From: Paenibacillus sp. FSL W8-0186
GTDB taxonomy: Bacteria > Bacillota > Bacilli > Paenibacillales > Paenibacillaceae
Length of the DNA stretch: 64,000 bases
Reading direction: 5' to 3'
Assembly (NCBI RefSeq): GCF_037969765.1
Contig: NZ_CP150207.1
Coordinates: 1,536,001 to 1,600,000, forward strand
The notes under the pieces were generated by a model. That model did no database searches. It saw nothing but the letters and a program-made list of their open reading frames with translations, and was not told the DNA's origin. Shown here in pieces: positions 1-64,000 of this stretch. Both the position numbers and the translations under genes were made by a program. Position 1 is the first letter of the stretch, and each line of letters starts with the position of its first letter.

Positions 1-43
1 CATTGGCGTTTCTGCTGAGCCGCATTGGCGTTCTGCTGAGCCG
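1..43. repeat. Two-copy tandem direct repeat at the window edge
   Basis: A unit beginning CATTGGCG and ending GCTGAGCCG occurs twice head to tail, as 22 nt at 1-22 and 21 nt at 23-43. The copies differ by one T in a short T run. The array lies just downstream of the stop codon of the neighbouring response regulator and may continue beyond the left edge. Confidence 0.8.
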
Positions 44-52
44 CTGTACTGA

Positions 53-1567
53 TTAGCCATTAAGGGTGACGGCATTGATTTTCTTGTATTCATTAGGGGT
101 CACGCCAACGATGCGTTTGAACAATTTGTTAAAATAAGCCGGATCAGGGTACCCCACTCCGCAGCCGATCTCATGGATCTTCATGTCGGGGCTTGTTTTG
201 AGCAAATGCTTCGCCTTCTTGATGCGCACCTCGATCAAGTAATCGGTAATGGTCATGCCGGTCTCGTTCTTGAACAGCTTGCTGAGATAGCTGGGGGTCA
301 GGTAGACCATCGAGGCCAGGCTGCCAAGTTCGGTTTGCTGATCGTAATGCTCTTGAATCCAGCGTTTCACCGTTTCAACGGATTTGTCTGCCATTTGCAG
401 GCGGGTTGCCCTGATCATTTCGAGCCCCTTGAGAAAATGAGAGAAGAACAGGCTCTTAAGCTCGGCAAAAGCCAAGCAGGACAGCATGCGCTCCTCCAAC
501 TGCTCTTCGGCGGCAGGAGGGTTTGCCGATTTCCATTCCGGCAGTTCCGCTAAGGCCGTATCGTGAATCAATCGGCATAAGGAGAGAATCGATTGCCGGG
601 AAGCTTTGGCTTCTTTTGCCTGGCCGAACAATTTTTCTAAATCTGCTTTGACTAACGGGATATCCAAGATCTGCATATGTTCGCTAAGCTTTTCTCTTAT
701 GCTGATGAACCAGTCGGTGAAATCGGGGTCTGGCTGGGGCAGATCGTCATGATGGTAGTAGCTCCAGGCTGAATAATCATATAGCCCGTAATCACATGCC
801 CGAACGGCCTCGCGGTAGGCTTCACTCAACTGGTTCGCCTCGCTATATCCCCGGCTGGAGCCAGCCTGGATGATGCCGATGGGAGCAAGGGCTGGCTTCA
901 GCCGGTGAGCGAGCTGTCTTATCACCTTCGCATCGGGATCATCGGTATAATAACTGACAAGCGCCAGCATGCCATCGTCAGTCTCGACGATATCTACGGT
1001 ACCGTACAAGCCCGCAACGGCGTCGTTCAACTGCTCGCGGAGCACCTCGATATGGCGGCTGCGCAGCACATGCACAGCAAAGTAGGGCAGCGGCAAATGC
1101 AGTTCAGGCAGCTTGCTGCAGAGGGAAGAGAAGCTTTTGAAATAAGAAAGCAGTACCCCGGAGCGCAGGCGCTGCTCTTTTCCCAAGCAGGCTTCCTTTT
1201 CTTCGTGCAGCGTATAGAGCAGCTTGAACAGCTGCTTCTTGTTGATCGGCTTGAGCAGGTAATCCACCGCGGAACAACGCAGCGCCTGACGGGCATATTC
1301 AAAATCAGTGAATCCGCTCATGATAATGCACCGGATTTCCGGCTGAACAGATTTAAGCCGCTTAATCAGCTCCAATCCGTCGACCAGCGGCATGCGAATG
1401 TCGGTAATAACGACATCGATATCCGAGGCCGTGATAAAATCCAGCGCATCTTGTCCATTGGAGAAAACGCCGGTCACGACAAAGGCTTCGTTTTCCTTGG
1501 TGATGATTTTAGCTACTCCCTCGCGAATTGAGGATTCGTCATCGACAATAACCATCCGAAGCATCAA
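53..1567 (-). CDS. YesN-type response regulator, REC plus AraC HTH
   Basis: This is a cytoplasmic two-component response regulator of 504 residues. The N-terminus is a receiver domain (about 3-120) with the acidic DD pair near residues 9-10, phospho-acceptor Asp56 in VVITDIRMP and the conserved Lys106. A long middle region of unassigned fold follows, and the C-terminal ~100 residues are a two-helix-turn-helix AraC domain, including LASMVYLTPSYLSKLFK. The start ATG overlaps the stop of the upstream kinase gene (ATGA), so the two are translationally coupled. It is last in a leftward operon with a CUT1 sugar transporter, so it probably activates that operon and the divergent mannosidase when the kinase senses ligand. 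The target genes are inferred from position. Confidence 0.93.
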   Translation of the reverse strand: MMLRMVIVDDESSIREGVAKIITKENEAFVVTGVFSNGQDALDFITASDIDVVITDIRMPLVDGLELIKRLKSVQPEIRCIIMSGFTDFEYARQALRCSAVDYLLKPINKKQLFKLLYTLHEEKEACLGKEQRLRSGVLLSYFKSFSSLCSKLPELHLPLPYFAVHVLRSRHIEVLREQLNDAVAGLYGTVDIVETDDGMLALVSYYTDDPDAKVIRQLAHRLKPALAPIGIIQAGSSRGYSEANQLSEAYREAVRACDYGLYDYSAWSYYHHDDLPQPDPDFTDWFISIREKLSEHMQILDIPLVKADLEKLFGQAKEAKASRQSILSLCRLIHDTALAELPEWKSANPPAAEEQLEERMLSCLAFAELKSLFFSHFLKGLEMIRATRLQMADKSVETVKRWIQEHYDQQTELGSLASMVYLTPSYLSKLFKNETGMTITDYLIEVRIKKAKHLLKTSPDMKIHEIGCGVGYPDPAYFNKLFKRIVGVTPNEYKKINAVTLNG

Positions 1568-3384
1568 ATTACCTCCCCGTAACGAATACGATGTTCTTCT
1601 TCCAGGAGACCTGTAATTTTTAAAGTTACCGCGGTGCCTTTCCCAGGCCGGCTGTCTACGCTCAAGCTCGATGCGTTGCCGTAGTGCAAGCGTACCCTTT
1701 CATTGACATTGCGCAAGCCTATGCCGAATTTATCGATTTTTCCATCAGTCAAGCTGTGGTTCAATTGAGCCAGGGTTTCTTCATCCATGCCGACGCCGTC
1801 ATCGCGAATTTCGAAGATGGCATCCAATCCTTCATTCCAGGCATTGATTGTGATGGTTCCCGGCTTCTCCTGCTTCTCCAGTCCGTGGAACACGGCATTT
1901 TCAACAATGGGCTGAAAAACCAGCTTTATGATCGGCAGATGATAGAAGTGCTGCGGAACCTCAATCCGGAAATCCAATTTGTCCGGAAACCGGATTTGCA
2001 GCAGCTGCAAATAGTTGCGGACATGCCGGAGCTCCTGTTCGACGGTTACGGTCTCATCACTGCGCGTAATGCTATACCTCAGCAGCAGGCCAAGCAGATA
2101 GGTGAGCTCGGCGACGCGGTCGTCGTCGTTCAGCTCAGCCAGCATGCGGATCGATTCCAGCGTATTATATATAAAATGCGGATTGATCTGGTTTTGAAGC
2201 GCCAGCATATCCGCTTTTTGTTTGCTCTTCTCAGTTTCGTACACCTCCTGCAGCAGCCCTTTGACCCGGTCGATCATCCGGTTAAAATGACTGCCGAGCC
2301 GGCCGATTTCGTCGTTGTATTTGACCTCAACGTGTACGTCGAGGTTGCCGCGCTGCACCTGTTTCATTAACCGCACCGTACGGGTCAGCGGCTTGGTCAG
2401 AGCGTAGGAGATGAAGATGGCTACCGCCAGGGCAAAGAAAACAATGAGCAACGCGGTAATGATAAGGGCGTTGCGGCTTTGCTTCATTGGGGCGAGCAGC
2501 TCGGTTAGCGGGATATAGGAAATGGTTTTCCATCCGGTACTGGCAGATGAGCTGTAGACCGAGATGTACGGCTTGCCCTCGATGTCCAGCTCGAAATAAC
2601 CGCGCGGCCCGGAAGCTTGCTTTAATAGAGCGCTGCCGCTTAAGTCTTTGCCCAGCATAGCGGGATCGGAGTTGTACACGACTCTGCCGTTCTCATCCAC
2701 GATCCAGGTATTTCCGTGCGTAACGGTGTTCAGCGGCTCGATGATTTCCTCGAATAGGCGGATATCCACATCGATCACGATGATTCCGATGTTCTTCAGT
2801 GTACTGACGGACTGGATGGAGCGCATGATGGTAAATACCTGCCGCTGTTCAGAGCCGTTAACCCGAATCGGGTGGGTTCCGAGCAGCACGGGGGAGACGC
2901 CGGCCTCGCGCGTCCGGATCTCCCATGCTGCCCGTCTCTCTTCCGGATATATTTCGTTGATCCCGGGCTTCGCATTATAAAAAGTTTTCCCGAAGCGGTC
3001 AGTCAAGTAAACGCCGGCAATTTCCTCCTTCATATTTGCCAGATACATCAGAAACATATTGATGCTCGCACTTTTATCCCAATCCGTCTCGCGCTGATCC
3101 AGATGCTTCTCGACGTCCTTGTTGTAGAGCGGCAGGATGGTGTACCTCTTCAGGTCGGCGATGTAGCGATCCACTTTATCCATGGCATTGTCGGTCATTT
3201 GGCCGGCTGAGCTTGTCATGTTGCTCAGGATCGAGCTGGAGTTCGCCCGGTACGAAGCGTAGCTAACGTACGTAATCGGCAAGGAGATGAGGAATACGAA
3301 GATGATGACCAGCTTTTTTTGCATGGACAGGTTAGCGAACAATACCCAGGTTTTGCGGCATAGATAGAAAACGGATGAAATCAT
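1564..3384 (-). CDS. YesM-type sensor histidine kinase
   Basis: This membrane sensor kinase of 606 residues partners the adjacent AraC-type regulator. It has TM1 at about 22-43, an extracellular sensing region at about 45-300, TM2 at about 304-327, a HAMP segment, then the His_kinase motif with the phospho-acceptor in NPHFIYNTLE (His403). A HATPase domain follows, with the N box VENAVFHG and the G box FGIGLRNVNERV. The 30-bp gap to the upstream permease gene and the 4-bp overlap with the regulator place it in the same operon. The YesM family typically senses extracellular carbohydrate or a loaded binding protein; the ligand here is unknown, with mannosides suggested by the nearby GH2 enzyme. 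Confidence 0.93.
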   Translation of the reverse strand: MISSVFYLCRKTWVLFANLSMQKKLVIIFVFLISLPITYVSYASYRANSSSILSNMTSSAGQMTDNAMDKVDRYIADLKRYTILPLYNKDVEKHLDQRETDWDKSASINMFLMYLANMKEEIAGVYLTDRFGKTFYNAKPGINEIYPEERRAAWEIRTREAGVSPVLLGTHPIRVNGSEQRQVFTIMRSIQSVSTLKNIGIIVIDVDIRLFEEIIEPLNTVTHGNTWIVDENGRVVYNSDPAMLGKDLSGSALLKQASGPRGYFELDIEGKPYISVYSSSASTGWKTISYIPLTELLAPMKQSRNALIITALLIVFFALAVAIFISYALTKPLTRTVRLMKQVQRGNLDVHVEVKYNDEIGRLGSHFNRMIDRVKGLLQEVYETEKSKQKADMLALQNQINPHFIYNTLESIRMLAELNDDDRVAELTYLLGLLLRYSITRSDETVTVEQELRHVRNYLQLLQIRFPDKLDFRIEVPQHFYHLPIIKLVFQPIVENAVFHGLEKQEKPGTITINAWNEGLDAIFEIRDDGVGMDEETLAQLNHSLTDGKIDKFGIGLRNVNERVRLHYGNASSLSVDSRPGKGTAVTLKITGLLEEEHRIRYGEVI

Positions 3385-3414
3385 AGGCTGCCATCCTCCT
3401 GCAGAAATTGCCGG

Positions 3415-4248
3415 TTATTTTACGGCGCCGCTGGTCACGCCTTCAAAAATGTACTTCTGAAGCACGAAATACAAGACGACAGTCGGCAGCAAAATCAATA
3501 ATATTGCCGCACTGATCAGGTTCCAGTCAGCGATGTTCACACCCTGAAAGCGCATGAGCACCGTTGTCACCACGCCAAGGCTTTGCTTCGGCATGTAAAG
3601 ATAAGGCGTGTACATGTCGTTGTAAATGCTGATCGACTTGAGAATGACGAGTGTGGCTGTCGCCGGGGTCAGCAGCGGAAAAATAATCGAGCGATAAATC
3701 CGGAATAGCGAGGCACCTTCCGCCATGGCATTCTCATCGAGATCGACCGGAATGTTGCGGATGAACTGCAGGTACAGAATAATCTGAATGACGTCGGCTC
3801 CTATATACAGAATAATGGGCGCTCCCAGCGTATTATACAGTCCAAGCTGCTTAATGATTCCGAACGTGGCGACCTGGGTCGTAATGCTCGGAATGACCGT
3901 AGCGAATAAGTAGGCGCTAAACACCGCTTTTTTCAGCTTGAAAGTAAATCTGCCCAGCACGTAAGCGACCATGGTTCCAAAAATGATATTGAAGACAAGG
4001 GCAACGCAGATCATGATCAGCGTATTGGCGAACCCGTTCAGCAGCCCGCCTCGCTCGAATACGATTTTGAAATTGTCGAAGTTGAGAAAGCTGTCAGGCA
4101 GCGCCATTGTGCTTGCCGTATTGAATTCATCACTGGACTTGAAGGAGTTCACGATGATGACATAGGGAGGAAACAGGACGACGAATACGCCGATCAGCAG
4201 GGACAAGTATTTGATGATGTCGAGTCCGCTATATTTTTTGCTGTTCAT
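3415..4248 (-). CDS. CUT1 sugar ABC transporter permease, MalG-type
   Basis: This is an inner-membrane permease of 277 residues with six predicted hydrophobic segments. The EAA loop that contacts the ATPase is visible as ENAMAEGASLFRIYRSIIFP. It is the second permease of a binding-protein-dependent sugar importer, and its start overlaps the stop of the first permease by 4 bp. No ATPase gene is present in the operon. As is usual for CUT1 systems in Bacilli, it probably uses a shared MsmX-type ATPase encoded elsewhere (family knowledge, not visible here). Confidence 0.93.
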   Translation of the reverse strand: MNSKKYSGLDIIKYLSLLIGVFVVLFPPYVIIVNSFKSSDEFNTASTMALPDSFLNFDNFKIVFERGGLLNGFANTLIMICVALVFNIIFGTMVAYVLGRFTFKLKKAVFSAYLFATVIPSITTQVATFGIIKQLGLYNTLGAPIILYIGADVIQIILYLQFIRNIPVDLDENAMAEGASLFRIYRSIIFPLLTPATATLVILKSISIYNDMYTPYLYMPKQSLGVVTTVLMRFQGVNIADWNLISAAILLILLPTVVLYFVLQKYIFEGVTSGAVK

Positions 4249-5141
4249 TTCGCGTTCCCCCCTCTGCTAAGGACAAATTGCTGAAGACCTACGACGACGA
4301 TGACAAAAAACAGCAGGATGATGCTCATGGCCGAAGCCAAGCCGTAATGATTATAGGCGAACGCCGTCTCCACAACGCGCTGCACATAGGTTTGCGACGC
4401 TCCGGCTGGTCCGCCTTTAGTAAGGACGAAGGGCAGGTCGAAGACCTCGAGGGCACCGGTGACGGTGAGGAACAAATTCAACTGGATGACCGGTTTCATG
4501 TTGGGCAGGGTGATGCGCCAGAAGGTCTGCCAGGCATTGGCGCCGTCGATTTTGGCGGCTTCATAGATATCGCGCGGAATCGCCTGCAGAGAAGCAATAT
4601 AAATGACCATGTTATAGCCCATGAACCGCCACAGTCCCGTCGAAGCCAGCGAATAGTTAACCAGGCCTGGCGTCCCGAGCCAGCTGGTTTCTCCTAGCTG
4701 CGTCAGCCCGACTGCCTGCAGCAGCAGATTTAGCGAGCCTTGCGTCGTATCGAACACGTAACCGAACATGAAGGCGACCGCGACGCCGTTCATGATGTAG
4801 GGGAGGAAGAGCAGCAGCCGAAACACGTTTCTCCCCCGCAGGCGGCCGTTCAAGAGAACGGCGAAATAAATCGCCACGATGTTTTGGACGATGCCCATCA
4901 CAAAATAGGCAAAGTTGTGGGTGAACACCCCGAATATATCGGGATTAGAGAATACTTCCCTATAATTGGCCAGCCCTACCCAAGGCTTCTCCGGGCTATA
5001 GCCGTCCCAGTCGGTGAAGCTGAACCAGACGAGCTTCAGAGCCGGATAGTAGGTAAAGAGCAGCAGCAGCCCGACCGGAATGAGTAGAAAAGAGAAGATA
5101 ATGATGTTTTTCTGCGTTTTATATGACAAGGTTCCGAACAT
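4245..5141 (-). CDS. CUT1 sugar ABC transporter permease, MalF-type
   Basis: This is the first permease of the importer, 298 residues from the ATG at 5141. That start is chosen because GAAGGGA lies a suitable distance upstream and the protein then begins MFGTLSYKTQKN. An in-frame TTG at 5180 would sit inside a stem-loop and extend the protein by 13 residues. Several transmembrane helices and the EAA motif YEAAKIDGANAWQTFWRITL are clear. It lies 114 bp downstream of the binding-protein gene, separated by a long hairpin, and overlaps the second permease gene by 4 bp. Confidence 0.92.
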   Translation of the reverse strand: MFGTLSYKTQKNIIIFSFLLIPVGLLLLFTYYPALKLVWFSFTDWDGYSPEKPWVGLANYREVFSNPDIFGVFTHNFAYFVMGIVQNIVAIYFAVLLNGRLRGRNVFRLLLFLPYIMNGVAVAFMFGYVFDTTQGSLNLLLQAVGLTQLGETSWLGTPGLVNYSLASTGLWRFMGYNMVIYIASLQAIPRDIYEAAKIDGANAWQTFWRITLPNMKPVIQLNLFLTVTGALEVFDLPFVLTKGGPAGASQTYVQRVVETAFAYNHYGLASAMSIILLFFVIVVVGLQQFVLSRGGNAK

Positions 5142-5176
5142 TCCCGTATCCCTTCTTTCTATCCGCTGAATTGACA

Positions 5177-5214
5177 GCAAAATGGATTATCGCCAGACCG
5201 ATAACCCATTTTGC
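5177..5214 (-). other. Intercistronic stem-loop after the binding-protein gene
   Basis: A 16-bp stem with one mismatch (arms 5177-5192 and 5199-5214, loop CCAGAC) lies between the solute-binding-protein gene and the first permease gene. It has no run of T after it, so it is unlikely to be a complete terminator. Such hairpins commonly protect the 3' end of the abundant binding-protein mRNA and allow its higher expression relative to the permeases. Confidence 0.65.
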
Positions 5215-5255
5215 ATGCTGTTCAAGGTGATTGCCGATTCATGGATGGCAATTCA

Positions 5256-6587
5256 TTAATAACCGAGATCCTTTTTAGCTTTGGCCCACGCTTTATTCCA
5301 TTTATCAAGGACGGCTTGCGGATCTTTCGCCAGCACGAACTCCTGGGCAATGGCTGGCAGATCGATTTGCGCTTTGTTGGAAATTTCGATGACCTTCGGA
5401 TCATCCGGCATGCCCTCCTGCAGATCTACTCCTGTTGCCTGGAATTCTGCGAGCTGGGTCAGCTTGGACTCGCGGCCTTCCAGCGGCGAGATGAACCCGG
5501 CGAAATCCTCATATCCGGAGTCCTCCAGCATCCAGGTCAGAAAGGCCTTGGCTGCCTCCAGGTTTTTGCTGTCCTTGCTGACGGCGTAGAAGAAGTCCGG
5601 GTTCAGGCCGGCCCGGATCTCGCCGGAGTTGTCGAAGGGTAGCGGGAAGAAACCGATATTATCCGATTCGGCTCCCACGCCGATGACTTGGTTAATGACC
5701 CAGTTCCCCAGGAAGTACATGCCCATTTTGCCGTTCGCCACGTCTTTTTTGGATTGCTCCCAGTTGGTGGAGTTAATGTCCTTCTCCAGATAACCTTTCT
5801 CCGCGAGCGTTCGCAGAAGGGACATGGCCTTGCCGTATCCGTTGTCCATCGAGAAAGGGGCTTCCATGTTGAGTCTCTCATTGGGGAAGTCCTTATTGTT
5901 CTCGATAACCCGCGGCAAATCGTAGACCCAGTTCCCCAGCGGCCATTTATCCTTGAAGTTGGAGGAGAGCGGAATAACGCCGTTTTGCTTCAGCTTTTCG
6001 CATGCAGCAAGGAATTCATCCCACGTCTTGGGGAGTTCGGTAATTCCGGCATCGGCGAAAGCTTTTTTGTTATACACGATTCCTGAGGTTGAATTCCCCG
6101 TCGTAATCCCGTACAGCTTGCCGTCATAAGACTTGAAATCTTTAAATGTGACCTCCGCACTTAGCTCCAGATCGTCGAGCGGAGCAAAATATTTGGGGAG
6201 ATCCGAGTTGGGAATATCCGGAATGAACATTAAATCCGGCAGCTCACCGCTGGCCATGCGGACTTTGATTTGCTGGTTATAGTCCGTCTGGCTTGCTTCA
6301 AATTCAATGGTGATGTCCGGATATTTCTCGTTGAAGCGTTTGACGTAGTCGTCGTATTCTTTGCCGATCATGTCTGTCCGGTTGGTGAGGAAGGTGACCT
6401 TTCCGCTCAGTTTATTGGCTGTGTCTTTGCCGGCTGTGTTACTGTCCGAGGCATTCGATGCTCCTTCGTTTATTCCGGCGTTCGTGCCGCTGCTGGTATC
6501 TTTGCTGCCGCTACAGCCTGTTAGTATTGCAGTTAGCGCAAAAATCATCATGAATGCAATCCATAAACTGTTCTTTTTCATCCTCAT
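5256..6587 (-). CDS. Extracellular sugar-binding lipoprotein, CUT1 family
   Basis: This 443-residue solute-binding protein captures the sugar outside the cell and delivers it to the two permeases. The N-terminus MRMKKN, a hydrophobic stretch and the lipobox ILTGC (Cys25) mark it as a lipoprotein, followed by a Ser/Asn/Thr-rich linker. The body is the family 1 extracellular binding fold, with VTFLTNRTDMIGKEYDDY near the mature start and MYFLGNWVINQ in the middle. A GAGGGG ribosome site precedes the start; the ATG six bases further in is equally possible. It is the first gene of the five-gene operon, and a cre site lies just upstream. The substrate is unproven; manno-oligosaccharides are suggested by the divergent beta-mannosidase. 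Confidence 0.92.
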   Translation of the reverse strand: MRMKKNSLWIAFMMIFALTAILTGCSGSKDTSSGTNAGINEGASNASDSNTAGKDTANKLSGKVTFLTNRTDMIGKEYDDYVKRFNEKYPDITIEFEASQTDYNQQIKVRMASGELPDLMFIPDIPNSDLPKYFAPLDDLELSAEVTFKDFKSYDGKLYGITTGNSTSGIVYNKKAFADAGITELPKTWDEFLAACEKLKQNGVIPLSSNFKDKWPLGNWVYDLPRVIENNKDFPNERLNMEAPFSMDNGYGKAMSLLRTLAEKGYLEKDINSTNWEQSKKDVANGKMGMYFLGNWVINQVIGVGAESDNIGFFPLPFDNSGEIRAGLNPDFFYAVSKDSKNLEAAKAFLTWMLEDSGYEDFAGFISPLEGRESKLTQLAEFQATGVDLQEGMPDDPKVIEISNKAQIDLPAIAQEFVLAKDPQAVLDKWNKAWAKAKKDLGY

Positions 6588-6608
6588 ATCGCCCCTCTTC
6601 TCATTTAT

Positions 6609-6622
6609 TGATAGCGCTTACA
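6609..6622 (-). promoter_or_regulatory. CcpA catabolite-responsive element (cre)
   Basis: Read on the minus strand, the 14 bases TGTAAGCGCTATCA match the cre consensus TGWAANCGNTNWCA at every position. The site lies about 20 bp upstream of the binding-protein start codon, in or near the leader. CcpA bound there would block transcription of the sugar transporter and its two-component system when glucose is present. Confidence 0.75.
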
Positions 6623-6777
6623 GTTAAATTGTATAGGTATGTTATTTCACTTTAAATGTACTGGATTGTTATTTGTTGTCTTTAATTAACCTATTGTCGG
6701 GTTGTTGGTTGAATGGGGAAAAGTATGAATGGAATATTTGTTTTAAGATATATATAACAAAACAATAACAAAAACTA

Positions 6778-6805
6778 TTGATAATGTAATATAATAAATT
6801 ATAAT
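6778..6805 (+). promoter_or_regulatory. Sigma-A type promoter of the beta-mannosidase gene
   Basis: TTGATA at 6778-6783 and a perfect TATAAT at 6800-6805 are separated by 16 bp, in an AT-rich stretch. Transcription would start near 6812. This leaves a short leader to the ATG at 6843 and argues against the in-frame ATG at 6822. Confidence 0.7.
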
Positions 6806-6842
6806 TCATGAAAATTCTACTATGTTATTTGATGGAGGGCTT

Positions 6843-9392
6843 ATGAGTATTCAACAGCAGGTATTAGATCAGTGGAGTTTTAAAGCATGTGATGAGACGA
6901 ACTGGCTTTCCGCAGCGGTTCCAGGGACGGTTCATACGGATTTGCTGCGGCATGGCTTGATTCCGGATCCGTTTTACGGGACCCATGAGCATGATTTGCA
7001 GTGGATCGACAAGAAGGATTGGGAATATAAATCCAGCTTTGAGCTGCCTGAGAGCTGGGCGGCGGAAATGAATAGAATCCAGCTTATATTTGAAGGGCTT
7101 GATACATATGCGGATGTCTATGTAAACGGACAGCATGCGCTGTCTGCCGATAATATGTTCCGAGCTTGGCATATAGATGTAAAGGAGCTACTGCGCGCAG
7201 GAAGCAATGACGTTCTCGTCCGGTTCCGCTCGCCGATCAATGAGGATTTGCCAAAGCTCGAGGAGCTGGGATATGATCTGCCCGCGACAAATGACCAATC
7301 GGAATTAGGCGGGCTCGGGGAGCGCAAGGTCAGTATTTTTGCCCGTAAAGCGCCTTATCATTATGGCTGGGATTGGGGGCCGCGTTTTGTAACTAGCGGC
7401 ATTTGGCGGGAGGTTCGTCTGGAGGGCTGGTCGGTTCCGAAAATCAGCGATTTATATATTCGCCAGGACGAGATAAGCAGTGAGATCGCCAGGCTGACGG
7501 CAGTAGTGGAAATTGAGGCTGTAGCGGGCTGGAATGGGCGGTTGCGTATTGGCACGGAGGGCATGACCTGGGAGCAGGAAGTTGCGTTAAGGCCGGGGCT
7601 GCAGACTTTGACGCTAGAGATGATGATTACTGATCCCAAGCTATGGTGGTGCCGCGGGCTTGGAGAGCCGTCGATGTATGCTTTCCAAGCGTCTTTGCTG
7701 CAGGGCGGAGAGACCGTATCGGATCGAACTGTGCGCACGGGCTTGCGCAGTATCGAGCTGGTGCGGGAGAAGGATGAGGCCGGGGCGTCATTTTATTTCA
7801 GGCTGAATGGTGTCCGGGTATTTATGAAAGGCGCTAACCATATTCCGAATGACAGTTTCGCGACGGAAGTGACGCGGGAGCGTTACCGTCATGAAATCGC
7901 CTCGGCGGTAGAGAGCAATATGAATATGCTGCGTGTATGGGGCGGTGGTATATATGAAGAAGAGGCATTTTATGAGCTATGCGATGAGAATGGACTGCTG
8001 GTCTGGCAGGATTTCATGTTCGCCTGCAGTATGTACCCTGGAGACGAGGCGTTCCTGAACAACGTGGCGGCTGAGGCTGAATACAACGTGAGACGCCTGC
8101 GGAATCACCCGTCCATCGCTTTATGGTGCGGCAATAACGAGATTGACTCCGCTTGGGCGCATTATGCCTGGGATAAAGGCTGGGGCTGGAAGGAGAAGCT
8201 GGACAGCGCTGAGCTTCGTGATAAAATCTGGGCGGATTACGAGGCTGTGTTCCACCGCATCCTGCCCGAGGCCGTCCATAAATGGGCGCCCGGCACCGAT
8301 TATTGGCCGTCCTCTCCGCTGCGCAGCCTGACAGGGGATGAGAGCCAGCATGCCACTCAGATCACGGGTGAAGGCGATGTTCATTATTGGGGCGTATGGC
8401 ATGCGGTAGAGCCGTTTGACAACTATAATCAGAAAATTGGCCGCTTTATGAGCGAATACGGTTTTCAATCTTTTCCCGAGCTGAAAACGGTGCTGGAGTA
8501 TGCAGAGGAAGATCAGCTGGAGCTGGAATCCAAGGTGATGCTTGCTCACCAGAAAAACGGTAGAGGCAATCAGTTGATTAAGGAGTACATGAACCAATAT
8601 TTGCCCGAACCGAAGGACTTCAAATCATTCCTGTACATGAGCCAGTTATTGCAGGCCCAGGCGATTCAGACAGCGATCGAGGCGCATCGCCGGAATAAGC
8701 CTTACTGCATGGGCACGCTGTACTGGCAGATGAACGACTGCTGGCCGGTCGCTTCCTGGGCGGGCATGGATTACTATGGACGCTGGAAGTCATTGCAGTA
8801 TACGGTACGCCGCAGCTTCCAGGACGTCATGCTTTCGCTCGACGGTACCCGGGAAGGCGAAGTGGCGGTTTATCTCATTTCCGATCGTCAGGAGCCTGTT
8901 GCGGGTGTACTTAAACTGAGTCTGTTCGATTTTGACGGCCAACTGCTGCGCGAACTGAGCCGGGATGTGGCTATCGGTGCGGATGCTGCCGATATCGTGC
9001 TTCGGATCCAAACTAGCGAGTGGCTTGGCGCCCATGATCCAAAGCGCGTAGTATTGCTGGCTGAGCTGGAGGGGGACGGCACGATGCTAGATAGCAAGCC
9101 ATATTATTTTGAATCATTCCGCGAAATCGAATGGCCGGAAGCTGCTGTTACGGTAGAGGAAATTCCGGGAAGCGAGGGCACTTCCTTCAGGTTGAAGACA
9201 GACGCTCTTGCAAGACAGGTTTGGCTCTCAGCAGAGGAAGAGGGGATATTTACCGATAACTTCTTCGATCTCATTCCGGGCGTGCCGCATACCGTCACAT
9301 TCCGCCGCCGGAGCTCCGGCCATGCTGCTGCGTTTGTTCCGGGCAAGCCGGGAGCGTTAACGGTTAGATCGATGAGGGAATTCATCAGGTAG
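6843..9392 (+). CDS. Beta-mannosidase, glycoside hydrolase family 2
   Basis: This cytoplasmic exo-enzyme of 849 residues should release mannose from the non-reducing end of beta-manno-oligosaccharides. It has the GH2 layout: a sugar-binding jelly roll with VPGTVHTDL and the YHYGWDWGPR signature, an Ig-like domain, then a TIM barrel. The likely acid/base is Glu433 in WCGNNEID and the nucleophile is Glu538 in FMSEYGFQS. There is no signal peptide, which fits import of oligosaccharides by the divergent ABC system. The ATG at 6843 is chosen because GGAGGG lies 4 nt upstream. The family is highly recognisable; substrate specificity is inferred from the mannosidase-type motifs. Confidence 0.92.
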   Translation: MSIQQQVLDQWSFKACDETNWLSAAVPGTVHTDLLRHGLIPDPFYGTHEHDLQWIDKKDWEYKSSFELPESWAAEMNRIQLIFEGLDTYADVYVNGQHALSADNMFRAWHIDVKELLRAGSNDVLVRFRSPINEDLPKLEELGYDLPATNDQSELGGLGERKVSIFARKAPYHYGWDWGPRFVTSGIWREVRLEGWSVPKISDLYIRQDEISSEIARLTAVVEIEAVAGWNGRLRIGTEGMTWEQEVALRPGLQTLTLEMMITDPKLWWCRGLGEPSMYAFQASLLQGGETVSDRTVRTGLRSIELVREKDEAGASFYFRLNGVRVFMKGANHIPNDSFATEVTRERYRHEIASAVESNMNMLRVWGGGIYEEEAFYELCDENGLLVWQDFMFACSMYPGDEAFLNNVAAEAEYNVRRLRNHPSIALWCGNNEIDSAWAHYAWDKGWGWKEKLDSAELRDKIWADYEAVFHRILPEAVHKWAPGTDYWPSSPLRSLTGDESQHATQITGEGDVHYWGVWHAVEPFDNYNQKIGRFMSEYGFQSFPELKTVLEYAEEDQLELESKVMLAHQKNGRGNQLIKEYMNQYLPEPKDFKSFLYMSQLLQAQAIQTAIEAHRRNKPYCMGTLYWQMNDCWPVASWAGMDYYGRWKSLQYTVRRSFQDVMLSLDGTREGEVAVYLISDRQEPVAGVLKLSLFDFDGQLLRELSRDVAIGADAADIVLRIQTSEWLGAHDPKRVVLLAELEGDGTMLDSKPYYFESFREIEWPEAAVTVEEIPGSEGTSFRLKTDALARQVWLSAEEEGIFTDNFFDLIPGVPHTVTFRRRSSGHAAAFVPGKPGALTVRSMREFIR

Positions 9393-9574
9393 AGCTGTAC
9401 AGCGCTGCATGTTGGCGGTTGGCTGGCGGCTGGCGCCATATATCCTACGAGGATAGTTTGTGCGAATGTGTGATTAGATTGTTAGGGGTTCTATGCAAAT
9501 GAATGCGTAGCGAGTATACGTGTGTTGTGCCCTCTGTGCTTGAGCGTGATACTGATGTTGATATTGATGGGATA

Positions 9575-9649
9575 GGACACAGGTTCCGCTATTGGTGACA
9601 AAATGCCATAAAATGTTGTGCTTGCGGACACATGATCCTCTATTTGTTG
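9575..9649. repeat. Imperfect direct repeat, two copies of ~23 nt
   Basis: GGACACAGGTTCCGCTATT at 9575 and GGACACATGATCCTCTATTT at 9626 are clearly related and lie 51 bp apart. A more diverged relative (AGACATAGATCTATGTGC) follows at about 9705. The pattern suggests a degenerate intergenic repeat family rather than coding sequence. Confidence 0.45.
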
Positions 9650-9928
9650 ATATCATCGTGAATCTTCGCTACTTTTCATCAAATAAGTGATCTGTGGTCC
9701 GATAGACATAGATCTATGTGCATTTTCGGTGAATAGGGGAATCTAAGTCCGTAAGGAATTCGATGGGAAGATGCTGTGTCCTGTTCGGGATATTGAGGAT
9801 TTTCAATCAAGTCGCCAAACGCTGGACATCGCCCAGGCGTATCTCTCCCTGCATAGGGGCTGCACTGCATGATAGCAGCCGGTCAACTTAAGCAGCAAAT
9901 CAATGTGCATACGAGGCGGAGATTTCAC

Positions 9929-9962
9929 CCCCCCAGCGGCTTTAGCCACCGGGGGGCTTTTT
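9929..9962 (+). terminator. Terminator-like hairpin on the plus strand
   Basis: A run of six C pairs with six G, a three-base internal loop follows, and an inner GGC-TTTA-GCC hairpin closes the structure, which is followed by CTTTTT. It has the form of an intrinsic terminator for rightward transcription, yet the nearest rightward gene ended 540 bp earlier. It may protect the convergent gene from read-through or end an unrecognised transcript. Confidence 0.55.
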
Positions 9963-10055
9963 ATAACACATGGGAAAAGCTCGCTAATATGACCGCTAAT
10001 CAGGACCTGAAGCCTTTGGAAATTACATTGTGTAGATGCACGGCTTACAAGCGGA

Positions 10056-10793
10056 TTACTCAATCAATCCAAGGGATTCATAAACTTTGGTTGAAACGAC
10101 CCCATTAGGGATAAGGCCATGATCCCGTTGATATTTTTTCAGGGCAGCGGTTGTATCGTACCGGAATTTGCCGTTACAGACTCCGTTGAAGTATCCTGCG
10201 CTTTTCAGGCGGGATTGAATCAATTGAACTTCTCCTCCCACGTCCCCTTCGGCCAAAGCCCTGGGATCCTGTTTGGCATTGCCTAGGACATGCCCGTGTA
10301 TCGTTACTTTGGTGCCGATCGGAATCATGTCATATAGCTCCATCACGTCTCTATTTCGCATCCGTACGCAGCCATGGCTTAAGTGCTGCCCAATGGAGTA
10401 AGGCTTGTTTGTGCCATGGATGCCATAGGTTCCCCAGGGGACGTTCAATCCCAGCCAGCGAGGGCCAAAAGAAGGCCCCCAATCGGTTCCTTTGTATATT
10501 ATTTTGTATTCCCCGACGGGGGTGGGCGTGGACGGGTTACCTACCGCAACGGGATACGTTTTGAATTTTTCCCCCTGTGCCCGGACAATCAGCTTATGGT
10601 ACTGTGGGTAAATCTCAATCGTATACAGCCCTTCGTCGGCTACGATCGGCAGCGAAGGGTCTTCATGAGCCTGAACGTAATGGGGGAAGGTTCCCCAGCC
10701 GCAAAAGACCATTTCCGCAATCATAAGCATACAAACGAATAAAGCCGATCTGAGCGGCATGCTGATTCTGGCAGTAAGTTTTATAGTCATCAT
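10056..10793 (-). CDS. L,D-transpeptidase (YkuD) with peptidoglycan-binding domain
   Basis: This is a secreted or membrane-tethered cell-wall enzyme of 245 residues that cross-links or modifies peptidoglycan. A hydrophobic N-terminal segment (about 15-33) is followed by a YkuD catalytic domain (about 55-165) with the expected IHGT and SHGCVRM motifs; the nucleophile is Cys142, with His126 and His140 nearby. A PG_binding_1 domain occupies about 186-243. The order, catalytic domain then wall-binding domain, is common in Bacilli. The start codon has no strong ribosome site; two adjacent ATG codons (10793 and 10790) are equally possible. It converges on the mannosidase region. Confidence 0.9.
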   Translation of the reverse strand: MMTIKLTARISMPLRSALFVCMLMIAEMVFCGWGTFPHYVQAHEDPSLPIVADEGLYTIEIYPQYHKLIVRAQGEKFKTYPVAVGNPSTPTPVGEYKIIYKGTDWGPSFGPRWLGLNVPWGTYGIHGTNKPYSIGQHLSHGCVRMRNRDVMELYDMIPIGTKVTIHGHVLGNAKQDPRALAEGDVGGEVQLIQSRLKSAGYFNGVCNGKFRYDTTAALKKYQRDHGLIPNGVVSTKVYESLGLIE

Positions 10794-10864
10794 TTCACCA
10801 TAGAATTTAATTTACATATAGTTTGTGCTAAAGTCCGGCTTTCATACGGCTAAAAAAATAGCAC

Positions 10865-10889
10865 AAAAAAGGAGAGCTTCTCGCTCTCC
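10865..10889 (-). terminator. Intrinsic terminator of the SLH protease gene
   Basis: On the minus strand a perfect stem, GGAGAGC and GCTCTCC around a short loop, is followed directly by TTTTTT. It lies 30 bp after the protease stop codon. Confidence 0.85.
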
Positions 10890-10918
10890 TTCAGCTTGTT
10901 GCATACGTATTTAATATC

Positions 10919-13900
10919 TTATTCAACCAACCCAGCCTGGCGCAGGAATTGGCGTAGCGCGGAGGCAGCCGTCTCGCGCGTTGTCGGCGCAGTTGGACGG
11001 AAGCTCTGGCCGCTGTCGCCCATGTCGCCGCTAATGATGCCAGCCGCTGACAGCGATTTAACGCTCTCTACAGCATAACCTGCAATACTGGCTTCATCTT
11101 TATAAGCTTTAAGCGACGGATTGGCCGTCTTTAGCTCCGTGCCCGTGAGCTGTAAGGCCCGGGCCAAAATAGCGCTCAGCTCCTGGCGGGTTACATGGAC
11201 ATTTGGCGAGAATTTGCCATCGCCTGTGCCTCGAATCAGCCCAGCCTCGAATGCGGCCGCCACATCGTCTGCATACCAAGCTGCAGCGGGCACGTCCGAG
11301 AATGTGACGGAGCCGCTTGCTTGCAGGCCCAGCGACCGGACGAGCAGGGAGGTGAACTCGGCGCGCGTCAGATTGTTCTTCGGCGAGAACGTGTCTGCCG
11401 AGGTACCCTCAATGATGAACTTGTTCGCCAGAGCAGTAATATCGGAAGCTGCCCAGGAGCTGGCGATGTCTTTGAATTCTACATGACGTCCGACCGCAGC
11501 ATATACGGAGAAGCCGGGACGGCTGACCGTAACTAGCGTAGAACCATCTGCCTGCTCTTTAACTACGGAGGCTACGGGACGAATCTTTCCGTTGGATTCG
11601 TAGAGTACGCCGGCCTGATTGGCTCCGATTTTGCCGGGAATTGTGAAGGAGCGCTTAATAAATGTGCTGCTTGGCACCTCCACAGGTTTCTTAGCGGAAC
11701 CCGAAATCCAGTTTGCCTCGAAGGCTGCAGGGGAACCGATGACCGCAGCTCCTGCGGCTTTGGCCGCAAATTTAGATTTGTCCGAATCTGCTTGCGCAAT
11801 GATGATTTCTAATGCGGCGCCAGCAGGCGCTCCTTTCAGCAGAGATACTGGAATTGCCACGGCAGAGCCTTCAAAACTTACTACTACGGTGCTCTTTGCA
11901 TTCAGCTTCTGGGATAAAAGCTGAATTTGCTCAGCGTTAAGCCTTACCTCGCTGCTGTGTTTATCATTGCCGGGAACGGGAATGATAATGGCTGCTGTCT
12001 CGTTGCCGACCGATCCCAGCACGGAGTTCAAATCATCATCACGGATAAGAGCCGCCGTGGAACTATTTGCATCACCGTTGACTGGAGCAATCACCACTTG
12101 CCTTAGGCCTTGTTCGATGACTGCGCTGGCTGCTGCGCTAATGTCGGCAGCTTGTGGTGCGGGGATGTCAGGCGCGTTCGCAGCCGGAGCAGGATTCACG
12201 CCAGGAGTTGCTCCCGGAGCACCGCTTGCTCCACCACCACCACCACCGCCACCACCACCGCCGGCGTTACCGCCAGTGTTGCTCGAACTAAGATCTACCC
12301 GGAAGGACGTAATGCCCTGATATAAAATCGGCTCATCGCCTTTTTTTGCTAACTCACCACTTGGTGTAAGCTGAGCTGCGACAACGTATATTTTATAAGT
12401 TCCGCTACTGAGCTGAGCAGGAGTTAGCGTTGCGTTACCTTGCTCGTCATAAAGATAATACTTGCTGCCGATGTCCGGTATAGTATACACGCCAGGCGCA
12501 AAACGCTGATTTAGATCATCCATCATATCACTTGCGAAATAGCCTAAAGTCTCATCCTCCAAGCTCACAACATCAACGACATAATAGTTGGTGTCTGCCG
12601 CAGTTAATCGGAAAGATAGCTCTGCGGTTTGCTGGCTGCTTCGTTTAGGATAAACAACCGAATGGGTAAGCTTCACTTCCTGGATTCCGAACCCATTATC
12701 GGGCAGCTTGCTGCCTACATATATGGTGAAAGGCAAATGAAGATCAGGCTTGCCAGCGCTGACCAGATTGATCTGACCTTGATAGAAGCCTTCCTTCGCA
12801 TCGTCTGCGACAGTCAAGTCGAGCCTAATGACGGAAGCCGACTTGGCAGCTGCGGTGATCGTGGTCTTATCAAGCGTGACATCTACCCCTGAACCCGCAT
12901 CGTGCCACGCTATGGAAGCTTCATAGGCTACATCATAATCCGCCGTATTTTTAAGCTGCAGGTTTTTGGCGGCTACGCCTCCTGGAGCAATGATGCCGAA
13001 GCTCGCCGAGGAGTTATAATTAATGACGTTTTTCGGCGAATAATTGGTGTCCAGAATCGTTATCGGCTCCAGAGCCTGCAGCAATGCTGGCGTGCTCGTC
13101 GCCTTGCTTGCATTAACGCGCCCTGCGCCCTGCTGGTACACATCGTATAAATCGTTATTCTCATCTCTGATTACATCTGCCGTGTTAGCAAGAGCAGCCC
13201 TAATATCGAACGGTGTCCAATCCGGATGCTGCTGCTTGAGCAGGAGCGCTAAGCCAGATACATACGGGGTAGACATACTGGTTCCGTTGTTGCGCAAATA
13301 TGCCTGATCATAGGAAGCGTTTGGATCGCTTTTGCCATACGCTGGATAAGTGGACAATATATTTACACCTGGGGCCATGACATCCGGTTTAATGCTTAAG
13401 TTGGCATCAGCGTTTGGCCCCCAGGAGGAAAAGCTGGCCAAAGTATCGCCTTTGCTAATTAGTGGTTGATAATCCGTTCCAAAAGTAAACTGGAGCGCTA
13501 AATCCGGGTTCTCCATCATGGCTTTGACTAATTCGCGTCCTTCTGCGCCCTTCATATCAAAGGTAGGTATAAATAGAGGATTGTCGCCAAGCGTGGTGTC
13601 GATATAATCGTCTCTATCTGCGTTAGGTGGATCTAAGTCAGCATCATCCCCGTCGTTGACGCCATTGAAGATTACGATTGCTTTGGCGCCGGATATGCCT
13701 GCATAAATCACTTTCTCAGTGAAGGTTAGCTTGCCGCGCGAGGCCAAAACGACTTTGCCGGCAACATCCTTGTTGGCATAGTCTGAGAGACTGCCAAGAC
13801 CAACGTATACTACTTCATACGGATCGTCACCGAGAATCTGAGCGAAATTCTCCTTGCCGCTCTCCCAGCCTATGGCACGGGGGGCGGATAAACTATAAGT

Positions 13901-15136
13901 TGCAACCGTCACCGAGACAGGGGTGCCGTTGGCAGCTGTTCCAGTATGATCTACCAAAGCAGCGTCTAGATGGACTGAGTATATTTTGCTGTCGCTCGTA
14001 ACGGCGCCAACGGCAATTCCCAGCTGCGAGGTTGCGGGCGATCCCATAGAATATTGTCCTGGCCCGGCATTTCCGTTCGCAGAGACGACGATGATTCCGG
14101 ACAGGACGGCATTATTAATAGCGATGGCATCCGGAGAGTTGACGTTCTTCTCAGCGTCTGAGCCTAGCGACAGGTTGATGACATCCATACCATCCTTTAC
14201 GGCCCGTTCAATGCCGTCAATAACCTGGGCGGATGTGCCGGACGCCGTTTCGGGATCTGTCAGATCCCGTCCAAGCACTTTGTAGGCATAGAGATCGGCT
14301 TCGTAGGCGACGCCTTTTTGGGTAATGTTTGCGGACGTATTGGCCGCTCTACCTACGAGAATGCCCGCGACATGGGTGCCGTGAGCCGTCCCGCCGTACC
14401 CGGTTCCATAAGGATCTTCAGCAGAAGTAAGCGGGATCTCTTCATAAGGATCGTTATCGTTGTAGAAAGAGTCGTACCCGCCTTTATATGCATCCTTCAA
14501 ATCAGGGTGAGTATAATCTACGCCGGTGTCGACGACGCCTACTTTGAGGCCTTTGCCCGTTAATCCTTTGGCCCAAGCGGCATCAGCTCCGATTTGCTTC
14601 AGCGGAGTGTCGTCATAATTGATGGCATCAACTGCGGTGGCGGAGGCGATCGGAAGAGCATACCAGGTGCTGTTCTCCTGGATCGATTTGACGCCAGGAA
14701 TCTCGGCAAGGGATGGAATTTCATTGGCAGGAATTGTTATCTCGAAGCCGTTTAATACCGTGTTGTATTGATAATTCACTTGCAAATCGATGCCTTGGTC
14801 CTTCACTTCATTAAGGAAATCCTGCTGTTCATAGTGCACTGCAGATTCTGTCGCCTCAGCAGCAAGCGAGCGAATGCCCATACGGGCGGCATACTTGCCA
14901 ACGGCGGCAGGCTGTCCTTCGAGTTGTACAATAACACGAACCTTGTTGTGAGAGCTTGTATCGATCTGCGGCGAAATGAATGTCTCTGCGGATTCGGCTG
15001 AAGCCGATAAATCGCTGATATGCAGGGGAAGCGAATTTGCTGCCGCAGCGCTGCTTCCGCCAGGAAAAGCCCCGATCAGTAATGCAAAGGCCAGAATAAC
15101 AGCAAACGATTTACGAATCCATAAACTTTTCTTCAA
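10919..15136 (-). CDS. Cell-surface subtilisin-like (S8) protease with three SLH domains
   Basis: This is a secreted serine protease of 1405 residues held at the cell surface. After a signal peptide (cleavage near residues 30-33) come an I9-type propeptide (about 65-160) and an S8 catalytic domain with Asp203 in VVDTGVDYTHPDL, His252 in AHGTHVAG and Ser620 in NGTSMSTP. A PA domain (about 450-560) is inserted in it, as in Vpr-type and other large subtilases. A beta-rich Fn3-like stretch follows, then a pure glycine run within an Ala/Pro-rich linker, a second beta domain, and three SLH repeats in the last ~190 residues (for example FSPKNNLTRAEF and FSPNVHVTRQEL) that bind pyruvylated wall polymer. 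It is followed by a terminator and is probably monocistronic. Confidence 0.93.
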   Translation of the reverse strand: MKKSLWIRKSFAVILAFALLIGAFPGGSSAAAANSLPLHISDLSASAESAETFISPQIDTSSHNKVRVIVQLEGQPAAVGKYAARMGIRSLAAEATESAVHYEQQDFLNEVKDQGIDLQVNYQYNTVLNGFEITIPANEIPSLAEIPGVKSIQENSTWYALPIASATAVDAINYDDTPLKQIGADAAWAKGLTGKGLKVGVVDTGVDYTHPDLKDAYKGGYDSFYNDNDPYEEIPLTSAEDPYGTGYGGTAHGTHVAGILVGRAANTSANITQKGVAYEADLYAYKVLGRDLTDPETASGTSAQVIDGIERAVKDGMDVINLSLGSDAEKNVNSPDAIAINNAVLSGIIVVSANGNAGPGQYSMGSPATSQLGIAVGAVTSDSKIYSVHLDAALVDHTGTAANGTPVSVTVATYSLSAPRAIGWESGKENFAQILGDDPYEVVYVGLGSLSDYANKDVAGKVVLASRGKLTFTEKVIYAGISGAKAIVIFNGVNDGDDADLDPPNADRDDYIDTTLGDNPLFIPTFDMKGAEGRELVKAMMENPDLALQFTFGTDYQPLISKGDTLASFSSWGPNADANLSIKPDVMAPGVNILSTYPAYGKSDPNASYDQAYLRNNGTSMSTPYVSGLALLLKQQHPDWTPFDIRAALANTADVIRDENNDLYDVYQQGAGRVNASKATSTPALLQALEPITILDTNYSPKNVINYNSSASFGIIAPGGVAAKNLQLKNTADYDVAYEASIAWHDAGSGVDVTLDKTTITAAAKSASVIRLDLTVADDAKEGFYQGQINLVSAGKPDLHLPFTIYVGSKLPDNGFGIQEVKLTHSVVYPKRSSQQTAELSFRLTAADTNYYVVDVVSLEDETLGYFASDMMDDLNQRFAPGVYTIPDIGSKYYLYDEQGNATLTPAQLSSGTYKIYVVAAQLTPSGELAKKGDEPILYQGITSFRVDLSSSNTGGNAGGGGGGGGGGGASGAPGATPGVNPAPAANAPDIPAPQAADISAAASAVIEQGLRQVVIAPVNGDANSSTAALIRDDDLNSVLGSVGNETAAIIIPVPGNDKHSSEVRLNAEQIQLLSQKLNAKSTVVVSFEGSAVAIPVSLLKGAPAGAALEIIIAQADSDKSKFAAKAAGAAVIGSPAAFEANWISGSAKKPVEVPSSTFIKRSFTIPGKIGANQAGVLYESNGKIRPVASVVKEQADGSTLVTVSRPGFSVYAAVGRHVEFKDIASSWAASDITALANKFIIEGTSADTFSPKNNLTRAEFTSLLVRSLGLQASGSVTFSDVPAAAWYADDVAAAFEAGLIRGTGDGKFSPNVHVTRQELSAILARALQLTGTELKTANPSLKAYKDEASIAGYAVESVKSLSAAGIISGDMGDSGQSFRPTAPTTRETAASALRQFLRQAGLVE

Positions 15137-15550
15137 ATAACTCCCTCCACTTGATTAATAGATTTGAAATGAATTCCAGCTTCAATTAGATGTCAGTTGC
15201 CAAGTCTATGTTGGCCCCTATACCAATCCTCCTCACACATTAAATGAACGAAACATCATATTTGCTAGTTTAATAGGGGAAAAATACTAAAGAAGATTTT
15301 ACCATTAGTAATAGATAATTACCATGTCTCTTTAACAGGTTTCTAGTGTAGTAATTTGTATATATTTGTCACAATATCGGATATAATGGAATAACTATAC
15401 AATTGGGAGGTTTGACTATAAGTTGATAGGATAGCAAGATGCGCGATCTGGATTCCTTACTTCTTGAAATCAGAGCGCGTGCGAAATACGTTTACAAATT
15501 AGAAGTGAATACAAAATACATAACTTTTTAATATTTTTTGGAGGTATAAG
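15137..15550. other. Divergent intergenic region, protease and SUFU-domain genes
   Basis: This 414-bp AT-rich stretch carries the start regions of two divergent genes. A perfect TATAAT at 15382-15387 is the best -10 candidate for rightward transcription, though no well-spaced -35 is obvious. A 30-codon frame at 15439-15531 is present without a convincing ribosome site. Nothing else was recognised. Confidence 0.5.
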
Positions 15551-16282
15551 ATGAGCAAAAATGAACAGTCTTCTTCCGGTTATCCGATCTACCGGCACGG
15601 GCCGCGTACGAAGGAGTTTCAGCTGGCTTCGGGCGACGCAGAAGCTATGGCTAGAATTGAAGAGCATATTGAGGCACATATTGGAAAAATAGAGGGAGTA
15701 TACCATGAAATCATCTCGGATTTGGTGCATGTGGATATTTTTATAGTAGCTCCGACTCCAGAGCGGAATTATTATACGCTGGTGACCTGCGGGATGAGCA
15801 ATCTGCCCATGACTGTACCGGAAGGCGCAGAAAATTTTAAATACGCCGAACTGATGATCTGTTTGCCGCCAACCTGGCAGATGACCGAAGATGCATTCCA
15901 GGACGAGAATCATTATTGGCCGGTGCGCTGCCTGAAGCAGCTGGCCAGATTTCCGCATGAATATGACACCTGGTTATTCGCCGAGCATACGATCCCGAAC
16001 GGCGATCCGGCCGAGCCGTATGCGCACAATACGAAGCTGTCGGGAATGATGCTTACGGTGCCTTCGGTCGTAGATAATATAGAATCTTTTTTTACGCTAA
16101 CTTTCTCTGAAGATAAGGAGGTGCATTTCTTCAGCCTGCTCCCTCTGTACAAAGAGGAGATGGAACTGAAGATAAACCGGGGGGCCGAGGCCTTATATCC
16201 TAAACTGGAAAAGGCGGGAATAAACGAAATTCTGAATCCGACCCGCAAAAATGTTTGCAAAAAAACGTTTTGGATTTTTTAA
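15551..16282 (+). CDS. Suppressor-of-fused (SUFU) domain protein
   Basis: This cytoplasmic protein of 243 residues has no signal peptide. The pattern HVDIFIVAPTPERNYYTLVTCGMS, followed by YAELMICLPPTW and then FPHEYDTWLFAEHTIPNG, matches the bacterial SUFU domain. That domain is related to the animal Hedgehog regulator and occurs in bacteria both as stand-alone proteins and as immunity proteins of polymorphic toxin systems (family knowledge). GGAGG lies about 7 nt before the ATG. No toxin gene is visible next to it, so its role is unknown. An unrelated small membrane protein gene follows 85 bp downstream. Confidence 0.8.
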   Translation: MSKNEQSSSGYPIYRHGPRTKEFQLASGDAEAMARIEEHIEAHIGKIEGVYHEIISDLVHVDIFIVAPTPERNYYTLVTCGMSNLPMTVPEGAENFKYAELMICLPPTWQMTEDAFQDENHYWPVRCLKQLARFPHEYDTWLFAEHTIPNGDPAEPYAHNTKLSGMMLTVPSVVDNIESFFTLTFSEDKEVHFFSLLPLYKEEMELKINRGAEALYPKLEKAGINEILNPTRKNVCKKTFWIF

Positions 16283-16366
16283 TCTGCTATATATATAGTA
16301 GATTCCATAGTATCATCGGCATCATGATGACTGATTTTATTAATATTAAGAAGAAGGTGTCCTGAT

Positions 16367-16834
16367 TTGGAACGTTTCCACCTTTGGGCATTAATCATTT
16401 TGATATTCTTGGCTATTCTGTTGGCTATTGGAATTCTGATTGAGAATCTGAGCGCCGGGAGCAGGCCATTACCTCCTCAATCTGAACCAGTTAAGAAGAA
16501 CAATAAAAGTGAGAAGAATAAAAAGTACCCGACGTGGTTTCATGTTTTATTTGCCATATTGCTGCTTTCCTTCTGTTTGCGTGAGTTAGCGGGATTAGGG
16601 CTGTTAATGGTAAGCGGCCCCAAACAGGTAAGCGGAGTAGTTACAGAAATTGAAAAGTCGAGCGGACGGGGAAATAGTTTCCTTAATAAAGTCCATATTG
16701 GCAAAATTACAGTGCATTACATTCTGCCGAATGGGATCAAGAAGGGCGAGGTTTATACCATTCAGTACACTCCGCTTACATTGAGACCCATAGGGGTGAA
16801 GAGGCTAGGCCATTCCATTATCGAAGAACAATAA
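16367..16834 (+). CDS. Small membrane protein of unknown function
   Basis: This 155-residue protein starts at TTG, preceded by AAGAAGGTG. It has two hydrophobic helices (about 6-27 and 56-80) joined by a Lys/Asn-rich stretch that includes KKNNKSEKNKKYPTW, and a C-terminal soluble segment rich in beta-type residues (SGVVTEIEKSSGRGNSF). I do not recognise the family. It follows the SUFU-domain gene in the same direction and is closed by a convergent hairpin. Confidence 0.7.
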   Translation: MERFHLWALIILIFLAILLAIGILIENLSAGSRPLPPQSEPVKKNNKSEKNKKYPTWFHVLFAILLLSFCLRELAGLGLLMVSGPKQVSGVVTEIEKSSGRGNSFLNKVHIGKITVHYILPNGIKKGEVYTIQYTPLTLRPIGVKRLGHSIIEEQ

Positions 16835-16874
16835 GCCAGACCGTTCGCTGCTCATGCTTGAGAACGGTCTGGCT
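16834..16874. terminator. Convergent hairpin terminator
   Basis: A perfect 13-bp inverted repeat (16834-16846 and 16862-16874, core AGCCAGACCGTTC) lies between two convergent genes. Its T tracts are short on both sides, so it probably works as a weak bidirectional terminator. Confidence 0.65.
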
Positions 16875-16892
16875 TTCTAGAAGGTATGTCAT

Positions 16893-17567
16893 TTATTCGA
16901 ATAATTTTCCGTCCTCAATTTGGACGACGCGGTCGCAAAGATCCAGCATCCGCTGGTCATGCGTGACCATAACGGCAGCTTTGCCATGCAGTTTCACTTC
17001 ATCTGCCAGCATTTGTACGACGTCCCGACCGCGGTCGGAATCCAGGCTGGCCGTCGGCTCGTCGGCAAGAATGATCTCCGGGTCGTTCATCCAGGCCCGG
17101 GCGATGGCCACGCGCTGGCGCTCTCCGCCAGACAGGCTGTCCGGATAATGATTCCGCCGATGAGCAAGTCCCAGCCGCTGCAGCAGCTCCTTAGCCTTGG
17201 CTTCCGCCATCTTGCGCGGCGTTCTGGCCAGCTTGGCAACGAGCAGCAGTTGATCTATCACCGTCAAATAAGGAATTAAATTGGACGATTGAAACACAAA
17301 ACCGATCTTGTCCAGGCGAACCTGATTCAATTCGGGAGGAGTCAGTTCGGTAATGTCCTCACCGCCCAAAGAAATCCGTCCACTAGTCGGCGACAGCAGC
17401 GCGCCCGCGATGGACAGGAACGTGCTTTTTCCCGCTCCAGATGGACCGACGACCGCTACGAACTCTTCTGCTTTTACTGCAAGGGAGACCTCCTTCAGCA
17501 CTTTTACTGTTGTTTCCCCATCTCCATATACCTTGGTTATATTCTCCATTAGCAATTTATTGTTCAT
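16893..17567 (-). CDS. hrtA: Heme-efflux ABC transporter ATPase HrtA
   Basis: This ATPase subunit of 224 residues should power the HrtAB exporter that relieves heme toxicity. Walker A GPSGAGKST (41-49), signature LSGGERQR (145-152) and Walker B IILADEP (165-171) are all intact. It is in the MacB/LolD size class. Its ATG overlaps the hrtB stop by one base (TAATG), with GGGAGGGC just upstream, so translation is coupled. Assignment as HrtA rests on the adjoining HrtB-like permease, the HssR/HssS-like sensor pair and a HssR-type operator in the promoter. Confidence 0.85.
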   Translation of the reverse strand: MNNKLLMENITKVYGDGETTVKVLKEVSLAVKAEEFVAVVGPSGAGKSTFLSIAGALLSPTSGRISLGGEDITELTPPELNQVRLDKIGFVFQSSNLIPYLTVIDQLLLVAKLARTPRKMAEAKAKELLQRLGLAHRRNHYPDSLSGGERQRVAIARAWMNDPEIILADEPTASLDSDRGRDVVQMLADEVKLHGKAAVMVTHDQRMLDLCDRVVQIEDGKLFE

Positions 17568-18679
17568 TACGCAGCCCTCCCAATTGCCTCAATGGCATCG
17601 ACCTTGACAACCCGGTACAGGGACAGTAAGGAGCCAACGACTGCTACGGCAAGGAACAGCACCGAGCAGAGGACAACGAGCCGCGGGCTGAGGTCGAACG
17701 GCATGCCAGCCGGCAAGATGGCGGCTACCCCATAGGTAAGCCCTATGCTGACAGCCAGGCTTGCGACGGAGAGCGTTATGACTTGGGAAATAATATTGCG
17801 GGCCAAGTAGCTTGAGCTTGCGCCGATCGCTTTTAGGACGCCGAACTGGTTCATTTTCTGAATGGTGATCACATAGAAGAATACCGCCAGTACAAATGCC
17901 GCAATTACGAACAGAAAAGCCACCATCATGAGCAGGGAGCCCTGTTCTTCCTTATATCCGGGTATGCCCTGCAGCGCCTGATCCATCGTAATGACCTCGA
18001 TCCCCGGCACCGATTCGCTTATTTGATCGGCTTTGGCAGCGCCGGCTTGTAGCGCGACGGCGTTATATTGGAGGCCATCGCCGGTGCCGCCTCTTGAGAC
18101 AGCCGGTTTTATCGTGCCCCATACCTTGAAATTCACGTGGATAACCGGAGAATGGCTGAAGGACTGCCCCTTCGTGAATCCGACGACCTTAAGCTGCTGA
18201 CCTGACATTTGCTCCTCCAGGACTTCCCCGAGCGCTATACCTGCCTCTTTAAAAGAAATATCGACGACTGCCTCGTCCGGCGCAATCTCATCGACCATTC
18301 GGCCTTCGGCGATGGCCGGGGCCAGCATGCCCTCCGTTTCGATGGCAAACAGCGTGGCGTCAAGCTTCTTTGTTTCACCCCCTTTAGTCACGGCGGTCAT
18401 TTGCACGCCGAGCGGGGCAGCGGATGACCCGCCTGCAAAATCGCGGATTTCCGCAAGCTGCGCCTCCGGCACTGTGGAACGGGTCAGGCGGTGATCCGAA
18501 TCTTTTTGTACAATTAAGTAATCCGCATTCATGTTCTGAATGGAGGAGGCATTATCGGAGGACAGGCCTTGGGCTAGTCCAGATACAAACAGCACCAGCC
18601 AGGCGATCAGCACCATAATTAATGCAATGAGCAAATACCGCATTTTGGCGTGTTTCAATTCTCTTAAAGCAAGAAACAT
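17567..18679 (-). CDS. hrtB: Heme-efflux ABC transporter permease HrtB
   Basis: This integral membrane permease of 370 residues has the FtsX/MacB topology: one N-terminal helix (about 13-35), a large extracellular domain, then three C-terminal helices. The segment ending LVLFVSGLAQGLSSDN, the FFYVITIQKMNQFGVLKAIGA motif and the terminal KVDAIEAIG closely resemble staphylococcal HrtB as I remember it. AGGAG lies before the start. The gene is first in the hrtBA operon, 150 bp downstream of hssS, and that gap contains a HssR-type direct repeat. It is expected to extract heme from the membrane and expel it. Confidence 0.85.
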   Translation of the reverse strand: MFLALRELKHAKMRYLLIALIMVLIAWLVLFVSGLAQGLSSDNASSIQNMNADYLIVQKDSDHRLTRSTVPEAQLAEIRDFAGGSSAAPLGVQMTAVTKGGETKKLDATLFAIETEGMLAPAIAEGRMVDEIAPDEAVVDISFKEAGIALGEVLEEQMSGQQLKVVGFTKGQSFSHSPVIHVNFKVWGTIKPAVSRGGTGDGLQYNAVALQAGAAKADQISESVPGIEVITMDQALQGIPGYKEEQGSLLMMVAFLFVIAAFVLAVFFYVITIQKMNQFGVLKAIGASSSYLARNIISQVITLSVASLAVSIGLTYGVAAILPAGMPFDLSPRLVVLCSVLFLAVAVVGSLLSLYRVVKVDAIEAIGRAA

Positions 18680-18729
18680 GACAGCTTCATCTCCTATCTC
18701 TTATAGTCTGTCTATCAGGTTCTGAATCA

Positions 18730-18762
18730 ACTATAAGAGTTCTCTATGAACGGAATATGAAC
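18730..18762 (-). promoter_or_regulatory. HssR direct-repeat operator and promoter of hrtBA
   Basis: On the minus strand GTTCATATT, then CC, then GTTCATAGA form a direct repeat (18743-18762) with two-base spacing. This matches the HssR-binding repeat known upstream of hrtAB in staphylococci (GTTCATATT, 2 nt, GTTCATATT). Seven bases downstream is TATAGT (18730-18735), a plausible -10, so the repeat would lie over the -35 area as expected for a response-regulator activator. Confidence 0.75.
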
Positions 18763-18828
18763 GGATCATGTCCAGCTAAATGGGGGCTGATGGTCTGACT
18801 ACCTTGAGTTACGTTAATCGATGCTTTT

Positions 18829-20208
18829 CTAATATCTTGGCAGGGTGACATGGAACGTCGTGCCTTTGCCAAGCTCGCTGGCCGCTACGATGCGCCCTTG
18901 ATGAAGCTCAACGATTTTTTGCGTGATAGCCAGTCCCAGGCCGCTGCTGCCTTCCTTGCGGTTCCTGGCCCGGTCTACCCGATAGAAACGGTTGAACACG
19001 TAGGGAAGATCCGATTCAGCAATGCCGATGCCTGTATCCTCGATGTCCACATAGCACTCGGCTTCGGTCTGGCGCAGGCGGATTGCGATAGTGCCGCCAG
19101 GCTCCGTGTACTTGATGCTGTTCGTGATGAGGTTGATCCACACCTGATGCAGCAGCTTGTCATCACCCGCGATAAACGCTGAAGGGAGGTCGAGCTCCAC
19201 GGCCAAATCCTTCTCGCGCCAGCTCCATTCCAGCATGAACAGCACCTGTCTGATCTGGGCGGACACATCGAACATCTGCTTGTCCAGAATCGTCTCTTCC
19301 TTATCGAGCGAGGCGAGCATCAGCAGCTGCTTGCCGAGCTGGGACATGCGGCGGCTCTCGTTCTCGATGATGGCCAAATAGCGCCTTCTCTGTTCTTCCG
19401 GCAAATCCGCCGACTGAAGGGTGTGCGAGAAGCCTTGAATTGAAGCGAGCGGCGACTGGATTTCATGCGATACGTTGGACACGAACTCCTGGCGCATCTG
19501 GTCGAGCTGCTCCAGACTTTTTGCCATTTGCATGAAGGTTCCGGCCAGCTTGCCGATTTCGTCCCGTCGTTTCACTTCAAGCTGGATGTTGTATTTGCCC
19601 TGGGCCAGTGTTTTGGTCGCCTCGGTCAGCTTCACGATCGGATTTACAATGTAGCGGGTGCTGACAATGACGAACAGAATGCTCAGCAGAATCGAAAGAA
19701 CGACCAGCACGGCGAAAAAAATCCTCAGCTCTCCGAACAGGACGCCTACGTTAGGCCTGACGAATAAGGCGTAAACCTCGCCTCCGGCATGCAGAGGCAC
19801 ACCGACTGTATTAATCAGCACGTTGTCAAAGAAGCCGGTGACGAACGGCCCCGTTGTAAATTTGGACACGCCATGGTACTCCTCACCCCGGAGAACGCTT
19901 TGTACGACGGCGTCATCCAGCTTCGTCTCCCGGAACGGGTCGCCGAAGTAGCTCCCGTGCTCCTGGGACTGTACCAGATACATCTGGTAGCCGAGCTCGC
20001 CTACATGGCTGAAGTAGGATGCCGGATCAAGCTCTGGGTTCTGCTCGTAGAAGGTACTGATGCTCTTGGCCATCGCCGTGATTTTCTGATCGTTGAACGG
20101 CTTTAGAAGATGCTGATAATACAGGTTGGAGCCGATGAACGCAATGAGAAAGCTTAAAATCATGACGAAGATCGTCGTGATGACGATGCGCAGATACAGC
20201 GATTTCAT
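18829..20208 (-). CDS. hssS: Heme-sensing histidine kinase HssS
   Basis: This membrane sensor kinase of 459 residues has TM1 at about 8-28, an extracellular domain at about 30-160 and TM2 at about 163-184. HAMP, HisKA with His248 in SNVSHEIQSPL, and HATPase with GLAITQKIVELH follow. The extracellular segment GPFVTGFFDNVLINTVGV strongly resembles the matching segment of staphylococcal HssS, as does the total length. It overlaps hssR by 4 bp. The HisKA motif has Gln where Lys or Arg is commoner (HEIQSP). It should activate HssR when heme accumulates in the membrane. Confidence 0.87.
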   Translation of the reverse strand: MKSLYLRIVITTIFVMILSFLIAFIGSNLYYQHLLKPFNDQKITAMAKSISTFYEQNPELDPASYFSHVGELGYQMYLVQSQEHGSYFGDPFRETKLDDAVVQSVLRGEEYHGVSKFTTGPFVTGFFDNVLINTVGVPLHAGGEVYALFVRPNVGVLFGELRIFFAVLVVLSILLSILFVIVSTRYIVNPIVKLTEATKTLAQGKYNIQLEVKRRDEIGKLAGTFMQMAKSLEQLDQMRQEFVSNVSHEIQSPLASIQGFSHTLQSADLPEEQRRRYLAIIENESRRMSQLGKQLLMLASLDKEETILDKQMFDVSAQIRQVLFMLEWSWREKDLAVELDLPSAFIAGDDKLLHQVWINLITNSIKYTEPGGTIAIRLRQTEAECYVDIEDTGIGIAESDLPYVFNRFYRVDRARNRKEGSSGLGLAITQKIVELHQGRIVAASELGKGTTFHVTLPRY

Positions 20209-20882
20209 CGGGGCGCGACCTCCAGCTTGTAGCCTACGCCGCGCACTGTGGTAATGCTGAAATCCCGATGACTGTGCCCAAAGCGGTCGCGAAGGCGTTT
20301 GATGTGCACGTCTACCGTGCGGTCATCCCCATCGAAATCAGGACCCCATACGAGCTGAATCAGCTCTTCCCGCGTAAAAATCCGGTTCGGATAGCTAGCG
20401 AGCTGTGACAGCAGATCGAACTCTCTCATGGGGATCATAAACAGCTTGCCGTTGCTGTGCACCTCGTAGCTTCGCCGGTCGATGACAGTATCATTCAGCC
20501 GGATTGTCTCGGCGTTCACCATCTGATAACGGCGCAGCAAAGCCTTAATGCGGAATAGAAGCTCCTTCGGCTCAAAAGGCTTCGTCAGATAGTCGTCCGT
20601 TCCGACAGCGAAGCCCCTCTCTTTGTCGACCAGCTGATCTTTGGCCGTAAGCAGGATAACGGGGAAGTCGTAGAATTCCCGAATCTCCTCGCATAGCTGG
20701 TACCCGTCTTTGTTCGGCATCATCACGTCAACGATAGCCAGATGGATCTGCCGGGCGGCAAGGCGGTCAGACGCTTCCCCTCCGTCAGCAGCTTCCACGA
20801 CGGAATAGCCCTCCGCTTCCAGATAAAAACGTACAAGCTCGCGAATATGCGGGTCGTCGTCGGCAATGAGAATATGGATCAC
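20205..20882 (-). CDS. hssR: Heme response regulator HssR, OmpR family
   Basis: This 225-residue protein has a receiver domain (DDD at 8-10, Asp52 in IVDVMMPNKDG, Lys at TKPFEPKELLFRIKALLRR) and a winged-helix DNA-binding domain ending TVRGVGYKLE. The linker sequence and length resemble HssR. It is first in the leftward hssRS unit and should bind the direct repeat upstream of hrtBA. The gene starts about 180 bp from the divergent GNAT-DinB gene. Confidence 0.87.
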   Translation of the reverse strand: MIHILIADDDPHIRELVRFYLEAEGYSVVEAADGGEASDRLAARQIHLAIVDVMMPNKDGYQLCEEIREFYDFPVILLTAKDQLVDKERGFAVGTDDYLTKPFEPKELLFRIKALLRRYQMVNAETIRLNDTVIDRRSYEVHSNGKLFMIPMREFDLLSQLASYPNRIFTREELIQLVWGPDFDGDDRTVDVHIKRLRDRFGHSHRDFSITTVRGVGYKLEVAPR

Positions 20883-21065
20883 GTATTATGCATCTCCTTG
20901 TCTGAACTAAGAAAGATAGAGCTGTAAAATGATAATCCAACTGATGCCAATATACCGCAACTTCTTATCTTTTCACAAATGAGGATGCAGGTATGATTGA
21001 AGCAGCCTACTTATGCATCTTCGTGGTAGAATAAGGATAATCTAACCAAGATTAAAGGAGGCTCC

Positions 21066-22001
21066 ATGCGCATGAGGATAACTGCCGCCGAAAGAACTGA
21101 TTTACAGCAAATTTTGCAGCTTCAATATCAGGCTTACGAGAGTGAAGCCCATATTTATCAGGATGACCAAATACCGCCGTTAACGCAAACGCTGGCGGAT
21201 TTCATAGAAGAATCGCAGTCGCATACGATATTGAAAGCCGTTCTGGAGGACGGTATGATTATCGGTTCGGCAAGAGCCCGCGAGGGTAATGGAACATGTT
21301 ATATTGGAAAAGTCATCGTCCACCCCGATTACCAGAATCGGGGGATCGGCACAGCGCTCATTCGGGAGCTTGAGCGGCTATTAGCCCACTGCGCAAGATT
21401 CGAGTTGTTTACCGGACATCGGAGCGAAAGAAACCTGTACCTGTATCAGAAGCTCGGATACAGTATTTATCGCACCGAACCGGTACATGAGCGGTTAAAT
21501 CTCGTCTTCCTGGAGAAACTGATGTACCAGGATGGAAGGGACGAGCTTTTAGCCGCATTCCAGGATTGGATTGCTTTTGCAGTCCAGCTGAAAGAACGGG
21601 AGGAAGCTTATTGGAACCAGCCGGTCGCTCCGGGTAAATGGCCGCTTCGAGCCGTTGTCAGCCATATCATGCTGTGGGATAAGTATTTCTATGAACATGC
21701 CATCGACAAGATCTATAGACAGGAGCCGCTGACCCTTCGGCATACCGACTATGATGAATTCAACCGGAAGGCGCAGTTGTACGGCGAACAGACAAGCATC
21801 GCGAGTTTGGCCGAGCAGGCGATTTTCTACAGAGAGAAGATCATAGCTGCCATCCGATCATTAACGGACGAATCCTACAATAAAGAATACATTGATGCGG
21901 ACGGGCACCCGTTTTTCGTAACGCAATACTTGAAGGATTTCATCCCGCATGACCAGCACCATATAGCCCAGATGGAGGAGAAGCATGGAGAGCAGCGTTA
22001 A
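21066..22001 (+). CDS. GNAT acetyltransferase fused to a DinB-like domain
   Basis: This 311-residue two-domain protein has an N-terminal GNAT fold (about 1-145) with the acetyl-CoA-binding segment VIVHPDYQNRGIGTALIREL. The C-terminal DinB-like four-helix domain (about 160-305) has His residues in VSHIMLWDKYF and HDQHHIAQ that usually hold a metal. AAAGGAGG precedes the ATG. The acetylated substrate is unknown; some DinB-superfamily proteins are bacillithiol- or mycothiol-dependent transferases, which is the nearest family hint for the C-terminal half. The next small gene overlaps its 3' end. Confidence 0.87.
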   Translation: MRMRITAAERTDLQQILQLQYQAYESEAHIYQDDQIPPLTQTLADFIEESQSHTILKAVLEDGMIIGSARAREGNGTCYIGKVIVHPDYQNRGIGTALIRELERLLAHCARFELFTGHRSERNLYLYQKLGYSIYRTEPVHERLNLVFLEKLMYQDGRDELLAAFQDWIAFAVQLKEREEAYWNQPVAPGKWPLRAVVSHIMLWDKYFYEHAIDKIYRQEPLTLRHTDYDEFNRKAQLYGEQTSIASLAEQAIFYREKIIAAIRSLTDESYNKEYIDADGHPFFVTQYLKDFIPHDQHHIAQMEEKHGEQR

Positions 22002-22152
22002 CCTGTTTCGGGAGGCCTGCCGTAAAGGCTGGAGCCTTGGAAAAAAGCTTCTGCGGACGATTTTTATCGTCATCATGATCTTATTCGGCGTGCTCAGTTT
22101 ATTGCAAATCGCGTTCGCCCTCATCCTGTGGCTGGACTCCATCGGGACTTAA
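21985..22152 (+). CDS. Small single-helix membrane protein, 55 aa
   Basis: This gene is too short for most automatic calls. The ATG is preceded by GGAGGAG at 21974-21980 with 4-nt spacing and overlaps the end of the GNAT-DinB gene by 17 bp in another frame. The product starts MESSVNLFREACRKGW, is basic near the N-terminus, and has one long hydrophobic helix (about 23-49, including TIFIVIMILFGVLSLLQIAF). Its stop is 24 bp before the NagZ-like gene, so it sits inside an operon. The function is not recognised; the good ribosome site and tight packing support it as real. Confidence 0.6.
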   Translation: MESSVNLFREACRKGWSLGKKLLRTIFIVIMILFGVLSLLQIAFALILWLDSIGT

Positions 22153-22175
22153 AGAACAGACAGGAGGCAAGATCC

Positions 22176-23486
22176 ATGAAGCATGTGATGCGTATAACCT
22201 TAATGGCCATAATCATATTTATGCTTGCCATTTCGGCAGCCTGCGCGCCAAAGCAAGCCCCAAATGCCAATCAGGGCTCGGAGGCGCCGGAGCAATCCGG
22301 GGAGCATGTCCAGCAGCCTGAGAACGGAGCAAATCCACAGGAGAGCGGCAATAATAACAGTCACGGACAGGAAGAGGATTCTGTCCGGGACATGCTGGAA
22401 CAGCTAAGTACGGCGGAGAAGATCGGCCAATTGGTTATGGTCGGCGTGGAAGGCACGGCACCGGATGATACGGCTCGCCAATTCATTGAATCCTACCATG
22501 TTGGCGGATTTATTTTCTACAAGAACAACATTAGCGATACCAAGCAGGCTGTCGGTTTCATCAATGAGCTTAAGAAAATGAATGCGCATAACAGGGTGCC
22601 CTTATTGCTCAGCGTTGACGAAGAAGGAGGCCGGGTTTCCCGGATGCCTGAGCAATTCCAAGCGCTGCCCGCTGCGCAGACCATCGGCGCTTCCGGCAGC
22701 GCCGAACTGGCTTCCGGCCTCGGAACGGTAGTTGGCAAAGAGCTTGCGGGATTCGGGCTGAACATGGACTTTGCCCCTGTAATGGATATCAACAGCAATC
22801 CGGATAATCCGGTGATCGGGAGCCGCTCATTCGGCAATGACGCAAAGACCGTCAGCGAAATGGGAATTGCCATGCTGCAAGGGATCAAGCAAGAGGGAGT
22901 CATTCCTGTGGTCAAGCATTTTCCCGGGCATGGCGACACTTCGGTGGACTCCCATTTGGGCTTGCCTGTGGTCGAGCACGATATGGAGCGGCTGCGGAAG
23001 CTGGAACTTGTGCCCTTTGCTAAAGCGATGGAAGAAGGGGCGGACGTCGTGATGGTCGCTCACTTGCTGATGCCGAAGCTTGATGCCGAACAGCCCGCTT
23101 CATTCTCTAAAGCGGTCATCCACGATGTGCTGCGTGAGGAACTGGGCTTCGAAGGCGTTGTCGTGACTGACGATATGACGATGGGAGCGATCGTAAAGCA
23201 CTATGACATCGGAGAGGCGGCCGTGAAATTCATTCAAGGCGGGGGCAATATCGTACTGGTTGGACATGAGCGGGAACGGCAGCTTGCGGTAATCGATGCC
23301 CTGACTGCGGCCGTCAAGCGTGGAGATATTCCGGCAGAGGTGCTGGACGAACGGGTATACACTATTTTGAAGCTGAAAGAGAAGTACGGATTGAAGGATG
23401 ATCCGGCCTCCGGCCCCGATATCGAGGCTATTAACGAAGAGATCACGGATATTTTGACCAAATATAAAATCAAGACAGTCAAATGA
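22176..23486 (+). CDS. nagZ: Beta-N-acetylhexosaminidase lipoprotein, GH3 (NagZ-like)
   Basis: This exported enzyme of 436 residues should cleave GlcNAc from muropeptide fragments for wall recycling. The ATG at 22176 has GGAGG at 22163-22167. A signal peptide with lipobox ISAAC (Cys23) is followed by a disordered Asn/Gln/Glu-rich linker and a GH3 barrel. Key motifs are DEEGGRVSR, KHFPGHGDTSVDSH (the His/Asp catalytic dyad loop of NagZ-type enzymes) and VVVTDDMTMGAI carrying the nucleophile Asp. The C-terminal second domain of longer Bacillus NagZ is absent. Surface anchoring fits Firmicute NagZ, in contrast to the cytoplasmic proteobacterial form. Confidence 0.9.
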   Translation: MKHVMRITLMAIIIFMLAISAACAPKQAPNANQGSEAPEQSGEHVQQPENGANPQESGNNNSHGQEEDSVRDMLEQLSTAEKIGQLVMVGVEGTAPDDTARQFIESYHVGGFIFYKNNISDTKQAVGFINELKKMNAHNRVPLLLSVDEEGGRVSRMPEQFQALPAAQTIGASGSAELASGLGTVVGKELAGFGLNMDFAPVMDINSNPDNPVIGSRSFGNDAKTVSEMGIAMLQGIKQEGVIPVVKHFPGHGDTSVDSHLGLPVVEHDMERLRKLELVPFAKAMEEGADVVMVAHLLMPKLDAEQPASFSKAVIHDVLREELGFEGVVVTDDMTMGAIVKHYDIGEAAVKFIQGGGNIVLVGHERERQLAVIDALTAAVKRGDIPAEVLDERVYTILKLKEKYGLKDDPASGPDIEAINEEITDILTKYKIKTVK

Positions 23487-23621
23487 CGCCCTCCTTGCCC
23501 TATTTTTACCAGGCGCTGGTATGTCAACAATTGTAACTTTCCGACTTCACAGAACGTCTATAGCCTGACAGGACATAACCTGGCTTAAGGAATTGTGTTT
23601 GGACAGGAGGAGGCATCACAA

Positions 23622-24356
23622 TTGCATGATTGGAGAGCGCTTGGATACCCGAGCAAATGGATACTGTACCTGATTCTGTTTATCGCCACACTGATCGGCA
23701 TGAGATATGTCGTACTTACGCAGCTGCCGGAGGGAGGGAGACCTCCGTATTTATTTATGCTGTGGAACACGTTTTTGGCATGGATTCCACTTGGCCTGGC
23801 GATCGTGTTGGATATGGTCAGTTTACTGAGGGGAAAGATGCTGAAGCTGTTGCTGTTCCTTGGGGTCGGGCTGCTGTGGCTGTTTTTCTATCCCAATGCC
23901 GCTTATTTGATTACGGATCTGCTGCATCCGTTTAACCGCTATCCTATTTCTTCCGGTATGGGAATTCGGTTCTGGGAGGAAAATTTGTTCTGGGATCATT
24001 TATTTACGATACTTTTCGCCGCAATGCTCGGGCTAGCCATCGCCACGGCCTCTTTAGCATCGGTTCATGCGCTCGTGCGCAAATATTTGGGAACGGTTAT
24101 GGGCTGGATATTCGCTATTGCCGTTTTGCTGCTTAGCAGCTTTGGCGTATACATAGGAAGATTCATTCGCTGGAATAGCTGGGATGTGCTTCAAGACCCT
24201 GTACGTATCGTAGGCGAAACAATCATATATTTGATGGATTTCGAATATTTGCGGCATGCGATCGGGTTCTGCAAATGGATATTCCTGATTACTTTATTCT
24301 GTTATGTGGCTGCTTATTATTTTGGTATTGCCCAGCAATCGCAGAGTAACAGATAA
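23622..24356 (+). CDS. DUF1361 membrane protein
   Basis: This multipass membrane protein of about 244 residues has roughly six hydrophobic segments. The motif FFYPNAAYLITDLLH and the later GRFIRWNSWDVLQDP are the conserved parts of DUF1361, whose function is unknown. TTG at 23622 is preferred because GGAGGAGG lies 8 nt upstream. An in-frame GTG at 23595 lies upstream of that site and would add nine residues. Confidence 0.82.
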   Translation: MHDWRALGYPSKWILYLILFIATLIGMRYVVLTQLPEGGRPPYLFMLWNTFLAWIPLGLAIVLDMVSLLRGKMLKLLLFLGVGLLWLFFYPNAAYLITDLLHPFNRYPISSGMGIRFWEENLFWDHLFTILFAAMLGLAIATASLASVHALVRKYLGTVMGWIFAIAVLLLSSFGVYIGRFIRWNSWDVLQDPVRIVGETIIYLMDFEYLRHAIGFCKWIFLITLFCYVAAYYFGIAQQSQSNR

Positions 24357-24492
24357 ACGTACTCAATTCTCCTCCATCCGGGTATATACTTCGATTTACA
24401 AGCTCTTCAAGGGCGGGAGCTTGCGGCTAATCATCTGAGCCCAAGGAAGAAGGAGTAGAAGAAGGATTGTAAGTGAATAGGGGGCTGGAGGC

Positions 24493-25050
24493 ATGAATAT
24501 GTACACCAAACGGGAGTGCAGCCAAGGAATTCCCGTTCTGGAAAGTCCGCGTCTCATCTTACGCCGGATTACGCCGGAAGATTGCGAGGATCTGCACCAA
24601 TACATGATTCATCCGCTAGTACAGCGCACGATTTCGTTTGAGCCGCAGACCTTGCTGTTTCCGGCCCGGCTGTACCGTTATTTTGCGGCATGCTACGAGG
24701 GTCTCCGCGATCTCCATTGGGCTATTGAATCGAAGCAATCCCGCAGCATTATAGGGGTCTGTTCTCTGCAGCACTGGGATCGTCTCCAAGGCAAGGCCCG
24801 GCTTGGCTATTTGCTGTCTCCGGCATGCTGGCGCCAGGGCTACGCGACGGAAGCTGCCAGATCGTTAATTCATTTTGGTTTTGAATCCTTGGAACTCAAC
24901 CGGATTGAAGCTCGCTGTTCGCAGGCGAATCCTGCATCGGAGCGCGTTCTGCAAAAATGCGGGATGGCCTATGTCAAAGCGGTGCCGGCTGGATCGGGGA
25001 AACGAGGGGAAGAAGAGATGCTTATGCTGTATGCGATAAACCGGGGGTAA
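24493..25050 (+). CDS. GNAT N-acetyltransferase, RimJ/RimL-like
   Basis: This 185-residue acetyltransferase has the RimJ/RimL pattern: ESPRLILRRITPEDCEDLH at the N-terminus, GYLLSPACWRQGYATEAARSL in the CoA-binding region, and NRIEARCSQANPASERVLQKCGM near the C-terminus. GGAGG lies 2-6 nt before the ATG. Substrates of this family range from ribosomal proteins to small amines and cannot be told here. A pair of terminators follows. Confidence 0.88.
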   Translation: MNMYTKRECSQGIPVLESPRLILRRITPEDCEDLHQYMIHPLVQRTISFEPQTLLFPARLYRYFAACYEGLRDLHWAIESKQSRSIIGVCSLQHWDRLQGKARLGYLLSPACWRQGYATEAARSLIHFGFESLELNRIEARCSQANPASERVLQKCGMAYVKAVPAGSGKRGEEEMLMLYAINRG

Positions 25051-25123
25051 TATTGCGGATAGGTTATCAAATGACATGGTTTGTTACATAAATGAAATAT
25101 TACTGTGATCGTTCTCTAACAGT

Positions 25124-25155
25124 AAGGGGGTACACTTAATACATGACCCCCTTTT
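25124..25155. terminator. Hairpin terminator after the GNAT gene
   Basis: AAGGGGGT at 25124-25131 pairs with ACCCCCTT at 25146-25153 around a 14-nt loop, followed by TT. It may act in both directions, as AA-rich sequence precedes it on the other strand. Confidence 0.65.
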
Positions 25156-25172
25156 GAATATATTTGTCTTTG

Positions 25173-25207
25173 GAACCCAACGCCGTTCGTATGGGTTCTC
25201 TTTTTTT
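25173..25207 (+). terminator. Intrinsic terminator, plus strand
   Basis: GAACCCA at 25173-25179 pairs with TGGGTTC at 25192-25198, followed by TCTTTTTTT. It closes the rightward transcription unit before the convergent HisJ-type gene. Confidence 0.8.
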
Positions 25208-25222
25208 GCCTTTAGAACAAAT

Positions 25223-26032
25223 TTACAGTGGAACGGTTTGTTTGGTTTTGTTTTTGTAATATACCCATTCGGTGAAGCCAATTTCCTTGAGGCGGGCGGC
25301 AACGAGCTCCAGCTCATCGGCTACGCGGGAAGGCACATGGGCATCTGATCCGAAGGTGACTTCGACCCCGAAATGCAATGCTCTCTCCAGAATGGAATCC
25401 GAGGGGTACCAGCCTCCGGACAGCTTCGTCTTGCCAGAGGTGTTGATCTCTATGGCAACGCCCTCCTCGGCAATGACCTTAAGCGTCTCATCGATCGCTT
25501 CGGCTGCAGGAATGTCCGAGAACGCAGGATAGTTGCCCTTCATGGCATCAATATGGCCGAGAATCTGGAACATGCCGCTGCGGGCCGATTCCCGAATTAA
25601 GGTGTAATAGGCCTCTTTGTCGGCGATGCGCTGCTTCTCATTGAGCTTCTTCCAGCGATTTTTGTTGAAAATGCTGACGTTGCCGACACTATGAACCGAC
25701 CCGATGACATAATCGAACGGATACTTCGCCAGCGTTTGGCGGTAGATTTCGGCATGCTCGGGGAAAAAATCAGATTCGATTCCGAGCAGAACGTCGATTT
25801 TTCCTTCGTATTCGCGTTTTAGCTGAAGGACTTCCTCGACGTAATTACTAAGCTCCTGCTTCGCCATTGCAATCTTCGGGAATGGCTGCTCCTCCGGACT
25901 GCCAAAATACGGAGTGTGATCGCTGATGCCGATAACGGACAGTCCCTCTTTGATTCCAGCCTCGATGTAATCGCGGATGTTGCCGTCGGCATGTCCGCAG
26001 CGGAAGTGGTGGGTGTGCAGATCGAATTTCAT
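25223..26032 (-). CDS. hisJ: Histidinol-phosphatase, PHP family (HisJ-type)
   Basis: This cytoplasmic metal-dependent phosphatase of 269 residues belongs to the PHP superfamily and catalyses the penultimate step of histidine synthesis, histidinol phosphate to histidinol. Metal-binding motifs are visible: DLHTHHFRCGHA at the N-terminus, ISDHTPYF, GIESDFFPE, GSVHSV, LGHIDAMKG and GSDAHVPSRV. No other his gene is nearby; in Bacilli hisJ often stands apart from the his operon. A LysR-type regulator gene lies 30 bp upstream in the same orientation. Confidence 0.88.
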   Translation of the reverse strand: MKFDLHTHHFRCGHADGNIRDYIEAGIKEGLSVIGISDHTPYFGSPEEQPFPKIAMAKQELSNYVEEVLQLKREYEGKIDVLLGIESDFFPEHAEIYRQTLAKYPFDYVIGSVHSVGNVSIFNKNRWKKLNEKQRIADKEAYYTLIRESARSGMFQILGHIDAMKGNYPAFSDIPAAEAIDETLKVIAEEGVAIEINTSGKTKLSGGWYPSDSILERALHFGVEVTFGSDAHVPSRVADELELVAARLKEIGFTEWVYYKNKTKQTVPL

Positions 26033-26062
26033 GCTGATGCTCCTTTTTTAGATTAGAATAGG

Positions 26063-26965
26063 TTACTCGGAACCGATGAAATGGGTTTCAGGCATACCTT
26101 TTAAATCGCCTAGGAATTGCTGCATTGCCGAATTGATATATCGGCCTGATTTATAAATGACGCCGACAGGATGGCTCGTTTCCAGCTCGGGGATGGGGAC
26201 GTTGAACAGTGAACCCTGGCGGAGCTCCCGCATCACGGATTGCTTGGAAATGATCGCCGCGCCCAAATTGATTTCCACCATTCGCTTCACTTCCTCGCTG
26301 CTCGACAGCTCCACGACGATTTCAGGCTCTATGGCATGCTTGCGGAAGACCTCGTCGACGAAGCGTCTGCCTACGGTATCTGGAGACAGCATGATCATGG
26401 GAACCTCTTTCAGCATGTCCAGCGTGGGGAATTTCGCCTGAGCCAAAGGGTGAAGCGGAGATACGACGAGAGCGAACGTATCGTAATACAGTACGGACGC
26501 ATGAACCTGTGGATTATTCTCGATCAAATAGCCGATGCCGATATCAACGAGACCTTGCTCGACATTTTGATAAATTTGCGAGGAGGGCATAGATTGAATC
26601 GTCGTTTTGATCAGAGGAAATTGATCTTGGAAATAGGATAGAATCCGCGGCAAAATTTGTATGGCGATTGAAGTGGTCGTGCCTAGCACGATATGTCCCT
26701 GCGGGATGTGCTCCATATCGGACAGCTTCTGCTTCAGCTCTTCGACAATATCAAGGATAGCCTCGGCACGCTCCAGAAATACCTGTCCGCGATCGGTCAA
26801 TTTCACAGGCTGATTGCGGTCGACAAGCACTGTATTGAACTCGTCCTCCAGGCTTTTGATTTGCGCGGAAACTGCGGGTTGAGTCAGGTTGAGCATTTCC
26901 CCCGCCTTGCGAAAACTTTTGGTCTTGGAAATCATAAGCAGCGTTTCCAGTTGGCTTATGTTCAT
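26063..26965 (-). CDS. LysR family transcriptional regulator
   Basis: This 300-residue regulator has an N-terminal winged HTH (LETLLMISKTKSFRKAGEMLNLTQPAVSAQIKSLEDEF, about 5-45) and a periplasmic-binding-type effector domain (about 90-295). It resembles the CysL/YwfK-like branch, but the effector cannot be told. It precedes the HisJ-type gene by 30 bp in the same direction, so co-transcription is likely. A 283-bp divergent region separates it from cheX. Confidence 0.9.
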   Translation of the reverse strand: MNISQLETLLMISKTKSFRKAGEMLNLTQPAVSAQIKSLEDEFNTVLVDRNQPVKLTDRGQVFLERAEAILDIVEELKQKLSDMEHIPQGHIVLGTTTSIAIQILPRILSYFQDQFPLIKTTIQSMPSSQIYQNVEQGLVDIGIGYLIENNPQVHASVLYYDTFALVVSPLHPLAQAKFPTLDMLKEVPMIMLSPDTVGRRFVDEVFRKHAIEPEIVVELSSSEEVKRMVEINLGAAIISKQSVMRELRQGSLFNVPIPELETSHPVGVIYKSGRYINSAMQQFLGDLKGMPETHFIGSE

Positions 26966-27248
26966 CCGAACTCTCCTTTCGCAGCTGTTTGCCAGCTTAT
27001 TTTGATGCCACGATGGCGAACATGTTCATTTCATTAATTATAGGGGATGATCCCTTCATAACGCAATGCAAGGCATGGCCCCTACTGGAAAGCGTCGGCT
27101 GAGAGGATAAAAATGTATAACCCAACAAATTGCATTATTCGATTTTTAATGACTTATTGGTAGGAATAAAGTATAATGTTGTACAAGTGAAAAAACGGGA
27201 CTTTTGTAATGAATTAATTACTTCCAAGTGTAAAGGGGCGCATAAATA

Positions 27249-27710
27249 GTGAAAGCGGAAGTGATAAATCCTTTTCTGGAATCCGCACGGTCGGTTATTG
27301 AGCAGGTTATTCAGGTTTCACCTTCTACGGGAAATCTTGGAGTCAAGGACATTATTCCGAAGCATGACCATATATGGATACAAATCGGCATGACCGGGCA
27401 CTACAGCGGCATGGTCGTGTTCGGCCTCCAAGAGACAGTCGCTTTGCGGATCGTCTCGGCCATGATGGGCGGATTTGTACTTACTGAAATGGACGAAATG
27501 GGTCAAAGTGCGATTTCAGAGCTTGGCAACATGATCAGTGGAAATGCCAGCACGATTTTATCAAACCAAGGCTACGCCGTCGACATCACTCCTCCCCAAG
27601 TCATCAAGACCGACACAGCCATGAATGACGCAACCCCTCGCAAAGCTTTATGTATCCCACTGCTGATGGATGGCATAGGAGAACTGGATATTCAAGTCAT
27701 GATCTCTTAG
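27249..27710 (+). CDS. cheX: Chemotaxis phosphatase CheX-like
   Basis: This 153-residue protein of the CheC/CheX/FliY family removes phosphate from CheY. The helix ISELGNMISGNASTIL carries the ELGN signature with Glu and Asn in the catalytic positions, and there is one such motif, as in CheX. It starts at GTG preceded by AAGGGGCG. It stands alone, without neighbouring chemotaxis genes, which is common for cheX. Confidence 0.87.
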   Translation: MKAEVINPFLESARSVIEQVIQVSPSTGNLGVKDIIPKHDHIWIQIGMTGHYSGMVVFGLQETVALRIVSAMMGGFVLTEMDEMGQSAISELGNMISGNASTILSNQGYAVDITPPQVIKTDTAMNDATPRKALCIPLLMDGIGELDIQVMIS

Positions 27711-27820
27711 AATAAGAATAGCATTTACGGAACCGGGAACTAGCTCTGAAATTGCGTTTTTGGATGCTGGTTCTTTATTTCTGTCCGGGCAATCTTTTTA
27801 GAAGAGAGAGGACGATAACC

Positions 27821-28597
27821 ATGTCGTTACAAAATCAGGTCGTTGTCGTTACGGGAGCTTCAAGCGGAATAGGAGCATTGACGGCCAGAATGCTGTCGGA
27901 GCGGGGTGCGGACGTCATCCTGGCAGCTCGCTCGGCCGATAAGCTGGAGAAGATCGGAGCGGAGCTTCGAGGCCCTTTCAAGCTGCTGACGATGGATGTA
28001 GGAGACGACCTGTCCGTGGCTGACGGTTTTCAAGAAATTTTCGCACAGTATGGCCGGGTGGACTGCTTATTGAACAATGCCGGCTACGGCAAATTTACAT
28101 ATTGCGACGAAATGCCGCTTGCAGAATTTTCCGCCATGATGAACGTAAATTACATGGGGGTTGTAAGATGCACCAAGGCTGTTCTTCCTTATATGAAGCA
28201 GGCCCGTGCCGGACGGATCGTCAACGTCGCTTCCCTTGCGGGCAAGCTGGGCACAGCGAAATCGACGGCCTATGCGGCCACGAAGCATGCCGTCCTGGGC
28301 TTCAGCAGCGCGCTTCGTCAGGAGGTCCGGGAATATGGCATAAAAGTAACAACAATCAATCCAGGGCCGATCGACACTCCGTTTTTTGATTTGGCTGATC
28401 CTACCGGTCATTATGTGAATAACGTGAAAGGGCTCATGCTGAAGCCGGAACGGGTCGCGAGAGCGATTGTCGCTGCCGTGGAGAAAGGGCCGGTGGAAGT
28501 GAATATGCCATGGGCTTTCGGAGCGGGCGCGAAGTTTTATCAGTTGTTTCCACGTCTTGCGGATAGGCTGAGCTACCGGATGTTAAATAAGAAATAG
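27821..28597 (+). CDS. Short-chain dehydrogenase/reductase
   Basis: This classical SDR oxidoreductase of about 258 residues starts at the ATG at 27821 (MSLQNQVVVVTGASSGIGA). The Rossmann nucleotide motif TGASSGIG, the NNAG motif in LLNNAGYG, the catalytic Ser in VNVASLAGK, and YAATK (Tyr and Lys of the YxxxK pair) are intact, followed by NPGPIDTPF. It resembles YqjQ-like SDRs of Bacilli. The substrate is unknown. GAGAGAGGA lies upstream, and a strong terminator follows at 28605. Confidence 0.88.
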   Translation: MSLQNQVVVVTGASSGIGALTARMLSERGADVILAARSADKLEKIGAELRGPFKLLTMDVGDDLSVADGFQEIFAQYGRVDCLLNNAGYGKFTYCDEMPLAEFSAMMNVNYMGVVRCTKAVLPYMKQARAGRIVNVASLAGKLGTAKSTAYAATKHAVLGFSSALRQEVREYGIKVTTINPGPIDTPFFDLADPTGHYVNNVKGLMLKPERVARAIVAAVEKGPVEVNMPWAFGAGAKFYQLFPRLADRLSYRMLNKK

Positions 28598-28604
28598 AAA
28601 TTGG

Positions 28605-28630
28605 ACCGGCTGGATTCAGCCGGTTTTTTT
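28605..28630 (+). terminator. Intrinsic terminator after the SDR gene
   Basis: A perfect 8-bp stem, ACCGGCTG and CAGCCGGT around GATT, is followed by six T. Confidence 0.9.
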
Positions 28631-28730
28631 AAGGCTTGCGGTCCTGGAATAAAAATCATGGCGAATTTGGTGGGATTTGCTGTTATCGCATATAATGAAA
28701 GATATGACTTTTACGTGAGGATGAACAGAG

Positions 28731-30176
28731 ATGAATACGACAAGTTTTGCTGGATTAGGTATCGAGGAGCCGCTGCTGTCCAGATTGGCGGAATACGGCA
28801 TTAACGAGCCGTCGCCAGTACAGGCGGAGAGTATTCCTGCAGCGCTGAGCGGCCGTGATGTGCTGGCCCAGTCACAGACAGGAACGGGAAAGACGCTGGC
28901 TTATTTGCTGCCGGTGCTGCAAAAGATGAATACTGCGGAGAAGACGCTGCAGGGAATCGTGCTGGCGCCGACCCAGGAGCTGGCGATGCAAATTTACCGT
29001 GAAGCCGAGAAATATGGCGAGACGCTGGGCGTAGGTGTCCAAGCCCTGATCGGCGGAGCGGCGATCAAACGTCAGCTGGAGCGGCTGAAGCAGCATCCGC
29101 AGCTTGTAGTCGGAACGCCGGGACGAATCCGCGAGATCTTGGCTTTGCGCAAGCTGAAATTGCATACGGTGCGCATGGTTGTTGTCGATGAAGTGGATCA
29201 AATGTTCCAGCTTGGCGGGACAGCTGATGTGGAGCATATTTTGCGGGGGACGCTGAGGGAACGGCAGTTGATGTTCCTGTCGGCTACGATCAATGGAGAA
29301 ATCAGGAATCTGGCCGGAAAGGAGATGACGGACCCCGTAGAGATCGGTATCGAACCCGAGCAGCGTACCGCCAAAAGCCTGGAGCATATTTATTTTCTGA
29401 CGGAGGAACGCGATAAAATCGATATGCTGCGCCGAATCATCCGGCATTATGATCCGTCCCGGACGATCGTGTTCATTAATCATACGGATAATATTGCTGA
29501 AGTCGAGGCAAAGATCAATTACGTCGGCCTTAACGCCGGAGCATTGTACGGGGATGCCGACAAAACGGTTCGGGCCGCAACGCTGCGCCGTTTCCGCGAA
29601 GGGAAAATCCGCGTTCTTATCGCCAGCGATATTGCAGCCCGCGGACTGGATATCGAAGAGCTTGAACTTGTTGTCAATCTTGACCCTCCGCCGGACACGG
29701 AGCATTATGTGCACCGCGTTGGCCGAACGGGCCGGATGGGGCACAAGGGGCTGGCCGTATCAATCATTTCACCTAAAGAAGAGTTCATTATTCGCAAATT
29801 TGCGAGGGAACTGAGAATTACGATTTCCGCTCGGGAAATGTATGCAGGCAAAGTCATTGAGCCGAATGCATCCTCCAGCGGGCGAAGCAAGGCGACTCCA
29901 GGGAAAGGCCGGGTTTCAGGCTTATCCGGACAAGGTACCGCTAAACATAGCGGTGCCAAGGAGGGGACTGCCAAACGAACGCCTGCTGTACGAGCAGCCG
30001 AGGGGAGAGAGGTTGTATCCGGGAATGCCTCCGGCAGCACCGGGGGGGCAAAACGGGCCGGCACAGGAGCGGTAAAAGGAAACCGCACGAATGGCGGGAG
30101 AAAAAATGACCGGGAACAGGACCGCAAGAACAAAGGCGCTCCCCGGTGGCTGAAAGAGAAGCGGAACAAAGAATAG
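28731..30176 (+). CDS. ATP-dependent RNA helicase of the DEAD-box type
   Basis: This 481-residue helicase should remodel RNA or ribonucleoprotein complexes. Motifs in order are the Q motif (SPVQAESIPAAL), Walker A AQSQTGTGKT, PTQELA, GTPGR, motif II VDEVDQMF, SAT, then TIVFINHTDN, ARGLDI and HRVGRTGR in the second RecA domain. Motif II reads DEVD instead of DEAD. The C-terminal ~100 residues are basic and rich in Gly, Ser, Ala, Lys and Arg, as in RNA-binding tails of CshA-like helicases. A weak GTGAGGAT lies before the ATG. Confidence 0.9.
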   Translation: MNTTSFAGLGIEEPLLSRLAEYGINEPSPVQAESIPAALSGRDVLAQSQTGTGKTLAYLLPVLQKMNTAEKTLQGIVLAPTQELAMQIYREAEKYGETLGVGVQALIGGAAIKRQLERLKQHPQLVVGTPGRIREILALRKLKLHTVRMVVVDEVDQMFQLGGTADVEHILRGTLRERQLMFLSATINGEIRNLAGKEMTDPVEIGIEPEQRTAKSLEHIYFLTEERDKIDMLRRIIRHYDPSRTIVFINHTDNIAEVEAKINYVGLNAGALYGDADKTVRAATLRRFREGKIRVLIASDIAARGLDIEELELVVNLDPPPDTEHYVHRVGRTGRMGHKGLAVSIISPKEEFIIRKFARELRITISAREMYAGKVIEPNASSSGRSKATPGKGRVSGLSGQGTAKHSGAKEGTAKRTPAVRAAEGREVVSGNASGSTGGAKRAGTGAVKGNRTNGGRKNDREQDRKNKGAPRWLKEKRNKE

Positions 30177-30254
30177 GAATCAAGCAAACAGTATTAAAGA
30201 AAAAGGAAGCATTAAGCATTAGGCGTTAAGAATTGAGGAATGGGGGGAACGGTT

Positions 30255-31001
30255 GTGAGTGAAACGCCCGTTTTGCAGGTAGAAGAACTAAGCGGGGGCT
30301 ATAGCATCGGTCGTCCTGTGCTGCACGACATTCAATTTGATGTGCAGCCTGGTGAGATGGTCGGCCTGATCGGGCTGAACGGTGCGGGCAAAAGCACGAC
30401 GATGAAGCATATTTTGGGATTGATGACGCCTCATCAGGGCGGCGTCGTCGTTCAAGGCAAGACGCGCAGCGAGGAGCCAGAGGCTTATCAATCCTCTTTG
30501 GCTTTTGTGCCAGAGTCGCCCCTGTTGTATGAAGAGCTGACGGTAAGAGAGCATTTGGAGTTCGCGGCCAGAGCCTACAATGTGGAGCAGAAGGATTATG
30601 AGGAGCGATCACAGCGGCTGCTCAAGCTCTTCCATATGGAGGAGAAGGCGGACAGCCTGTCGATGCACCTATCCAAAGGTATGAAGCAGAAGGTCATGAT
30701 CATGTGCGCTTTCGTCGCCCGGCCTCCGCTCTACATTATTGATGAGCCGTTTTTGGGACTGGATCCGCTGGGCATCCGCTCCCTGCTGGATTTCATGATG
30801 GAGATGAAAGAGAGCGGGTCTTCGATTCTGCTCAGCTCGCATATTTTATCAACGATTGAAAACTATTGCGACCGGTTTATCGTACTTCACAAAGGCAGAG
30901 TCATCGCCCAAGGGACCCTGAATGAAATCGCCGAGCAGGTCCAGATGCCGGGCGCAACGCTTGAGAACATGTTCTATGCCTTGGTCAAGGATGGGGAGTA
31001 A
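30255..31001 (+). CDS. ecsA: ABC transporter ATPase EcsA
   Basis: This ATPase of about 248 residues has Walker A GLNGAGKST, the signature region LSKGMKQKVMI and Walker B LYIIDEPFLGLDP. The start PVLQVEELSGGYSIGRPVLHDI and the LSSHILSTIENYCDRF segment match EcsA, which with EcsB affects secretion, competence and regulated membrane proteolysis in Bacilli. The GTG at 30255 is preferred over the ATG at 30240 because GGGGGGA is well spaced only for it. The ecsB gene follows after 3 bp; no ecsC is present. Confidence 0.88.
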   Translation: MSETPVLQVEELSGGYSIGRPVLHDIQFDVQPGEMVGLIGLNGAGKSTTMKHILGLMTPHQGGVVVQGKTRSEEPEAYQSSLAFVPESPLLYEELTVREHLEFAARAYNVEQKDYEERSQRLLKLFHMEEKADSLSMHLSKGMKQKVMIMCAFVARPPLYIIDEPFLGLDPLGIRSLLDFMMEMKESGSSILLSSHILSTIENYCDRFIVLHKGRVIAQGTLNEIAEQVQMPGATLENMFYALVKDGE

Positions 31002-31004
31002 GAG

Positions 31005-32234
31005 ATGGAACTGAGGGCGCTGCGCAGCCGGCGCAAATCAACGTTCTGGGGTCAGATCATCCCTTACCTGCCTTATGTATTTCAAAGTGGAGTCGCGGTC
31101 GTGCTCCTCATATTGTGCATTGTATTCTCGGCATGGTACACATCATTCCTTCAGGCGCTGCCTCCGGATTTGCCCGTCCGCTGGATTATGCTGCTTCTGC
31201 TTGGGCCGCTGACAGTATATTCCGGGTTTCGAACCTATGTACAGCCGGCGGATGTCGTTTTCCTGCTGCCGCAGGAATCGAAAATGCAGCAATACTTGTC
31301 TCCGGCGTATTTTAGCGGGGTAATTTACAAGCTGCTCGGACTCTTCCTGATTGCCGTTACGGCATGGCCGATGTATGCCAGAAGCGGGGCAGCTGCCGTT
31401 CCGTTATGGGCACTGCTGCTCGTTCTGCTGCTCCTGAAGGTGCTAAGCGCCTACGGAGCCTGGCAGGAGATTCGAATTTCGACGTCCCGGGCCAGAATGG
31501 GCTATCGTCTGCTCCGCTGGTGCTTTATTCTGCTGATGCTTGCGGCGTGGATCTGGCTGCCGGATTGGTGGAAGAGCCTGCTGTTCATGCTGCTGCTGGG
31601 CGCGAATTACGTTCTTGCCCTGCGTTTTCCGATGAAGCATGCTGTCCCTTGGGAGAACTTGATTGCTAACGAGAAGGCGGGAGCAGCCCGGACGATGATG
31701 ATTCTCGGCTGGTTTGTGGAGATACCGGCGGAAGGACAGAAGGTCGTTCGCCGCCGCTGGCTTTCAATGGCGGGGAACCGGATTCCTTGGAAGCCGGGAA
31801 CCTCGTATCGTTATTTGCTGACGAAGACTTTTGTCAGAAGTGAACTGCTGGGCATCGTCACCCGTTTAACGCTGCTGGGGCTGCTGATCGTATATTGGAC
31901 GGGACACTCCTGGATTGGGGCAGCGGTTTACCTGTTCTTTATTTTTATTATTGGCACACAGCTTTCCGCGCTTCGCTATGTCCACCGGGATTCTCCGGCT
32001 GCTTCCTATTATCCGATTATGCAAGGGGTAAGGATGAAGGAAGTGCTGCGGCTCATTACGCGGCTGCTGTTTGTTCTGGCGGTTATTTTATGGCTGCCTC
32101 TGCTGGCGGCTGCGGCAGGCTCCGGTTCAAATCTGCTGATTACCTTAGGCGGACTGGCCGCAGGCATGCTGCTTGTGCTGCTGCTCCGCGCGAACTGGAC
32201 CCGTAAATGGAGCAGCCTGGAAGAGGATGAATAG
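31005..32234 (+). CDS. ecsB: ABC transporter permease EcsB
   Basis: This multipass membrane protein of 409 residues has the EcsB hallmarks PLTVYSGFRTYVQPADVVFLLP and SYRYLLTKTFVRSELLG. Hydrophobic helices occur at about 30-70, 105-155, 165-205, 285-320 and 345-400. GGGGAGTAAG precedes the start, only 3 bp after ecsA, so the two form an operon and a complex. A 24-bp palindrome follows. Confidence 0.88.
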   Translation: MELRALRSRRKSTFWGQIIPYLPYVFQSGVAVVLLILCIVFSAWYTSFLQALPPDLPVRWIMLLLLGPLTVYSGFRTYVQPADVVFLLPQESKMQQYLSPAYFSGVIYKLLGLFLIAVTAWPMYARSGAAAVPLWALLLVLLLLKVLSAYGAWQEIRISTSRARMGYRLLRWCFILLMLAAWIWLPDWWKSLLFMLLLGANYVLALRFPMKHAVPWENLIANEKAGAARTMMILGWFVEIPAEGQKVVRRRWLSMAGNRIPWKPGTSYRYLLTKTFVRSELLGIVTRLTLLGLLIVYWTGHSWIGAAVYLFFIFIIGTQLSALRYVHRDSPAASYYPIMQGVRMKEVLRLITRLLFVLAVILWLPLLAAAAGSGSNLLITLGGLAAGMLLVLLLRANWTRKWSSLEEDE

Positions 32235-32265
32235 AAGCAATTAAATAGGTTTCGCTTAACATCAA

Positions 32266-32289
32266 AACGCCCTGCAGCTGCAGGGCGTT
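32266..32289 (-). terminator. Perfect 24-bp palindrome, likely terminator
   Basis: AACGCCCTGCAG is followed at once by its exact complement. On the minus strand it continues with TT (GGCGTTTTG), so it best serves as terminator of the small YjcZ-like gene, and it may also stop ecsB transcripts. Confidence 0.6.
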
Positions 32290-32315
32290 CTGTATTCCAT
32301 TCAAAGAGTCGTGGA

Positions 32316-32438
32316 TCAAATAACAAAGGCACGGCTCACAATGACTAACAAAATAAATAGTACGAGGATCACGCCTGTGCTGGTTCCAAATCCAAACCCG
32401 CCACAGCTGCCACAACCGCCTCTTATTCCGTCGCTCAT
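32316..32438 (-). CDS. YjcZ-like small sporulation protein, 40 aa
   Basis: This very short gene encodes a Gly/Cys-rich head (MSDGIRGGCGSCGGFGFG) followed by one hydrophobic helix (GVILVLFILLVIVSRAFVI). The layout, a short glycine-rich N-terminus and the VLFILLVIV helix ending near the C-terminus, is that of the YjcZ family of small sporulation-associated membrane proteins. GGGGA lies 7 nt before the ATG at 32438; an upstream in-frame ATG at 32444 is too close to it. It is unusual in carrying two cysteines as CGSC, which YjcZ members generally lack in my recollection. Confidence 0.75.
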   Translation of the reverse strand: MSDGIRGGCGSCGGFGFGTSTGVILVLFILLVIVSRAFVI

Positions 32439-32543
32439 ATACATTCCCCTTTCCATAATGACATGATGTAAATGTCTACATCGTATTGTATGTCAGGGGG
32501 GCTTAGCATGCTTGGGCGATTGCGCAGATTTCAGAGCACGATA

Positions 32544-33839
32544 TTAGCCTTTCAAGTCCAGTACGGCTTTGTAAATGATGTCGAACAGCTCTTCCAGATT
32601 CTCTTCGGCAATGCAGGAGAAGGCGACGCGCAGATCGTGATCGCCAAGGGCGATGGTTCCGACGCCATATTCCTGAAGCAAGCGTTGACGAACCTCCTCC
32701 GCTTGAACTCCCTTCAGCTTAAGACACATGAAGTAGCCCGAGTTGAACGGGTAGTATTCCCACACATCAGCGTACTTTTCGCTGTCGAGCAGGGATTTTA
32801 CCTTGTTGGCCCGGCCTTTCATAATATGGAACTTCTCTTCCTTCTGCCCTTCGAATTCCGGCGACTTCAGCGCATGAAGGATAAATGTTTGCGACGGGTG
32901 AGAGCAGCTCGAGACGGTGGCGCGGATAATGCCGAGCGTTTTCTGTTCCAGAGCCGCAAGAACCTCCTTGCTCTCTGCTGCAAAGGTGATGAAGCCAACA
33001 CGGAATCCCCAGACGTATTCCTCTTTGGTGGCGCCGTCCACTTTTACCGGTAAAATGCGCGGGTGGAGTCCAGCGAGCTTGCCGAAAAGGGATTCGGACA
33101 GGGAGTCCTCAAAAAATAGCCCGAAATAGGCGTCATCCGTAACGACCACGACGTTGATGCCCGCTTCCGCTGCTTCCAGGATGGCGGCTACAATCTGCTC
33201 TCCTTCTTTGGCACCTGGCGTGTAGCCGGTCGGATTGTTCGGGAAATTAAGAACAACAACGGCTTTGCCTTTGTCTTTTTGCGCAAGAAGAGACTCGCGG
33301 AGACCCTCGCTGTTGAATTTCATATCGTCCGTGAACAGTGGATAGTTCACGATGTCAGCATGACGGCGGATGCCGAAAGTCAGCTCATAGTTCTCCCAAT
33401 TTTTGTCCGGATAAATCACGGCGTCCCCCTCGTCAACGAACAGGTCCGCAACGATGCTGAGCCCATGCGTCAACGCATTGGTTACTACGGGGTTGCCGAA
33501 GCTTTTACCGTCAAGGGAAGGATTCTCGCGGATCATCTTCTCGCGCCAGACGCTCCTAAGCTCGGGTTTGCCGGCAGGGGGAGCGTAGGGGTACAAATCC
33601 TGCGGCTTATAGGCGGACAAGTTGTCCTGAATGACAGCAAGATGCATCGGGCCGCCGTTCTCCGTGGCAATTCCGATCGTGGCATTGAACTTCTTTGCAA
33701 GGCTGGAGGCTTCCGCAGATTGGCTGAGTATTCCTTCCTTCGGAAAATAAATCTCCTTGCCCAGCGTGGACAACATATCGTATAAATGGGCGTTACCTGC
33801 TTTAAGACTTTCGTTCAACTGCTCCGCAAGTGGATTCAT
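32544..33839 (-). CDS. Class I/II PLP-dependent aminotransferase
   Basis: This cytoplasmic fold-type I aminotransferase of 431 residues contains NFPNNPTGYTP (cofactor and substrate contact), VVVTDDAYFGLFF (the Asp and Tyr binding the pyridine ring) and the Schiff-base lysine in KVDGATKEEYVWGFRVGF. It resembles aspartate/aromatic-type aminotransferases; the natural amino acid is not clear. GGAAGGATG lies upstream. It is followed at its 5' side by the Nim-like flavoprotein gene in the same direction, 100 bp away. Confidence 0.88.
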   Translation of the reverse strand: MNPLAEQLNESLKAGNAHLYDMLSTLGKEIYFPKEGILSQSAEASSLAKKFNATIGIATENGGPMHLAVIQDNLSAYKPQDLYPYAPPAGKPELRSVWREKMIRENPSLDGKSFGNPVVTNALTHGLSIVADLFVDEGDAVIYPDKNWENYELTFGIRRHADIVNYPLFTDDMKFNSEGLRESLLAQKDKGKAVVVLNFPNNPTGYTPGAKEGEQIVAAILEAAEAGINVVVVTDDAYFGLFFEDSLSESLFGKLAGLHPRILPVKVDGATKEEYVWGFRVGFITFAAESKEVLAALEQKTLGIIRATVSSCSHPSQTFILHALKSPEFEGQKEEKFHIMKGRANKVKSLLDSEKYADVWEYYPFNSGYFMCLKLKGVQAEEVRQRLLQEYGVGTIALGDHDLRVAFSCIAEENLEELFDIIYKAVLDLKG

Positions 33840-33940
33840 TGCGTAATCATCCTTCCGATCAGTTTGATATAATGGTTAGCTTCCGAATTTACTGCCTAAC
33901 ATTATATCACTTTGACTGTATAGAGTCGATGGATTTCATC

Positions 33941-34573
33941 TTAGCTCCCGGCATGATGAGGACAGTATTTATGCATCAGCTCTACGGTCTCCTTGTCTAA
34001 CTCCCCGCCTCTCTTCTGAAGCCCTTGAAGAACATCCTCGAATTTATGGTCATTCAGGTTTTGTCCGAACTTGAATTTGGCGCTGATCTCCTCCGGGACG
34101 ATACGAAACAATGCGACCGCCTTCAATTGCCCGGCGTACTTCGGATCTTCCGGATCGATAGGATTGTATCCGCCTTCCGGCTGAAGCTTCTTCATGAACA
34201 GCGTGAAGGCATCAGCCTTCTCCCGCAAATCGCTTACGGCTTCGGCATGCCCCCGAACCATGACACTTTTGAAATAGGCAGAGGCTGGACAAGCCAGCAG
34301 CGGATCAGTGAAGTAGGATGGAATAATCGCATATTCCTTGGCTACCGTGAAGCTGACTTGCGGATTTGCCTTTAAATGCTTCATTTTCTCCCCGGCGAGA
34401 CTGCCGTGGAAATAAAAATAGCCGTCCCCATATACAAAATTCAAAGGTGTAACCCGGCAAGCGCCGTCGCTGCCTACGGTTCCAAGAAAGCCGAAGCTCA
34501 TCTCCCGCAGGAATTCGGCAATTTCCTGCTTGTTTTCGCTCATCGAAAATTCTTTTCTTCTCATCAGTCCCAT
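33941..34573 (-). CDS. Pyridoxamine 5'-phosphate oxidase-like (Nim-type) flavoprotein
   Basis: This 210-residue protein is a split-barrel flavin-binding protein. The opening MRRKEFSM, then GFLGTVGSDGACRVTPLNFVYGDGYFYFHGS, matches the Nim/PNPOx-like family, which binds FMN and reduces small nitro or other compounds; a true PNPOx is longer and different. The ATG at 34573 has GGAGGG about 3 nt away; the ATG nine bases further in is also possible. It is divergent from a MocR-type regulator that needs PLP, and the intergenic region carries a PdxR-like motif, so it is a likely target of that regulator. Confidence 0.82.
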   Translation of the reverse strand: MGLMRRKEFSMSENKQEIAEFLREMSFGFLGTVGSDGACRVTPLNFVYGDGYFYFHGSLAGEKMKHLKANPQVSFTVAKEYAIIPSYFTDPLLACPASAYFKSVMVRGHAEAVSDLREKADAFTLFMKKLQPEGGYNPIDPEDPKYAGQLKAVALFRIVPEEISAKFKFGQNLNDHKFEDVLQGLQKRGGELDKETVELMHKYCPHHAGS

Positions 34574-34626
34574 TTTCCCTCCATACTATTGTCTATTAGC
34601 AGTTTCAACTTAGTTTAGCGGCTCGA

Positions 34627-34674
34627 TTGACAATAAAAAAGAACCAATTTACATTAAAATTATTGGTCCACTTT
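34627..34674 (+). promoter_or_regulatory. MocR-gene promoter with PdxR-like operator
   Basis: TTGACA at 34627-34632 and TACATT at 34650-34655 are 17 bp apart and face the MocR-type gene. ACCAAT (34643-34648) and ATTGGT (34662-34667) form an inverted repeat across the promoter. The right arm continues as ATTGGTCCACTTT, whose complement AAAGTGGACCAAT resembles the AAAGTGGWCTA-type motif reported for PdxR regulators. This fits autoregulation and control of the divergent gene. Confidence 0.55.
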
Positions 34675-34694
34675 ACGGAGAGAGGTTGTTAGCT

Positions 34695-36155
34695 GTGGAT
34701 TTTATTTTACCGATGGAGAAGCACAGCAAGCTGTATCGCTATAAATATTTGGCGCTTTATCATGCGCTGCGCGAGGCCATTCACGAAGGCACCCTTCCCG
34801 AGGGTACCCGCCTTCCCTCTACGCGTGAATTAGCCGCGTTTTACGGCGTATCCCGGGGCAGTGTCTACCAGGCCTACGATATGCTGCATGGCGACGGTTA
34901 TATTCGGTCAGCTGCGGGGAGCGGCACATATGTGTCCGGTGCGGCTCCCCAGTTAGCGGAGGAGCCGCGCAGAGGCGCGGAGATCGAACTGTCGGCATGG
35001 GGACGTACTCTAACGGGCCCGCTGTCTGGGATGAAAAAGACGTGCCCAGATATGGGCGGCATGATCTCATTTACCGACACCGGCCCCTCCCTGGATCTAT
35101 TTCCGCTTGCCGAGTGGAAGAGTGCGATTGCCGCCGCGGTCCGGGAAGAGCTCGATGCCTCCGCTCTGATGCTCGAGGATGCGGCTGGCGATATCGAGCT
35201 GCGCGAGGCGATCGCGGCTCATCTGCGGCGCAGCCGCGGCATTGCGGCAGATGCGGAGCACATCTGCCTGTTCAATGGCTCCATGCAGGCGCTTGCGCTC
35301 CTGACCCAGCTTCTGCTGGATCAGGGCGAGCCGGCGGTACTGGAGAACCCGTGCTACACGGGGATCTCCAGAGCCGTCGCCGCCTGCGGAGGCATCGCCG
35401 TCCCCGCACCGGTGGACGGCGAAGGCATCGTGCCGCGCGATTGGGACGCGCGGCTGCTGTTTGTGACGCCGGGTCGGCAGTTCCCGACCGGCGCAGTGCT
35501 GTCCCCGGCGCGGCGCCGGGAACTGCTCGCGTGGGCGGCGCGGCGGAACGCTGTCATCATCGAAGATGATTATGACAGCGAGTTTCGCTTCGCGGGCCGC
35601 CCGCTGGAGCCGCTGAAGGCACTCGACCGCGAGGAACGGGTCGTGTACGTCGGCTCCTTCTCCAAGACGATGTTCGCCGCGCTGCGCATCGGCTACGCTG
35701 TACTGCCGCCCAGCCTCGTCCAGCCGGTAATCCGCGCCAAGGCGCTGTACGAGCCGGTATCGCCAGCGAGGCTGGAGCAGCGCGCGCTGGCCCGCTTCAT
35801 GCGGCGCGGCGAGTATGCCCGCCATCTCCGGAGGATGCGCCGCTACTATGGGGAGAAGCATGAATGGTTCCGGGCGCTGATGCAAAAGCACGCCGGGGAG
35901 CTGTTTGAGCTCCAACCCTCGGATGCAGGCCTGCACATTTACGCGCGCTGGCGCGGCCTGGCGGAGGATTACGAGCTGTTTCGCGAAGCGGCGATCGCGG
36001 GCGGCGTGCAATTCCGGGATACTGCCGATTACCAATGGGCACCGGGAGCTCCTGCGGCCTGCTTCAGCTTCGCTCACCTGGATCAAGAGCAGATGAAGGA
36101 AGGAATCCGGCGAATGGCGGATGTGTGGAAAGTTATTTTAAGCAGGCGCAAGTAA
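34695..36155 (+). CDS. MocR/GabR-family regulator, GntR HTH plus aminotransferase fold
   Basis: This ~486-residue regulator has a GntR winged helix (about 12-75, including LPEGTRLPSTRELAAFYGVSRGSV) joined to an aminotransferase-like effector domain. The PLP lysine lies in VGSFSKTMFAALRIGY and a PLP ring contact in IIEDDYDSEFRF. Such proteins sense PLP or PLP plus an amine and control vitamin B6 or amino-acid genes. GTG at 34695 is chosen because GAGAGAGG lies 9 nt upstream. The coding sequence from about 34900 to 36050 is markedly richer in G+C than its neighbours and carries long antisense open frames as a by-product, hinting at a different history. Confidence 0.88.
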   Translation: MDFILPMEKHSKLYRYKYLALYHALREAIHEGTLPEGTRLPSTRELAAFYGVSRGSVYQAYDMLHGDGYIRSAAGSGTYVSGAAPQLAEEPRRGAEIELSAWGRTLTGPLSGMKKTCPDMGGMISFTDTGPSLDLFPLAEWKSAIAAAVREELDASALMLEDAAGDIELREAIAAHLRRSRGIAADAEHICLFNGSMQALALLTQLLLDQGEPAVLENPCYTGISRAVAACGGIAVPAPVDGEGIVPRDWDARLLFVTPGRQFPTGAVLSPARRRELLAWAARRNAVIIEDDYDSEFRFAGRPLEPLKALDREERVVYVGSFSKTMFAALRIGYAVLPPSLVQPVIRAKALYEPVSPARLEQRALARFMRRGEYARHLRRMRRYYGEKHEWFRALMQKHAGELFELQPSDAGLHIYARWRGLAEDYELFREAAIAGGVQFRDTADYQWAPGAPAACFSFAHLDQEQMKEGIRRMADVWKVILSRRK

Positions 36156-36214
36156 GCGATATAATATAGTTAGAAATGGCCTGTAGGGATATTCTGACTC
36201 AGGAGGGAAAGGAC

Positions 36215-37000
36215 ATGCTCCACGTATCACCATCCTCGATTATATTGAAGCCGGCTTTTGCCAAAATCGTCTGCGAGCCGGGCTGGAAATGGCATAAGCG
36301 GGATAAGCCGCTTGCAAATTACGATTTATTCTATGTATGGAGCGGAGAAGGTACGGTCACATTGAATGACCAGCCGATCCCCGTCGCCAAAGGAAGCTGT
36401 TTTTTATTCCGGCGCGGCGACCGCACCTACGCTACCCATAATCCGCAGCGCCCGCTAGTGTTGACCTATATTCATTTTGACCTGAGCGAGCCCGTTACTG
36501 AGGTGCCGAATCCTTACCGCAAGCTTGAGGATACGCTAGATTTTGAATACTTGCTGTCGCGTTATGTGCGCCTTTTCCTGCTTAAAGCGTACGCCTTCGA
36601 GCAAGAGGCCCAGCTGATTCTCAAGCAGCTGCTGATTCATTTGTTGCGCGAGGAGCGATATGTTCCCGTAGAGAAAAAGGTCAGCAATCAGCTGGCCGAA
36701 ATCATTCTGGAGGCCGCCAATTACGTTGTGCAGCACCCGGGCCTGCCGCATAAAGTAGAAAGCTTGTCAGCACGCGCCGGGCTCTCGCCAAGATACTTTT
36801 CCATGAAATTCAAGGAGCTGATCGGCATGCCGGTTCAGGCCTACATCATTAAATCAAGAATCGACCGGGCCCAGCACCTGCTGCTGCATGCGGGGATGAA
36901 TGTCACCGAGGTGGCTGATGCGCTAGGATATAAAGATATCTTTTTCTTTAGCCGCCAATTCAAGCAGCATACCGGAAAAAGCCCTTCTGAAATCAGGTAA
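36215..37000 (+). CDS. AraC family transcriptional regulator
   Basis: This 261-residue regulator has an N-terminal cupin-like ligand domain (about 15-130, with WKWHKRDKPLANYDLFYVWSGEG) and a C-terminal AraC double HTH (about 160-260, LSARAGLSPRYFSMKFKELIG and VTEVADALGYKDIFFFSRQFKQHTGKSP). The ATG at 36215 has AGGAGGG at 36201-36207. The family mostly controls carbohydrate use. It lies upstream of the galactanase gene, with a small arginine-rich gene between, so it could regulate galactan degradation; this is only positional. Confidence 0.88.
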   Translation: MLHVSPSSIILKPAFAKIVCEPGWKWHKRDKPLANYDLFYVWSGEGTVTLNDQPIPVAKGSCFLFRRGDRTYATHNPQRPLVLTYIHFDLSEPVTEVPNPYRKLEDTLDFEYLLSRYVRLFLLKAYAFEQEAQLILKQLLIHLLREERYVPVEKKVSNQLAEIILEAANYVVQHPGLPHKVESLSARAGLSPRYFSMKFKELIGMPVQAYIIKSRIDRAQHLLLHAGMNVTEVADALGYKDIFFFSRQFKQHTGKSPSEIR

Positions 37001-37087
37001 GGGAAAAATTAAAAAGGGAATGTGTTTCAACTGCCTCCGTTTCGGGTAAATCATTTTAGCTTTGCGGCTAGAAGGAGGTGATTCTTA

Positions 37088-37204
37088 ATGGGACAAAGAC
37101 GGCGGATTCGCAGCCGTCAGTGTTTGGCGGCTGGCGGCAACATTTTTCGAAATCGCATACGTCGAATCCGGGTATCCGGTCATGAAGGATATCATTGGTT
37201 CTGA
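37088..37204 (+). CDS. Arginine-rich small protein, 38 aa
   Basis: This short gene has an exceptional ribosome site: AGAAGGAGGTGATT (from 37070) matches the 16S anti-SD tail almost completely, 4-6 nt before the ATG. The product starts MGQRRRIRSRQC, continues through FRNRIRRIRVSG and ends GYHWF; ten of 38 residues are Arg. A clear terminator follows 33 bp later, so it forms its own compact unit. I know no family for it. It could be a sporulation-linked DNA- or coat-binding peptide or an antimicrobial-like peptide; both are speculation. Confidence 0.55.
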   Translation: MGQRRRIRSRQCLAAGGNIFRNRIRRIRVSGHEGYHWF

Positions 37205-37236
37205 TTATTATAGCTGAGTATAACCTTGATCATAGA

Positions 37237-37268
37237 AGCAGCGGCTTGCGGAAGCCGGCTGCTTTTTT
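37237..37268 (+). terminator. Intrinsic terminator after the 38-aa gene
   Basis: AGCAGC plus GGCTT pairs with AAGCC plus GCTGCT with one bulged G, and six T follow. Confidence 0.85.
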
Positions 37269-37469
37269 ATATTTCGCAAGCGGACGTGTCAAGTTCTCGG
37301 TAGAAATAAACTTAATATCGTAGAAATAGTATTATATTTTGTTGGCGAACTGAATCCTCGTCCAAATTTAATCCTACTACAATAAAGGCATAGACGATCA
37401 TCGGGTAACATGGCACGGATCGTTTTATGTTCAATGCAACTACATAAAGTACAGGGAGGCAGGAAAACA

Positions 37470-40400
37470 ATGAGGACAATGCCAAGGATTCAAAAGCCGT
37501 TCATCATTTTCTTGATTGTGCTGCTGGTGCTGCCAGGCGTGTTCAGCTCGGATGCAAAGACGGCTGAAGCAGCGGGGGCAAGCGCGGCATCTGTGGAAGT
37601 TTCGATAGACAATCCAGGGTTCGAAAGCGGCGACCTTACGGGCTGGACAGTAACCGGAGCCACTTACGCGGCTTTGGTAAAGAACAGTTCCGGCGATGCC
37701 CATACCGGAAACCATGCTTTTAATTACTGGTATGACGCTCACGGGTATGAGCTCCGTTTGTCGCAAACGATCGGCGGGCTGGAGGACGGAACCTATGAAC
37801 TGAGGGCGTGGGCTTCGGGAGAAAATGGAGCCGCGGATTTGCGTCTGTTCGCTGAAACGAAAGACGCTGGTGGCAACCCCTCTGTTCAAAGTACGGCTAT
37901 CGTCAATACCGGCTGGAACAATTGGACTCAGTACATCGTTCAGAATATCGAGGTTGCCGGAGGGGAAATAACCTTCGGTTTTGATGTAGCCGCTCCGGCT
38001 GACTATTGGGGATATTTTGACGATATCAAACTGGTAAAGGTGGTACAGGGCCAGCCGTTTGACCCGAATGATTTCATTAAAGGCGTGGATATTTCTACGC
38101 TGCAGGCGTTAGAGGATATCGGGGTCAAATATTATGAAGGCGGAGTAGAGAAGGATCTGCTGGAGATTTTGAAAAATCATGGTGTCAACTACGTTCGTCT
38201 GCGCGTCTGGAACGATCCCGTTCAGGCGGACGGGTACAATGACAAGGCGCATACCGTAGCGATGGCGCAGCGGGTCAAGGCGGCGGGAATGAAGCTGCTT
38301 GTGGATTTTCATTATTCCGATTTTTGGGCGGATCCGGGCCAGCAGGTAAAACCGGCTGCCTGGCAAAGCTACAGCTTCGCGGATTTGAAGCAGGCGGTCT
38401 ATGACTACACTGCGGAGGTATTGTCGGAGCTTGAGGCAGTAAATGCTTATCCGGATATGGTGCAAGTCGGCAACGAGATCAATAGCGGAATGCTGCTGCC
38501 TGACGGGTCGACCAGCAGATTCGACAATCTGGCCGAGCTGTTGAAGCAAGGAATTCAAGCCGTGCGTGATACGACGCCCGTAAACCATGAGACCCAAATC
38601 ATGCTTCATCTTGCCGAAGGCGGAAGCAACAGCAAATTCCGCAGCTTCTTTGATCAAATCAAGGCCCACGGCGTAGATTTCGATATTATTGGCTTGTCCT
38701 ATTATCCATACTGGCACGGGACTTTCCAGGATTTAAAGAGCAATCTCGATGACCTGGTAGCAAGATATGGCAAGCAGGTTGTTGTCGTAGAGACGGCTTA
38801 TGCTTATACCTATGAGAACGGGGATAACCACGGCAATATCGTTAACCGGAGTGAGACGGATATCGCCGGTTTCCCTGCCACGGTGGAGAATCAAAAACTC
38901 GTCATCGAAACGGTATTCAATACGGTAGCGAGTGTAAGGGATCATCAGGGACTTGGTGTCTTTTATTGGGAACCGGCCTGGCTGCCAGGGGTAGGCTGGA
39001 AATCGGGAGAGGGCAATGCCTGGGAGAATCAAGCTATGTTCGACTATAACGGCAATGCCCTGGATTCGCTGAACGTATTTCAATTCATGCCTGGAAGCAT
39101 CACTGATGTTCTTCCGATTCTGGTTTATCCCGCCGATAAGATTACAGTATCCAAGGGAGCTGCCCCAGTGCTTCCGTCGACAGTGAAGGTGCTGTATAAC
39201 GAGGGATCGATTTTACAGAAAAGCGTAACATGGGACAGCATTGCGGAAGCGCAGCTGCAAACGCCGGGAACATTTACGGTTTATGGTACGATAGCTGGCA
39301 TGCAGCAACAGGCCAAAATTGATGTTACGGTGCTGGCTCAGGAGAATATGGTGAAGAATGGCGGCTTTGAGAGCAGCGATCTGAGCCATTGGAAGCTGTC
39401 CGGTACGAGTGCGGCAGGCAAGGTGGAGAAAAACGCCGCGAATGCCCATTCCGGAAGCCATGCCTTCAATTATTGGTACGGTTCGCCGTATGCCTATAAG
39501 TTGACGCAAGCGATCAACGATCTGCCAAATGGAACCTATGCGCTGAAAGCCTGGGCTTCCGGAGGCGGCGGGGAAACGGTGCTGAAGCTGTTTGCTGAAG
39601 ATAGTCGCGGACTGATTCGCAGCGTGGACATGGTCAATAGGGGATGGAATAATTGGATGCAGTATGTCATTGAAGACATTGAAGTAAAAGACGGTACATT
39701 GACAATCGGATTCGAGGTCGAAGCACCGGCGGACATCTGGGGGTATTTCGATGACATAGAGCTGGTTCTGACTTCGGAGAATCCAACAGATCCGACTGAT
39801 CCAACGAACCCAACGAATCCTGCGAATCCAGGAAATGGAGGCGGAGCTGCTTCGGTTTCTAGAACGGATGGAGGCAAGTCGGAATTGGTGAAGCCAGAGC
39901 CTGCTCCAGGTCAAGCGACGATAAAGCCGGAGCAAATTACCATCGATGGATCAGGGGCCGGATTGGTGACGGTAGCTCAGGACGTGAACAAGATCATTTT
40001 GACCGACGAGGCTGTAGCTTTCCTTGGCAAGCGCCCGTTAGAGCTGACAAACGGAAGCTTGTCCCTGAATATTCCGGCGGAAGTTCTACAGCAGCTAATC
40101 GAGAGCAGCGAAGCTTCAGGTTATGAAATTGCGCTGCAGCTTGCGGCTGTGGAGCAGCAAGATCTTGAAGCCGCTCTGAAGCGGGGAGCGTTGCAAGATG
40201 AGTCTGTTACGATCAAATTACTTGGTCAGGCTTACGACTTCAAGCTAAGCATGCTGACCGGCGAAGGGACGGAGAAGGAGCTAAAGAGCTTCCGGTCTCC
40301 GGTGACAATCCGGATCAAGCTGGATGAGGCCCGTCATATCAAACGAACTGGTATTTTCCATGTTTCCGACGAAGGTAAGCTGGAATTTGCAGGCGGACAT

Positions 40401-41009
40401 TGGGCTAACGGAGAATTGAGCGCACCAGTTCACCACTTCAGCAAATATGCCGTACTAGAGTTTACAAAGCGGTTCGCGGATGTTCCAGATACGTTCTGGG
40501 GTCATGAAGCGGTGTCTGGGCTAGCGCTGCGTCAAATCGTTGCGGGAATGCCAAGCGGCTCCTTCGAGCCTGAGCGTTCGGTTAGCCGTGCGGAGTTCGC
40601 TGTCATGCTGTCGCGTGCGTTAAAGCTGGAACAGGGGGGAGCCATGAATGTGTTCACGGATGTATCCCAGGACGCCTGGTATTACCCCTCCTTGTCAGGG
40701 GCTTATAAGGCTGGTCTCGTCCAGGGACGTGACCGCCGGACTTATGAGCCGGATACGCCGGTGACTAGACAGGAGATGGCCGTAATGCTGACGAAGGCCT
40801 ATGCACTCCAGGGAGGAACGATGAGCACGCCGGAAGCTGCGGAAAGCTTTGCAGATGCAGTTCAAATCGCCGAGTGGGCGCAAGCTTCCGTAAATGCGGC
40901 TCATGCTCTAGGACTGATTCAAGGCAGAGGCCAAGGAGAGTTTGCTCCGGCAGCCTACTTGACCCGGGCCGAAGCAGCGCAAATCATATATAAATTAGTA
41001 ACGAAATAG
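37470..41009 (+). CDS. SLH-anchored endo-beta-1,4-galactanase, GH53 with two CBM61-like modules
   Basis: This secreted surface enzyme of 1179 residues degrades arabinogalactan or pectic galactan. The ATG at 37470 follows GGGAGG and AGGAA. Order: signal peptide (cleavage near AEAAG, residue ~36), first CBM61-like module (about 45-190), GH53 barrel (about 200-540) with acid/base Glu336 in QVGNEINSG and nucleophile Glu441 in VVVVETAYAYTYE, a bacterial Ig-like stretch (about 550-620), second CBM61-like module (about 630-765), a Thr/Asn/Pro repeat linker (PTDPTNPTNPANP), a beta-rich region, and three SLH repeats (about 1010-1179). The two CBMs share FESxDLxxW, SHAFNYWY and ADxWGYFDDI. A long terminator follows. 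Confidence 0.93.
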   Translation: MRTMPRIQKPFIIFLIVLLVLPGVFSSDAKTAEAAGASAASVEVSIDNPGFESGDLTGWTVTGATYAALVKNSSGDAHTGNHAFNYWYDAHGYELRLSQTIGGLEDGTYELRAWASGENGAADLRLFAETKDAGGNPSVQSTAIVNTGWNNWTQYIVQNIEVAGGEITFGFDVAAPADYWGYFDDIKLVKVVQGQPFDPNDFIKGVDISTLQALEDIGVKYYEGGVEKDLLEILKNHGVNYVRLRVWNDPVQADGYNDKAHTVAMAQRVKAAGMKLLVDFHYSDFWADPGQQVKPAAWQSYSFADLKQAVYDYTAEVLSELEAVNAYPDMVQVGNEINSGMLLPDGSTSRFDNLAELLKQGIQAVRDTTPVNHETQIMLHLAEGGSNSKFRSFFDQIKAHGVDFDIIGLSYYPYWHGTFQDLKSNLDDLVARYGKQVVVVETAYAYTYENGDNHGNIVNRSETDIAGFPATVENQKLVIETVFNTVASVRDHQGLGVFYWEPAWLPGVGWKSGEGNAWENQAMFDYNGNALDSLNVFQFMPGSITDVLPILVYPADKITVSKGAAPVLPSTVKVLYNEGSILQKSVTWDSIAEAQLQTPGTFTVYGTIAGMQQQAKIDVTVLAQENMVKNGGFESSDLSHWKLSGTSAAGKVEKNAANAHSGSHAFNYWYGSPYAYKLTQAINDLPNGTYALKAWASGGGGETVLKLFAEDSRGLIRSVDMVNRGWNNWMQYVIEDIEVKDGTLTIGFEVEAPADIWGYFDDIELVLTSENPTDPTDPTNPTNPANPGNGGGAASVSRTDGGKSELVKPEPAPGQATIKPEQITIDGSGAGLVTVAQDVNKIILTDEAVAFLGKRPLELTNGSLSLNIPAEVLQQLIESSEASGYEIALQLAAVEQQDLEAALKRGALQDESVTIKLLGQAYDFKLSMLTGEGTEKELKSFRSPVTIRIKLDEARHIKRTGIFHVSDEGKLEFAGGHWANGELSAPVHHFSKYAVLEFTKRFADVPDTFWGHEAVSGLALRQIVAGMPSGSFEPERSVSRAEFAVMLSRALKLEQGGAMNVFTDVSQDAWYYPSLSGAYKAGLVQGRDRRTYEPDTPVTRQEMAVMLTKAYALQGGTMSTPEAAESFADAVQIAEWAQASVNAAHALGLIQGRGQGEFAPAAYLTRAEAAQIIYKLVTK

Positions 41010-41029
41010 CGTGATACAGCATTGTCATA

Positions 41030-41066
41030 AAGAGACTGGCATCCACATGGATGCCAGTCTCTTATT
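41030..41066 (+). terminator. Intrinsic terminator after the galactanase gene
   Basis: A perfect 15-bp stem (41030-41044 and 41049-41063, core AGAGACTGGCATCC) with a four-base loop is followed by a T-rich stretch. Confidence 0.88.
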
Positions 41067-41266
41067 CCTTCGGATCATCTTGGGGAAGCCCGCATCCTAG
41101 CCCCAGGTCTGGGATTAACTCCGGTCTTCAGCCTGTGGAGCCGAATAAATTAATGGTTACAATTAAGAGAGTACCTATAAGGGAATTTCTTCACTTACAT
41201 AACCGGTTTACACAATGTAACTTAAGCAAAGTGCAGAAGGAAAACAATAGGAGGCAGGAGCGGATT

Positions 41267-42163
41267 ATGAGTCGTATCAGAAATAAACACAGAAGCCGGC
41301 TGAATTCCATTACGATGACGGCGGCGGCAGTAACGCTGGCCATGCTGGCTGGTTGCGGTATTCAAGATAAATCCGATGAAGTGATTGTCCAGGCCGCAAG
41401 TTCGCTGGAGCAATCGGTCATCCATGCTGCGGATAAGTGGGGGCAAAGGAGCAAGGAGGCAGGGTTGTTCCGGGAAATCTCTACGTATCAGCAGGTGGGC
41501 AAGGCGACAAGGCTTAGTGTCGACCATACGGTCGGCAATATGAAAGTCAGCACTTATGAAGGGGAGGAAATACGCGTTCATGCCGTGGTATGGTTTGGGA
41601 AATCGACTCACCAGGAGAGCAGGCAGCGCATATTGGAGCAAGCGGAGGTATCCGTGATTGAGAAGGGCGGGCAATTGAGGATCGTGACGCATCCGAAGGA
41701 TGATCCTGACTCGAGTCTATGGAAATGGGCGGAAAAGAAATATGGGTTCTCTGACTTCATGATCGATTACGAGATAGAGGTGCCGGCAGCCTTAGAGAGC
41801 TATGATATCCGGCTTGAGGTTGGCAATGTTGAGTTACATGACCTGAAAGGAAGCTACAGCATCCGCAGTGAAGTCGGGCAGATTAAAATGGATAATGTCC
41901 GCATTTCGGGTCAATCTTCCGTAGCAACGTCTACGGGCAGCGTTGACATGCGCATAGCTGAATTGAGCGGCCAAGGCCAGCTTCATGTCCAGACAGAGAT
42001 CGGAAATATCCATGCAGCCCTGGACGATACTGTGCAATGCACGCTTGTGATTAAGAACGACGTGGGGAAAATTACCGGAGCTGCAGAAGGAACGAGCCAG
42101 ATCAATGGCGGTGGAGGAGAAATGTTGCTGCAAACACAAGTTGGCTCAATTACGGTGGAGTAG
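41267..42163 (+). CDS. Lipoprotein with DUF4097-like beta-helical domain
   Basis: This exported lipoprotein of 298 residues starts at the ATG preceded by ATAGGAGG; an open frame extends 216 bp upstream but lacks a ribosome site. The signal peptide ends in the lipobox MLAGC. The C-terminal half has short repeated beta strands (LEVGNVELHDLKGSYSI, SEVGQIKMDNVRI, TSTGSVDMRIAEL, TEIGNIHAALDD, NDVGKITGAAEG, QVGSITV), each with a turn of the form xxGxI. This is the pattern of the DUF4097 putative-adhesin fold. Function unknown; a role in envelope stress or adhesion is a family guess. Confidence 0.8.
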   Translation: MSRIRNKHRSRLNSITMTAAAVTLAMLAGCGIQDKSDEVIVQAASSLEQSVIHAADKWGQRSKEAGLFREISTYQQVGKATRLSVDHTVGNMKVSTYEGEEIRVHAVVWFGKSTHQESRQRILEQAEVSVIEKGGQLRIVTHPKDDPDSSLWKWAEKKYGFSDFMIDYEIEVPAALESYDIRLEVGNVELHDLKGSYSIRSEVGQIKMDNVRISGQSSVATSTGSVDMRIAELSGQGQLHVQTEIGNIHAALDDTVQCTLVIKNDVGKITGAAEGTSQINGGGGEMLLQTQVGSITVE

Positions 42164-42184
42164 ATTTTAGCCCTAAGATAGTTA

Positions 42185-42216
42185 AGCAGGCCATCCTCAC
42201 TAGAGGGTGGCCTGCT
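42185..42216. terminator. Convergent hairpin between the lipoprotein and psd genes
   Basis: A 14-bp stem with one G-T pair (42185-42198 and 42203-42216) lies between two convergent genes. No T run follows on either strand, so efficiency is uncertain. Confidence 0.55.
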
Positions 42217-42260
42217 CGAAAAATGTATAAAATTTCAGTGCAGCTAGCTGGTTCGTCAAG

Positions 42261-43076
42261 TCAAGAATGGGCTGTCATGGAACGCTTGCCAGCGGTGTGA
42301 AATCTCCCTAAAGGCTCTCCCATTTTGACCTTAGAGCCTGGGGCAAGCTCAGGAAGGGGCTCAAATGTATCGTTCTCGACCAGCAGGACGACGGTTGAGC
42401 CGAATTCGAAATAAGCCATATCGTCTCCCCGGTTCCAGTGCTTCGCTTCGGGATCCGTATATTTAATGCTGCTTACGTTCATGGCCCCGACTTTGACTAC
42501 GGCAACTTCTCCGAGGTCGTGGGAGATATATGTGATTAGCCGTTCATTGCGGCTGAGTACCTTCCTCATATTTCTCATTCCAAAATCATTGACGGGATAG
42601 ACCTTCCCTTTTATATGCTCGCTCTCCAGCTTGCTTCCCGTTATTGGGGCATGAATGCGGTGATAGTCGGTCGGGCTAAGGTATAGCACGAAGAAAAAGC
42701 CATGGTTGTAGCTTTGCGCGCGCGGGGAGTAATTAAGCAGCTCTTCCAAAGAGTAGTCCTGGCCTTTGACGTTAAGAATTGTTCCTGTTTGAATTTCTCC
42801 CATTGCAGTAATTAATGCATCGACGGGGCTGATCAGCCCTTCCGGAAGGGAATGAATCGGGCGCATGTCCGGCTTGAGCCTGCGCGTGAAAAATTCGTTC
42901 AGCGTCCGGTATTCTTTAATGTCCTTTTCGGCTTCATCTAGCGGAATGCCATAGGATTTAGCGAAAGCAGGAATAAGAAGCCGGCTTGCTTCCGAGTGTG
43001 AGAACCGGCCCATCAGCCGGGAGATCCATTTCCGGGAGGTAAGCTCCGTCATCCATTTCATCCATTTTGCGATCAA
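42261..43076 (-). CDS. psd: Phosphatidylserine decarboxylase proenzyme
   Basis: This 271-residue membrane-associated enzyme makes phosphatidylethanolamine by decarboxylating phosphatidylserine. The self-cleavage site is FGST (Ser227 becomes the pyruvoyl group), and the partners of the maturation triad are visible at PVDA (Asp86) and DYHRIHAPITG (His139/His142). The N-terminal YRTLNEFFTRRLKP segment is typical. Cleavage would give an alpha chain of about 45 residues. No pssA neighbour is present. It is divergent from the riboswitch-controlled ykoEDC operon. Confidence 0.93.
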   Translation of the reverse strand: MIAKWMKWMTELTSRKWISRLMGRFSHSEASRLLIPAFAKSYGIPLDEAEKDIKEYRTLNEFFTRRLKPDMRPIHSLPEGLISPVDALITAMGEIQTGTILNVKGQDYSLEELLNYSPRAQSYNHGFFFVLYLSPTDYHRIHAPITGSKLESEHIKGKVYPVNDFGMRNMRKVLSRNERLITYISHDLGEVAVVKVGAMNVSSIKYTDPEAKHWNRGDDMAYFEFGSTVVLLVENDTFEPLPELAPGSKVKMGEPLGRFHTAGKRSMTAHS

Positions 43077-43235
43077 ATTGGTTCCCCCTAATTCCTATGC
43101 TGAACAATGGTGCTGCCGTTTTCCACTTCCGACTATATTGACATATAATACAATTGAAATCAACAACGATGCTGTAATAATTAAATAAAGCTTGCTACTG
43201 CGGCATCTCTTGTTGTATGGTTAAATCAATCGCAT

Positions 43236-43402
43236 AGTGATACGGGAGCTTGAGAGGAATCAGGCTGAGATTGCAGTATAATCCGCTGCTGACCGTTAAT
43301 CTGATCTGGATAATGCCAGCGTAGATAATCCGTTGTTCAAGGTTTCTTCGTGCCTATGAACCCATACAGCCGCCTGAGCATATCCAGCGGTTTTTTTGTT
43401 GT
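43236..43402 (+). promoter_or_regulatory. TPP riboswitch (THI element) with terminator
   Basis: The conserved parts are in order: ACGGGAGC at about 43242, GGCTGAGA at 43263-43270, and CTGATCTGGATAATGCCAG from 43301, followed by CGTAG. A weak stem containing CCGC and GCGG and ending in seven T lies at about 43368-43398, so thiamine pyrophosphate should cause premature termination. It sits directly upstream of ykoEDC, the hydroxymethylpyrimidine/thiamine transporter genes, as in other Bacilli. Confidence 0.88.
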
Positions 43403-43451
43403 GTTTAGCCATACTATTTCAAAGAGGCAAGAAGAAGGGGAGATGACGGTA

Positions 43452-44054
43452 ATGCAAAATGCAGTACAAAGAAAAGGCGGTCGGGGGCTGAAGCTGAGCG
43501 ATTTGCTCGTAACGATTTTCGTCTCAATCGTCCTGGGAGTAGTTTATTATTTTTGGAGCGCGGTTTATAATCTGTTCTCGTTTTTTCCACAGGCGGATGA
43601 GCTTGTCTACGGTATGTGGTTCATGGCGTCGACGCTGGTATTTTTACTGATTCGCAAGCCTGGCGTAGCTCTAATCGCTGAAATTGCCGCCGCGCACGTA
43701 TCGATATTGTTCGGCAGCGAGTGGGGCATACAGCTTGTCATGTACAGTGTGCTCCAAGGGCTGGGCGCCGAATTGGTATTCGCGGCATTCCGCTACAAGA
43801 ACTATTCGGCATCGGTGGCGGCTTTGGCGGGTGTAGCCGCAGCGGTAGGTTCGCTGATCCCGGACATTTATTATGGATATATCCAGGATTATCAAACCTG
43901 GCTGCTGATTGCCAAATACGGCATGCGCGCCATCAGCTCTGCCCTGATTTGCGGATACTTGGCATATGCAATCGTGAAGGCAGTAGAGGCTACGGGGGTA
44001 ACCAATTTGCTGCGTCCTGTTGAGGATAAAGATTATGCGGCGCTGGACGATTAA
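43452..44054 (+). CDS. ykoE: ECF transporter substrate-binding component YkoE
   Basis: This membrane S-component of 200 residues should bind hydroxymethylpyrimidine or thiamine. It has about five to six hydrophobic helices. YkoE-type features include LLVTIFVSIVLGVVYYFWS and YGMWFMASTLVFLLIRKPG. The ATG at 43452 is chosen because GGGGAG is 9 nt upstream; the ATG at 43443 abuts that site. An open frame runs back through the riboswitch terminator and is not coding. The resulting length fits the usual YkoE size. The next gene begins 3 bp after the stop. Confidence 0.9.
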   Translation: MQNAVQRKGGRGLKLSDLLVTIFVSIVLGVVYYFWSAVYNLFSFFPQADELVYGMWFMASTLVFLLIRKPGVALIAEIAAAHVSILFGSEWGIQLVMYSVLQGLGAELVFAAFRYKNYSASVAALAGVAAAVGSLIPDIYYGYIQDYQTWLLIAKYGMRAISSALICGYLAYAIVKAVEATGVTNLLRPVEDKDYAALDD

Positions 44055-44057
44055 GCG

Positions 44058-45668
44058 ATGATGCCTATATTGACATCCGCCGCAGCAAGTGACCAGCAGA
44101 ACCGGGCAGCGGCTATAGCAGCGGGCGTAACCGGGCTTCGGCTTAAGTTCCCGGGTGAGGAACGCTTCGTTTTTAAAGATCTTACTCTGCATGTAGAACA
44201 GGGGGAGAAGGTATTGCTGCTGGGCCCGAGCGGGAGCGGGAAATCTACCCTGCTGCAGGTGCTCTCAGGTATTATACCTTCGCTTGTCGAGGTGCCTATG
44301 CGCTGCGAAGAGCGGATACAGCCCCCATCCTGGGGATTCGTGTTTCAAGACCCGGATACCCAATTTTGCATGCCTTATGTGGATGAGGAGCTAGCCTTTG
44401 TTCTCGAAAATCTTGCCGTTCCGCAAAACGAGATGCAGGAACGAATGGGAGAGGTTCTCGAGGCGGTCGGCCTTCATTTGCCGGAGCTGCATGTCCAGAT
44501 CGACACATTGTCCCAGGGGATGAAACAGCGGCTGGCTCTGGCCTCTGTGCTGCTCTCCAATCCCCAGGTGCTCTTTCTAGACGAGCCCTCTGCGCTGCTT
44601 GATCCGGAAGGCCGGGAACAGGTTTGGGAGACAGTCAAGAAGGTCTCCCCCGACCGGACGCTAATTATTGTCGAGCATCGGATCGAGGAAATTGCCGGTT
44701 TTGTCGACCGGATCATTCTCTTTGGCCCGGAAGGACAGCTGCTCGGACAGGGAACGCCGCAAGAGGTGTTCAGCACGTATCAATCCGAGCTGAAGGAGTT
44801 CGGTATTTGGTATCCCGGTGTATGGGAGCATTATTTCCTATCGCCGGAGGGAGAGGCGCTTCTTGAACCAATTCTCCAAGATGCGCCGGCATCCTCTGGA
44901 GCGACCTTAAAGCTGCTGGAGCTCTCCCGGTTCAAGGGCCTCAGGCACGGTAGACCGGTCATTAAGATCGAGCAGGCTTCCGTTTCACCAGGAGACTTCA
45001 TTGCGATTACCGGGCCAAACGGAGCGGGAAAGAGCTCGCTGCTGCTGAGCCTGATGGGACTGCTCCGCTCGGAAGGAGCTTATTTACTAAATGGAGAGCC
45101 TTTGGATGACAGGCCGTTCGGCCAGAGCGCAAGGAAAGGCCGCTGGCGCAGGAACAAGCGAGATAAGCGTATAGAGCAGGCTGCATCCCATATCGGCTTT
45201 GTGTTCCAGAATCCAGAATTTCAATTCGTTGCTGAGCAGGTGGCAGAGGAAATCGCTTTTTCCTTGCGGCTCGAAGGATTAACGGAGAAGCTCGTAGCGG
45301 AGCGGGTCGACGCTGCTTTGTTGACCTTTGGATTAGAGGGGCTGAATCACCGCCATCCTTATCAGCTCTCCCTTGGGCAAAAGCGGAGATTAAGCGTGGC
45401 TGGCGCAGCGGTGTTGAATAAACCTATTCTGCTGCTGGACGAACCAACCTTTGGCCAGGATGCCGTAAATACCTTTGCGATTCTGCAGGTTTGCGAGAAG
45501 CTGCGCCGACAGGGAACCTCAATTATCATGGTGACGCATGAAGAGAAGATTGCCGATATCATTGCAACCCATCATTGGGAGGTCCGGGAAGGAACAGTCG
45601 TGTCCCAGCGGAGGACAGAGCGGGGAGAGCGGATAAGGCACCTTGCACAGGAAGAGGGGAACCGATGA
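44058..45668 (+). CDS. ykoD: ECF transporter duplicated ATPase YkoD
   Basis: This cytoplasmic protein of 536 residues contains two fused ABC ATPase domains. The first has Walker A GPSGSGKST (56-64), the Q loop GFVFQDPDTQ, signature LSQGMKQR (151-158) and VLFLDEPSALLDP. The second has GPNGAGKSS (319-327), GFVFQNPEFQ, LSLGQKRR and ILLLDEPTFGQD. It energises the YkoE/YkoC membrane parts. The gene lies 3 bp after ykoE and overlaps ykoC by 4 bp. Confidence 0.92.
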   Translation: MMPILTSAAASDQQNRAAAIAAGVTGLRLKFPGEERFVFKDLTLHVEQGEKVLLLGPSGSGKSTLLQVLSGIIPSLVEVPMRCEERIQPPSWGFVFQDPDTQFCMPYVDEELAFVLENLAVPQNEMQERMGEVLEAVGLHLPELHVQIDTLSQGMKQRLALASVLLSNPQVLFLDEPSALLDPEGREQVWETVKKVSPDRTLIIVEHRIEEIAGFVDRIILFGPEGQLLGQGTPQEVFSTYQSELKEFGIWYPGVWEHYFLSPEGEALLEPILQDAPASSGATLKLLELSRFKGLRHGRPVIKIEQASVSPGDFIAITGPNGAGKSSLLLSLMGLLRSEGAYLLNGEPLDDRPFGQSARKGRWRRNKRDKRIEQAASHIGFVFQNPEFQFVAEQVAEEIAFSLRLEGLTEKLVAERVDAALLTFGLEGLNHRHPYQLSLGQKRRLSVAGAAVLNKPILLLDEPTFGQDAVNTFAILQVCEKLRRQGTSIIMVTHEEKIADIIATHHWEVREGTVVSQRRTERGERIRHLAQEEGNR

Positions 45669-46465
45669 AACAATTTCTAACGCCTCGGCGAACAACCTGG
45701 CTGCACCGTGCTAATCCTGCCGCCAAGCTGGGGATGATTGTGCTGCTGTTTCTATTGACCTTATTTACGCATAGCTTGGATTTTATTGCTTATCAGGCCA
45801 TAGCTGTCTTTCTCGTTCTATTTCTGATGAGCGGGCATCCTCCATGGAAAATCATGCTGCTGCTTCTCCCTCTGCTGTTTGTATTTGTATCCTCCTCCAT
45901 TACGATGATCCTCTTTGGCAAAGGGGATACGCTTTGGTGGAAATGGGGAATCATCCGCATATCAGAGGAAAGCTTCTATCGGGGAATTCATATCGGCTTC
46001 AAATCGGTTACTTTTGCCGCTGAGGGTTTGCTGTATGTACTAACGACCTCATCGGTCGCCTTGTTCTATGCCCTGATGCAGAAAGTTAAGCTTGCACCGA
46101 AATACGCCTATAGCTTCATGGCCTCGGTCCGGCTGCTGCCGATGGTATGGGAGGAGTTCCTGATCCGGCGCAGCGCTCTGCAGATTCGCGGGGTACGGCA
46201 TAGCCGCGGCATCCGCGGCTGGATCGAGCAAGCCAAGCTGTATGCTGTGCCGCTGTTATCGCAAAGCATTCGCCGGGCTCACCGCGTAGCGGTAGCTATG
46301 GAATCCAAGTCGTTCCACAATAGCCGGCGCAGAACCTATTATTATACCTCTGAATTTACGTTATACGATCTGGGGCTGCTGCTTTTGCTGGCCTCTGCAT
46401 TCGCAGTGGCTTACAGTCTGGCGAATATATATCCTTTGTTTGGAATTTTGGATGTACGATACTGA
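45665..46465 (+). CDS. ykoC: ECF transporter transmembrane component YkoC
   Basis: This T-component of 266 residues couples the ATPases to the S-component. After an N-terminal basic stretch with HRANPAAKLGMIVLLF come several helices, and the coupling-helix motifs of the CbiQ family appear near the C-terminus (RRSALQIRGV and RRAHRVAVAMESKSF). The ATG overlaps the ykoD stop (ATGA) with GAAGAGGGG just upstream. A strong convergent terminator closes the operon. Confidence 0.9.
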   Translation: MKQFLTPRRTTWLHRANPAAKLGMIVLLFLLTLFTHSLDFIAYQAIAVFLVLFLMSGHPPWKIMLLLLPLLFVFVSSSITMILFGKGDTLWWKWGIIRISEESFYRGIHIGFKSVTFAAEGLLYVLTTSSVALFYALMQKVKLAPKYAYSFMASVRLLPMVWEEFLIRRSALQIRGVRHSRGIRGWIEQAKLYAVPLLSQSIRRAHRVAVAMESKSFHNSRRRTYYYTSEFTLYDLGLLLLLASAFAVAYSLANIYPLFGILDVRY

Positions 46466-46478
46466 ATAGCACGAACCA

Positions 46479-46516
46479 TAGAAGTCCAGATTCGCCTGTG
46501 CGAATTTGGACTTCTA
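46479..46516. terminator. Bidirectional terminator between ykoC and the YheC/D-like gene
   Basis: A 17-bp stem with one G-T pair (46479-46495 and 46500-46516) separates convergent genes. On the minus strand the loop CTGT is ACAG, and short A/T-rich flanks occur on both sides. Confidence 0.75.
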
Positions 46517-46525
46517 TTAGTTATG

Positions 46526-47617
46526 TCAGTCTTGAATTTTATCTCGGTCATATAAATATCTCGCGAAATCCATAGGCCGCTGATACGTATCTTTCCAAAT
46601 GCCTGTCAATCCGGCCTTTCTGAAACCGTAACGCTGATCTCTGCCATTGCATTCGATGAAATAGAGCTGCCCATTCTCAGTCAAGCCAATGTCGATCCCG
46701 AGGTCTGCGAGCAGAGGGAGGCGTGAGGATAAATGCTTCGCAATAGAGAGCGAAACATATTCTACATGGCAAAGGATATCGGGTACCGTTTTTGGCGGAA
46801 GACATTGCGCCAGCACTTCTATGGGATATGGCTGTCCCCCTTTGCCAAGGTTAGAGAGGAAGCTGTTCTTGGGAGCGATCTTGACGAACATCCCAGTGAT
46901 GCCCCATGTGCCGAAAGCGCCCCGCTGAACGGTAACGCGCAGATCCAGCGGCCTGGCATCGTATTCAGCAAGCGGAATGCGCTGCTGTATGAGATAGGGG
47001 GTTTGGACGAACCTGCGATGAAGCCATGCCGGAACGTTCTCTTTGGCGATTCTGTCCGTAATCCACCCTCTTTTTGTTCTGCCGGGGTACATTAATTTCC
47101 AGGCCGCATCGTCCCGCTGGATTCTCATAATTCCGTAGCCAACCGATCCTCGTACAGGCTTCAGCACAAGATCGTCGTATTCCGACATCATTCTTCGCAG
47201 AGAAGCGGGAGAAGCTTCCACAGTTTCCGGAAGATATTCTGATAGACGAGGGTCCTCCTGCAAGATACGGTGGATGACGTTTTTTCCATAACGGTTGTTT
47301 ACGTTAAAGATGCAAACCCCTTGTGATATAAGGGAGTTGATTTTACGGTGCGAGCCTGCGTCCTTGTAGAGAGCACGGTTATGAATGACCCTCGGCGTAG
47401 GGATCGTCTTTTTGACATAATCGTAGCCATCCTGTACGTACGCAACACATCTGTTTGATCCGGTATCGATATCCCCTAATCTCAGAAAGCAAGGAATGAA
47501 TCCGTTCGCCCGCGCCGCCTCTTCATAATTAGCTATTGATTCCTGGCCGGTTTTACGCTGGGGAATTCCCCGGTACATGCTGGAATTTAGCAGAATACCG
47601 ACACGGTCTTGCCCCAT
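46526..47617 (-). CDS. YheC/YheD-family ATP-grasp, spore coat-associated
   Basis: This 363-residue protein has an N-terminal region (VGILLNSSMYRGIPQRKTGQE) and an ATP-grasp core with DDLVLKPVRGSVGYGIMRIQ, LIQQRIPLAEYDARPLDLRV and LGIDIGLTENGQLYFIECNGRDQ near the C-terminus. This is the YheC/YheD pattern, known from endospore coats. ATP-grasp enzymes join a carboxylate to an amine or thiol; the substrate is unknown. AAGGAGGAAAA precedes the ATG, and a sigma-K-like promoter lies 36 bp upstream. It is divergent from a CotSA-like glycosyltransferase gene and marks the left edge of the spore-surface cluster. Confidence 0.88.
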   Translation of the reverse strand: MGQDRVGILLNSSMYRGIPQRKTGQESIANYEEAARANGFIPCFLRLGDIDTGSNRCVAYVQDGYDYVKKTIPTPRVIHNRALYKDAGSHRKINSLISQGVCIFNVNNRYGKNVIHRILQEDPRLSEYLPETVEASPASLRRMMSEYDDLVLKPVRGSVGYGIMRIQRDDAAWKLMYPGRTKRGWITDRIAKENVPAWLHRRFVQTPYLIQQRIPLAEYDARPLDLRVTVQRGAFGTWGITGMFVKIAPKNSFLSNLGKGGQPYPIEVLAQCLPPKTVPDILCHVEYVSLSIAKHLSSRLPLLADLGIDIGLTENGQLYFIECNGRDQRYGFRKAGLTGIWKDTYQRPMDFARYLYDRDKIQD

Positions 47618-47652
47618 GGATTTTCCTCCTTTTTGTTTATGTCTCTTACGAA

Positions 47653-47681
47653 TAATTTATGTGTAATGTCCTAAAAAGCGT
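47653..47681 (-). promoter_or_regulatory. Sigma-K-like promoter of the YheC/D-like gene
   Basis: On the minus strand AC (47680-47681) and CATAAATTA (47653-47661) are 18 bp apart. The second element fits the sigma-K -10 consensus CATANNNTA fully. It ends 36 bp before the start codon. Late mother-cell expression would suit a coat-associated protein. Confidence 0.5.
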
Positions 47682-47753
47682 GGACGACTGTGCTGTAGCA
47701 ACAGCCTGTTTTAGGGCGAAGGACATCCTGCAGGATGCTTTCTGGGGTTATTA

Positions 47754-47781
47754 ACCTTACCGGGGGAATATGCATATTTTG
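47754..47781 (+). promoter_or_regulatory. Sigma-K-like promoter of the CotSA-like gene
   Basis: AC (47754-47755) and CATATTTTG (47773-47781) are 17 bp apart. The -10 element differs from CATANNNTA only at the last base. It lies about 40 bp before the GT4 start codon, divergent from a similar element for the YheC/D-like gene. Confidence 0.42.
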
Positions 47782-47819
47782 GAATGTGAGTGTAATTTTG
47801 CGGGGAGGAAGCGGATCGA

Positions 47820-48977
47820 ATGAGCAGAGTAAAAGTAGCCGTCATTACGCCAGGAACCTTTATGATTCCATCAGGACATAGCAGCTCCGTCGAACGGGTA
47901 ATCGAGAAGGTGGCTTCATTGGCTGCAAGCGAACTGGATATTCGAATATTCGGCTTATCGGACGGCCAGGTCCAGAGCCCGGGGAGCCCGGCAGCTATCC
48001 CTTGCTTTCGCATGCCTGGCGGCAGGCTATATTTAACTTCGCTGCTGCGCCATTTGAGAAAGTGGCATCCTGACCGAATCGATGTTCATAATCGTCCATT
48101 GCTTGCTTACCAATTGAAGAGCAGGCTGCCTATGGCCAAGGTATTCCTGACCTTTCATTCAACGACTTTTTTTTCTGCCTCCTATCAGTCGGCTGCAGGG
48201 ATGCGCTGTTTATTGGATAAGGTGGATCGAATCATCGTGAACAGCGAATTTTTGCACAAGGAGCTTCGGCGGCGTTTTCCATCGCTCCAGACGCCGGTTT
48301 CCGTTAATCCACTGGGGGTAAGTCTCGAAGATTTCACGCCACGGTGGACTTCGCCCGGTGAATACTTAAGACAGGCCAGGCTTGCGGATTTGGGGTGGAG
48401 GCAACGTAAAATTATTCTGTTCATCGGCCGCTTGCTGCCTTCCAAGGGAGTTCATCATTTGCTCAAGGCTCTGCCTGCAGTCTTACAGCAAGAGAAGGAT
48501 GCGATGCTCGTTATTGTAGGCGGCGCATATTATGGGATCAACCGGGAGAGTCAGTATGTCAGGCGCTTGAAAAGAATGGCGGAGTCGCTTGGGGATAGAG
48601 TGGCGTTTCTCCCGTATGCACCTTATCCAAGCGTTGCCGATTGGTATAACTTGGCCGATCTTGTCGTCGTCCCGTCCGGGGAAGAAGAGGCCTTTGGTTT
48701 GGTCAATGTTGAGGCGATGGCTTCGGCGGTTCCCATCGTGGCCAGCCGGGCTGGAGGCATCCCCGAAGTCGTCATTGACGGAGAATCGGGAATGCTCCTT
48801 CCGCCGGCTTCTATGCCCAAGGATCTGGCGAAGGGCATTGTTGCTTTGCTTGGCAGCGAAGAGATGCGCAAGAAGATGGGGCGGGCAGGCCGGGAGCTGG
48901 CGCGCCGCAGGTTTCGCTGGCAGCATACTTCGGCCCGTTGGGTCCGCTTGATGCAAGGCCAGGAAGCAAACAGGTAG
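47820..48977 (+). CDS. GT4 glycosyltransferase, CotSA-like
   Basis: This 385-residue GT-B fold glycosyltransferase contains TFHSTTFFSAS in the acceptor half, FIGRLLPSKGVHHLLKAL at the start of the donor half, and the E-x7-E motif with EEEAFGLVNVEAMASAVPIVASRAGGIPEV. It resembles CotSA and related spore-coat glycosyltransferases. GGGGAGGAAG lies about 6 nt before the ATG. It forms its own unit with a terminator 10 bp after the stop. It probably adds a sugar to coat protein or glycan in the mother cell. Confidence 0.87.
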   Translation: MSRVKVAVITPGTFMIPSGHSSSVERVIEKVASLAASELDIRIFGLSDGQVQSPGSPAAIPCFRMPGGRLYLTSLLRHLRKWHPDRIDVHNRPLLAYQLKSRLPMAKVFLTFHSTTFFSASYQSAAGMRCLLDKVDRIIVNSEFLHKELRRRFPSLQTPVSVNPLGVSLEDFTPRWTSPGEYLRQARLADLGWRQRKIILFIGRLLPSKGVHHLLKALPAVLQQEKDAMLVIVGGAYYGINRESQYVRRLKRMAESLGDRVAFLPYAPYPSVADWYNLADLVVVPSGEEEAFGLVNVEAMASAVPIVASRAGGIPEVVIDGESGMLLPPASMPKDLAKGIVALLGSEEMRKKMGRAGRELARRRFRWQHTSARWVRLMQGQEANR

Positions 48978-48986
48978 CAGGCCAAA

Positions 48987-49046
48987 CAAAAGACTATTCT
49001 CGGATTCGCGGAACGATCCGCCCGAGTATAGTCTTTTGTCTTTTTT
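48987..49046 (+). terminator. Intrinsic terminator after the CotSA-like gene
   Basis: A 17-bp stem with one mismatch (48987-49003 and 49022-49038, core CAAAAGACTAT) with an inner hairpin is followed by TCTTTTTT. It separates the CotSA-like gene from the next operon. Confidence 0.88.
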
Positions 49047-49172
49047 CGGCCGGAAAAGGACTGTACGTTTGCCGTTGCAACGCCCCCCTGCAAACATACA
49101 CTGTAAAAGGTAGTACAAAAAGCCCTATTCGTTCTCCATTGCAGAAGCAGCTGGGACAGGGAGGTGAATAAC

Positions 49173-49988
49173 ATGCTTAGGAAACGCAAGCTGGCACGCC
49201 GCTCTGCGCGGCAGATCCCATACTACAAACGGCCCAATTGGCGCGTGACAAATCATCCAAACCCAGCAGTGTCTATCATTGTTCCAGCGATGAACGAGAG
49301 AAATACAATAAAGGGCGTTCTCTATGAAGCTCACAGGGTTCATCCTCGCAGTGAAGTCATCGTCGTAGCTAACGGATCGACGGATGGAACAGAATCCTTG
49401 GCCAGGAGATGCGGCGCCCGCGTCATCGCGGTTGCGGAGCCGCTCGGACATGACGTTGGACGCCGTGTCGGCGCAGAGGCTGCAAGAGGACAAATATTGT
49501 TATTTATTGATGCCGATATGGTTATTCCCGCTAGGGAGCTTCGCCCCTTCGTCAAGGCGATACACGGGGGAGTGGACGTGGCTTTGAACGATTACTCGGG
49601 GCCCATGGCAGGGCGGGAAGTTCATCCCGTCGTGTTGGCTAAATTTTCGCTGAATGCCATGTTGGGCCGATCCGATTTGAAAGGAGCTTCCCTGACGGCG
49701 GTTCCTCATGCCATAAGCCGCAAGGCGATCGAATCCATAGGATATAGCGCGCTGGAGGTGCCGCCGCTGGCCCTGGCCATTGCGGTGCTTCGAGGATGCA
49801 AAGTAAAAGCCGTGCATGCCATTCAAGTCGGCAGAATAAATCCGATTAAATACAAAAACAGGAGAGCTGATCCGCTAACCAGCCTGATCGCTAGAGATCA
49901 TTTGGAAGCTGTGCATCGACTCATTCTAGAACAAGGCCCGCGTGGGGGATATGGGGATCTCGGGCGCAGGCGAGACAAGGTGAGGTGA
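49173..49988 (+). CDS. GT2-type glycosyltransferase, paralogue A1
   Basis: This 271-residue GT-A enzyme begins with a basic tail (MLRKRKLARRSARQIPYYKR) and continues SIIVPAMNERNTIKGVL, with the acidic NGSTDG and the metal-binding FIDADMVI. Later motifs LGRSDLKGASLTAVPHAISRKA and VPPLALAIAVLRG are shared with the next gene, so the two are tandem paralogues. GGGAGGTGA lies upstream of the ATG. It is first in the operon 49173-56479. A sigma-E-like -10 (CATACACT, 49095-49102) lies in the leader region. Donor and acceptor are unknown. Confidence 0.87.
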   Translation: MLRKRKLARRSARQIPYYKRPNWRVTNHPNPAVSIIVPAMNERNTIKGVLYEAHRVHPRSEVIVVANGSTDGTESLARRCGARVIAVAEPLGHDVGRRVGAEAARGQILLFIDADMVIPARELRPFVKAIHGGVDVALNDYSGPMAGREVHPVVLAKFSLNAMLGRSDLKGASLTAVPHAISRKAIESIGYSALEVPPLALAIAVLRGCKVKAVHAIQVGRINPIKYKNRRADPLTSLIARDHLEAVHRLILEQGPRGGYGDLGRRRDKVR

Positions 49989-49993
49989 GAAGC

Positions 49994-51097
49994 ATGCCAA
50001 GAAGAAAATACGAGATGTTGATTAGCAGACGGCGCTCTGCTGATCAATTTCAAGTCCGAAGACGCCCCAGCCATCAGCAGCGGAATAGAACTTCAAAACC
50101 GCAAATGAAATCCAGAATGAGATGGGAAGAGCTTGAGGAGAAGGCCTATCGTGCCGGTAATGCCGCGGCTGTGTCGCAGACGGAAAACCCGCATTCGTAT
50201 GAGCATATGCAGACTTCCTATAAGGAATGGTATGGGGAAAAATTCAATGAAACACTGCCTTGGCGCAGCGTGCTGGCCATTTCGAATGCATACCGCCGCG
50301 GGTACAACAAGTTCGCAAAGCAGACGGTACAGGGAATTCCGTTGCCGCTGTATGGTAAGGCGTCAGCGGTTGTTTCTGCCTGCAATGAGGGGAGCACGAT
50401 CGCAGCCGTTATAGCTGAATTGCTTCGGCTGCCCATTCAGGAAATTATCGTCGTACTGAACGGGTGCAAGGACGGCAGCTTCCGTTCAATCGAAAGCAAT
50501 GAGCGAGTAACGGTAGTAAGCTACCCCGAGAGGCTGGGGCATGACGTGGCTCGCGCTATCGGAGCCTCACTTGCTAGCGGCGATACCGTGTTGTTCGCGG
50601 ACGGCGACATTGTCCTTGCTGCTGAGGACTTGGCTCCATTTCTAGTGGAAGTCGAAAATGGGATTGATGTGGTTCTGAATGACATTTCCCCCTACCTGCC
50701 GCCATTCTCCAAACAGGATGCTGTGACCCACAGCAAGATGTTTCTTAATTATATGCTGGGGCGCCCCGATTTGAAGGCAAATTCCTTGACGGCTGTTCCC
50801 CATGCTTTGTCCCGACGTGCCCTGGCTTCCCTTGGAGCCACAGCGCTAATCGTGCCGCCGAAGGCGCTGGCGCTGGCGATCGCGCAGGGATTGAAGATCC
50901 GGGCTCCACGCCCGGTGGATGTGGTGAGGAACAACCGGCTGCGCAGCGGCAATGTCGGGGACGGAAATGAAGTATCCCGGCTGATCCTTGGCGATCATAT
51001 TGAAGCGTTTGAAGCGGTAATGCGCCTGCAGGGGCGCAGACTGAATATGACAAGGCTGCCGCGGAGCGAGCTGGCTAGAAAGAGGAATGGCAGATGA
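49994..51097 (+). CDS. GT2-type glycosyltransferase, paralogue A2, with N-terminal extension
   Basis: This 367-residue protein has a ~110-residue N-terminal extension rich in Arg (MPRRKYEMLISRRRSADQF) that includes two weak AYRxG-type motifs (AYRAGNAAA and AYRRGYNKF). A GT-A domain follows with VVSACNEGSTIAAVI, NGCKDGS and metal site FADGDIVL. GRPDLKANSLTAVPHALSRRA and VPPKALALAIAQG match the preceding gene. GAGGTGAG precedes the ATG at 49994; the gene begins 5 bp after the previous stop and overlaps the next by 4 bp. Confidence 0.86.
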   Translation: MPRRKYEMLISRRRSADQFQVRRRPSHQQRNRTSKPQMKSRMRWEELEEKAYRAGNAAAVSQTENPHSYEHMQTSYKEWYGEKFNETLPWRSVLAISNAYRRGYNKFAKQTVQGIPLPLYGKASAVVSACNEGSTIAAVIAELLRLPIQEIIVVLNGCKDGSFRSIESNERVTVVSYPERLGHDVARAIGASLASGDTVLFADGDIVLAAEDLAPFLVEVENGIDVVLNDISPYLPPFSKQDAVTHSKMFLNYMLGRPDLKANSLTAVPHALSRRALASLGATALIVPPKALALAIAQGLKIRAPRPVDVVRNNRLRSGNVGDGNEVSRLILGDHIEAFEAVMRLQGRRLNMTRLPRSELARKRNGR

Positions 51098-51840
51098 GCG
51101 AGACAAAGCTGACCAGCATCATTATCCCGACTCACAACGGATTGTCATTGCTAGTCTCCTGCATCGAATCGATCCGCCGGCATACCGAAGTTCCGTATGA
51201 AATTATCGTCGTCGACAACGGATCTACGGATGGGACGCAGGAATATTGCATTCAAGAAGGTCTTACATTTATAGCGCTGCCTACAAACGAAGGATTTCCG
51301 GCAGCATGCAATAGAGGGCTTGCCATTGCTTCCGGCGACCAACTGCTGCTTCTGAATAACGATGTCAACGTAACACCGCAATGGCTGTCCAACATGCTTC
51401 TTGCGCTTTACAGTGCGGAAGACGTAGGAATTGTGGGGCCGGTTACGAACTATGCGAGCGGACGCCAGCAAGTGGATGTTGTATGGGAGACACAGGAAGA
51501 GTTCATGCAAATTGCATGCAGGCATAACCGCTCAAATCCGGCCAAGTGGCTCGAAGCCCAGCGTATTGTCGGCCTGTGCTTCTTATTCAAACGAAAATTG
51601 TGGGAAATCGTCGGACAGTTCGACGAGCGATTCTCGCCAGGGCATTACGAGGATGATGATTACTGCTACCGTGCCCGTCAGCATGGCTTTCGGCTGATTA
51701 TTAGCGGGGATACACTCGTATATCATGCAGGAAGCGCCAGCTTTGCGTCAGCAAATCCAGGCGGCTGGAACGATTTGATCGAGAGCAACCGCCAGAAATT
51801 TATCGATAAATGGGGGATCGACCCATGGATATATCTTTGA
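51094..51840 (+). CDS. GT2 glycosyltransferase, paralogue B1
   Basis: This 248-residue GT-A enzyme starts TSIIIPTHNGLSLLVSCIESI, with VVDNGSTDGTQEY, the nucleotide/metal site LLNNDVNV and the acceptor motif GHYEDDDYCYRAR. It lacks any tail or membrane helix. It is closely related to the N-terminal part of the GT2 gene at 53676, including GPVTNYASGRQQVD against GPVTNYIGGEQQID. Its ATG overlaps the previous stop. Such enzymes elongate rhamnan-like or other surface glycans; the sugar is unknown. Confidence 0.88.
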   Translation: MSETKLTSIIIPTHNGLSLLVSCIESIRRHTEVPYEIIVVDNGSTDGTQEYCIQEGLTFIALPTNEGFPAACNRGLAIASGDQLLLLNNDVNVTPQWLSNMLLALYSAEDVGIVGPVTNYASGRQQVDVVWETQEEFMQIACRHNRSNPAKWLEAQRIVGLCFLFKRKLWEIVGQFDERFSPGHYEDDDYCYRARQHGFRLIISGDTLVYHAGSASFASANPGGWNDLIESNRQKFIDKWGIDPWIYL

Positions 51841-51867
51841 CAAAAACGGCTTTGGGGAGGGAAGCAG

Positions 51868-52599
51868 ATGAAAGGCGTCATTTTGGCGGGTGGAACGGGA
51901 ACCCGCCTTCACCCGTTGACTCGAATCATAAATAAACATCTTCTTCCGGTCGGGAGCTATCCGATGATAAGCTATGGCATCGAACGGTTCCGGCAAGCAG
52001 GTATAAAGGATATTCTTCTTGTGATTGGCAAGCAATCTGCTGGACTATATACCAATTATTTGGGTAGCGGGGAGAGTCTGGGGGTAAACCTGACATATCG
52101 CATACAGGAAACCGCTGGCGGCATTGCCGAGGCTCTAAATTTGGCTCATAGCTTTATTGTGCCCGGAGAGAAGTTTGTTGTGCTCTTAGCGGATAATTTA
52201 TTTTTGGATGACTTGACGCCCTATATTCAGAGTTTTATGAAGCAAGGCCACGGAAGTGCGAGAGTGCTGCTTAAACCGGTTGATGATCCTAGAAGGTATG
52301 GGGTTCCGGTGTTTGACCAGTCACGTCCCGAATTGATCTCCTATATTGAAGAGAAGCCGGCAAAACCGAAATCCAACTATTCCGTGACGGGAATCTACAT
52401 GTATGATGATGTGGTCTTTGATCGAATTCATGCGATCAGCCGTTCTGCCCGGGGCGAGCTGGAAATTACCGATGTGAACAATTTATACGCTAGAGATGGG
52501 AAGCTGGAATACGATATTCTCCAATTATGGTGGGGAGATGCAGGAACATTCGAATCATTGCTGGAGGCTGGGGTGCGAATGAGGGGGGTGCTTCCTTAA
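51868..52599 (+). CDS. Sugar-nucleotide nucleotidyltransferase (RmlA/SpsI-like)
   Basis: This 243-residue enzyme should join a sugar-1-phosphate to a nucleoside triphosphate. Motifs: the nucleotide loop GVILAGGTGTRLHPLT, the lysine in NKHLLPVG, ETAGGIAEAL, LLADNLFLDD with the metal Asp, and SYIEEKPAKPKSNYSVTGIYMYD. It is short, like SpsI and RmlA without the C-terminal extension. It probably makes a dTDP- or UDP-sugar for the nearby transferases. GGGAGGGAAG precedes the ATG. Confidence 0.87.
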   Translation: MKGVILAGGTGTRLHPLTRIINKHLLPVGSYPMISYGIERFRQAGIKDILLVIGKQSAGLYTNYLGSGESLGVNLTYRIQETAGGIAEALNLAHSFIVPGEKFVVLLADNLFLDDLTPYIQSFMKQGHGSARVLLKPVDDPRRYGVPVFDQSRPELISYIEEKPAKPKSNYSVTGIYMYDDVVFDRIHAISRSARGELEITDVNNLYARDGKLEYDILQLWWGDAGTFESLLEAGVRMRGVLP

Positions 52600-52635
52600 A
52601 CAATCACCATAATGAGTGAGAGGAGGGAGCATAAA

Positions 52636-53679
52636 TTGGATAGAATGCACAGCAGACGGGCAAGGCGCCGAAGGCGTAATTGGAACAGGGCAAGACGCCG
52701 CACAAGGACGGGGAAGCGAGCGCCGTCACGGAACCGGTCGGGACTGGCAAATGGACGGCTTTCTGTGGAATCCTCTTTTGCGCCTTCGGCCGATCCTCTC
52801 GAAGAGGATATAGCTATACCAGGGAAGGCCGCAGGCTGTAACTATGACGAAGGTTACCGGCAAGGTTATTATGAGGGTGGTGAAGCCAAGGTAGAACGCC
52901 AGCTCCCTCCTTTCACCTTGCTGCCGGATCTTACTATAGACGACGTAATTGCCTTGGGGATTCAGCAAGTAACAGCGTCGCTCGTTCCAGTCATGTCCCC
53001 CACGGCAGTATGCGCGGCAGTCATTCGTGCTCTGGAACAGCGGCAGCCGTTATCAGTCATACGTCTCGGCGACGGGGAAGTCCTCACCTTGGCACATGAT
53101 ATGATCATTTCCGTGGAAGAGGCCAAGCTTTTGGGGCCATTCCTGCCCTACGCGGGAGTAACACTTCCTGATACGGCTGCCCGCCGGTCATTGGCGGAAT
53201 CCATCCGCCAAGCGAATATCGTTGGAATTCCCGTCTCTCGTCATCCTTCGTTCCAAGGGTTGTTATTTCCGGCCTTGAATCAGCACGGCATATCCCACCG
53301 TATGCTGAGAATGACTTTCTCTACGGTGAACTACGCCTTGCATGAACAAGGATTGCTATATCGAATGCTTTCCGGGCGGCAGCTGCTTCTTATCGGAAAT
53401 AAGGCGGCCGGATTAGCGGACGTGCTAGGCAGCCGCGGTTTGGAAGTTACCGGAATCATCACTCCGGTTAAGGGAGTGCATGACGTGCAGCGGATTATAG
53501 AACAAGCCGCTTCGATTGAATTTGATCTTGCCTTGGTAGCAGCCGGGGTAGCCGCTGTTATGATTTGCACAGCCATCGCTCAAGAATTAGGCAAGGTGTC
53601 ATTTGACATAGGGCATTTAGCAGATCTGCTGGTGAGCGGGGGGACCTTTTTGCTGCCGGGAGTGGAGGTGAATGGATGA
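52636..53679 (+). CDS. GT-D-fold glycosyltransferase with Arg-rich head and glycine tag
   Basis: This protein of about 347 residues has three parts. An N-terminal basic, probably disordered head (RRARRRRRNW, TRTGKRAPSRNR) comes first. Then a short tag YDEGYRQGYYEGG (about residues 70-82) recurs in four other proteins of the cluster. A GT-D domain (about 115-345), with VIRLGDGEVL and later GNKAAGLADVLG, completes it; GT-D is the fold formerly called DUF1792. TTG at 52636 is preferred because AGGAGGGAG is 6-9 nt upstream; the ATG at 52612 has no ribosome site. The start of the next gene overlaps its stop. Confidence 0.83.
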   Translation: MDRMHSRRARRRRRNWNRARRRTRTGKRAPSRNRSGLANGRLSVESSFAPSADPLEEDIAIPGKAAGCNYDEGYRQGYYEGGEAKVERQLPPFTLLPDLTIDDVIALGIQQVTASLVPVMSPTAVCAAVIRALEQRQPLSVIRLGDGEVLTLAHDMIISVEEAKLLGPFLPYAGVTLPDTAARRSLAESIRQANIVGIPVSRHPSFQGLLFPALNQHGISHRMLRMTFSTVNYALHEQGLLYRMLSGRQLLLIGNKAAGLADVLGSRGLEVTGIITPVKGVHDVQRIIEQAASIEFDLALVAAGVAAVMICTAIAQELGKVSFDIGHLADLLVSGGTFLLPGVEVNG

Positions 53680-55028
53680 GCCGAGGAGGGTATCTGCCTC
53701 TGCGCCGGGCTGTGCAGAAGGAACGGGCAGAGGCGATTAACCGCTCAAAGCGGAAATCTGCTGTGGAGTATCGGGCCGGATTTCAGGCCGGTTACCGGCT
53801 TGGGTTAGAGGAGGGGCAGCGCACTTTTGCCATTCCTTTTGAAGGCACGAGCATTGTTATTCCTACTTATAATCAAAAAGAGCTGCTTCTGCAGTGCATA
53901 GACAGTATCGAAGCTCATACAGAGCAGCCCTATGAAATTATCGTTGTTGACGATGGCTCTACAGACGGAACAGCTGAGGCGCTGCAGCGGCGAAGGGGCG
54001 CAATTCGCGTCGGCAGCCATCGCAAGAACTTAGGATTTGCTAGCGCTGTAAATACTGGATTGATGATGGCCAAGGGGCAAAAGATCGTGCTGTTAAATAA
54101 CGATGTTATCGTGTCTGAACGCTGGCTTAAGCAAATGCTCGCCGTACTGGAGAGCAATCCTAATGCGGCGATCGGTCCGGTTACGAATTATATCGGCGGC
54201 GAGCAGCAGATAGATACTGATTATGTCAGCCGATCGGAAATGGAATCTTTCGCGGCGAATTACAATGTGGCGGACAGATCCAAATGGCGGGAAACCGATC
54301 GGCTTGTAGGCTTTTGTGTATTATTTCGACGCGAGCTATTTGAAGAGGTTGGCTATTTTGATGAGGGATTTGAGGTTGGAAACTTTGAGGATGATGATTG
54401 GATGCTGCGCCTGCGGCTGCAGGGCAAGCATTTAATTATTGCGGGGGATACATTCGTCCATCATATCGGAAGCGTGACCATGAAGGGGCTCGGCGAAGAT
54501 CAATATTCAGTCGTGAATCATAGGAATGAGAGCCTCTTCCATGAGAAATGGGGAAAACCCTTTGAACTTGTTCAACGTTTGAATCCCCAAAAGGGCAGGC
54601 TCTGCCCTCGTAAATCCAGTGATTTTTTTCCGACGCATGTCTGGGTGGAAGGGGCTGGGAGGCTATTTTGGCTGGAGCACGGCGTTAAATATCCGTTCAT
54701 TGATACGTCGTCCGGTAACATGCCGAATAATCCGACTAGGCTATCGGTCATTGATTTGGTACAAATTCCTACGGGAACCAGGTATTCAAGGGGGAAATCC
54801 GCTTATCAGGAAAAAGGATTTGTGCGGGAGGGGGCGGTAGTTCGGTGCGGGAACGGCTATTTATATCAAGTCGATCAAGGCCGCCTGCGAGAAATTGCTT
54901 CAGATTATGCTTGCGGCCTTTGGGGTCTATCTATCGAGCCGGATCCTATTTCACCAGAGGAGTTGAGAAAGTTCGAGGAGGGCGTGCCGATCCTGCCGCC
55001 TCCCCGATTGAAATCGGAGGATCTATAA
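53676..55028 (+). CDS. GT2 glycosyltransferase, paralogue B2, tagged, with C-terminal beta domain
   Basis: This 450-residue protein has a basic N-terminus carrying the tag YRAGFQAGYRLGLEEG (32-47). A GT-A domain (about 55-300) has IVIPTYNQKELLLQCI, VVDDGSTDGT, LLNNDVIV and GNFEDDDWMLRLR. A C-terminal domain of ~140 residues looks beta-rich and has two similar turns (LFWLEHGVKYPFID and YLYQVDQGRLREIA). That last part resembles short propeller-like repeats of wall or surface proteins, but I cannot name it. It is a longer relative of the gene at 51094. GGAGGTGAATGG precedes the ATG. Confidence 0.86.
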   Translation: MSRGGYLPLRRAVQKERAEAINRSKRKSAVEYRAGFQAGYRLGLEEGQRTFAIPFEGTSIVIPTYNQKELLLQCIDSIEAHTEQPYEIIVVDDGSTDGTAEALQRRRGAIRVGSHRKNLGFASAVNTGLMMAKGQKIVLLNNDVIVSERWLKQMLAVLESNPNAAIGPVTNYIGGEQQIDTDYVSRSEMESFAANYNVADRSKWRETDRLVGFCVLFRRELFEEVGYFDEGFEVGNFEDDDWMLRLRLQGKHLIIAGDTFVHHIGSVTMKGLGEDQYSVVNHRNESLFHEKWGKPFELVQRLNPQKGRLCPRKSSDFFPTHVWVEGAGRLFWLEHGVKYPFIDTSSGNMPNNPTRLSVIDLVQIPTGTRYSRGKSAYQEKGFVREGAVVRCGNGYLYQVDQGRLREIASDYACGLWGLSIEPDPISPEELRKFEEGVPILPPPRLKSEDL

Positions 55029-55069
55029 ATCCCCGTTCATGGCAGTAACGGCGAGGGTGAGCCTCGCAT

Positions 55070-55135
55070 ATGCTGGAACAGGTGAAGCCGGGACCGATGC
55101 ACAATCATACTTTTGTACCCGGCATAATCGAGTAA
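55070..55135 (+). CDS. Possible 21-residue peptide gene
   Basis: ATG at 55070 is preceded by GAGGGTGAG with about 8-nt spacing. The frame encodes MLEQVKPGPMHNHTFVPGII plus a final Glu. It lies in the 123-bp gap inside the spore-surface operon. The ribosome site is fair but the length is minimal and no family is known, so this is only a candidate. Confidence 0.25.
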   Translation: MLEQVKPGPMHNHTFVPGIIE

Positions 55136-55151
55136 AGTAGGGGGAATCCCG

Positions 55152-55439
55152 GTGGAACAGAAGATCACAGAACTCATCATTCATTTGTCCCACTCACATG
55201 CGCAAATCGCGCGAATCCTCGATGCGGAGAGGCAGGTTGCAGTACGAATAGCGCAGATCATTCATGCTATTCCTGATGCTGAACCGGCTTTCGATGGGAC
55301 CGATGGGTTGATTGAAAGCGCAGGGCGGATTAACAAGAGTGTTGTCTCCTATTTGAATTCAATTGCCGAGCTGCAGGAAGCCATGGCGGAAAATTTGGAG
55401 CTCGTGGTCAAGGAGTTAAAAGATCAGGATGAAGAATAG
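55152..55439 (+). CDS. Small helical protein, paralogue 1 of 3
   Basis: This 95-residue protein starts at GTG with GGGGGA upstream. It is predicted to be almost all helix: a first helix LIIHLSHSHAQIARILDAE, a loop with IPDAEPAFDGTDG, and a second helix SVVSYLNSIAELQEAMAENL, ending in the acidic KELKDQDEE. The helix-1 core (A-R-I-L-D) and the helix-2 pattern LxxxQxAxAxxL recur in the next two genes. No known family was recognised. Three tandem relatives in a glycosyltransferase operon suggest a structural or scaffold role. Confidence 0.75.
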   Translation: MEQKITELIIHLSHSHAQIARILDAERQVAVRIAQIIHAIPDAEPAFDGTDGLIESAGRINKSVVSYLNSIAELQEAMAENLELVVKELKDQDEE

Positions 55440-55462
55440 GTTGCTAGAGTGAGGATGATATC

Positions 55463-55813
55463 ATGAGCAGAGAGCAGTCTTTTATGAATGTGTTGGATGC
55501 GGCAGCCAAGGTTCAATGGAATGTGGCTATGATTTTAGAGGCAAAGGCAGTAGAGGTTGAAAAAGCGCGCAACTGGATTATGAACCATGTGCACGGGGGG
55601 AGCTTCGAAAGCCACGAGAAGATGCTGTCAGAACCGCTCGATATTCATGAACAGCTGGTTGAAGTGATAGACGGGTTAACTAAGCTGCAGAGCGGTTTTA
55701 ACAGTAATTTGAAGGCTGTGCTTACATCCGATGAGGATGAGTCGGGCTCTGACGATGGCGGATTTGACGGATTATTCAGCGGTTCCTTTGATTTGGAGGA
55801 CACGGAGAAATGA
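55463..55813 (+). CDS. Small helical protein, paralogue 2 of 3, acidic tail
   Basis: This 116-residue protein has helix 1 VLDAAAKVQWNVAMILEAKA and helix 2 LVEVIDGLTKLQSGFNSNL, matching the neighbours. Its distinctive part is an acidic, Gly/Ser-rich tail (SDEDESGSDDGGFDG and then DLEDTEK), probably disordered. The tail is opposite in charge to the arginine-rich proteins of the same operon, which hints at electrostatic pairing. GTGAGGATGA precedes the ATG; the stop overlaps the next ATG (ATGA). Confidence 0.75.
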   Translation: MSREQSFMNVLDAAAKVQWNVAMILEAKAVEVEKARNWIMNHVHGGSFESHEKMLSEPLDIHEQLVEVIDGLTKLQSGFNSNLKAVLTSDEDESGSDDGGFDGLFSGSFDLEDTEK

Positions 55814-56163
55814 CAGCGGGTATCGGCTCTGTCGAGGCATCTAAGCTGCGGCTGATAGATTCGATTGCTAGGAGCCAAACAGCGATGGCGCGAATTTTGG
55901 ACAGTCTGGCGGATGTGACGGATCATTCGGCTGAGACGGCCCGCCATTTAGCTCATAATATCCAAGTTCTGGCCAGGTATCAGCAAGCCATTGCGCAAAC
56001 GGTATGCGGTATTAGACTGCATCAAGTACACTATGGAACTCCTTCAATGCCTTGGATTATGGATTCTTGTTACCCGGCAAACATCGCAGCCCGAGGAGTA
56101 CGGGAGGATTTAATCCATGTTAACGACCAAGACCCGGCGAAAACGCCGAACAAAGCTGGTTAG
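55810..56163 (+). CDS. Small helical protein, paralogue 3 of 3
   Basis: This 117-residue protein contains helix 1 LIDSIARSQTAMARILDSLA and helix 2 HLAHNIQVLARYQQAIAQTV, then a C-terminal segment of different character (HYGTPSMPWIMDSCYPANIA) without clear relatives here. It overlaps the previous gene by 4 bp and the following arginine-rich gene by 47 bp in another frame. Tight coupling suggests the set is made in fixed ratio. Function unknown. Confidence 0.74.
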   Translation: MTAGIGSVEASKLRLIDSIARSQTAMARILDSLADVTDHSAETARHLAHNIQVLARYQQAIAQTVCGIRLHQVHYGTPSMPWIMDSCYPANIAARGVREDLIHVNDQDPAKTPNKAG

Positions 56164-56479
56164 AAGAAAAACAGGTTTAAGGGGCAAACACAAACGATTA
56201 GTTAGACGCAGACGCAGGCATCTTGTCCGGAAATCGGGCCACAGAATCAGGCGTGTGCGATCGCGGCGGAAAAAAACGGCCGTTTCGCCGGCTCGCGCTG
56301 TAACTTCCCCAGCAGGGATTCCAGAGCAAGAACTGCCAGTTGATTTGCCAGCGCCCCCGGTACATGATCCGGCCTTGTTTCAACAGGCCTATGATGAAGC
56401 CTACCAGGAGGGATTCAATTCGGGATTCTCTAAAGGCTTTGAAGATGGCCATAAATTATCTTATAAGAATAGAGTTTGA
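56117..56479 (+). CDS. Arg/Lys-rich protein with C-terminal glycine-aromatic tag
   Basis: This 120-residue protein has no enzyme domain. Residues 1-54 are extremely basic (TRRKRRTKLVRRKTG, LVRRRRRHLVRKSG, RIRRVRSRRKKT). A Pro/Ala/Val-rich linker (about 55-88) follows, and the C-terminus carries the clearest copy of the tag, AYDEAYQEGF then NSGFSKGFEDG (91-111). GGGAGGA lies 6 nt before the ATG. It is the last gene before a terminator. It could be a spore-coat structural peptide whose head binds acidic partners and whose tail docks on enzymes with the same tag; this is inference. Confidence 0.78.
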   Translation: MLTTKTRRKRRTKLVRRKTGLRGKHKRLVRRRRRHLVRKSGHRIRRVRSRRKKTAVSPARAVTSPAGIPEQELPVDLPAPPVHDPALFQQAYDEAYQEGFNSGFSKGFEDGHKLSYKNRV

Positions 56480-56484
56480 CTGTA

Positions 56485-56525
56485 AGCGGGCTATTACTCC
56501 GGCACTACCGGGGAGGCCCGCTTTC
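56485..56525 (+). terminator. Terminator ending the 49173-56479 operon
   Basis: AGCGGGC (56485-56491) pairs with GCCCGCT (56516-56522) and encloses a second CCGG-CCGG hairpin. A short TTTCT follows. Efficiency may be moderate because the T tract is short. Confidence 0.7.
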
Positions 56526-56629
56526 TCGTGGCATTCGCCAATTTATGAGGTTTCCGGGTAGTCGTCCATGATGCACATGCCCTCCAAGCATATATTTATA
56601 CAGACCTAGGAAATTTCAATATAGATAGG

Positions 56630-57727
56630 ATGAATGCCTTGGAAATTTTGAATAATCCGGATACTAGCAAAGCCTACCAGGATGGGTTTCTTGAGGGCTA
56701 TAGGTTCGGCGGGTGCCAGGCTGTTCTGGAGCGAGTCTCTAAGCAAGAATCGCCCAGCAAAAGCAAATGCCGCGTCCTCTATGTTCCTCAAGGCTTCGAG
56801 GCGATCGATCGCGGGGTAGCGGAGGCGCTAAGCGAGCTGACGGAAGAGTCCGCTGTGGCCGCCCCTGGGTCCGCATTGGCTATGGCGGTCTCCTTCCGCC
56901 CTGACTTGGTCCTCGTAATGAATGGTCTCCATGTATTTCCTCCTGAGCATGAGGAGCAAATCCAGGCCATCCGCGGGCTGGGAATCCGTACGGCGATATG
57001 GTTTGTCGACGACCCCTATTTTACGGATGATACGGTTCGGATGGCTCCAGCCTATGATGAAGTATTTACGCATGAACTGGAATGCGTCGAGCTCTATCAG
57101 AGAATCGGCTGCCGGAGGGTTCATTATCTTCCGCTTGCGGCGAATCCGCAAATGTTTCGCCCGGTGCGTTCTTCACTGCAATACCATTACGATATTTGCT
57201 TTATCGGCAATGCTTTTTGGAACCGAGTAAAGCTATTTGATCAGATGGCTTCCTACCTGCAAGACAAAAAAGTGTTCATTGCGGGGCAGCATTGGGAGCG
57301 CCTGGCTAACTATGACCTGTTGTCCAGGTTCATTAGCAACAAATGGATCGAGCCAGAAGAGACGGTGTCGTACTATAACGGGGCCAAAATTGTTATTAAT
57401 CTTCATCGTCCTACGGAGGCCGGATCGGATAACCGGAATGGGCTGAACATTCCCGGGGGCTCGATTAATCCTAGAACCTATGAGATCGGCGGATGCGGAA
57501 CATTGCAAATGACGGATTGCCGGAGCGATTTGACACAGCACTATAAACCAGGGTATGACATTGAGACATTTGCTGATGCGGCTGAGCTTCAAGCTAAAAT
57601 CGATTATTATTTGAGCCACGATCATGAACGTATCCAAATGGCCTGGCGCGCCTTGTGGACGACTCGATCCAAGCATACGTTTCATCGGCGTATTACAAGT
57701 TTGCTTGCTGCATTGGAAATCAAGTAA
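56630..57727 (+). CDS. cgeB: CgeB-like glycosyltransferase 1, with glycine tag
   Basis: This 365-residue GT-B-type enzyme is of the CgeB family, known for modification of the outermost spore layer. Near the N-terminus is the tag AYQDGFLEGYRFGG (15-28). The core contains IRTAIWFVDDPYFTD, CRRVHYLPLAANP, CFIGNAFWNRV, and the C-terminal nucleotide-binding part NPRTYEIGGCGTLQMTD. The ribosome site is weak (GATAGG immediately before ATG). The next gene is a paralogue, so the pair arose by duplication. Donor sugar unknown. Confidence 0.86.
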   Translation: MNALEILNNPDTSKAYQDGFLEGYRFGGCQAVLERVSKQESPSKSKCRVLYVPQGFEAIDRGVAEALSELTEESAVAAPGSALAMAVSFRPDLVLVMNGLHVFPPEHEEQIQAIRGLGIRTAIWFVDDPYFTDDTVRMAPAYDEVFTHELECVELYQRIGCRRVHYLPLAANPQMFRPVRSSLQYHYDICFIGNAFWNRVKLFDQMASYLQDKKVFIAGQHWERLANYDLLSRFISNKWIEPEETVSYYNGAKIVINLHRPTEAGSDNRNGLNIPGGSINPRTYEIGGCGTLQMTDCRSDLTQHYKPGYDIETFADAAELQAKIDYYLSHDHERIQMAWRALWTTRSKHTFHRRITSLLAALEIK

Positions 57728-57764
57728 GCAACTAGCGACGCGATAATCAAGAGGGAGTGACGAT

Positions 57765-58898
57765 ATGTTCGTTCATTCGGATTTACAATCAACGGCTATA
57801 CGGGAAGGAGAAGCTCATGATTCAAGCAGGAGGGGAAGGGAGGCTGGGTTAAAGCATGGCTTCGAGGAGGGATATTTACGCGGGCGTGCAAAAGCGATCG
57901 TGGAGGCAGCCCCTATTCATTTCCCGAAAAGAGCTTTAAAGGTTCTCTATGTGTCCTCAGGCAAGGGCTTCCCTTATGCTCCCATCGATGAGGCCATTAT
58001 TGCGACTCTCCAAACGCTGGCAGCAGAAGTGAGCGTAGCGGGGCCCAAGCAGCCGGTGTCGGAACTTGCGTCGAGCTCTTTGCCTGATTTGATGCTTGTA
58101 CTGGATGGGATGGAGCTGCCTGTTGAGCAAGTAGACGCGGTACGTGCTAAAGGGATTCGAACCGCTATTTGGCTGACGGATGATCCTTATTACACGGATA
58201 TAACCATAAGAACTGCGCCTCATTATGATTATGTATTTACCTTGGAGCGCAATTGCCTGGATTTCTACCGTTCTGCAGGGTGCAACAATGTACATTATTT
58301 ACCTTTTGCAGCTCATGTAGGCCATTACCGCCCTACGTTAACCCGTTCCCCTGTTCGGCGTGCAATCAGTTTTATCGGCTCGGCCTACTGGAATCGGATT
58401 GAATTTTTGCAGCCGATCATTGGCGGCCTCATGGAAAAGGGCTTAACGATTAATGGAATTTGGTGGGACCGGCTGCCTGAATATGCATCCTATCCAGACC
58501 GGATTGAAATTGGTAAATGGATGGGGCCTGGCGAAACGGCAGAAGTATATAGCGGCTCAAAAATCGTGCTGAATATGCACCGTTCTCCTTATGATACGAC
58601 CGTAAATAACAATTCGGTCGGCCTTACGGCTGCATCTCCCAATCCCCGAACATTTGAAATCTCCGCCTGCGGAACATTGCAGCTTGCTGATGTGCGGGAT
58701 GACTTGGCCAGCTTCTATGTTCCAGGCCAGGAAATCGAGACCTTCAGCAATCCAAGCGAGCTGTACGACAAAGTTAATTTTTATTTGGATCATGAGACGG
58801 AGCGGCGTGAGATTGCGCTGCGCGCTTTGGAAAGAACGTATCGCGAGCATACGTATTCCCACCGACTTCATGAAATGCTCAGCCGGATATTTAGTTAG
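57765..58898 (+). CDS. cgeB: CgeB-like glycosyltransferase 2, with glycine tag
   Basis: This 377-residue paralogue of the previous gene shares IRTAIWLTDDPYYTD, CNNVHYLPFAAH, FIGSAYWNRIEF and NPRTFEISACGTLQLAD. Its N-terminus carries the tag GREAGLKHGFEEGYLRG (24-40). GAGGGAGTGA precedes the ATG. It lies 37 bp after the first copy and 63 bp before the GT4 gene. The two copies may add successive residues of one glycan; that is inference. Confidence 0.86.
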   Translation: MFVHSDLQSTAIREGEAHDSSRRGREAGLKHGFEEGYLRGRAKAIVEAAPIHFPKRALKVLYVSSGKGFPYAPIDEAIIATLQTLAAEVSVAGPKQPVSELASSSLPDLMLVLDGMELPVEQVDAVRAKGIRTAIWLTDDPYYTDITIRTAPHYDYVFTLERNCLDFYRSAGCNNVHYLPFAAHVGHYRPTLTRSPVRRAISFIGSAYWNRIEFLQPIIGGLMEKGLTINGIWWDRLPEYASYPDRIEIGKWMGPGETAEVYSGSKIVLNMHRSPYDTTVNNNSVGLTAASPNPRTFEISACGTLQLADVRDDLASFYVPGQEIETFSNPSELYDKVNFYLDHETERREIALRALERTYREHTYSHRLHEMLSRIFS

Positions 58899-58928
58899 CC
58901 GGTTTGTCATTACCGTACAGGGAGGTGA

Positions 58929-58958
58929 GGCTCTCCTTGCCCCTTAGAAGGAGAGGCC
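58929..58958 (+). promoter_or_regulatory. Hairpin that hides the ribosome site of the next GT4 gene
   Basis: CTCTCCTT (58931-58938) pairs with AAGGAGAG (58948-58955), with an outer GG-CC pair and a 9-nt loop. The right arm contains the GGAG ribosome site of the GT4 gene starting at 58962. Translation could be limited until the stem is opened, for example by ribosomes arriving from the upstream gene. Confidence 0.5.
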
Positions 58959-58961
58959 ATT

Positions 58962-60410
58962 ATGTCAAAATTGAAGAAGCTGTTGTTGTTCTCGCATATT
59001 TGCAACAAGAGGAATATTACAGGAGCGGAGAAGCTGCTGCTCTTTCTGGCCACGAGATTATCGCCTTATTTCCAGTGCGTCATCGTCGTTCCCAAAGAAG
59101 GACTGTTAACACGGCTAGCCGGCAGATGCGGCATAAGAACGATTGTACAGAATATTCCGCTCCTATACGGAATGTGTTTGCCTCATGAAGGTTTAGCGCA
59201 GCATGCCGACGATTTGCTGAGGGGAGCAGCGTTTAAAGAGACTTCCCGGCTTCTAGCCGCAGAACGGCCGGATTATGTACTAGTTAATACCAGCACCCAC
59301 GTGGTCCCGGCAATGGCAGCGAAATCTATGGGTGTCCCCGTTATTTGGCATATTACCGAAGTGATTGCCAGCAACGATTATACGGGAACTTCTATTCGAA
59401 ATATCGACCAGTACAGTGACTGGATTGTATGCATTTCGGAATCTGCAGCCGCCCCTTTCCGCGGTTGCTCTGCCGGGAAACTCCGAATATTATATCCTTC
59501 TTGGTCTTGGAGTGATTTTAACCCCCATATGTGGCCGCAGCTGCGCGAGCAGCAGAGACAGCAATGGAAAGTGAATTCCGATGACAGGGTGATTGGCTAT
59601 ATATCGTCTTTTTTGATCCCTGAGAAAGGTGCGGATCATTTTATCGAAGCAGCCCTGATACTGGCAGGGCAATATCAGCAGAGCAAATTTGTGATTATCG
59701 GCGCTGAATTGAGTAACCCGTTTTATCTTAAGCTTCGGCAAAGGATCACCGAATCCCCTTATGCGGAACGGTTCATATTTATCGATTATGTGTCAGATAT
59801 CGAATCAGCATTTAGCGCGATGGATGTGGTTATTGTCCCTAGTATGAAGGAGGAAGGCTTCGGCCTAACGGCGATGGAGGCCATGATCATGGAAAAGCCG
59901 GTCATTGCTTATGCTTCCGGAGGCCTGGAAGAAATATTGCGATTAACAGGAAATCAGCCGTTTCTCGCTCCTGTCGGAGAGTATTCCGAGCTTAGCGCAA
60001 GAGTATCCCGGTTCCTTGATGAGCCGGATTTAATAGAATCCGTCGGCCGCAACAACCGAATTCAGATTGAAGCCTGCTTCGGTCCTGAGGCTTATGAAGC
60101 TAATCTGCAGGCCATGTTGAACCATATTGGCCGCGCGACTCCTAGTGCGGTCCCTGTGGCAGATCTGCCTTCGCTTCGCCCCGTACGATCGAGTCCAAAG
60201 ACTCGGCGCAGGGCTAAAAAGGCCAGGCTGTTGCCCTCTGCGCGAAGACGGCTGCAGAGCATAAAGAGCCGAAAGCTCGTCATGAATCTGAAGCGTCTAA
60301 AACGGGGGCGTAGGGGAAGCGAGGCTCGAGTGAAACGCGGCGCGCGGAGTATACGCTCCATCCGGCGGGTTAGCCATATGCGAAGAAGAAAAGATAAGAA
60401 GAGACTGTGA
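58962..60410 (+). CDS. GT4 glycosyltransferase with long basic C-terminal tail
   Basis: This 482-residue protein has a GT-B domain (about 1-390) with GAEKLLLFLATRLS, VIWHITEVIAS, IGYISSFLIPEKGADHFI and the E-x7-E region VPSMKEEGFGLTAMEAM. A C-terminal tail of ~80 residues is very rich in Arg/Lys (KTRRRAKKARLLPSARRRL and RRVSHMRRRKDKKRL). Such tails are absent in ordinary GT4 enzymes and recur in this locus, suggesting targeting to an acidic coat component. AGGAGAGG precedes the ATG but is folded into a hairpin. Confidence 0.86.
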   Translation: MSKLKKLLLFSHICNKRNITGAEKLLLFLATRLSPYFQCVIVVPKEGLLTRLAGRCGIRTIVQNIPLLYGMCLPHEGLAQHADDLLRGAAFKETSRLLAAERPDYVLVNTSTHVVPAMAAKSMGVPVIWHITEVIASNDYTGTSIRNIDQYSDWIVCISESAAAPFRGCSAGKLRILYPSWSWSDFNPHMWPQLREQQRQQWKVNSDDRVIGYISSFLIPEKGADHFIEAALILAGQYQQSKFVIIGAELSNPFYLKLRQRITESPYAERFIFIDYVSDIESAFSAMDVVIVPSMKEEGFGLTAMEAMIMEKPVIAYASGGLEEILRLTGNQPFLAPVGEYSELSARVSRFLDEPDLIESVGRNNRIQIEACFGPEAYEANLQAMLNHIGRATPSAVPVADLPSLRPVRSSPKTRRRAKKARLLPSARRRLQSIKSRKLVMNLKRLKRGRRGSEARVKRGARSIRSIRRVSHMRRRKDKKRL

Positions 60411-60426
60411 ACAGGGAGATGAGAAA

Positions 60427-61521
60427 GTGAAGATAATGACGATCCTCGGAACACGTCCGGAAATTATTCGCCTCAGCTTGATTATTCCTCTGCTGGATCG
60501 TTATGCCGATAAGCATATACTCGTGCATACCGGGCAAAACTTCAATACCAGTCTTAGTGATATTTTTTTTCAAGAGCTCGGTCTCAGACAGCCGGATTAT
60601 ATTCTTAAAAACCGCAATACTACGCTAGGTCATCAACTGGCGGCCATGTTCTCGCAGATGGAATCGATATTAAGCGCGGAGCGGCCGGACCGGATCCTGC
60701 TTCTTGGTGATACGAACAGTGCGCTGTGCGCCATATTGGCTGAGCGGATGGGTATTCCCGTTGTCCATATGGAGGCAGGGAACCGCTGCTTTGATCTAGA
60801 GGTGCCTGAAGAGAAGAATCGCAAACTAATAGATACGATATCTACAATTAATATGCCTTATACCCCGCAAAGCAAGCAGCATCTCCTAGCGGAGGGGGTT
60901 CCGAGTAGGCGAATTATTTTGACGGGGAATCCGATCTATGAGGTCATGAAGCATTACGAGCCCTTCATTGCCAACAGCGATATACTGGATCGGCTGAAAC
61001 TCAAGCAGGGCCAGTATTTTCTGGTTACGACGCACCGTGCGGAGAATGTGGATCATCCCGGCCATTTGCAAGAGATCATGGAGGGATTGAACAAAGTAGC
61101 CGAGGCCCATGGCCAGCGTTTAATCTGCAGCATTCATCCCCGAACGAAGTCCCGGATCGACAGCGATTTGAAAATAAGAATGAATCCGTTAGTCGAGTTC
61201 CATGAGCCCTTCGGCTTCTTCGATTTCGTGAAGTTGGAGCGGCATGCCCGCTGCGCCTTAACAGATAGCGGTACCGTACAGGAAGAGTGCTGCATCATGC
61301 AAGTGCCCACGGTTACGATTCGCAGAACGACAGAACGGCCCGAAACCGTGGATTGCGGCAGCAACGTCGTATCCGGACTCGATTCACAGAGAATCGCGGC
61401 TGCAGTGGAGCTGATGATTGGTCTGGAGCGGTCCTGGTCTTGTCCCGAAGGATACTTGGAAGAACGAGTCTCGCAAAAGGTTGTTAAATTCGTGCTGGGG
61501 GGGAAGGTGAATGTTCACTAA
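60427..61521 (+). CDS. UDP-N-acetylhexosamine 2-epimerase, non-hydrolysing (WecB-like)
   Basis: This 364-residue GT-B fold epimerase inverts C2 of UDP-HexNAc. Motifs: ILGTRPEIIRLSLIIP at the N-terminus, LGDTNSALCAILAERMGIPVVHMEAGNRCFD, TTHRAENVD, and the C-terminal LTDSGTVQEECCIM. GTG is the start, preceded by GGGAGATGAG. It overlaps the next gene by 11 bp. With the following dehydratase and reductase it forms a three-gene set like FnlC/CapG or WbvD, so it may act on a 6-deoxy-L-hexosamine nucleotide and not on UDP-GlcNAc itself. Confidence 0.88.
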   Translation: MKIMTILGTRPEIIRLSLIIPLLDRYADKHILVHTGQNFNTSLSDIFFQELGLRQPDYILKNRNTTLGHQLAAMFSQMESILSAERPDRILLLGDTNSALCAILAERMGIPVVHMEAGNRCFDLEVPEEKNRKLIDTISTINMPYTPQSKQHLLAEGVPSRRIILTGNPIYEVMKHYEPFIANSDILDRLKLKQGQYFLVTTHRAENVDHPGHLQEIMEGLNKVAEAHGQRLICSIHPRTKSRIDSDLKIRMNPLVEFHEPFGFFDFVKLERHARCALTDSGTVQEECCIMQVPTVTIRRTTERPETVDCGSNVVSGLDSQRIAAAVELMIGLERSWSCPEGYLEERVSQKVVKFVLGGKVNVH

Positions 61522-62497
61522 TCAAGTCATTCTCGTAACCGGGGGAACCGGGTCATGGGGATATGAGCTGGTTAAGCAGCTTTTGCTTCAGCAGCCGAAG
61601 GAAATCATCGTATTTTCACGTAATGAGTCTACCCAGGTTGCTATGAGCCGGGCATTTGAGGATCCGCGACTCACGTTCCGTATCGGTGATATTCGCGATA
61701 AAGAAGCCCTGATGGATGCCTGCAAGAATGTGGATATCGTATATCATTTGGCTGCATTGAAGCATGTTCCCGTCTGTGAAGATCAGCCTTATGAGGCTTT
61801 GAAGACGAATGTTGTCGGCACACAGAATGTCATTGAGACAGCAATGGAAAATAAAGTGAAAAAGGTAATCTATATTTCAACGGATAAGGCGGCAAATCCC
61901 TCTAATTTCTACGGCATGACCAAGGCGATCGGGGAGAAGCTGATCGTGTATGCCAACTTGCTGCAAAGCGATACGAAGTTCGTCTGTGTGCGCGGTGGAA
62001 ATGTACTTGGCACCAATGGCAGTGTAGTTCATTTATTTAAAAGCCAGATAGCCAATAAAAATCATGTACGCATTACAGATTTGAAAATGACGCGTTTCTT
62101 TTTCACACTTCCGGACGCTATCAGCTTGCTATTCAAGGCTTCTATTGAAAGTATCGGCGGGGAAATCTTCGTGATGTCTATGCCGACTTGCCGGATTGTT
62201 GATTTAGCAGAGGTGCTGATTGAGGCGTCGGGCAAGGAAAATGTGGAGATTATCGAGTCTGGGATCCGCCCTGGCGAGAAAATACACGAGATTCTGATGA
62301 GTGAATACGAGAGCATGACTACCATAGTGTACGATCGAGAATACCTGGTTATTCTCCCCAATTTGGATATTCCAGAATTAAAGGAGCGATACAGCCAGTA
62401 CCCTCTTGTTCCGTTTGAGAGCTTCAGCTCGGAGCATAATTTAATGGATAAAGACGAAATCCGGAATTTACTGATTCGCGGAGGGTTCATATCATGA
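61511..62497 (+). CDS. UDP-GlcNAc 4,6-dehydratase/5-epimerase-like SDR (FnlA/CapE type)
   Basis: This 328-residue extended SDR has the nucleotide motif TGGTGSWGYEL and the active-site region VYHLAALKHVP. The catalytic triad includes Ser/Thr in IYISTDKAANP and the Tyr in FYGMTKAIGEK. RPGEKIHEILMSEYE near the C-terminus is typical of the CapE/FnlA/PseB group. It should convert UDP-GlcNAc to a 4-keto-6-deoxy sugar, with L configuration if it also epimerises C5. It overlaps the genes on both sides. Confidence 0.87.
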   Translation: MFTNQVILVTGGTGSWGYELVKQLLLQQPKEIIVFSRNESTQVAMSRAFEDPRLTFRIGDIRDKEALMDACKNVDIVYHLAALKHVPVCEDQPYEALKTNVVGTQNVIETAMENKVKKVIYISTDKAANPSNFYGMTKAIGEKLIVYANLLQSDTKFVCVRGGNVLGTNGSVVHLFKSQIANKNHVRITDLKMTRFFFTLPDAISLLFKASIESIGGEIFVMSMPTCRIVDLAEVLIEASGKENVEIIESGIRPGEKIHEILMSEYESMTTIVYDREYLVILPNLDIPELKERYSQYPLVPFESFSSEHNLMDKDEIRNLLIRGGFIS

Positions 62498-63321
62498 AAA
62501 TACTCATCATCGGCGGTAACGGAATGGCAGGTCATGTATTGGTTCGTTATTTCCAGCGGCAGGGGAAGCATCGCGTATTTTATACGACCCGGGACACGAG
62601 CGACCCCGGGTCGCTCATTCTTGATGTGGATGACATTTCAGCAGTAGAACGGGCCGTTCAGCTCGTCAGGCCGGATGTCATCATTAATGCCGTAGGTGTG
62701 CTGAACCATTTCGCGGCCCAGAATACAATAGCCGCTTACCATATTAACGGATTCCTCCCGCACCGTCTCCGGCGGGCAGCAGACGCGCTGTCTGCCCGGC
62801 TAATCCACATTAGTACGGACTGCGTATTCCTTGGTAGTAAAGGGAAGTACACGGAAAATGACTTAACTGACGGTACATCCACCTATGCGGTCACAAAGGC
62901 GCTAGGAGAGGTTCGGGATGAGGGGCATCTTACGATTCGGACATCGATAATCGGTCCCGAAATCCGTGATCAGGGCATCGGATTGCTGCAGTGGTTCTTA
63001 GGCCAAAAAGGAAAAGTAAACGGGTATCGTCGCGTTCTCTGGAACGGAGTGACAACGATTCAATTAGCGAAGGCCATCGATTCTGTACTGGACTCCTCCT
63101 TATCCGGGCTGGTGCACCTTGCTCATCCAGAAACCTTCACGAAGCATGATATGCTGAAGCTATTTCAGGAGATTTGGAATAAGCAGGATGTAACCATTGT
63201 TCCCGTGGATCAGCCGGTCATGGATCGCACATTGGTATCGACTCGGAAGGATGTTCATTTTGCCCTGCCTTCTTTTCGCGGCATGATTGAGGAAATGGCT
63301 GACTGGATGGGAAGAACATGA
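62494..63321 (+). CDS. 4-keto-6-deoxy-sugar nucleotide reductase (RmlD/WbvR-like SDR)
   Basis: This 275-residue reductase has IIGGNGMAGHVLVRYF (nucleotide motif), NAVGVLNHFA, IHISTDCVFLGSKGKYTEND and the catalytic YAVTKALGE. It lacks the C-terminal cupin domain of FnlB/CapF. That makes it more like WbvR, which leads to UDP-L-RhaNAc and, after the 2-epimerase, UDP-L-QuiNAc. The pathway product is inferred. ATGA overlaps occur at both ends. Confidence 0.85.
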   Translation: MKILIIGGNGMAGHVLVRYFQRQGKHRVFYTTRDTSDPGSLILDVDDISAVERAVQLVRPDVIINAVGVLNHFAAQNTIAAYHINGFLPHRLRRAADALSARLIHISTDCVFLGSKGKYTENDLTDGTSTYAVTKALGEVRDEGHLTIRTSIIGPEIRDQGIGLLQWFLGQKGKVNGYRRVLWNGVTTIQLAKAIDSVLDSSLSGLVHLAHPETFTKHDMLKLFQEIWNKQDVTIVPVDQPVMDRTLVSTRKDVHFALPSFRGMIEEMADWMGRT

Positions 63322-64000
63322 AAGGCACCGTACTAGTTACCGGAGCCGCCGGCTTTACCGGACAGCATGCCTGCAAAAGACTGGCTGAAAAAGGCTATAG
63401 AGTGGCTGCGATTGTTCGATCCCATTCATCCCTTAAAACACTGTCCCCCATAGATCATGTGGATTATCATGTGTGCGATTTGAAGAGGCCGGCAGATATA
63501 TGCGAGCTTGTTCAACGCATATCTCCCCGCTATGTACTTCACCTTGCCGGCAAAAATTCTGTTCCTGAATCCTGGGCCAATCCTATCCTATATATGGAGA
63601 GCAATATATTGGGGACGATTCATTTGTTAAACGCCTTGAGGGAGCGGGAGGGAATCCCCATATTAATTGCTGGCTCGCGCCTGAAATTTGACCTGAGTTT
63701 CCCTGTAGAGCCAACTCATCCTTATGGACTGAGCAAATCCATTCAAGAAGTGATCTCCCTGGCATGGGGGGAACTGTTCCATCAACATGTTATATTGGCA
63801 GAGCCTTGCAATCTTGTCGGTCCCGGCCCATCTACGGGCATTTGCTCCCTGCTGGCGGGATATATTGCCGCGCTGGAACGAGGGAAGCCCAGACCGCGTT
63901 TCCGGCTGTCATCAGCCAGCGCAACAAGGGATTTTCTCGATGTCAGAGATGCGGTAGACGCCTATGAATTGCTTCTGCGCCAAGGAAGTGCGGGCACGGT
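63318..64000 (+). CDS. NAD-dependent epimerase/dehydratase SDR, cut by the window end
   Basis: This open frame begins at an ATG overlapping the previous stop and remains open to the right edge, giving at least 227 residues. It has VLVTGAAGFTGQHACKRL (nucleotide motif), VLHLAGKNSVPESW, and the catalytic HPYGLSKSIQE, and it resembles GDP-mannose 4,6-dehydratase or related SDRs. The usual Ser/Thr-rich active-site strand reads IAGSRLKFD, slightly unusual for the family. Its substrate is unknown; context suggests another sugar nucleotide. Confidence 0.82.
   Translation, partial: MKGTVLVTGAAGFTGQHACKRLAEKGYRVAAIVRSHSSLKTLSPIDHVDYHVCDLKRPADICELVQRISPRYVLHLAGKNSVPESWANPILYMESNILGTIHLLNALREREGIPILIAGSRLKFDLSFPVEPTHPYGLSKSIQEVISLAWGELFHQHVILAEPCNLVGPGPSTGICSLLAGYIAALERGKPRPRFRLSSASATRDFLDVRDAVDAYELLLRQGSAGT

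Follow-up and report, generated by a model that had tools for sequence, protein, structure and literature searches.

What would lead five neighbouring proteins of one glycosyltransferase locus to carry the same short glycine-aromatic segment? The window, a stretch of 64,000 nucleotides from Paenibacillus sp. FSL W8-0186, holds this locus on its forward strand, and we refer to the segments, with a glycine at every fourth residue, as GX3 tags. They lie in frame in a GT-D glycosyltransferase (52612..53679; PF22882, E 3.6e-76; NF040628, E 4.3e-74), whose tag (52843..52881) follows an Arg-rich N-terminal stretch and precedes the GT-D domain; in GT2d, a family 2 glycosyltransferase (53676..55028; PF00535, E 9.9e-34) with four tag glycines immediately ahead of its GT2 domain (53769..53816); in a small basic protein of net charge about +25 that we name ArgR (56117..56479), with four tag glycines at its C-terminus (56402..56449); and in two CgeB-like enzymes. 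The first of these, CgeB1 (56630..57727; DUF3880 and Glyco_trans_1_2), has a three-glycine tag (56672..56713) with an invariant Cys two residues past the last glycine. The second, CgeB2 (57765..58898), has five tag glycines (57834..57884), G24, G28, G32, G36 and G40, in i+4 register throughout, a longer run than the preliminary description had excerpted. The preliminary description had proposed a shared tag on five unrelated hosts; the shared tag stands, but the host families number four, because domain search and alignment identify CgeB1 and CgeB2 as paralogues (42% identity across residues 16-360).

A further enzyme, GT2b, carries a half-tag (50288..50314; small-Tyr-xx-Gly-Tyr), and between GT2d and ArgR lie three untagged proteins that we call sm1, sm2 and sm3 (55152..56163). 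Two of these are acidic, all three are probably helical, as judged by eye, and sm2 bears the label PF26595 in the protein database. ArgR had no enzyme domain match in a domain-profile search, and a search for its homologues, limited to lengths of at most 1.75 times that of the query so that large fusions could not show, returned seven proteins of 116-124 residues. The plasmid records searched gave no near match.

CgeB/CgeD and sps of Bacillus subtilis are spore-crust glycan genes, and the tag locus resembles them in its CgeB-like and GT2 enzymes. It is probably a spore-surface gene cluster: a role in sporulation is suggested by the names CgeB and YheC/D, together with four sigma-K-like boxes (one at 47781 shortly before GT4a, another at 55075 shortly before sm1) matched to a general consensus and without a control.

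Rarity and distribution of the tag

Written as degenerate DNA, the pattern G-[FY]-x-x-G-[FY]-x-x-G matches the 5.66-Mb genome 41 times and its reversed control 27 times. Six of the 41 matches sit within the 5 kb of the tag locus, a clustering whose estimated binomial probability is 2e-12 and rises to 4e-10 when two overlapping matches in ArgR are counted as one; these figures are descriptive only, because the region was picked after the fact. Elsewhere, judging from the frames read for part of the other 35 matches (the minus-strand ones among L001-L030 left out), the pattern falls mostly in short open frames, segments that we take to be SLH-like, glycine-rich repeats, FliH and a few longer open reading frames. 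A tag-profile search of the same genome placed the five tags at ranks 1-5 (E 4.8e-9 to 1.2e-5), a ranking that is partly circular because the profile contains them, and FliH at rank 6 (E 0.033). Among 250 genomes of the class, ten outside the family had a match, each weaker than E 5e-5, and seven of the ten matches were open reading frames of FliH size. The pattern is thus clustered in this locus, as the preliminary description held, and is not found equally often in unrelated proteins.

Across 111 distinct Paenibacillaceae stretches, the five families together show the strict pattern in 354 of their 363 members (CgeB1 90/92, CgeB2 102/102, GT-D 44/50, GT2d 60/61, ArgR 58/58), six GT-D proteins being without it; it also occurs in 10 of 2,110 other open reading frames, three of which are diverged GT2d. 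The small proteins have it in 0/59 (sm1), 0/45 (sm3) and 2/46 (sm2, in proteins with glycine-rich tails). A left-one-out profile recognises the other families only in part: with a threshold of E ≤ 1 it recovered 70 of 80 ArgR proteins, 44 of 250 for CgeB1 and CgeB2 together, 20 of 67 GT-D and 7 of 80 GT2d, against 1-4 of 2,578 other open reading frames, all counts that include duplicates. The weaker version previously noticed in GT2b proved real and conserved: of 55 GT2b orthologues, 30 have small-[YF]xxG[YFW]xx-small within their first 220 residues, and none of 547 proteins from eight families of the locus that lack the tag has it anywhere. As expected of a docking tag, the motif is common to unrelated proteins of one pathway and rare elsewhere, and we reject a chance origin on the genome pattern counts, the profile searches and the 111-stretch survey.

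Conservation is concentrated in the glycines, which score 0.92-1.00 against 0.21-0.37 for upstream columns; they reach 0.92-0.96 in GT-D (51 sequences; upstream columns 0.21) and 1.00 in GT2d (57 sequences). In ArgR the tag columns score 0.89 and residues 1-80 only 0.39. Taken whole, tag columns (0.61-0.89) exceed the 30 columns downstream (0.51-0.71) in some families, not in all; it is the glycines that stand out. In CgeB1, G19, G23, G27 and C29 are invariant in 16 of 16 members and again in 24 of 24, as are the five glycines of CgeB2 in 16 of 16 and, by chain numbering, in 24 of 24, the 24-member chains being built only from loci with the neighbouring genes in frame. The 285 distinct tags have three to five glycines (six in one), with Tyr or Phe following the glycine in 52% and Glu, Ala or Gln as the third residue in 44%, and their endings are specific to each family.

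Separation of the tag from the enzyme folds

In GT2d, CgeB1 and CgeB2 the tag directly precedes the catalytic domain, as it would if it were merely the opening helix of the enzyme fold itself and served catalysis or stability. We consider this very unlikely. CgeB was matched in 16 genomes outside the family; the best alignment begins only past the tag (profile positions 51-65) in ten, reaches doubtfully into it in two and covers later parts only in four, so that the tag is missing from most of the informative homologues; two homologues from one genus have GxxxGxxxG in an upstream open frame. Homologues without the tag rule it out as part of every CgeB fold and suggest that it was added on to CgeB. 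Three groups of GT2d relatives without catalytic motifs, which include proteins of P. terrae, P. ottowii and P. maysiensis, retain the glycine chain, and ArgR carries its tag C-terminally with no enzyme domain match. The earlier view of the tag as modular is supported. Scarcely credible is the idea that the enzymes prime a glycan on their own Tyr, with the Tyr-rich tag as its acceptor site. O-Tyr-linked glycans do occur on Paenibacillus S-layer proteins; however, Phe freely replaces Tyr, following the glycine at 65% of positions in ArgR, and the near-invariant residues are the glycines. We rejected this idea on the exchange of Phe for Tyr.

GT-D fold glycosyltransferases are of the DUF1792 kind. 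The GT-D enzyme of the locus shares their catalytic domain family (PF22882/NF040628) and differs from them in its added Arg-rich N-terminus and GX3 tag. A tag-profile search of solved structures in the PDB gave only three matches, none better than E 0.6, and the tags are not described in the open-access literature as listed for CgeB, Paenibacillus spore glycosylation, GX3, FliH and GT-D.

Candidate partners of the tag

FliH/YscL is the stator of flagellar and type III export, and the Yae1/Lto1 deca-GX3 proteins are adaptors in eukaryotic cytosolic Fe-S assembly. The likeness to FliH repeats noted earlier is borne out: the tags have consecutive glycines at i+4, often with Tyr or Phe after them and Glu, Gln or Ala before the next, and FliH is the best match of the tag profile outside the locus in this genome. 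In FliH, Tyr or Phe follows the glycine in more than 45% and Glu, Ala or Gln is the third residue in about two thirds (PMC2674601), so that our 52% is close and our 44% agrees less. Unlike FliH, a single family with its own C-terminal domain, the tags are add-ons of three to five units on four unrelated families. None of the five tagged proteins matches that domain (PF02108) at E ≤ 1, whereas FliH of this genome does at 1.5e-14; the ArgR tail gave a weak match to the FliH model (E 5.7e-4), under its cut-off. Against Yae1_N (PF09811) the ArgR tail again matched weakly (E 4.1e-4, 20.4 bits) and CgeB2 scored 11.7 bits, with no other tagged protein listed at E ≤ 1 and none reaching the curated cut-off of 27.5 bits. 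In Yae1-Lto1, GX3 motifs bind two different proteins together as a heterodimer, and changes to Lto1 glycines weaken the complex, strongly for the middle and C-terminal ones and moderately for the N-terminal pair (PMC4523923). Yae1/Lto1 differ in having about ten repeats, and nothing links the tag locus to Fe-S proteins.

We slightly favour a model in which the tags are GX3 association helices of the FliH and Yae1/Lto1 kind that hold the enzymes together around ArgR. Each tag, appended to the end of an otherwise unrelated protein, would fold into a short amphipathic helix whose glycines form a ridge lined by Tyr and Phe. Glycine face would pack against glycine face, so that GT-D, GT2d, CgeB1 and CgeB2, and weakly GT2b, would be held together; ArgR, seemingly the most conserved partner, is the probable hub, and its Arg-rich part may anchor the assembly on an acidic surface. 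The tagged enzymes and ArgR probably assemble into one complex, since their tags resemble segments that hold proteins together elsewhere, and the scaffold proposed in the preliminary description, on which the enzymes gather, is a reasonable inference.

Genomes with reduced tagged sets bear on the choice of partner. In two, each 99% complete (G107 and G134), a tagged ArgR adjoins a tagged GT2d, and genome searches brought up neither CgeB (threshold 1e-60) nor sm1 or sm2 (threshold E ≤ 0.01); the same sm1/sm2 search matched at 1.8e-33 or better in G050 and three control genomes (G057, G045 and G052). In G054 (88% complete) a tagged ArgR was found, but no CgeB at 1e-60; the 20 kb that were read contain no tagged enzyme, and the sole enzyme-sized profile match is a 289-residue open reading frame of FliH size.

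Each tag might instead dimerise only its own enzyme, the same solution being reused with no common complex, which we judge rather unlikely. FliH is a dimer whose repeats, in its authors' opinion, pair with each other (PMC2674601), and the family-specific tag endings would suit like-with-like pairing. Nor was coevolution between tags detected by partial distance correlation over 10 pairs at 31 loci: beyond catalytic-domain divergence the mean partial r was -0.002, and that of random windows -0.031. Yet the tag profile finds the proteins of a single locus in this genome before it finds FliH, the tag also sits on a tiny basic protein without an enzyme domain, two different tagged genes stay adjacent in G107 and G134, and the same kind of motif heterodimerises in Yae1/Lto1 (PMC4523923). 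Less likely still, in our view, is that the tags dock not with each other but with a shared receptor that has no tag, such as sm1-3 or a protein of the coat or crust. The small proteins lie inside the locus, look helical, are acidic in two cases of three and, for sm1 and sm2, are well conserved; however, G107 and G134 keep tagged ArgR and GT2d with neither sm1 nor sm2 matched, so these two are not required partners in those genomes, and we reject obligate docking on them.

Implications for a probable spore-surface glycan assembly

Catalytic domains do not explain how the soluble glycosyltransferases of one pathway stay together in the mother cell. A 20-residue module common to GT2 enzymes (presumably of GT-A fold), CgeB-like enzymes (presumably of GT-B fold), GT-D enzymes and a basic partner may do so, which can be tested by mutating three to five glycines, and the tag could also become a compact helical part with which to engineer enzyme assemblies. 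If the favoured model of GX3 association helices is true, the known uses of GX3 repeats would widen beyond the published cases considered here, FliH/YscL and Yae1/Lto1 (PMC2674601, PMC4523923). Somewhat more tentatively, we propose a bacterial docking code, in which a GX3 helix on glycosyltransferases of three folds, together with a basic hub, would gather a pathway that probably acts in spore-surface glycan assembly into one complex, where catalytically dead members may be structural.

The tag in its locus and genome

The preliminary description had placed a glycine-aromatic tag, with a glycine every fourth residue and often Tyr or Phe after it, on five proteins, and all five segments are present in frame where it had placed them. 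The host genome is a single contig of 5.66 Mb, of which the window covers 1,536,001-1,600,000, and its nearest named relative among the collection scanned is P. woosongensis 12CR55 (CgeB2 97%). In short names assigned here, the locus runs GT4a, GT2a, GT2b, GT2c, RmlA, GT-D, GT2d, sm1, sm2, sm3, ArgR (a small basic, Arg-rich protein), CgeB1, CgeB2, GT4b, WecB and sugar-nucleotide genes, preceded on the opposite strand by a gene that we take to be YheC/D-like. The tags are clustered: G-[FY]xx-G-[FY]xx-G, searched as a pattern in the DNA, matches 41 times genome-wide versus 27 for a reversed control, and six of the 41 fall inside the 5-kb stretch, for which binomial estimates are post hoc. When the genome was searched with a tag profile (A1; 25 columns, built from 58 tag segments), the five tags came top (E 4.8e-9, 5.8e-7, 6.0e-6, 1.0e-5 and 1.2e-5), and the sixth of ten matches at E<=10, a 289-aa open frame at E 0.033, is FliH according to Pfam (PF02108, E 1.5e-14). 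These ranks are partly circular because A1 includes tags from this genome and close relatives, a circularity from which the DNA-pattern count and the leave-one-family-out tests are free.

A second feature common to the locus is Arg-rich basic tails carrying 10 to 23 net positive charges per 40 residues, N-terminal in GT-D (52612-52750), GT2a (49164-49230) and GT2b (49985-50110), C-terminal in GT4b (60190-60410) and also found in ArgR (56117-56300); sm1 and sm2 are acidic and sm3 is neutral. Four candidate sigma-K-like boxes, called by consensus matching only, lie at window positions 47781, 55075, 62331 and 62496, the first two a short distance ahead of GT4a and sm1, respectively. Many orthologues of sm2 (55463-55813, 116 aa, within the glycan locus) are publicly named ‘restriction endonuclease subunit S’ and labelled PF26595; this appears to be an annotation mistake passed on between records, and sm2 itself had no match in the Pfam copy used.

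Conservation across Paenibacillaceae

We sampled 35 loci from Paenibacillus, the best 80 of 314 named loci and, in the remaining genera of the family, 20 stretches belonging to 18 genomes. These 135 stretches, two genomes contributing two apiece, reduced to 111 distinct ones by the final 200 residues of CgeB2 once 24 duplicates were removed. ORFs were called mechanically from first start to stop, with N-terminal lengths approximate; those under a family-specific minimum length were excluded, and diverged GT2d from eight listed loci, missed by the identity filter, were added by hand. A strict pattern, requiring three glycines at i+4 and F/Y/W at two or more of the defined positions, is present in CgeB1 (90/92), CgeB2 (102/102), GT-D (44/50), GT2d (60/61) and ArgR (58/58). 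It is absent from GT2a (0/59), GT2b (0/55), GT2c (0/54), RmlA (0/66), GT4a (0/20), GT4b (0/87), WecB (0/84), two sugar-nucleotide families (0/85 and 0/77), sm1 (0/59) and sm3 (0/45), and is found in 2 of 46 sm2, both glycine-rich tails. Among all other ORFs it occurs in 10 of 2,110: two are sm2, three are diverged GT2d (counted under GT2d as well), two are SLH-like, one is rich in glycine, and two, unassigned, occupy the place of sm3. ORFs at that place with GxxxGxxxGY (L078:11003-11422 and L080:11009-11452) are either sm3 or an overlapping frame.

The tag is also under constraint. Its glycines are conserved at 0.92-1.00 and its columns as a whole at 0.61-0.89, with 0.21-0.37 in the 26 columns upstream, 0.51-0.71 in the 30 downstream and 0.65-0.73 in the enzyme domains. 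All five tag glycines of CgeB2 are unchanged throughout a set of 16 sequences (16/16; 46-68% identity to the CgeB2 of the window). GT-D is the least constant tagged family; of its six misses, two (L240, L246) retain a truncated tag in the part read, and a third (L085) is short of the aromatics alone. After the tag, CgeB1 has an invariant Cys at residue 29 (56714-56716; GxxxGxC, 16/16), which recurs at the corresponding CgeB2 position in 6 of 16, every one from other genera. One locus, L105 (G031), is in apparent decay, with CgeB2 and GT2d broken into several ORFs and the CgeB1 tag damaged.

The tag is independent of catalytic motifs in GT2d, whose NND and EDD motifs are presumed to be the catalytic ones of family 2 enzymes. 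They are altered in P. zeisoli (L094), a further genus member (L098), P. terrae, P. sp. BJ-4, P. farraposensis, P. ottowii and P. maysiensis (L196, L210, L213, L221, L233) and P. campinasensis (L242); two SLH-like proteins, not GT2d, were left out of this count. All eight retain the glycine chain (L210 fails the aromatic count only), and the tag is thus maintained without the enzyme's motifs. These tagged proteins, in three groups, are candidate pseudo-glycosyltransferases.

Range, shared motif and smallest tagged set

By lineage, the tag belongs mainly to the family. The profile matches at E<=1e-3 in 76 of 118 family genomes and 16 of 19 genera; at the loose threshold of E<=1, 39 of 39 Paenibacillus genomes match. 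Each of 40 Paenibacillus genomes searched has a CgeB match; in one (G011), where CgeB1 survives only as a remnant, CgeB2 gives the best one. Class-wide, 31 of 250 genomes have a profile match, 21 of them in the family; the ten outside are all weaker than 5e-5, seven lying in open frames of 247-292 aa, comparable in size to FliH. CgeB matches at E<=1e-15 occur in 16 genomes outside the family. In ten the best match begins at profile position 51-65, past the tag (about 31-48), in four it spans the later part only and is uninformative on the tag, and in two (G198 and G358, one genus) it begins at 30-31. GxxxGxxxG is absent from the CgeB frame in five of seven outside-family loci read, two further loci having given no ORF to read; in G198 and G358 it lies in the open frame upstream of the likely CgeB start codon and may or may not be coding.

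Whether the families carry one motif was addressed by removing each in turn from the profile and searching the full set of 135 stretches, with duplicates retained, at E<=1. The family removed was recovered in 70 of 80 ArgR, 20 of 67 GT-D and 7 of 80 GT2d, and for CgeB in 44 of 250 with both paralogues removed, 46 of 119 for CgeB1 and 18 of 131 for CgeB2. Against a background of 1 to 4 matches, some in diverged GT2d, among 2,578 other ORFs, this recovery argues for a motif common to the families. The motif is short, GT2d above all is recognised poorly by the profile of the other families, and about 25 residues are too few to tell descent of the tags from one module from their convergence.

CgeB is found at E<=1e-60 in 96 of 118 family genomes, and a tag match at 1e-3 in 73 of these 96 versus 3 of the 22 without it (G054, G107, G134). 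In G107 and G134, both drafts 99% complete, a tagged ArgR gene immediately follows a tagged GT2d gene; in G050, where the ArgR match is weaker (E 0.0017), sm1 and sm2 lie in the ~1 kb that separates the two. These genomes, checked for CgeB, sm1 and sm2, make ArgR plus GT2d the smallest tagged unit seen. At E<=0.01, sm1 and sm2 were found in G050 and three control genomes and in neither G107 nor G134, so they are dispensable for tag retention. G054 (88% complete) counts against the reading of the tags as association helices: its tagged ArgR lies beside GT2a-c with no tagged enzyme within the 20 kb read, and its further matches genome-wide are one FliH-sized and two short only. A 67-aa ORF on a different contig from its ArgR (L303:9762-9965) has a tag-like segment (profile E 0.0014 / 0.035).

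Probable helix type and a proposed model of association

Among 285 distinct tags, the residue right after glycine is Tyr in 35% and Phe in 17%, and the third is Glu in 20%, Ala in 14% and Gln in 10%. In FliH repeats, according to PMC2674601, the first residue is Tyr or Phe in >45%, a position its authors suggest serves helix-helix contact, and the third is Glu, Gln or Ala in about two thirds. In Yae1/Lto1, as described in PMC4523923, deca-GX3 motifs mediate the binding of one protein to a different one, an interaction weakened by changes to the glycines. By analogy the tag may work like these repeats, but it belongs to neither family by their own tests: the ArgR tail scores 20.4 bits against Pfam Yae1_N, under the 27.5 cut-off, and at best E 5.7e-4 against NCBIfam FliH models, far under cut-off.

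Docking, proposed in the preliminary description, gains no support from coevolution. Tag-tag distance correlation was lost once catalytic-domain divergence was removed (mean partial r -0.002, 10 pairs, 31 loci), and the best pair, GT-D/ArgR (0.24), was matched or exceeded in 9% of the tag-window nulls and 4% of the window-window nulls. A backbone-driven glycine interface needs no side-chain coevolution, so this null is compatible with docking. ArgR has a net charge of +25 and whole GT4b +28 with an Arg-rich C-terminal tail, and the N terminus of GT-D is Arg-rich. We infer that the tags would be association helices in contact through packed glycine faces, with ArgR, their most constant partner, as hub; timing would be a further inferred step, and Arg-rich parts could anchor the assembly, keeping it on an acidic surface.
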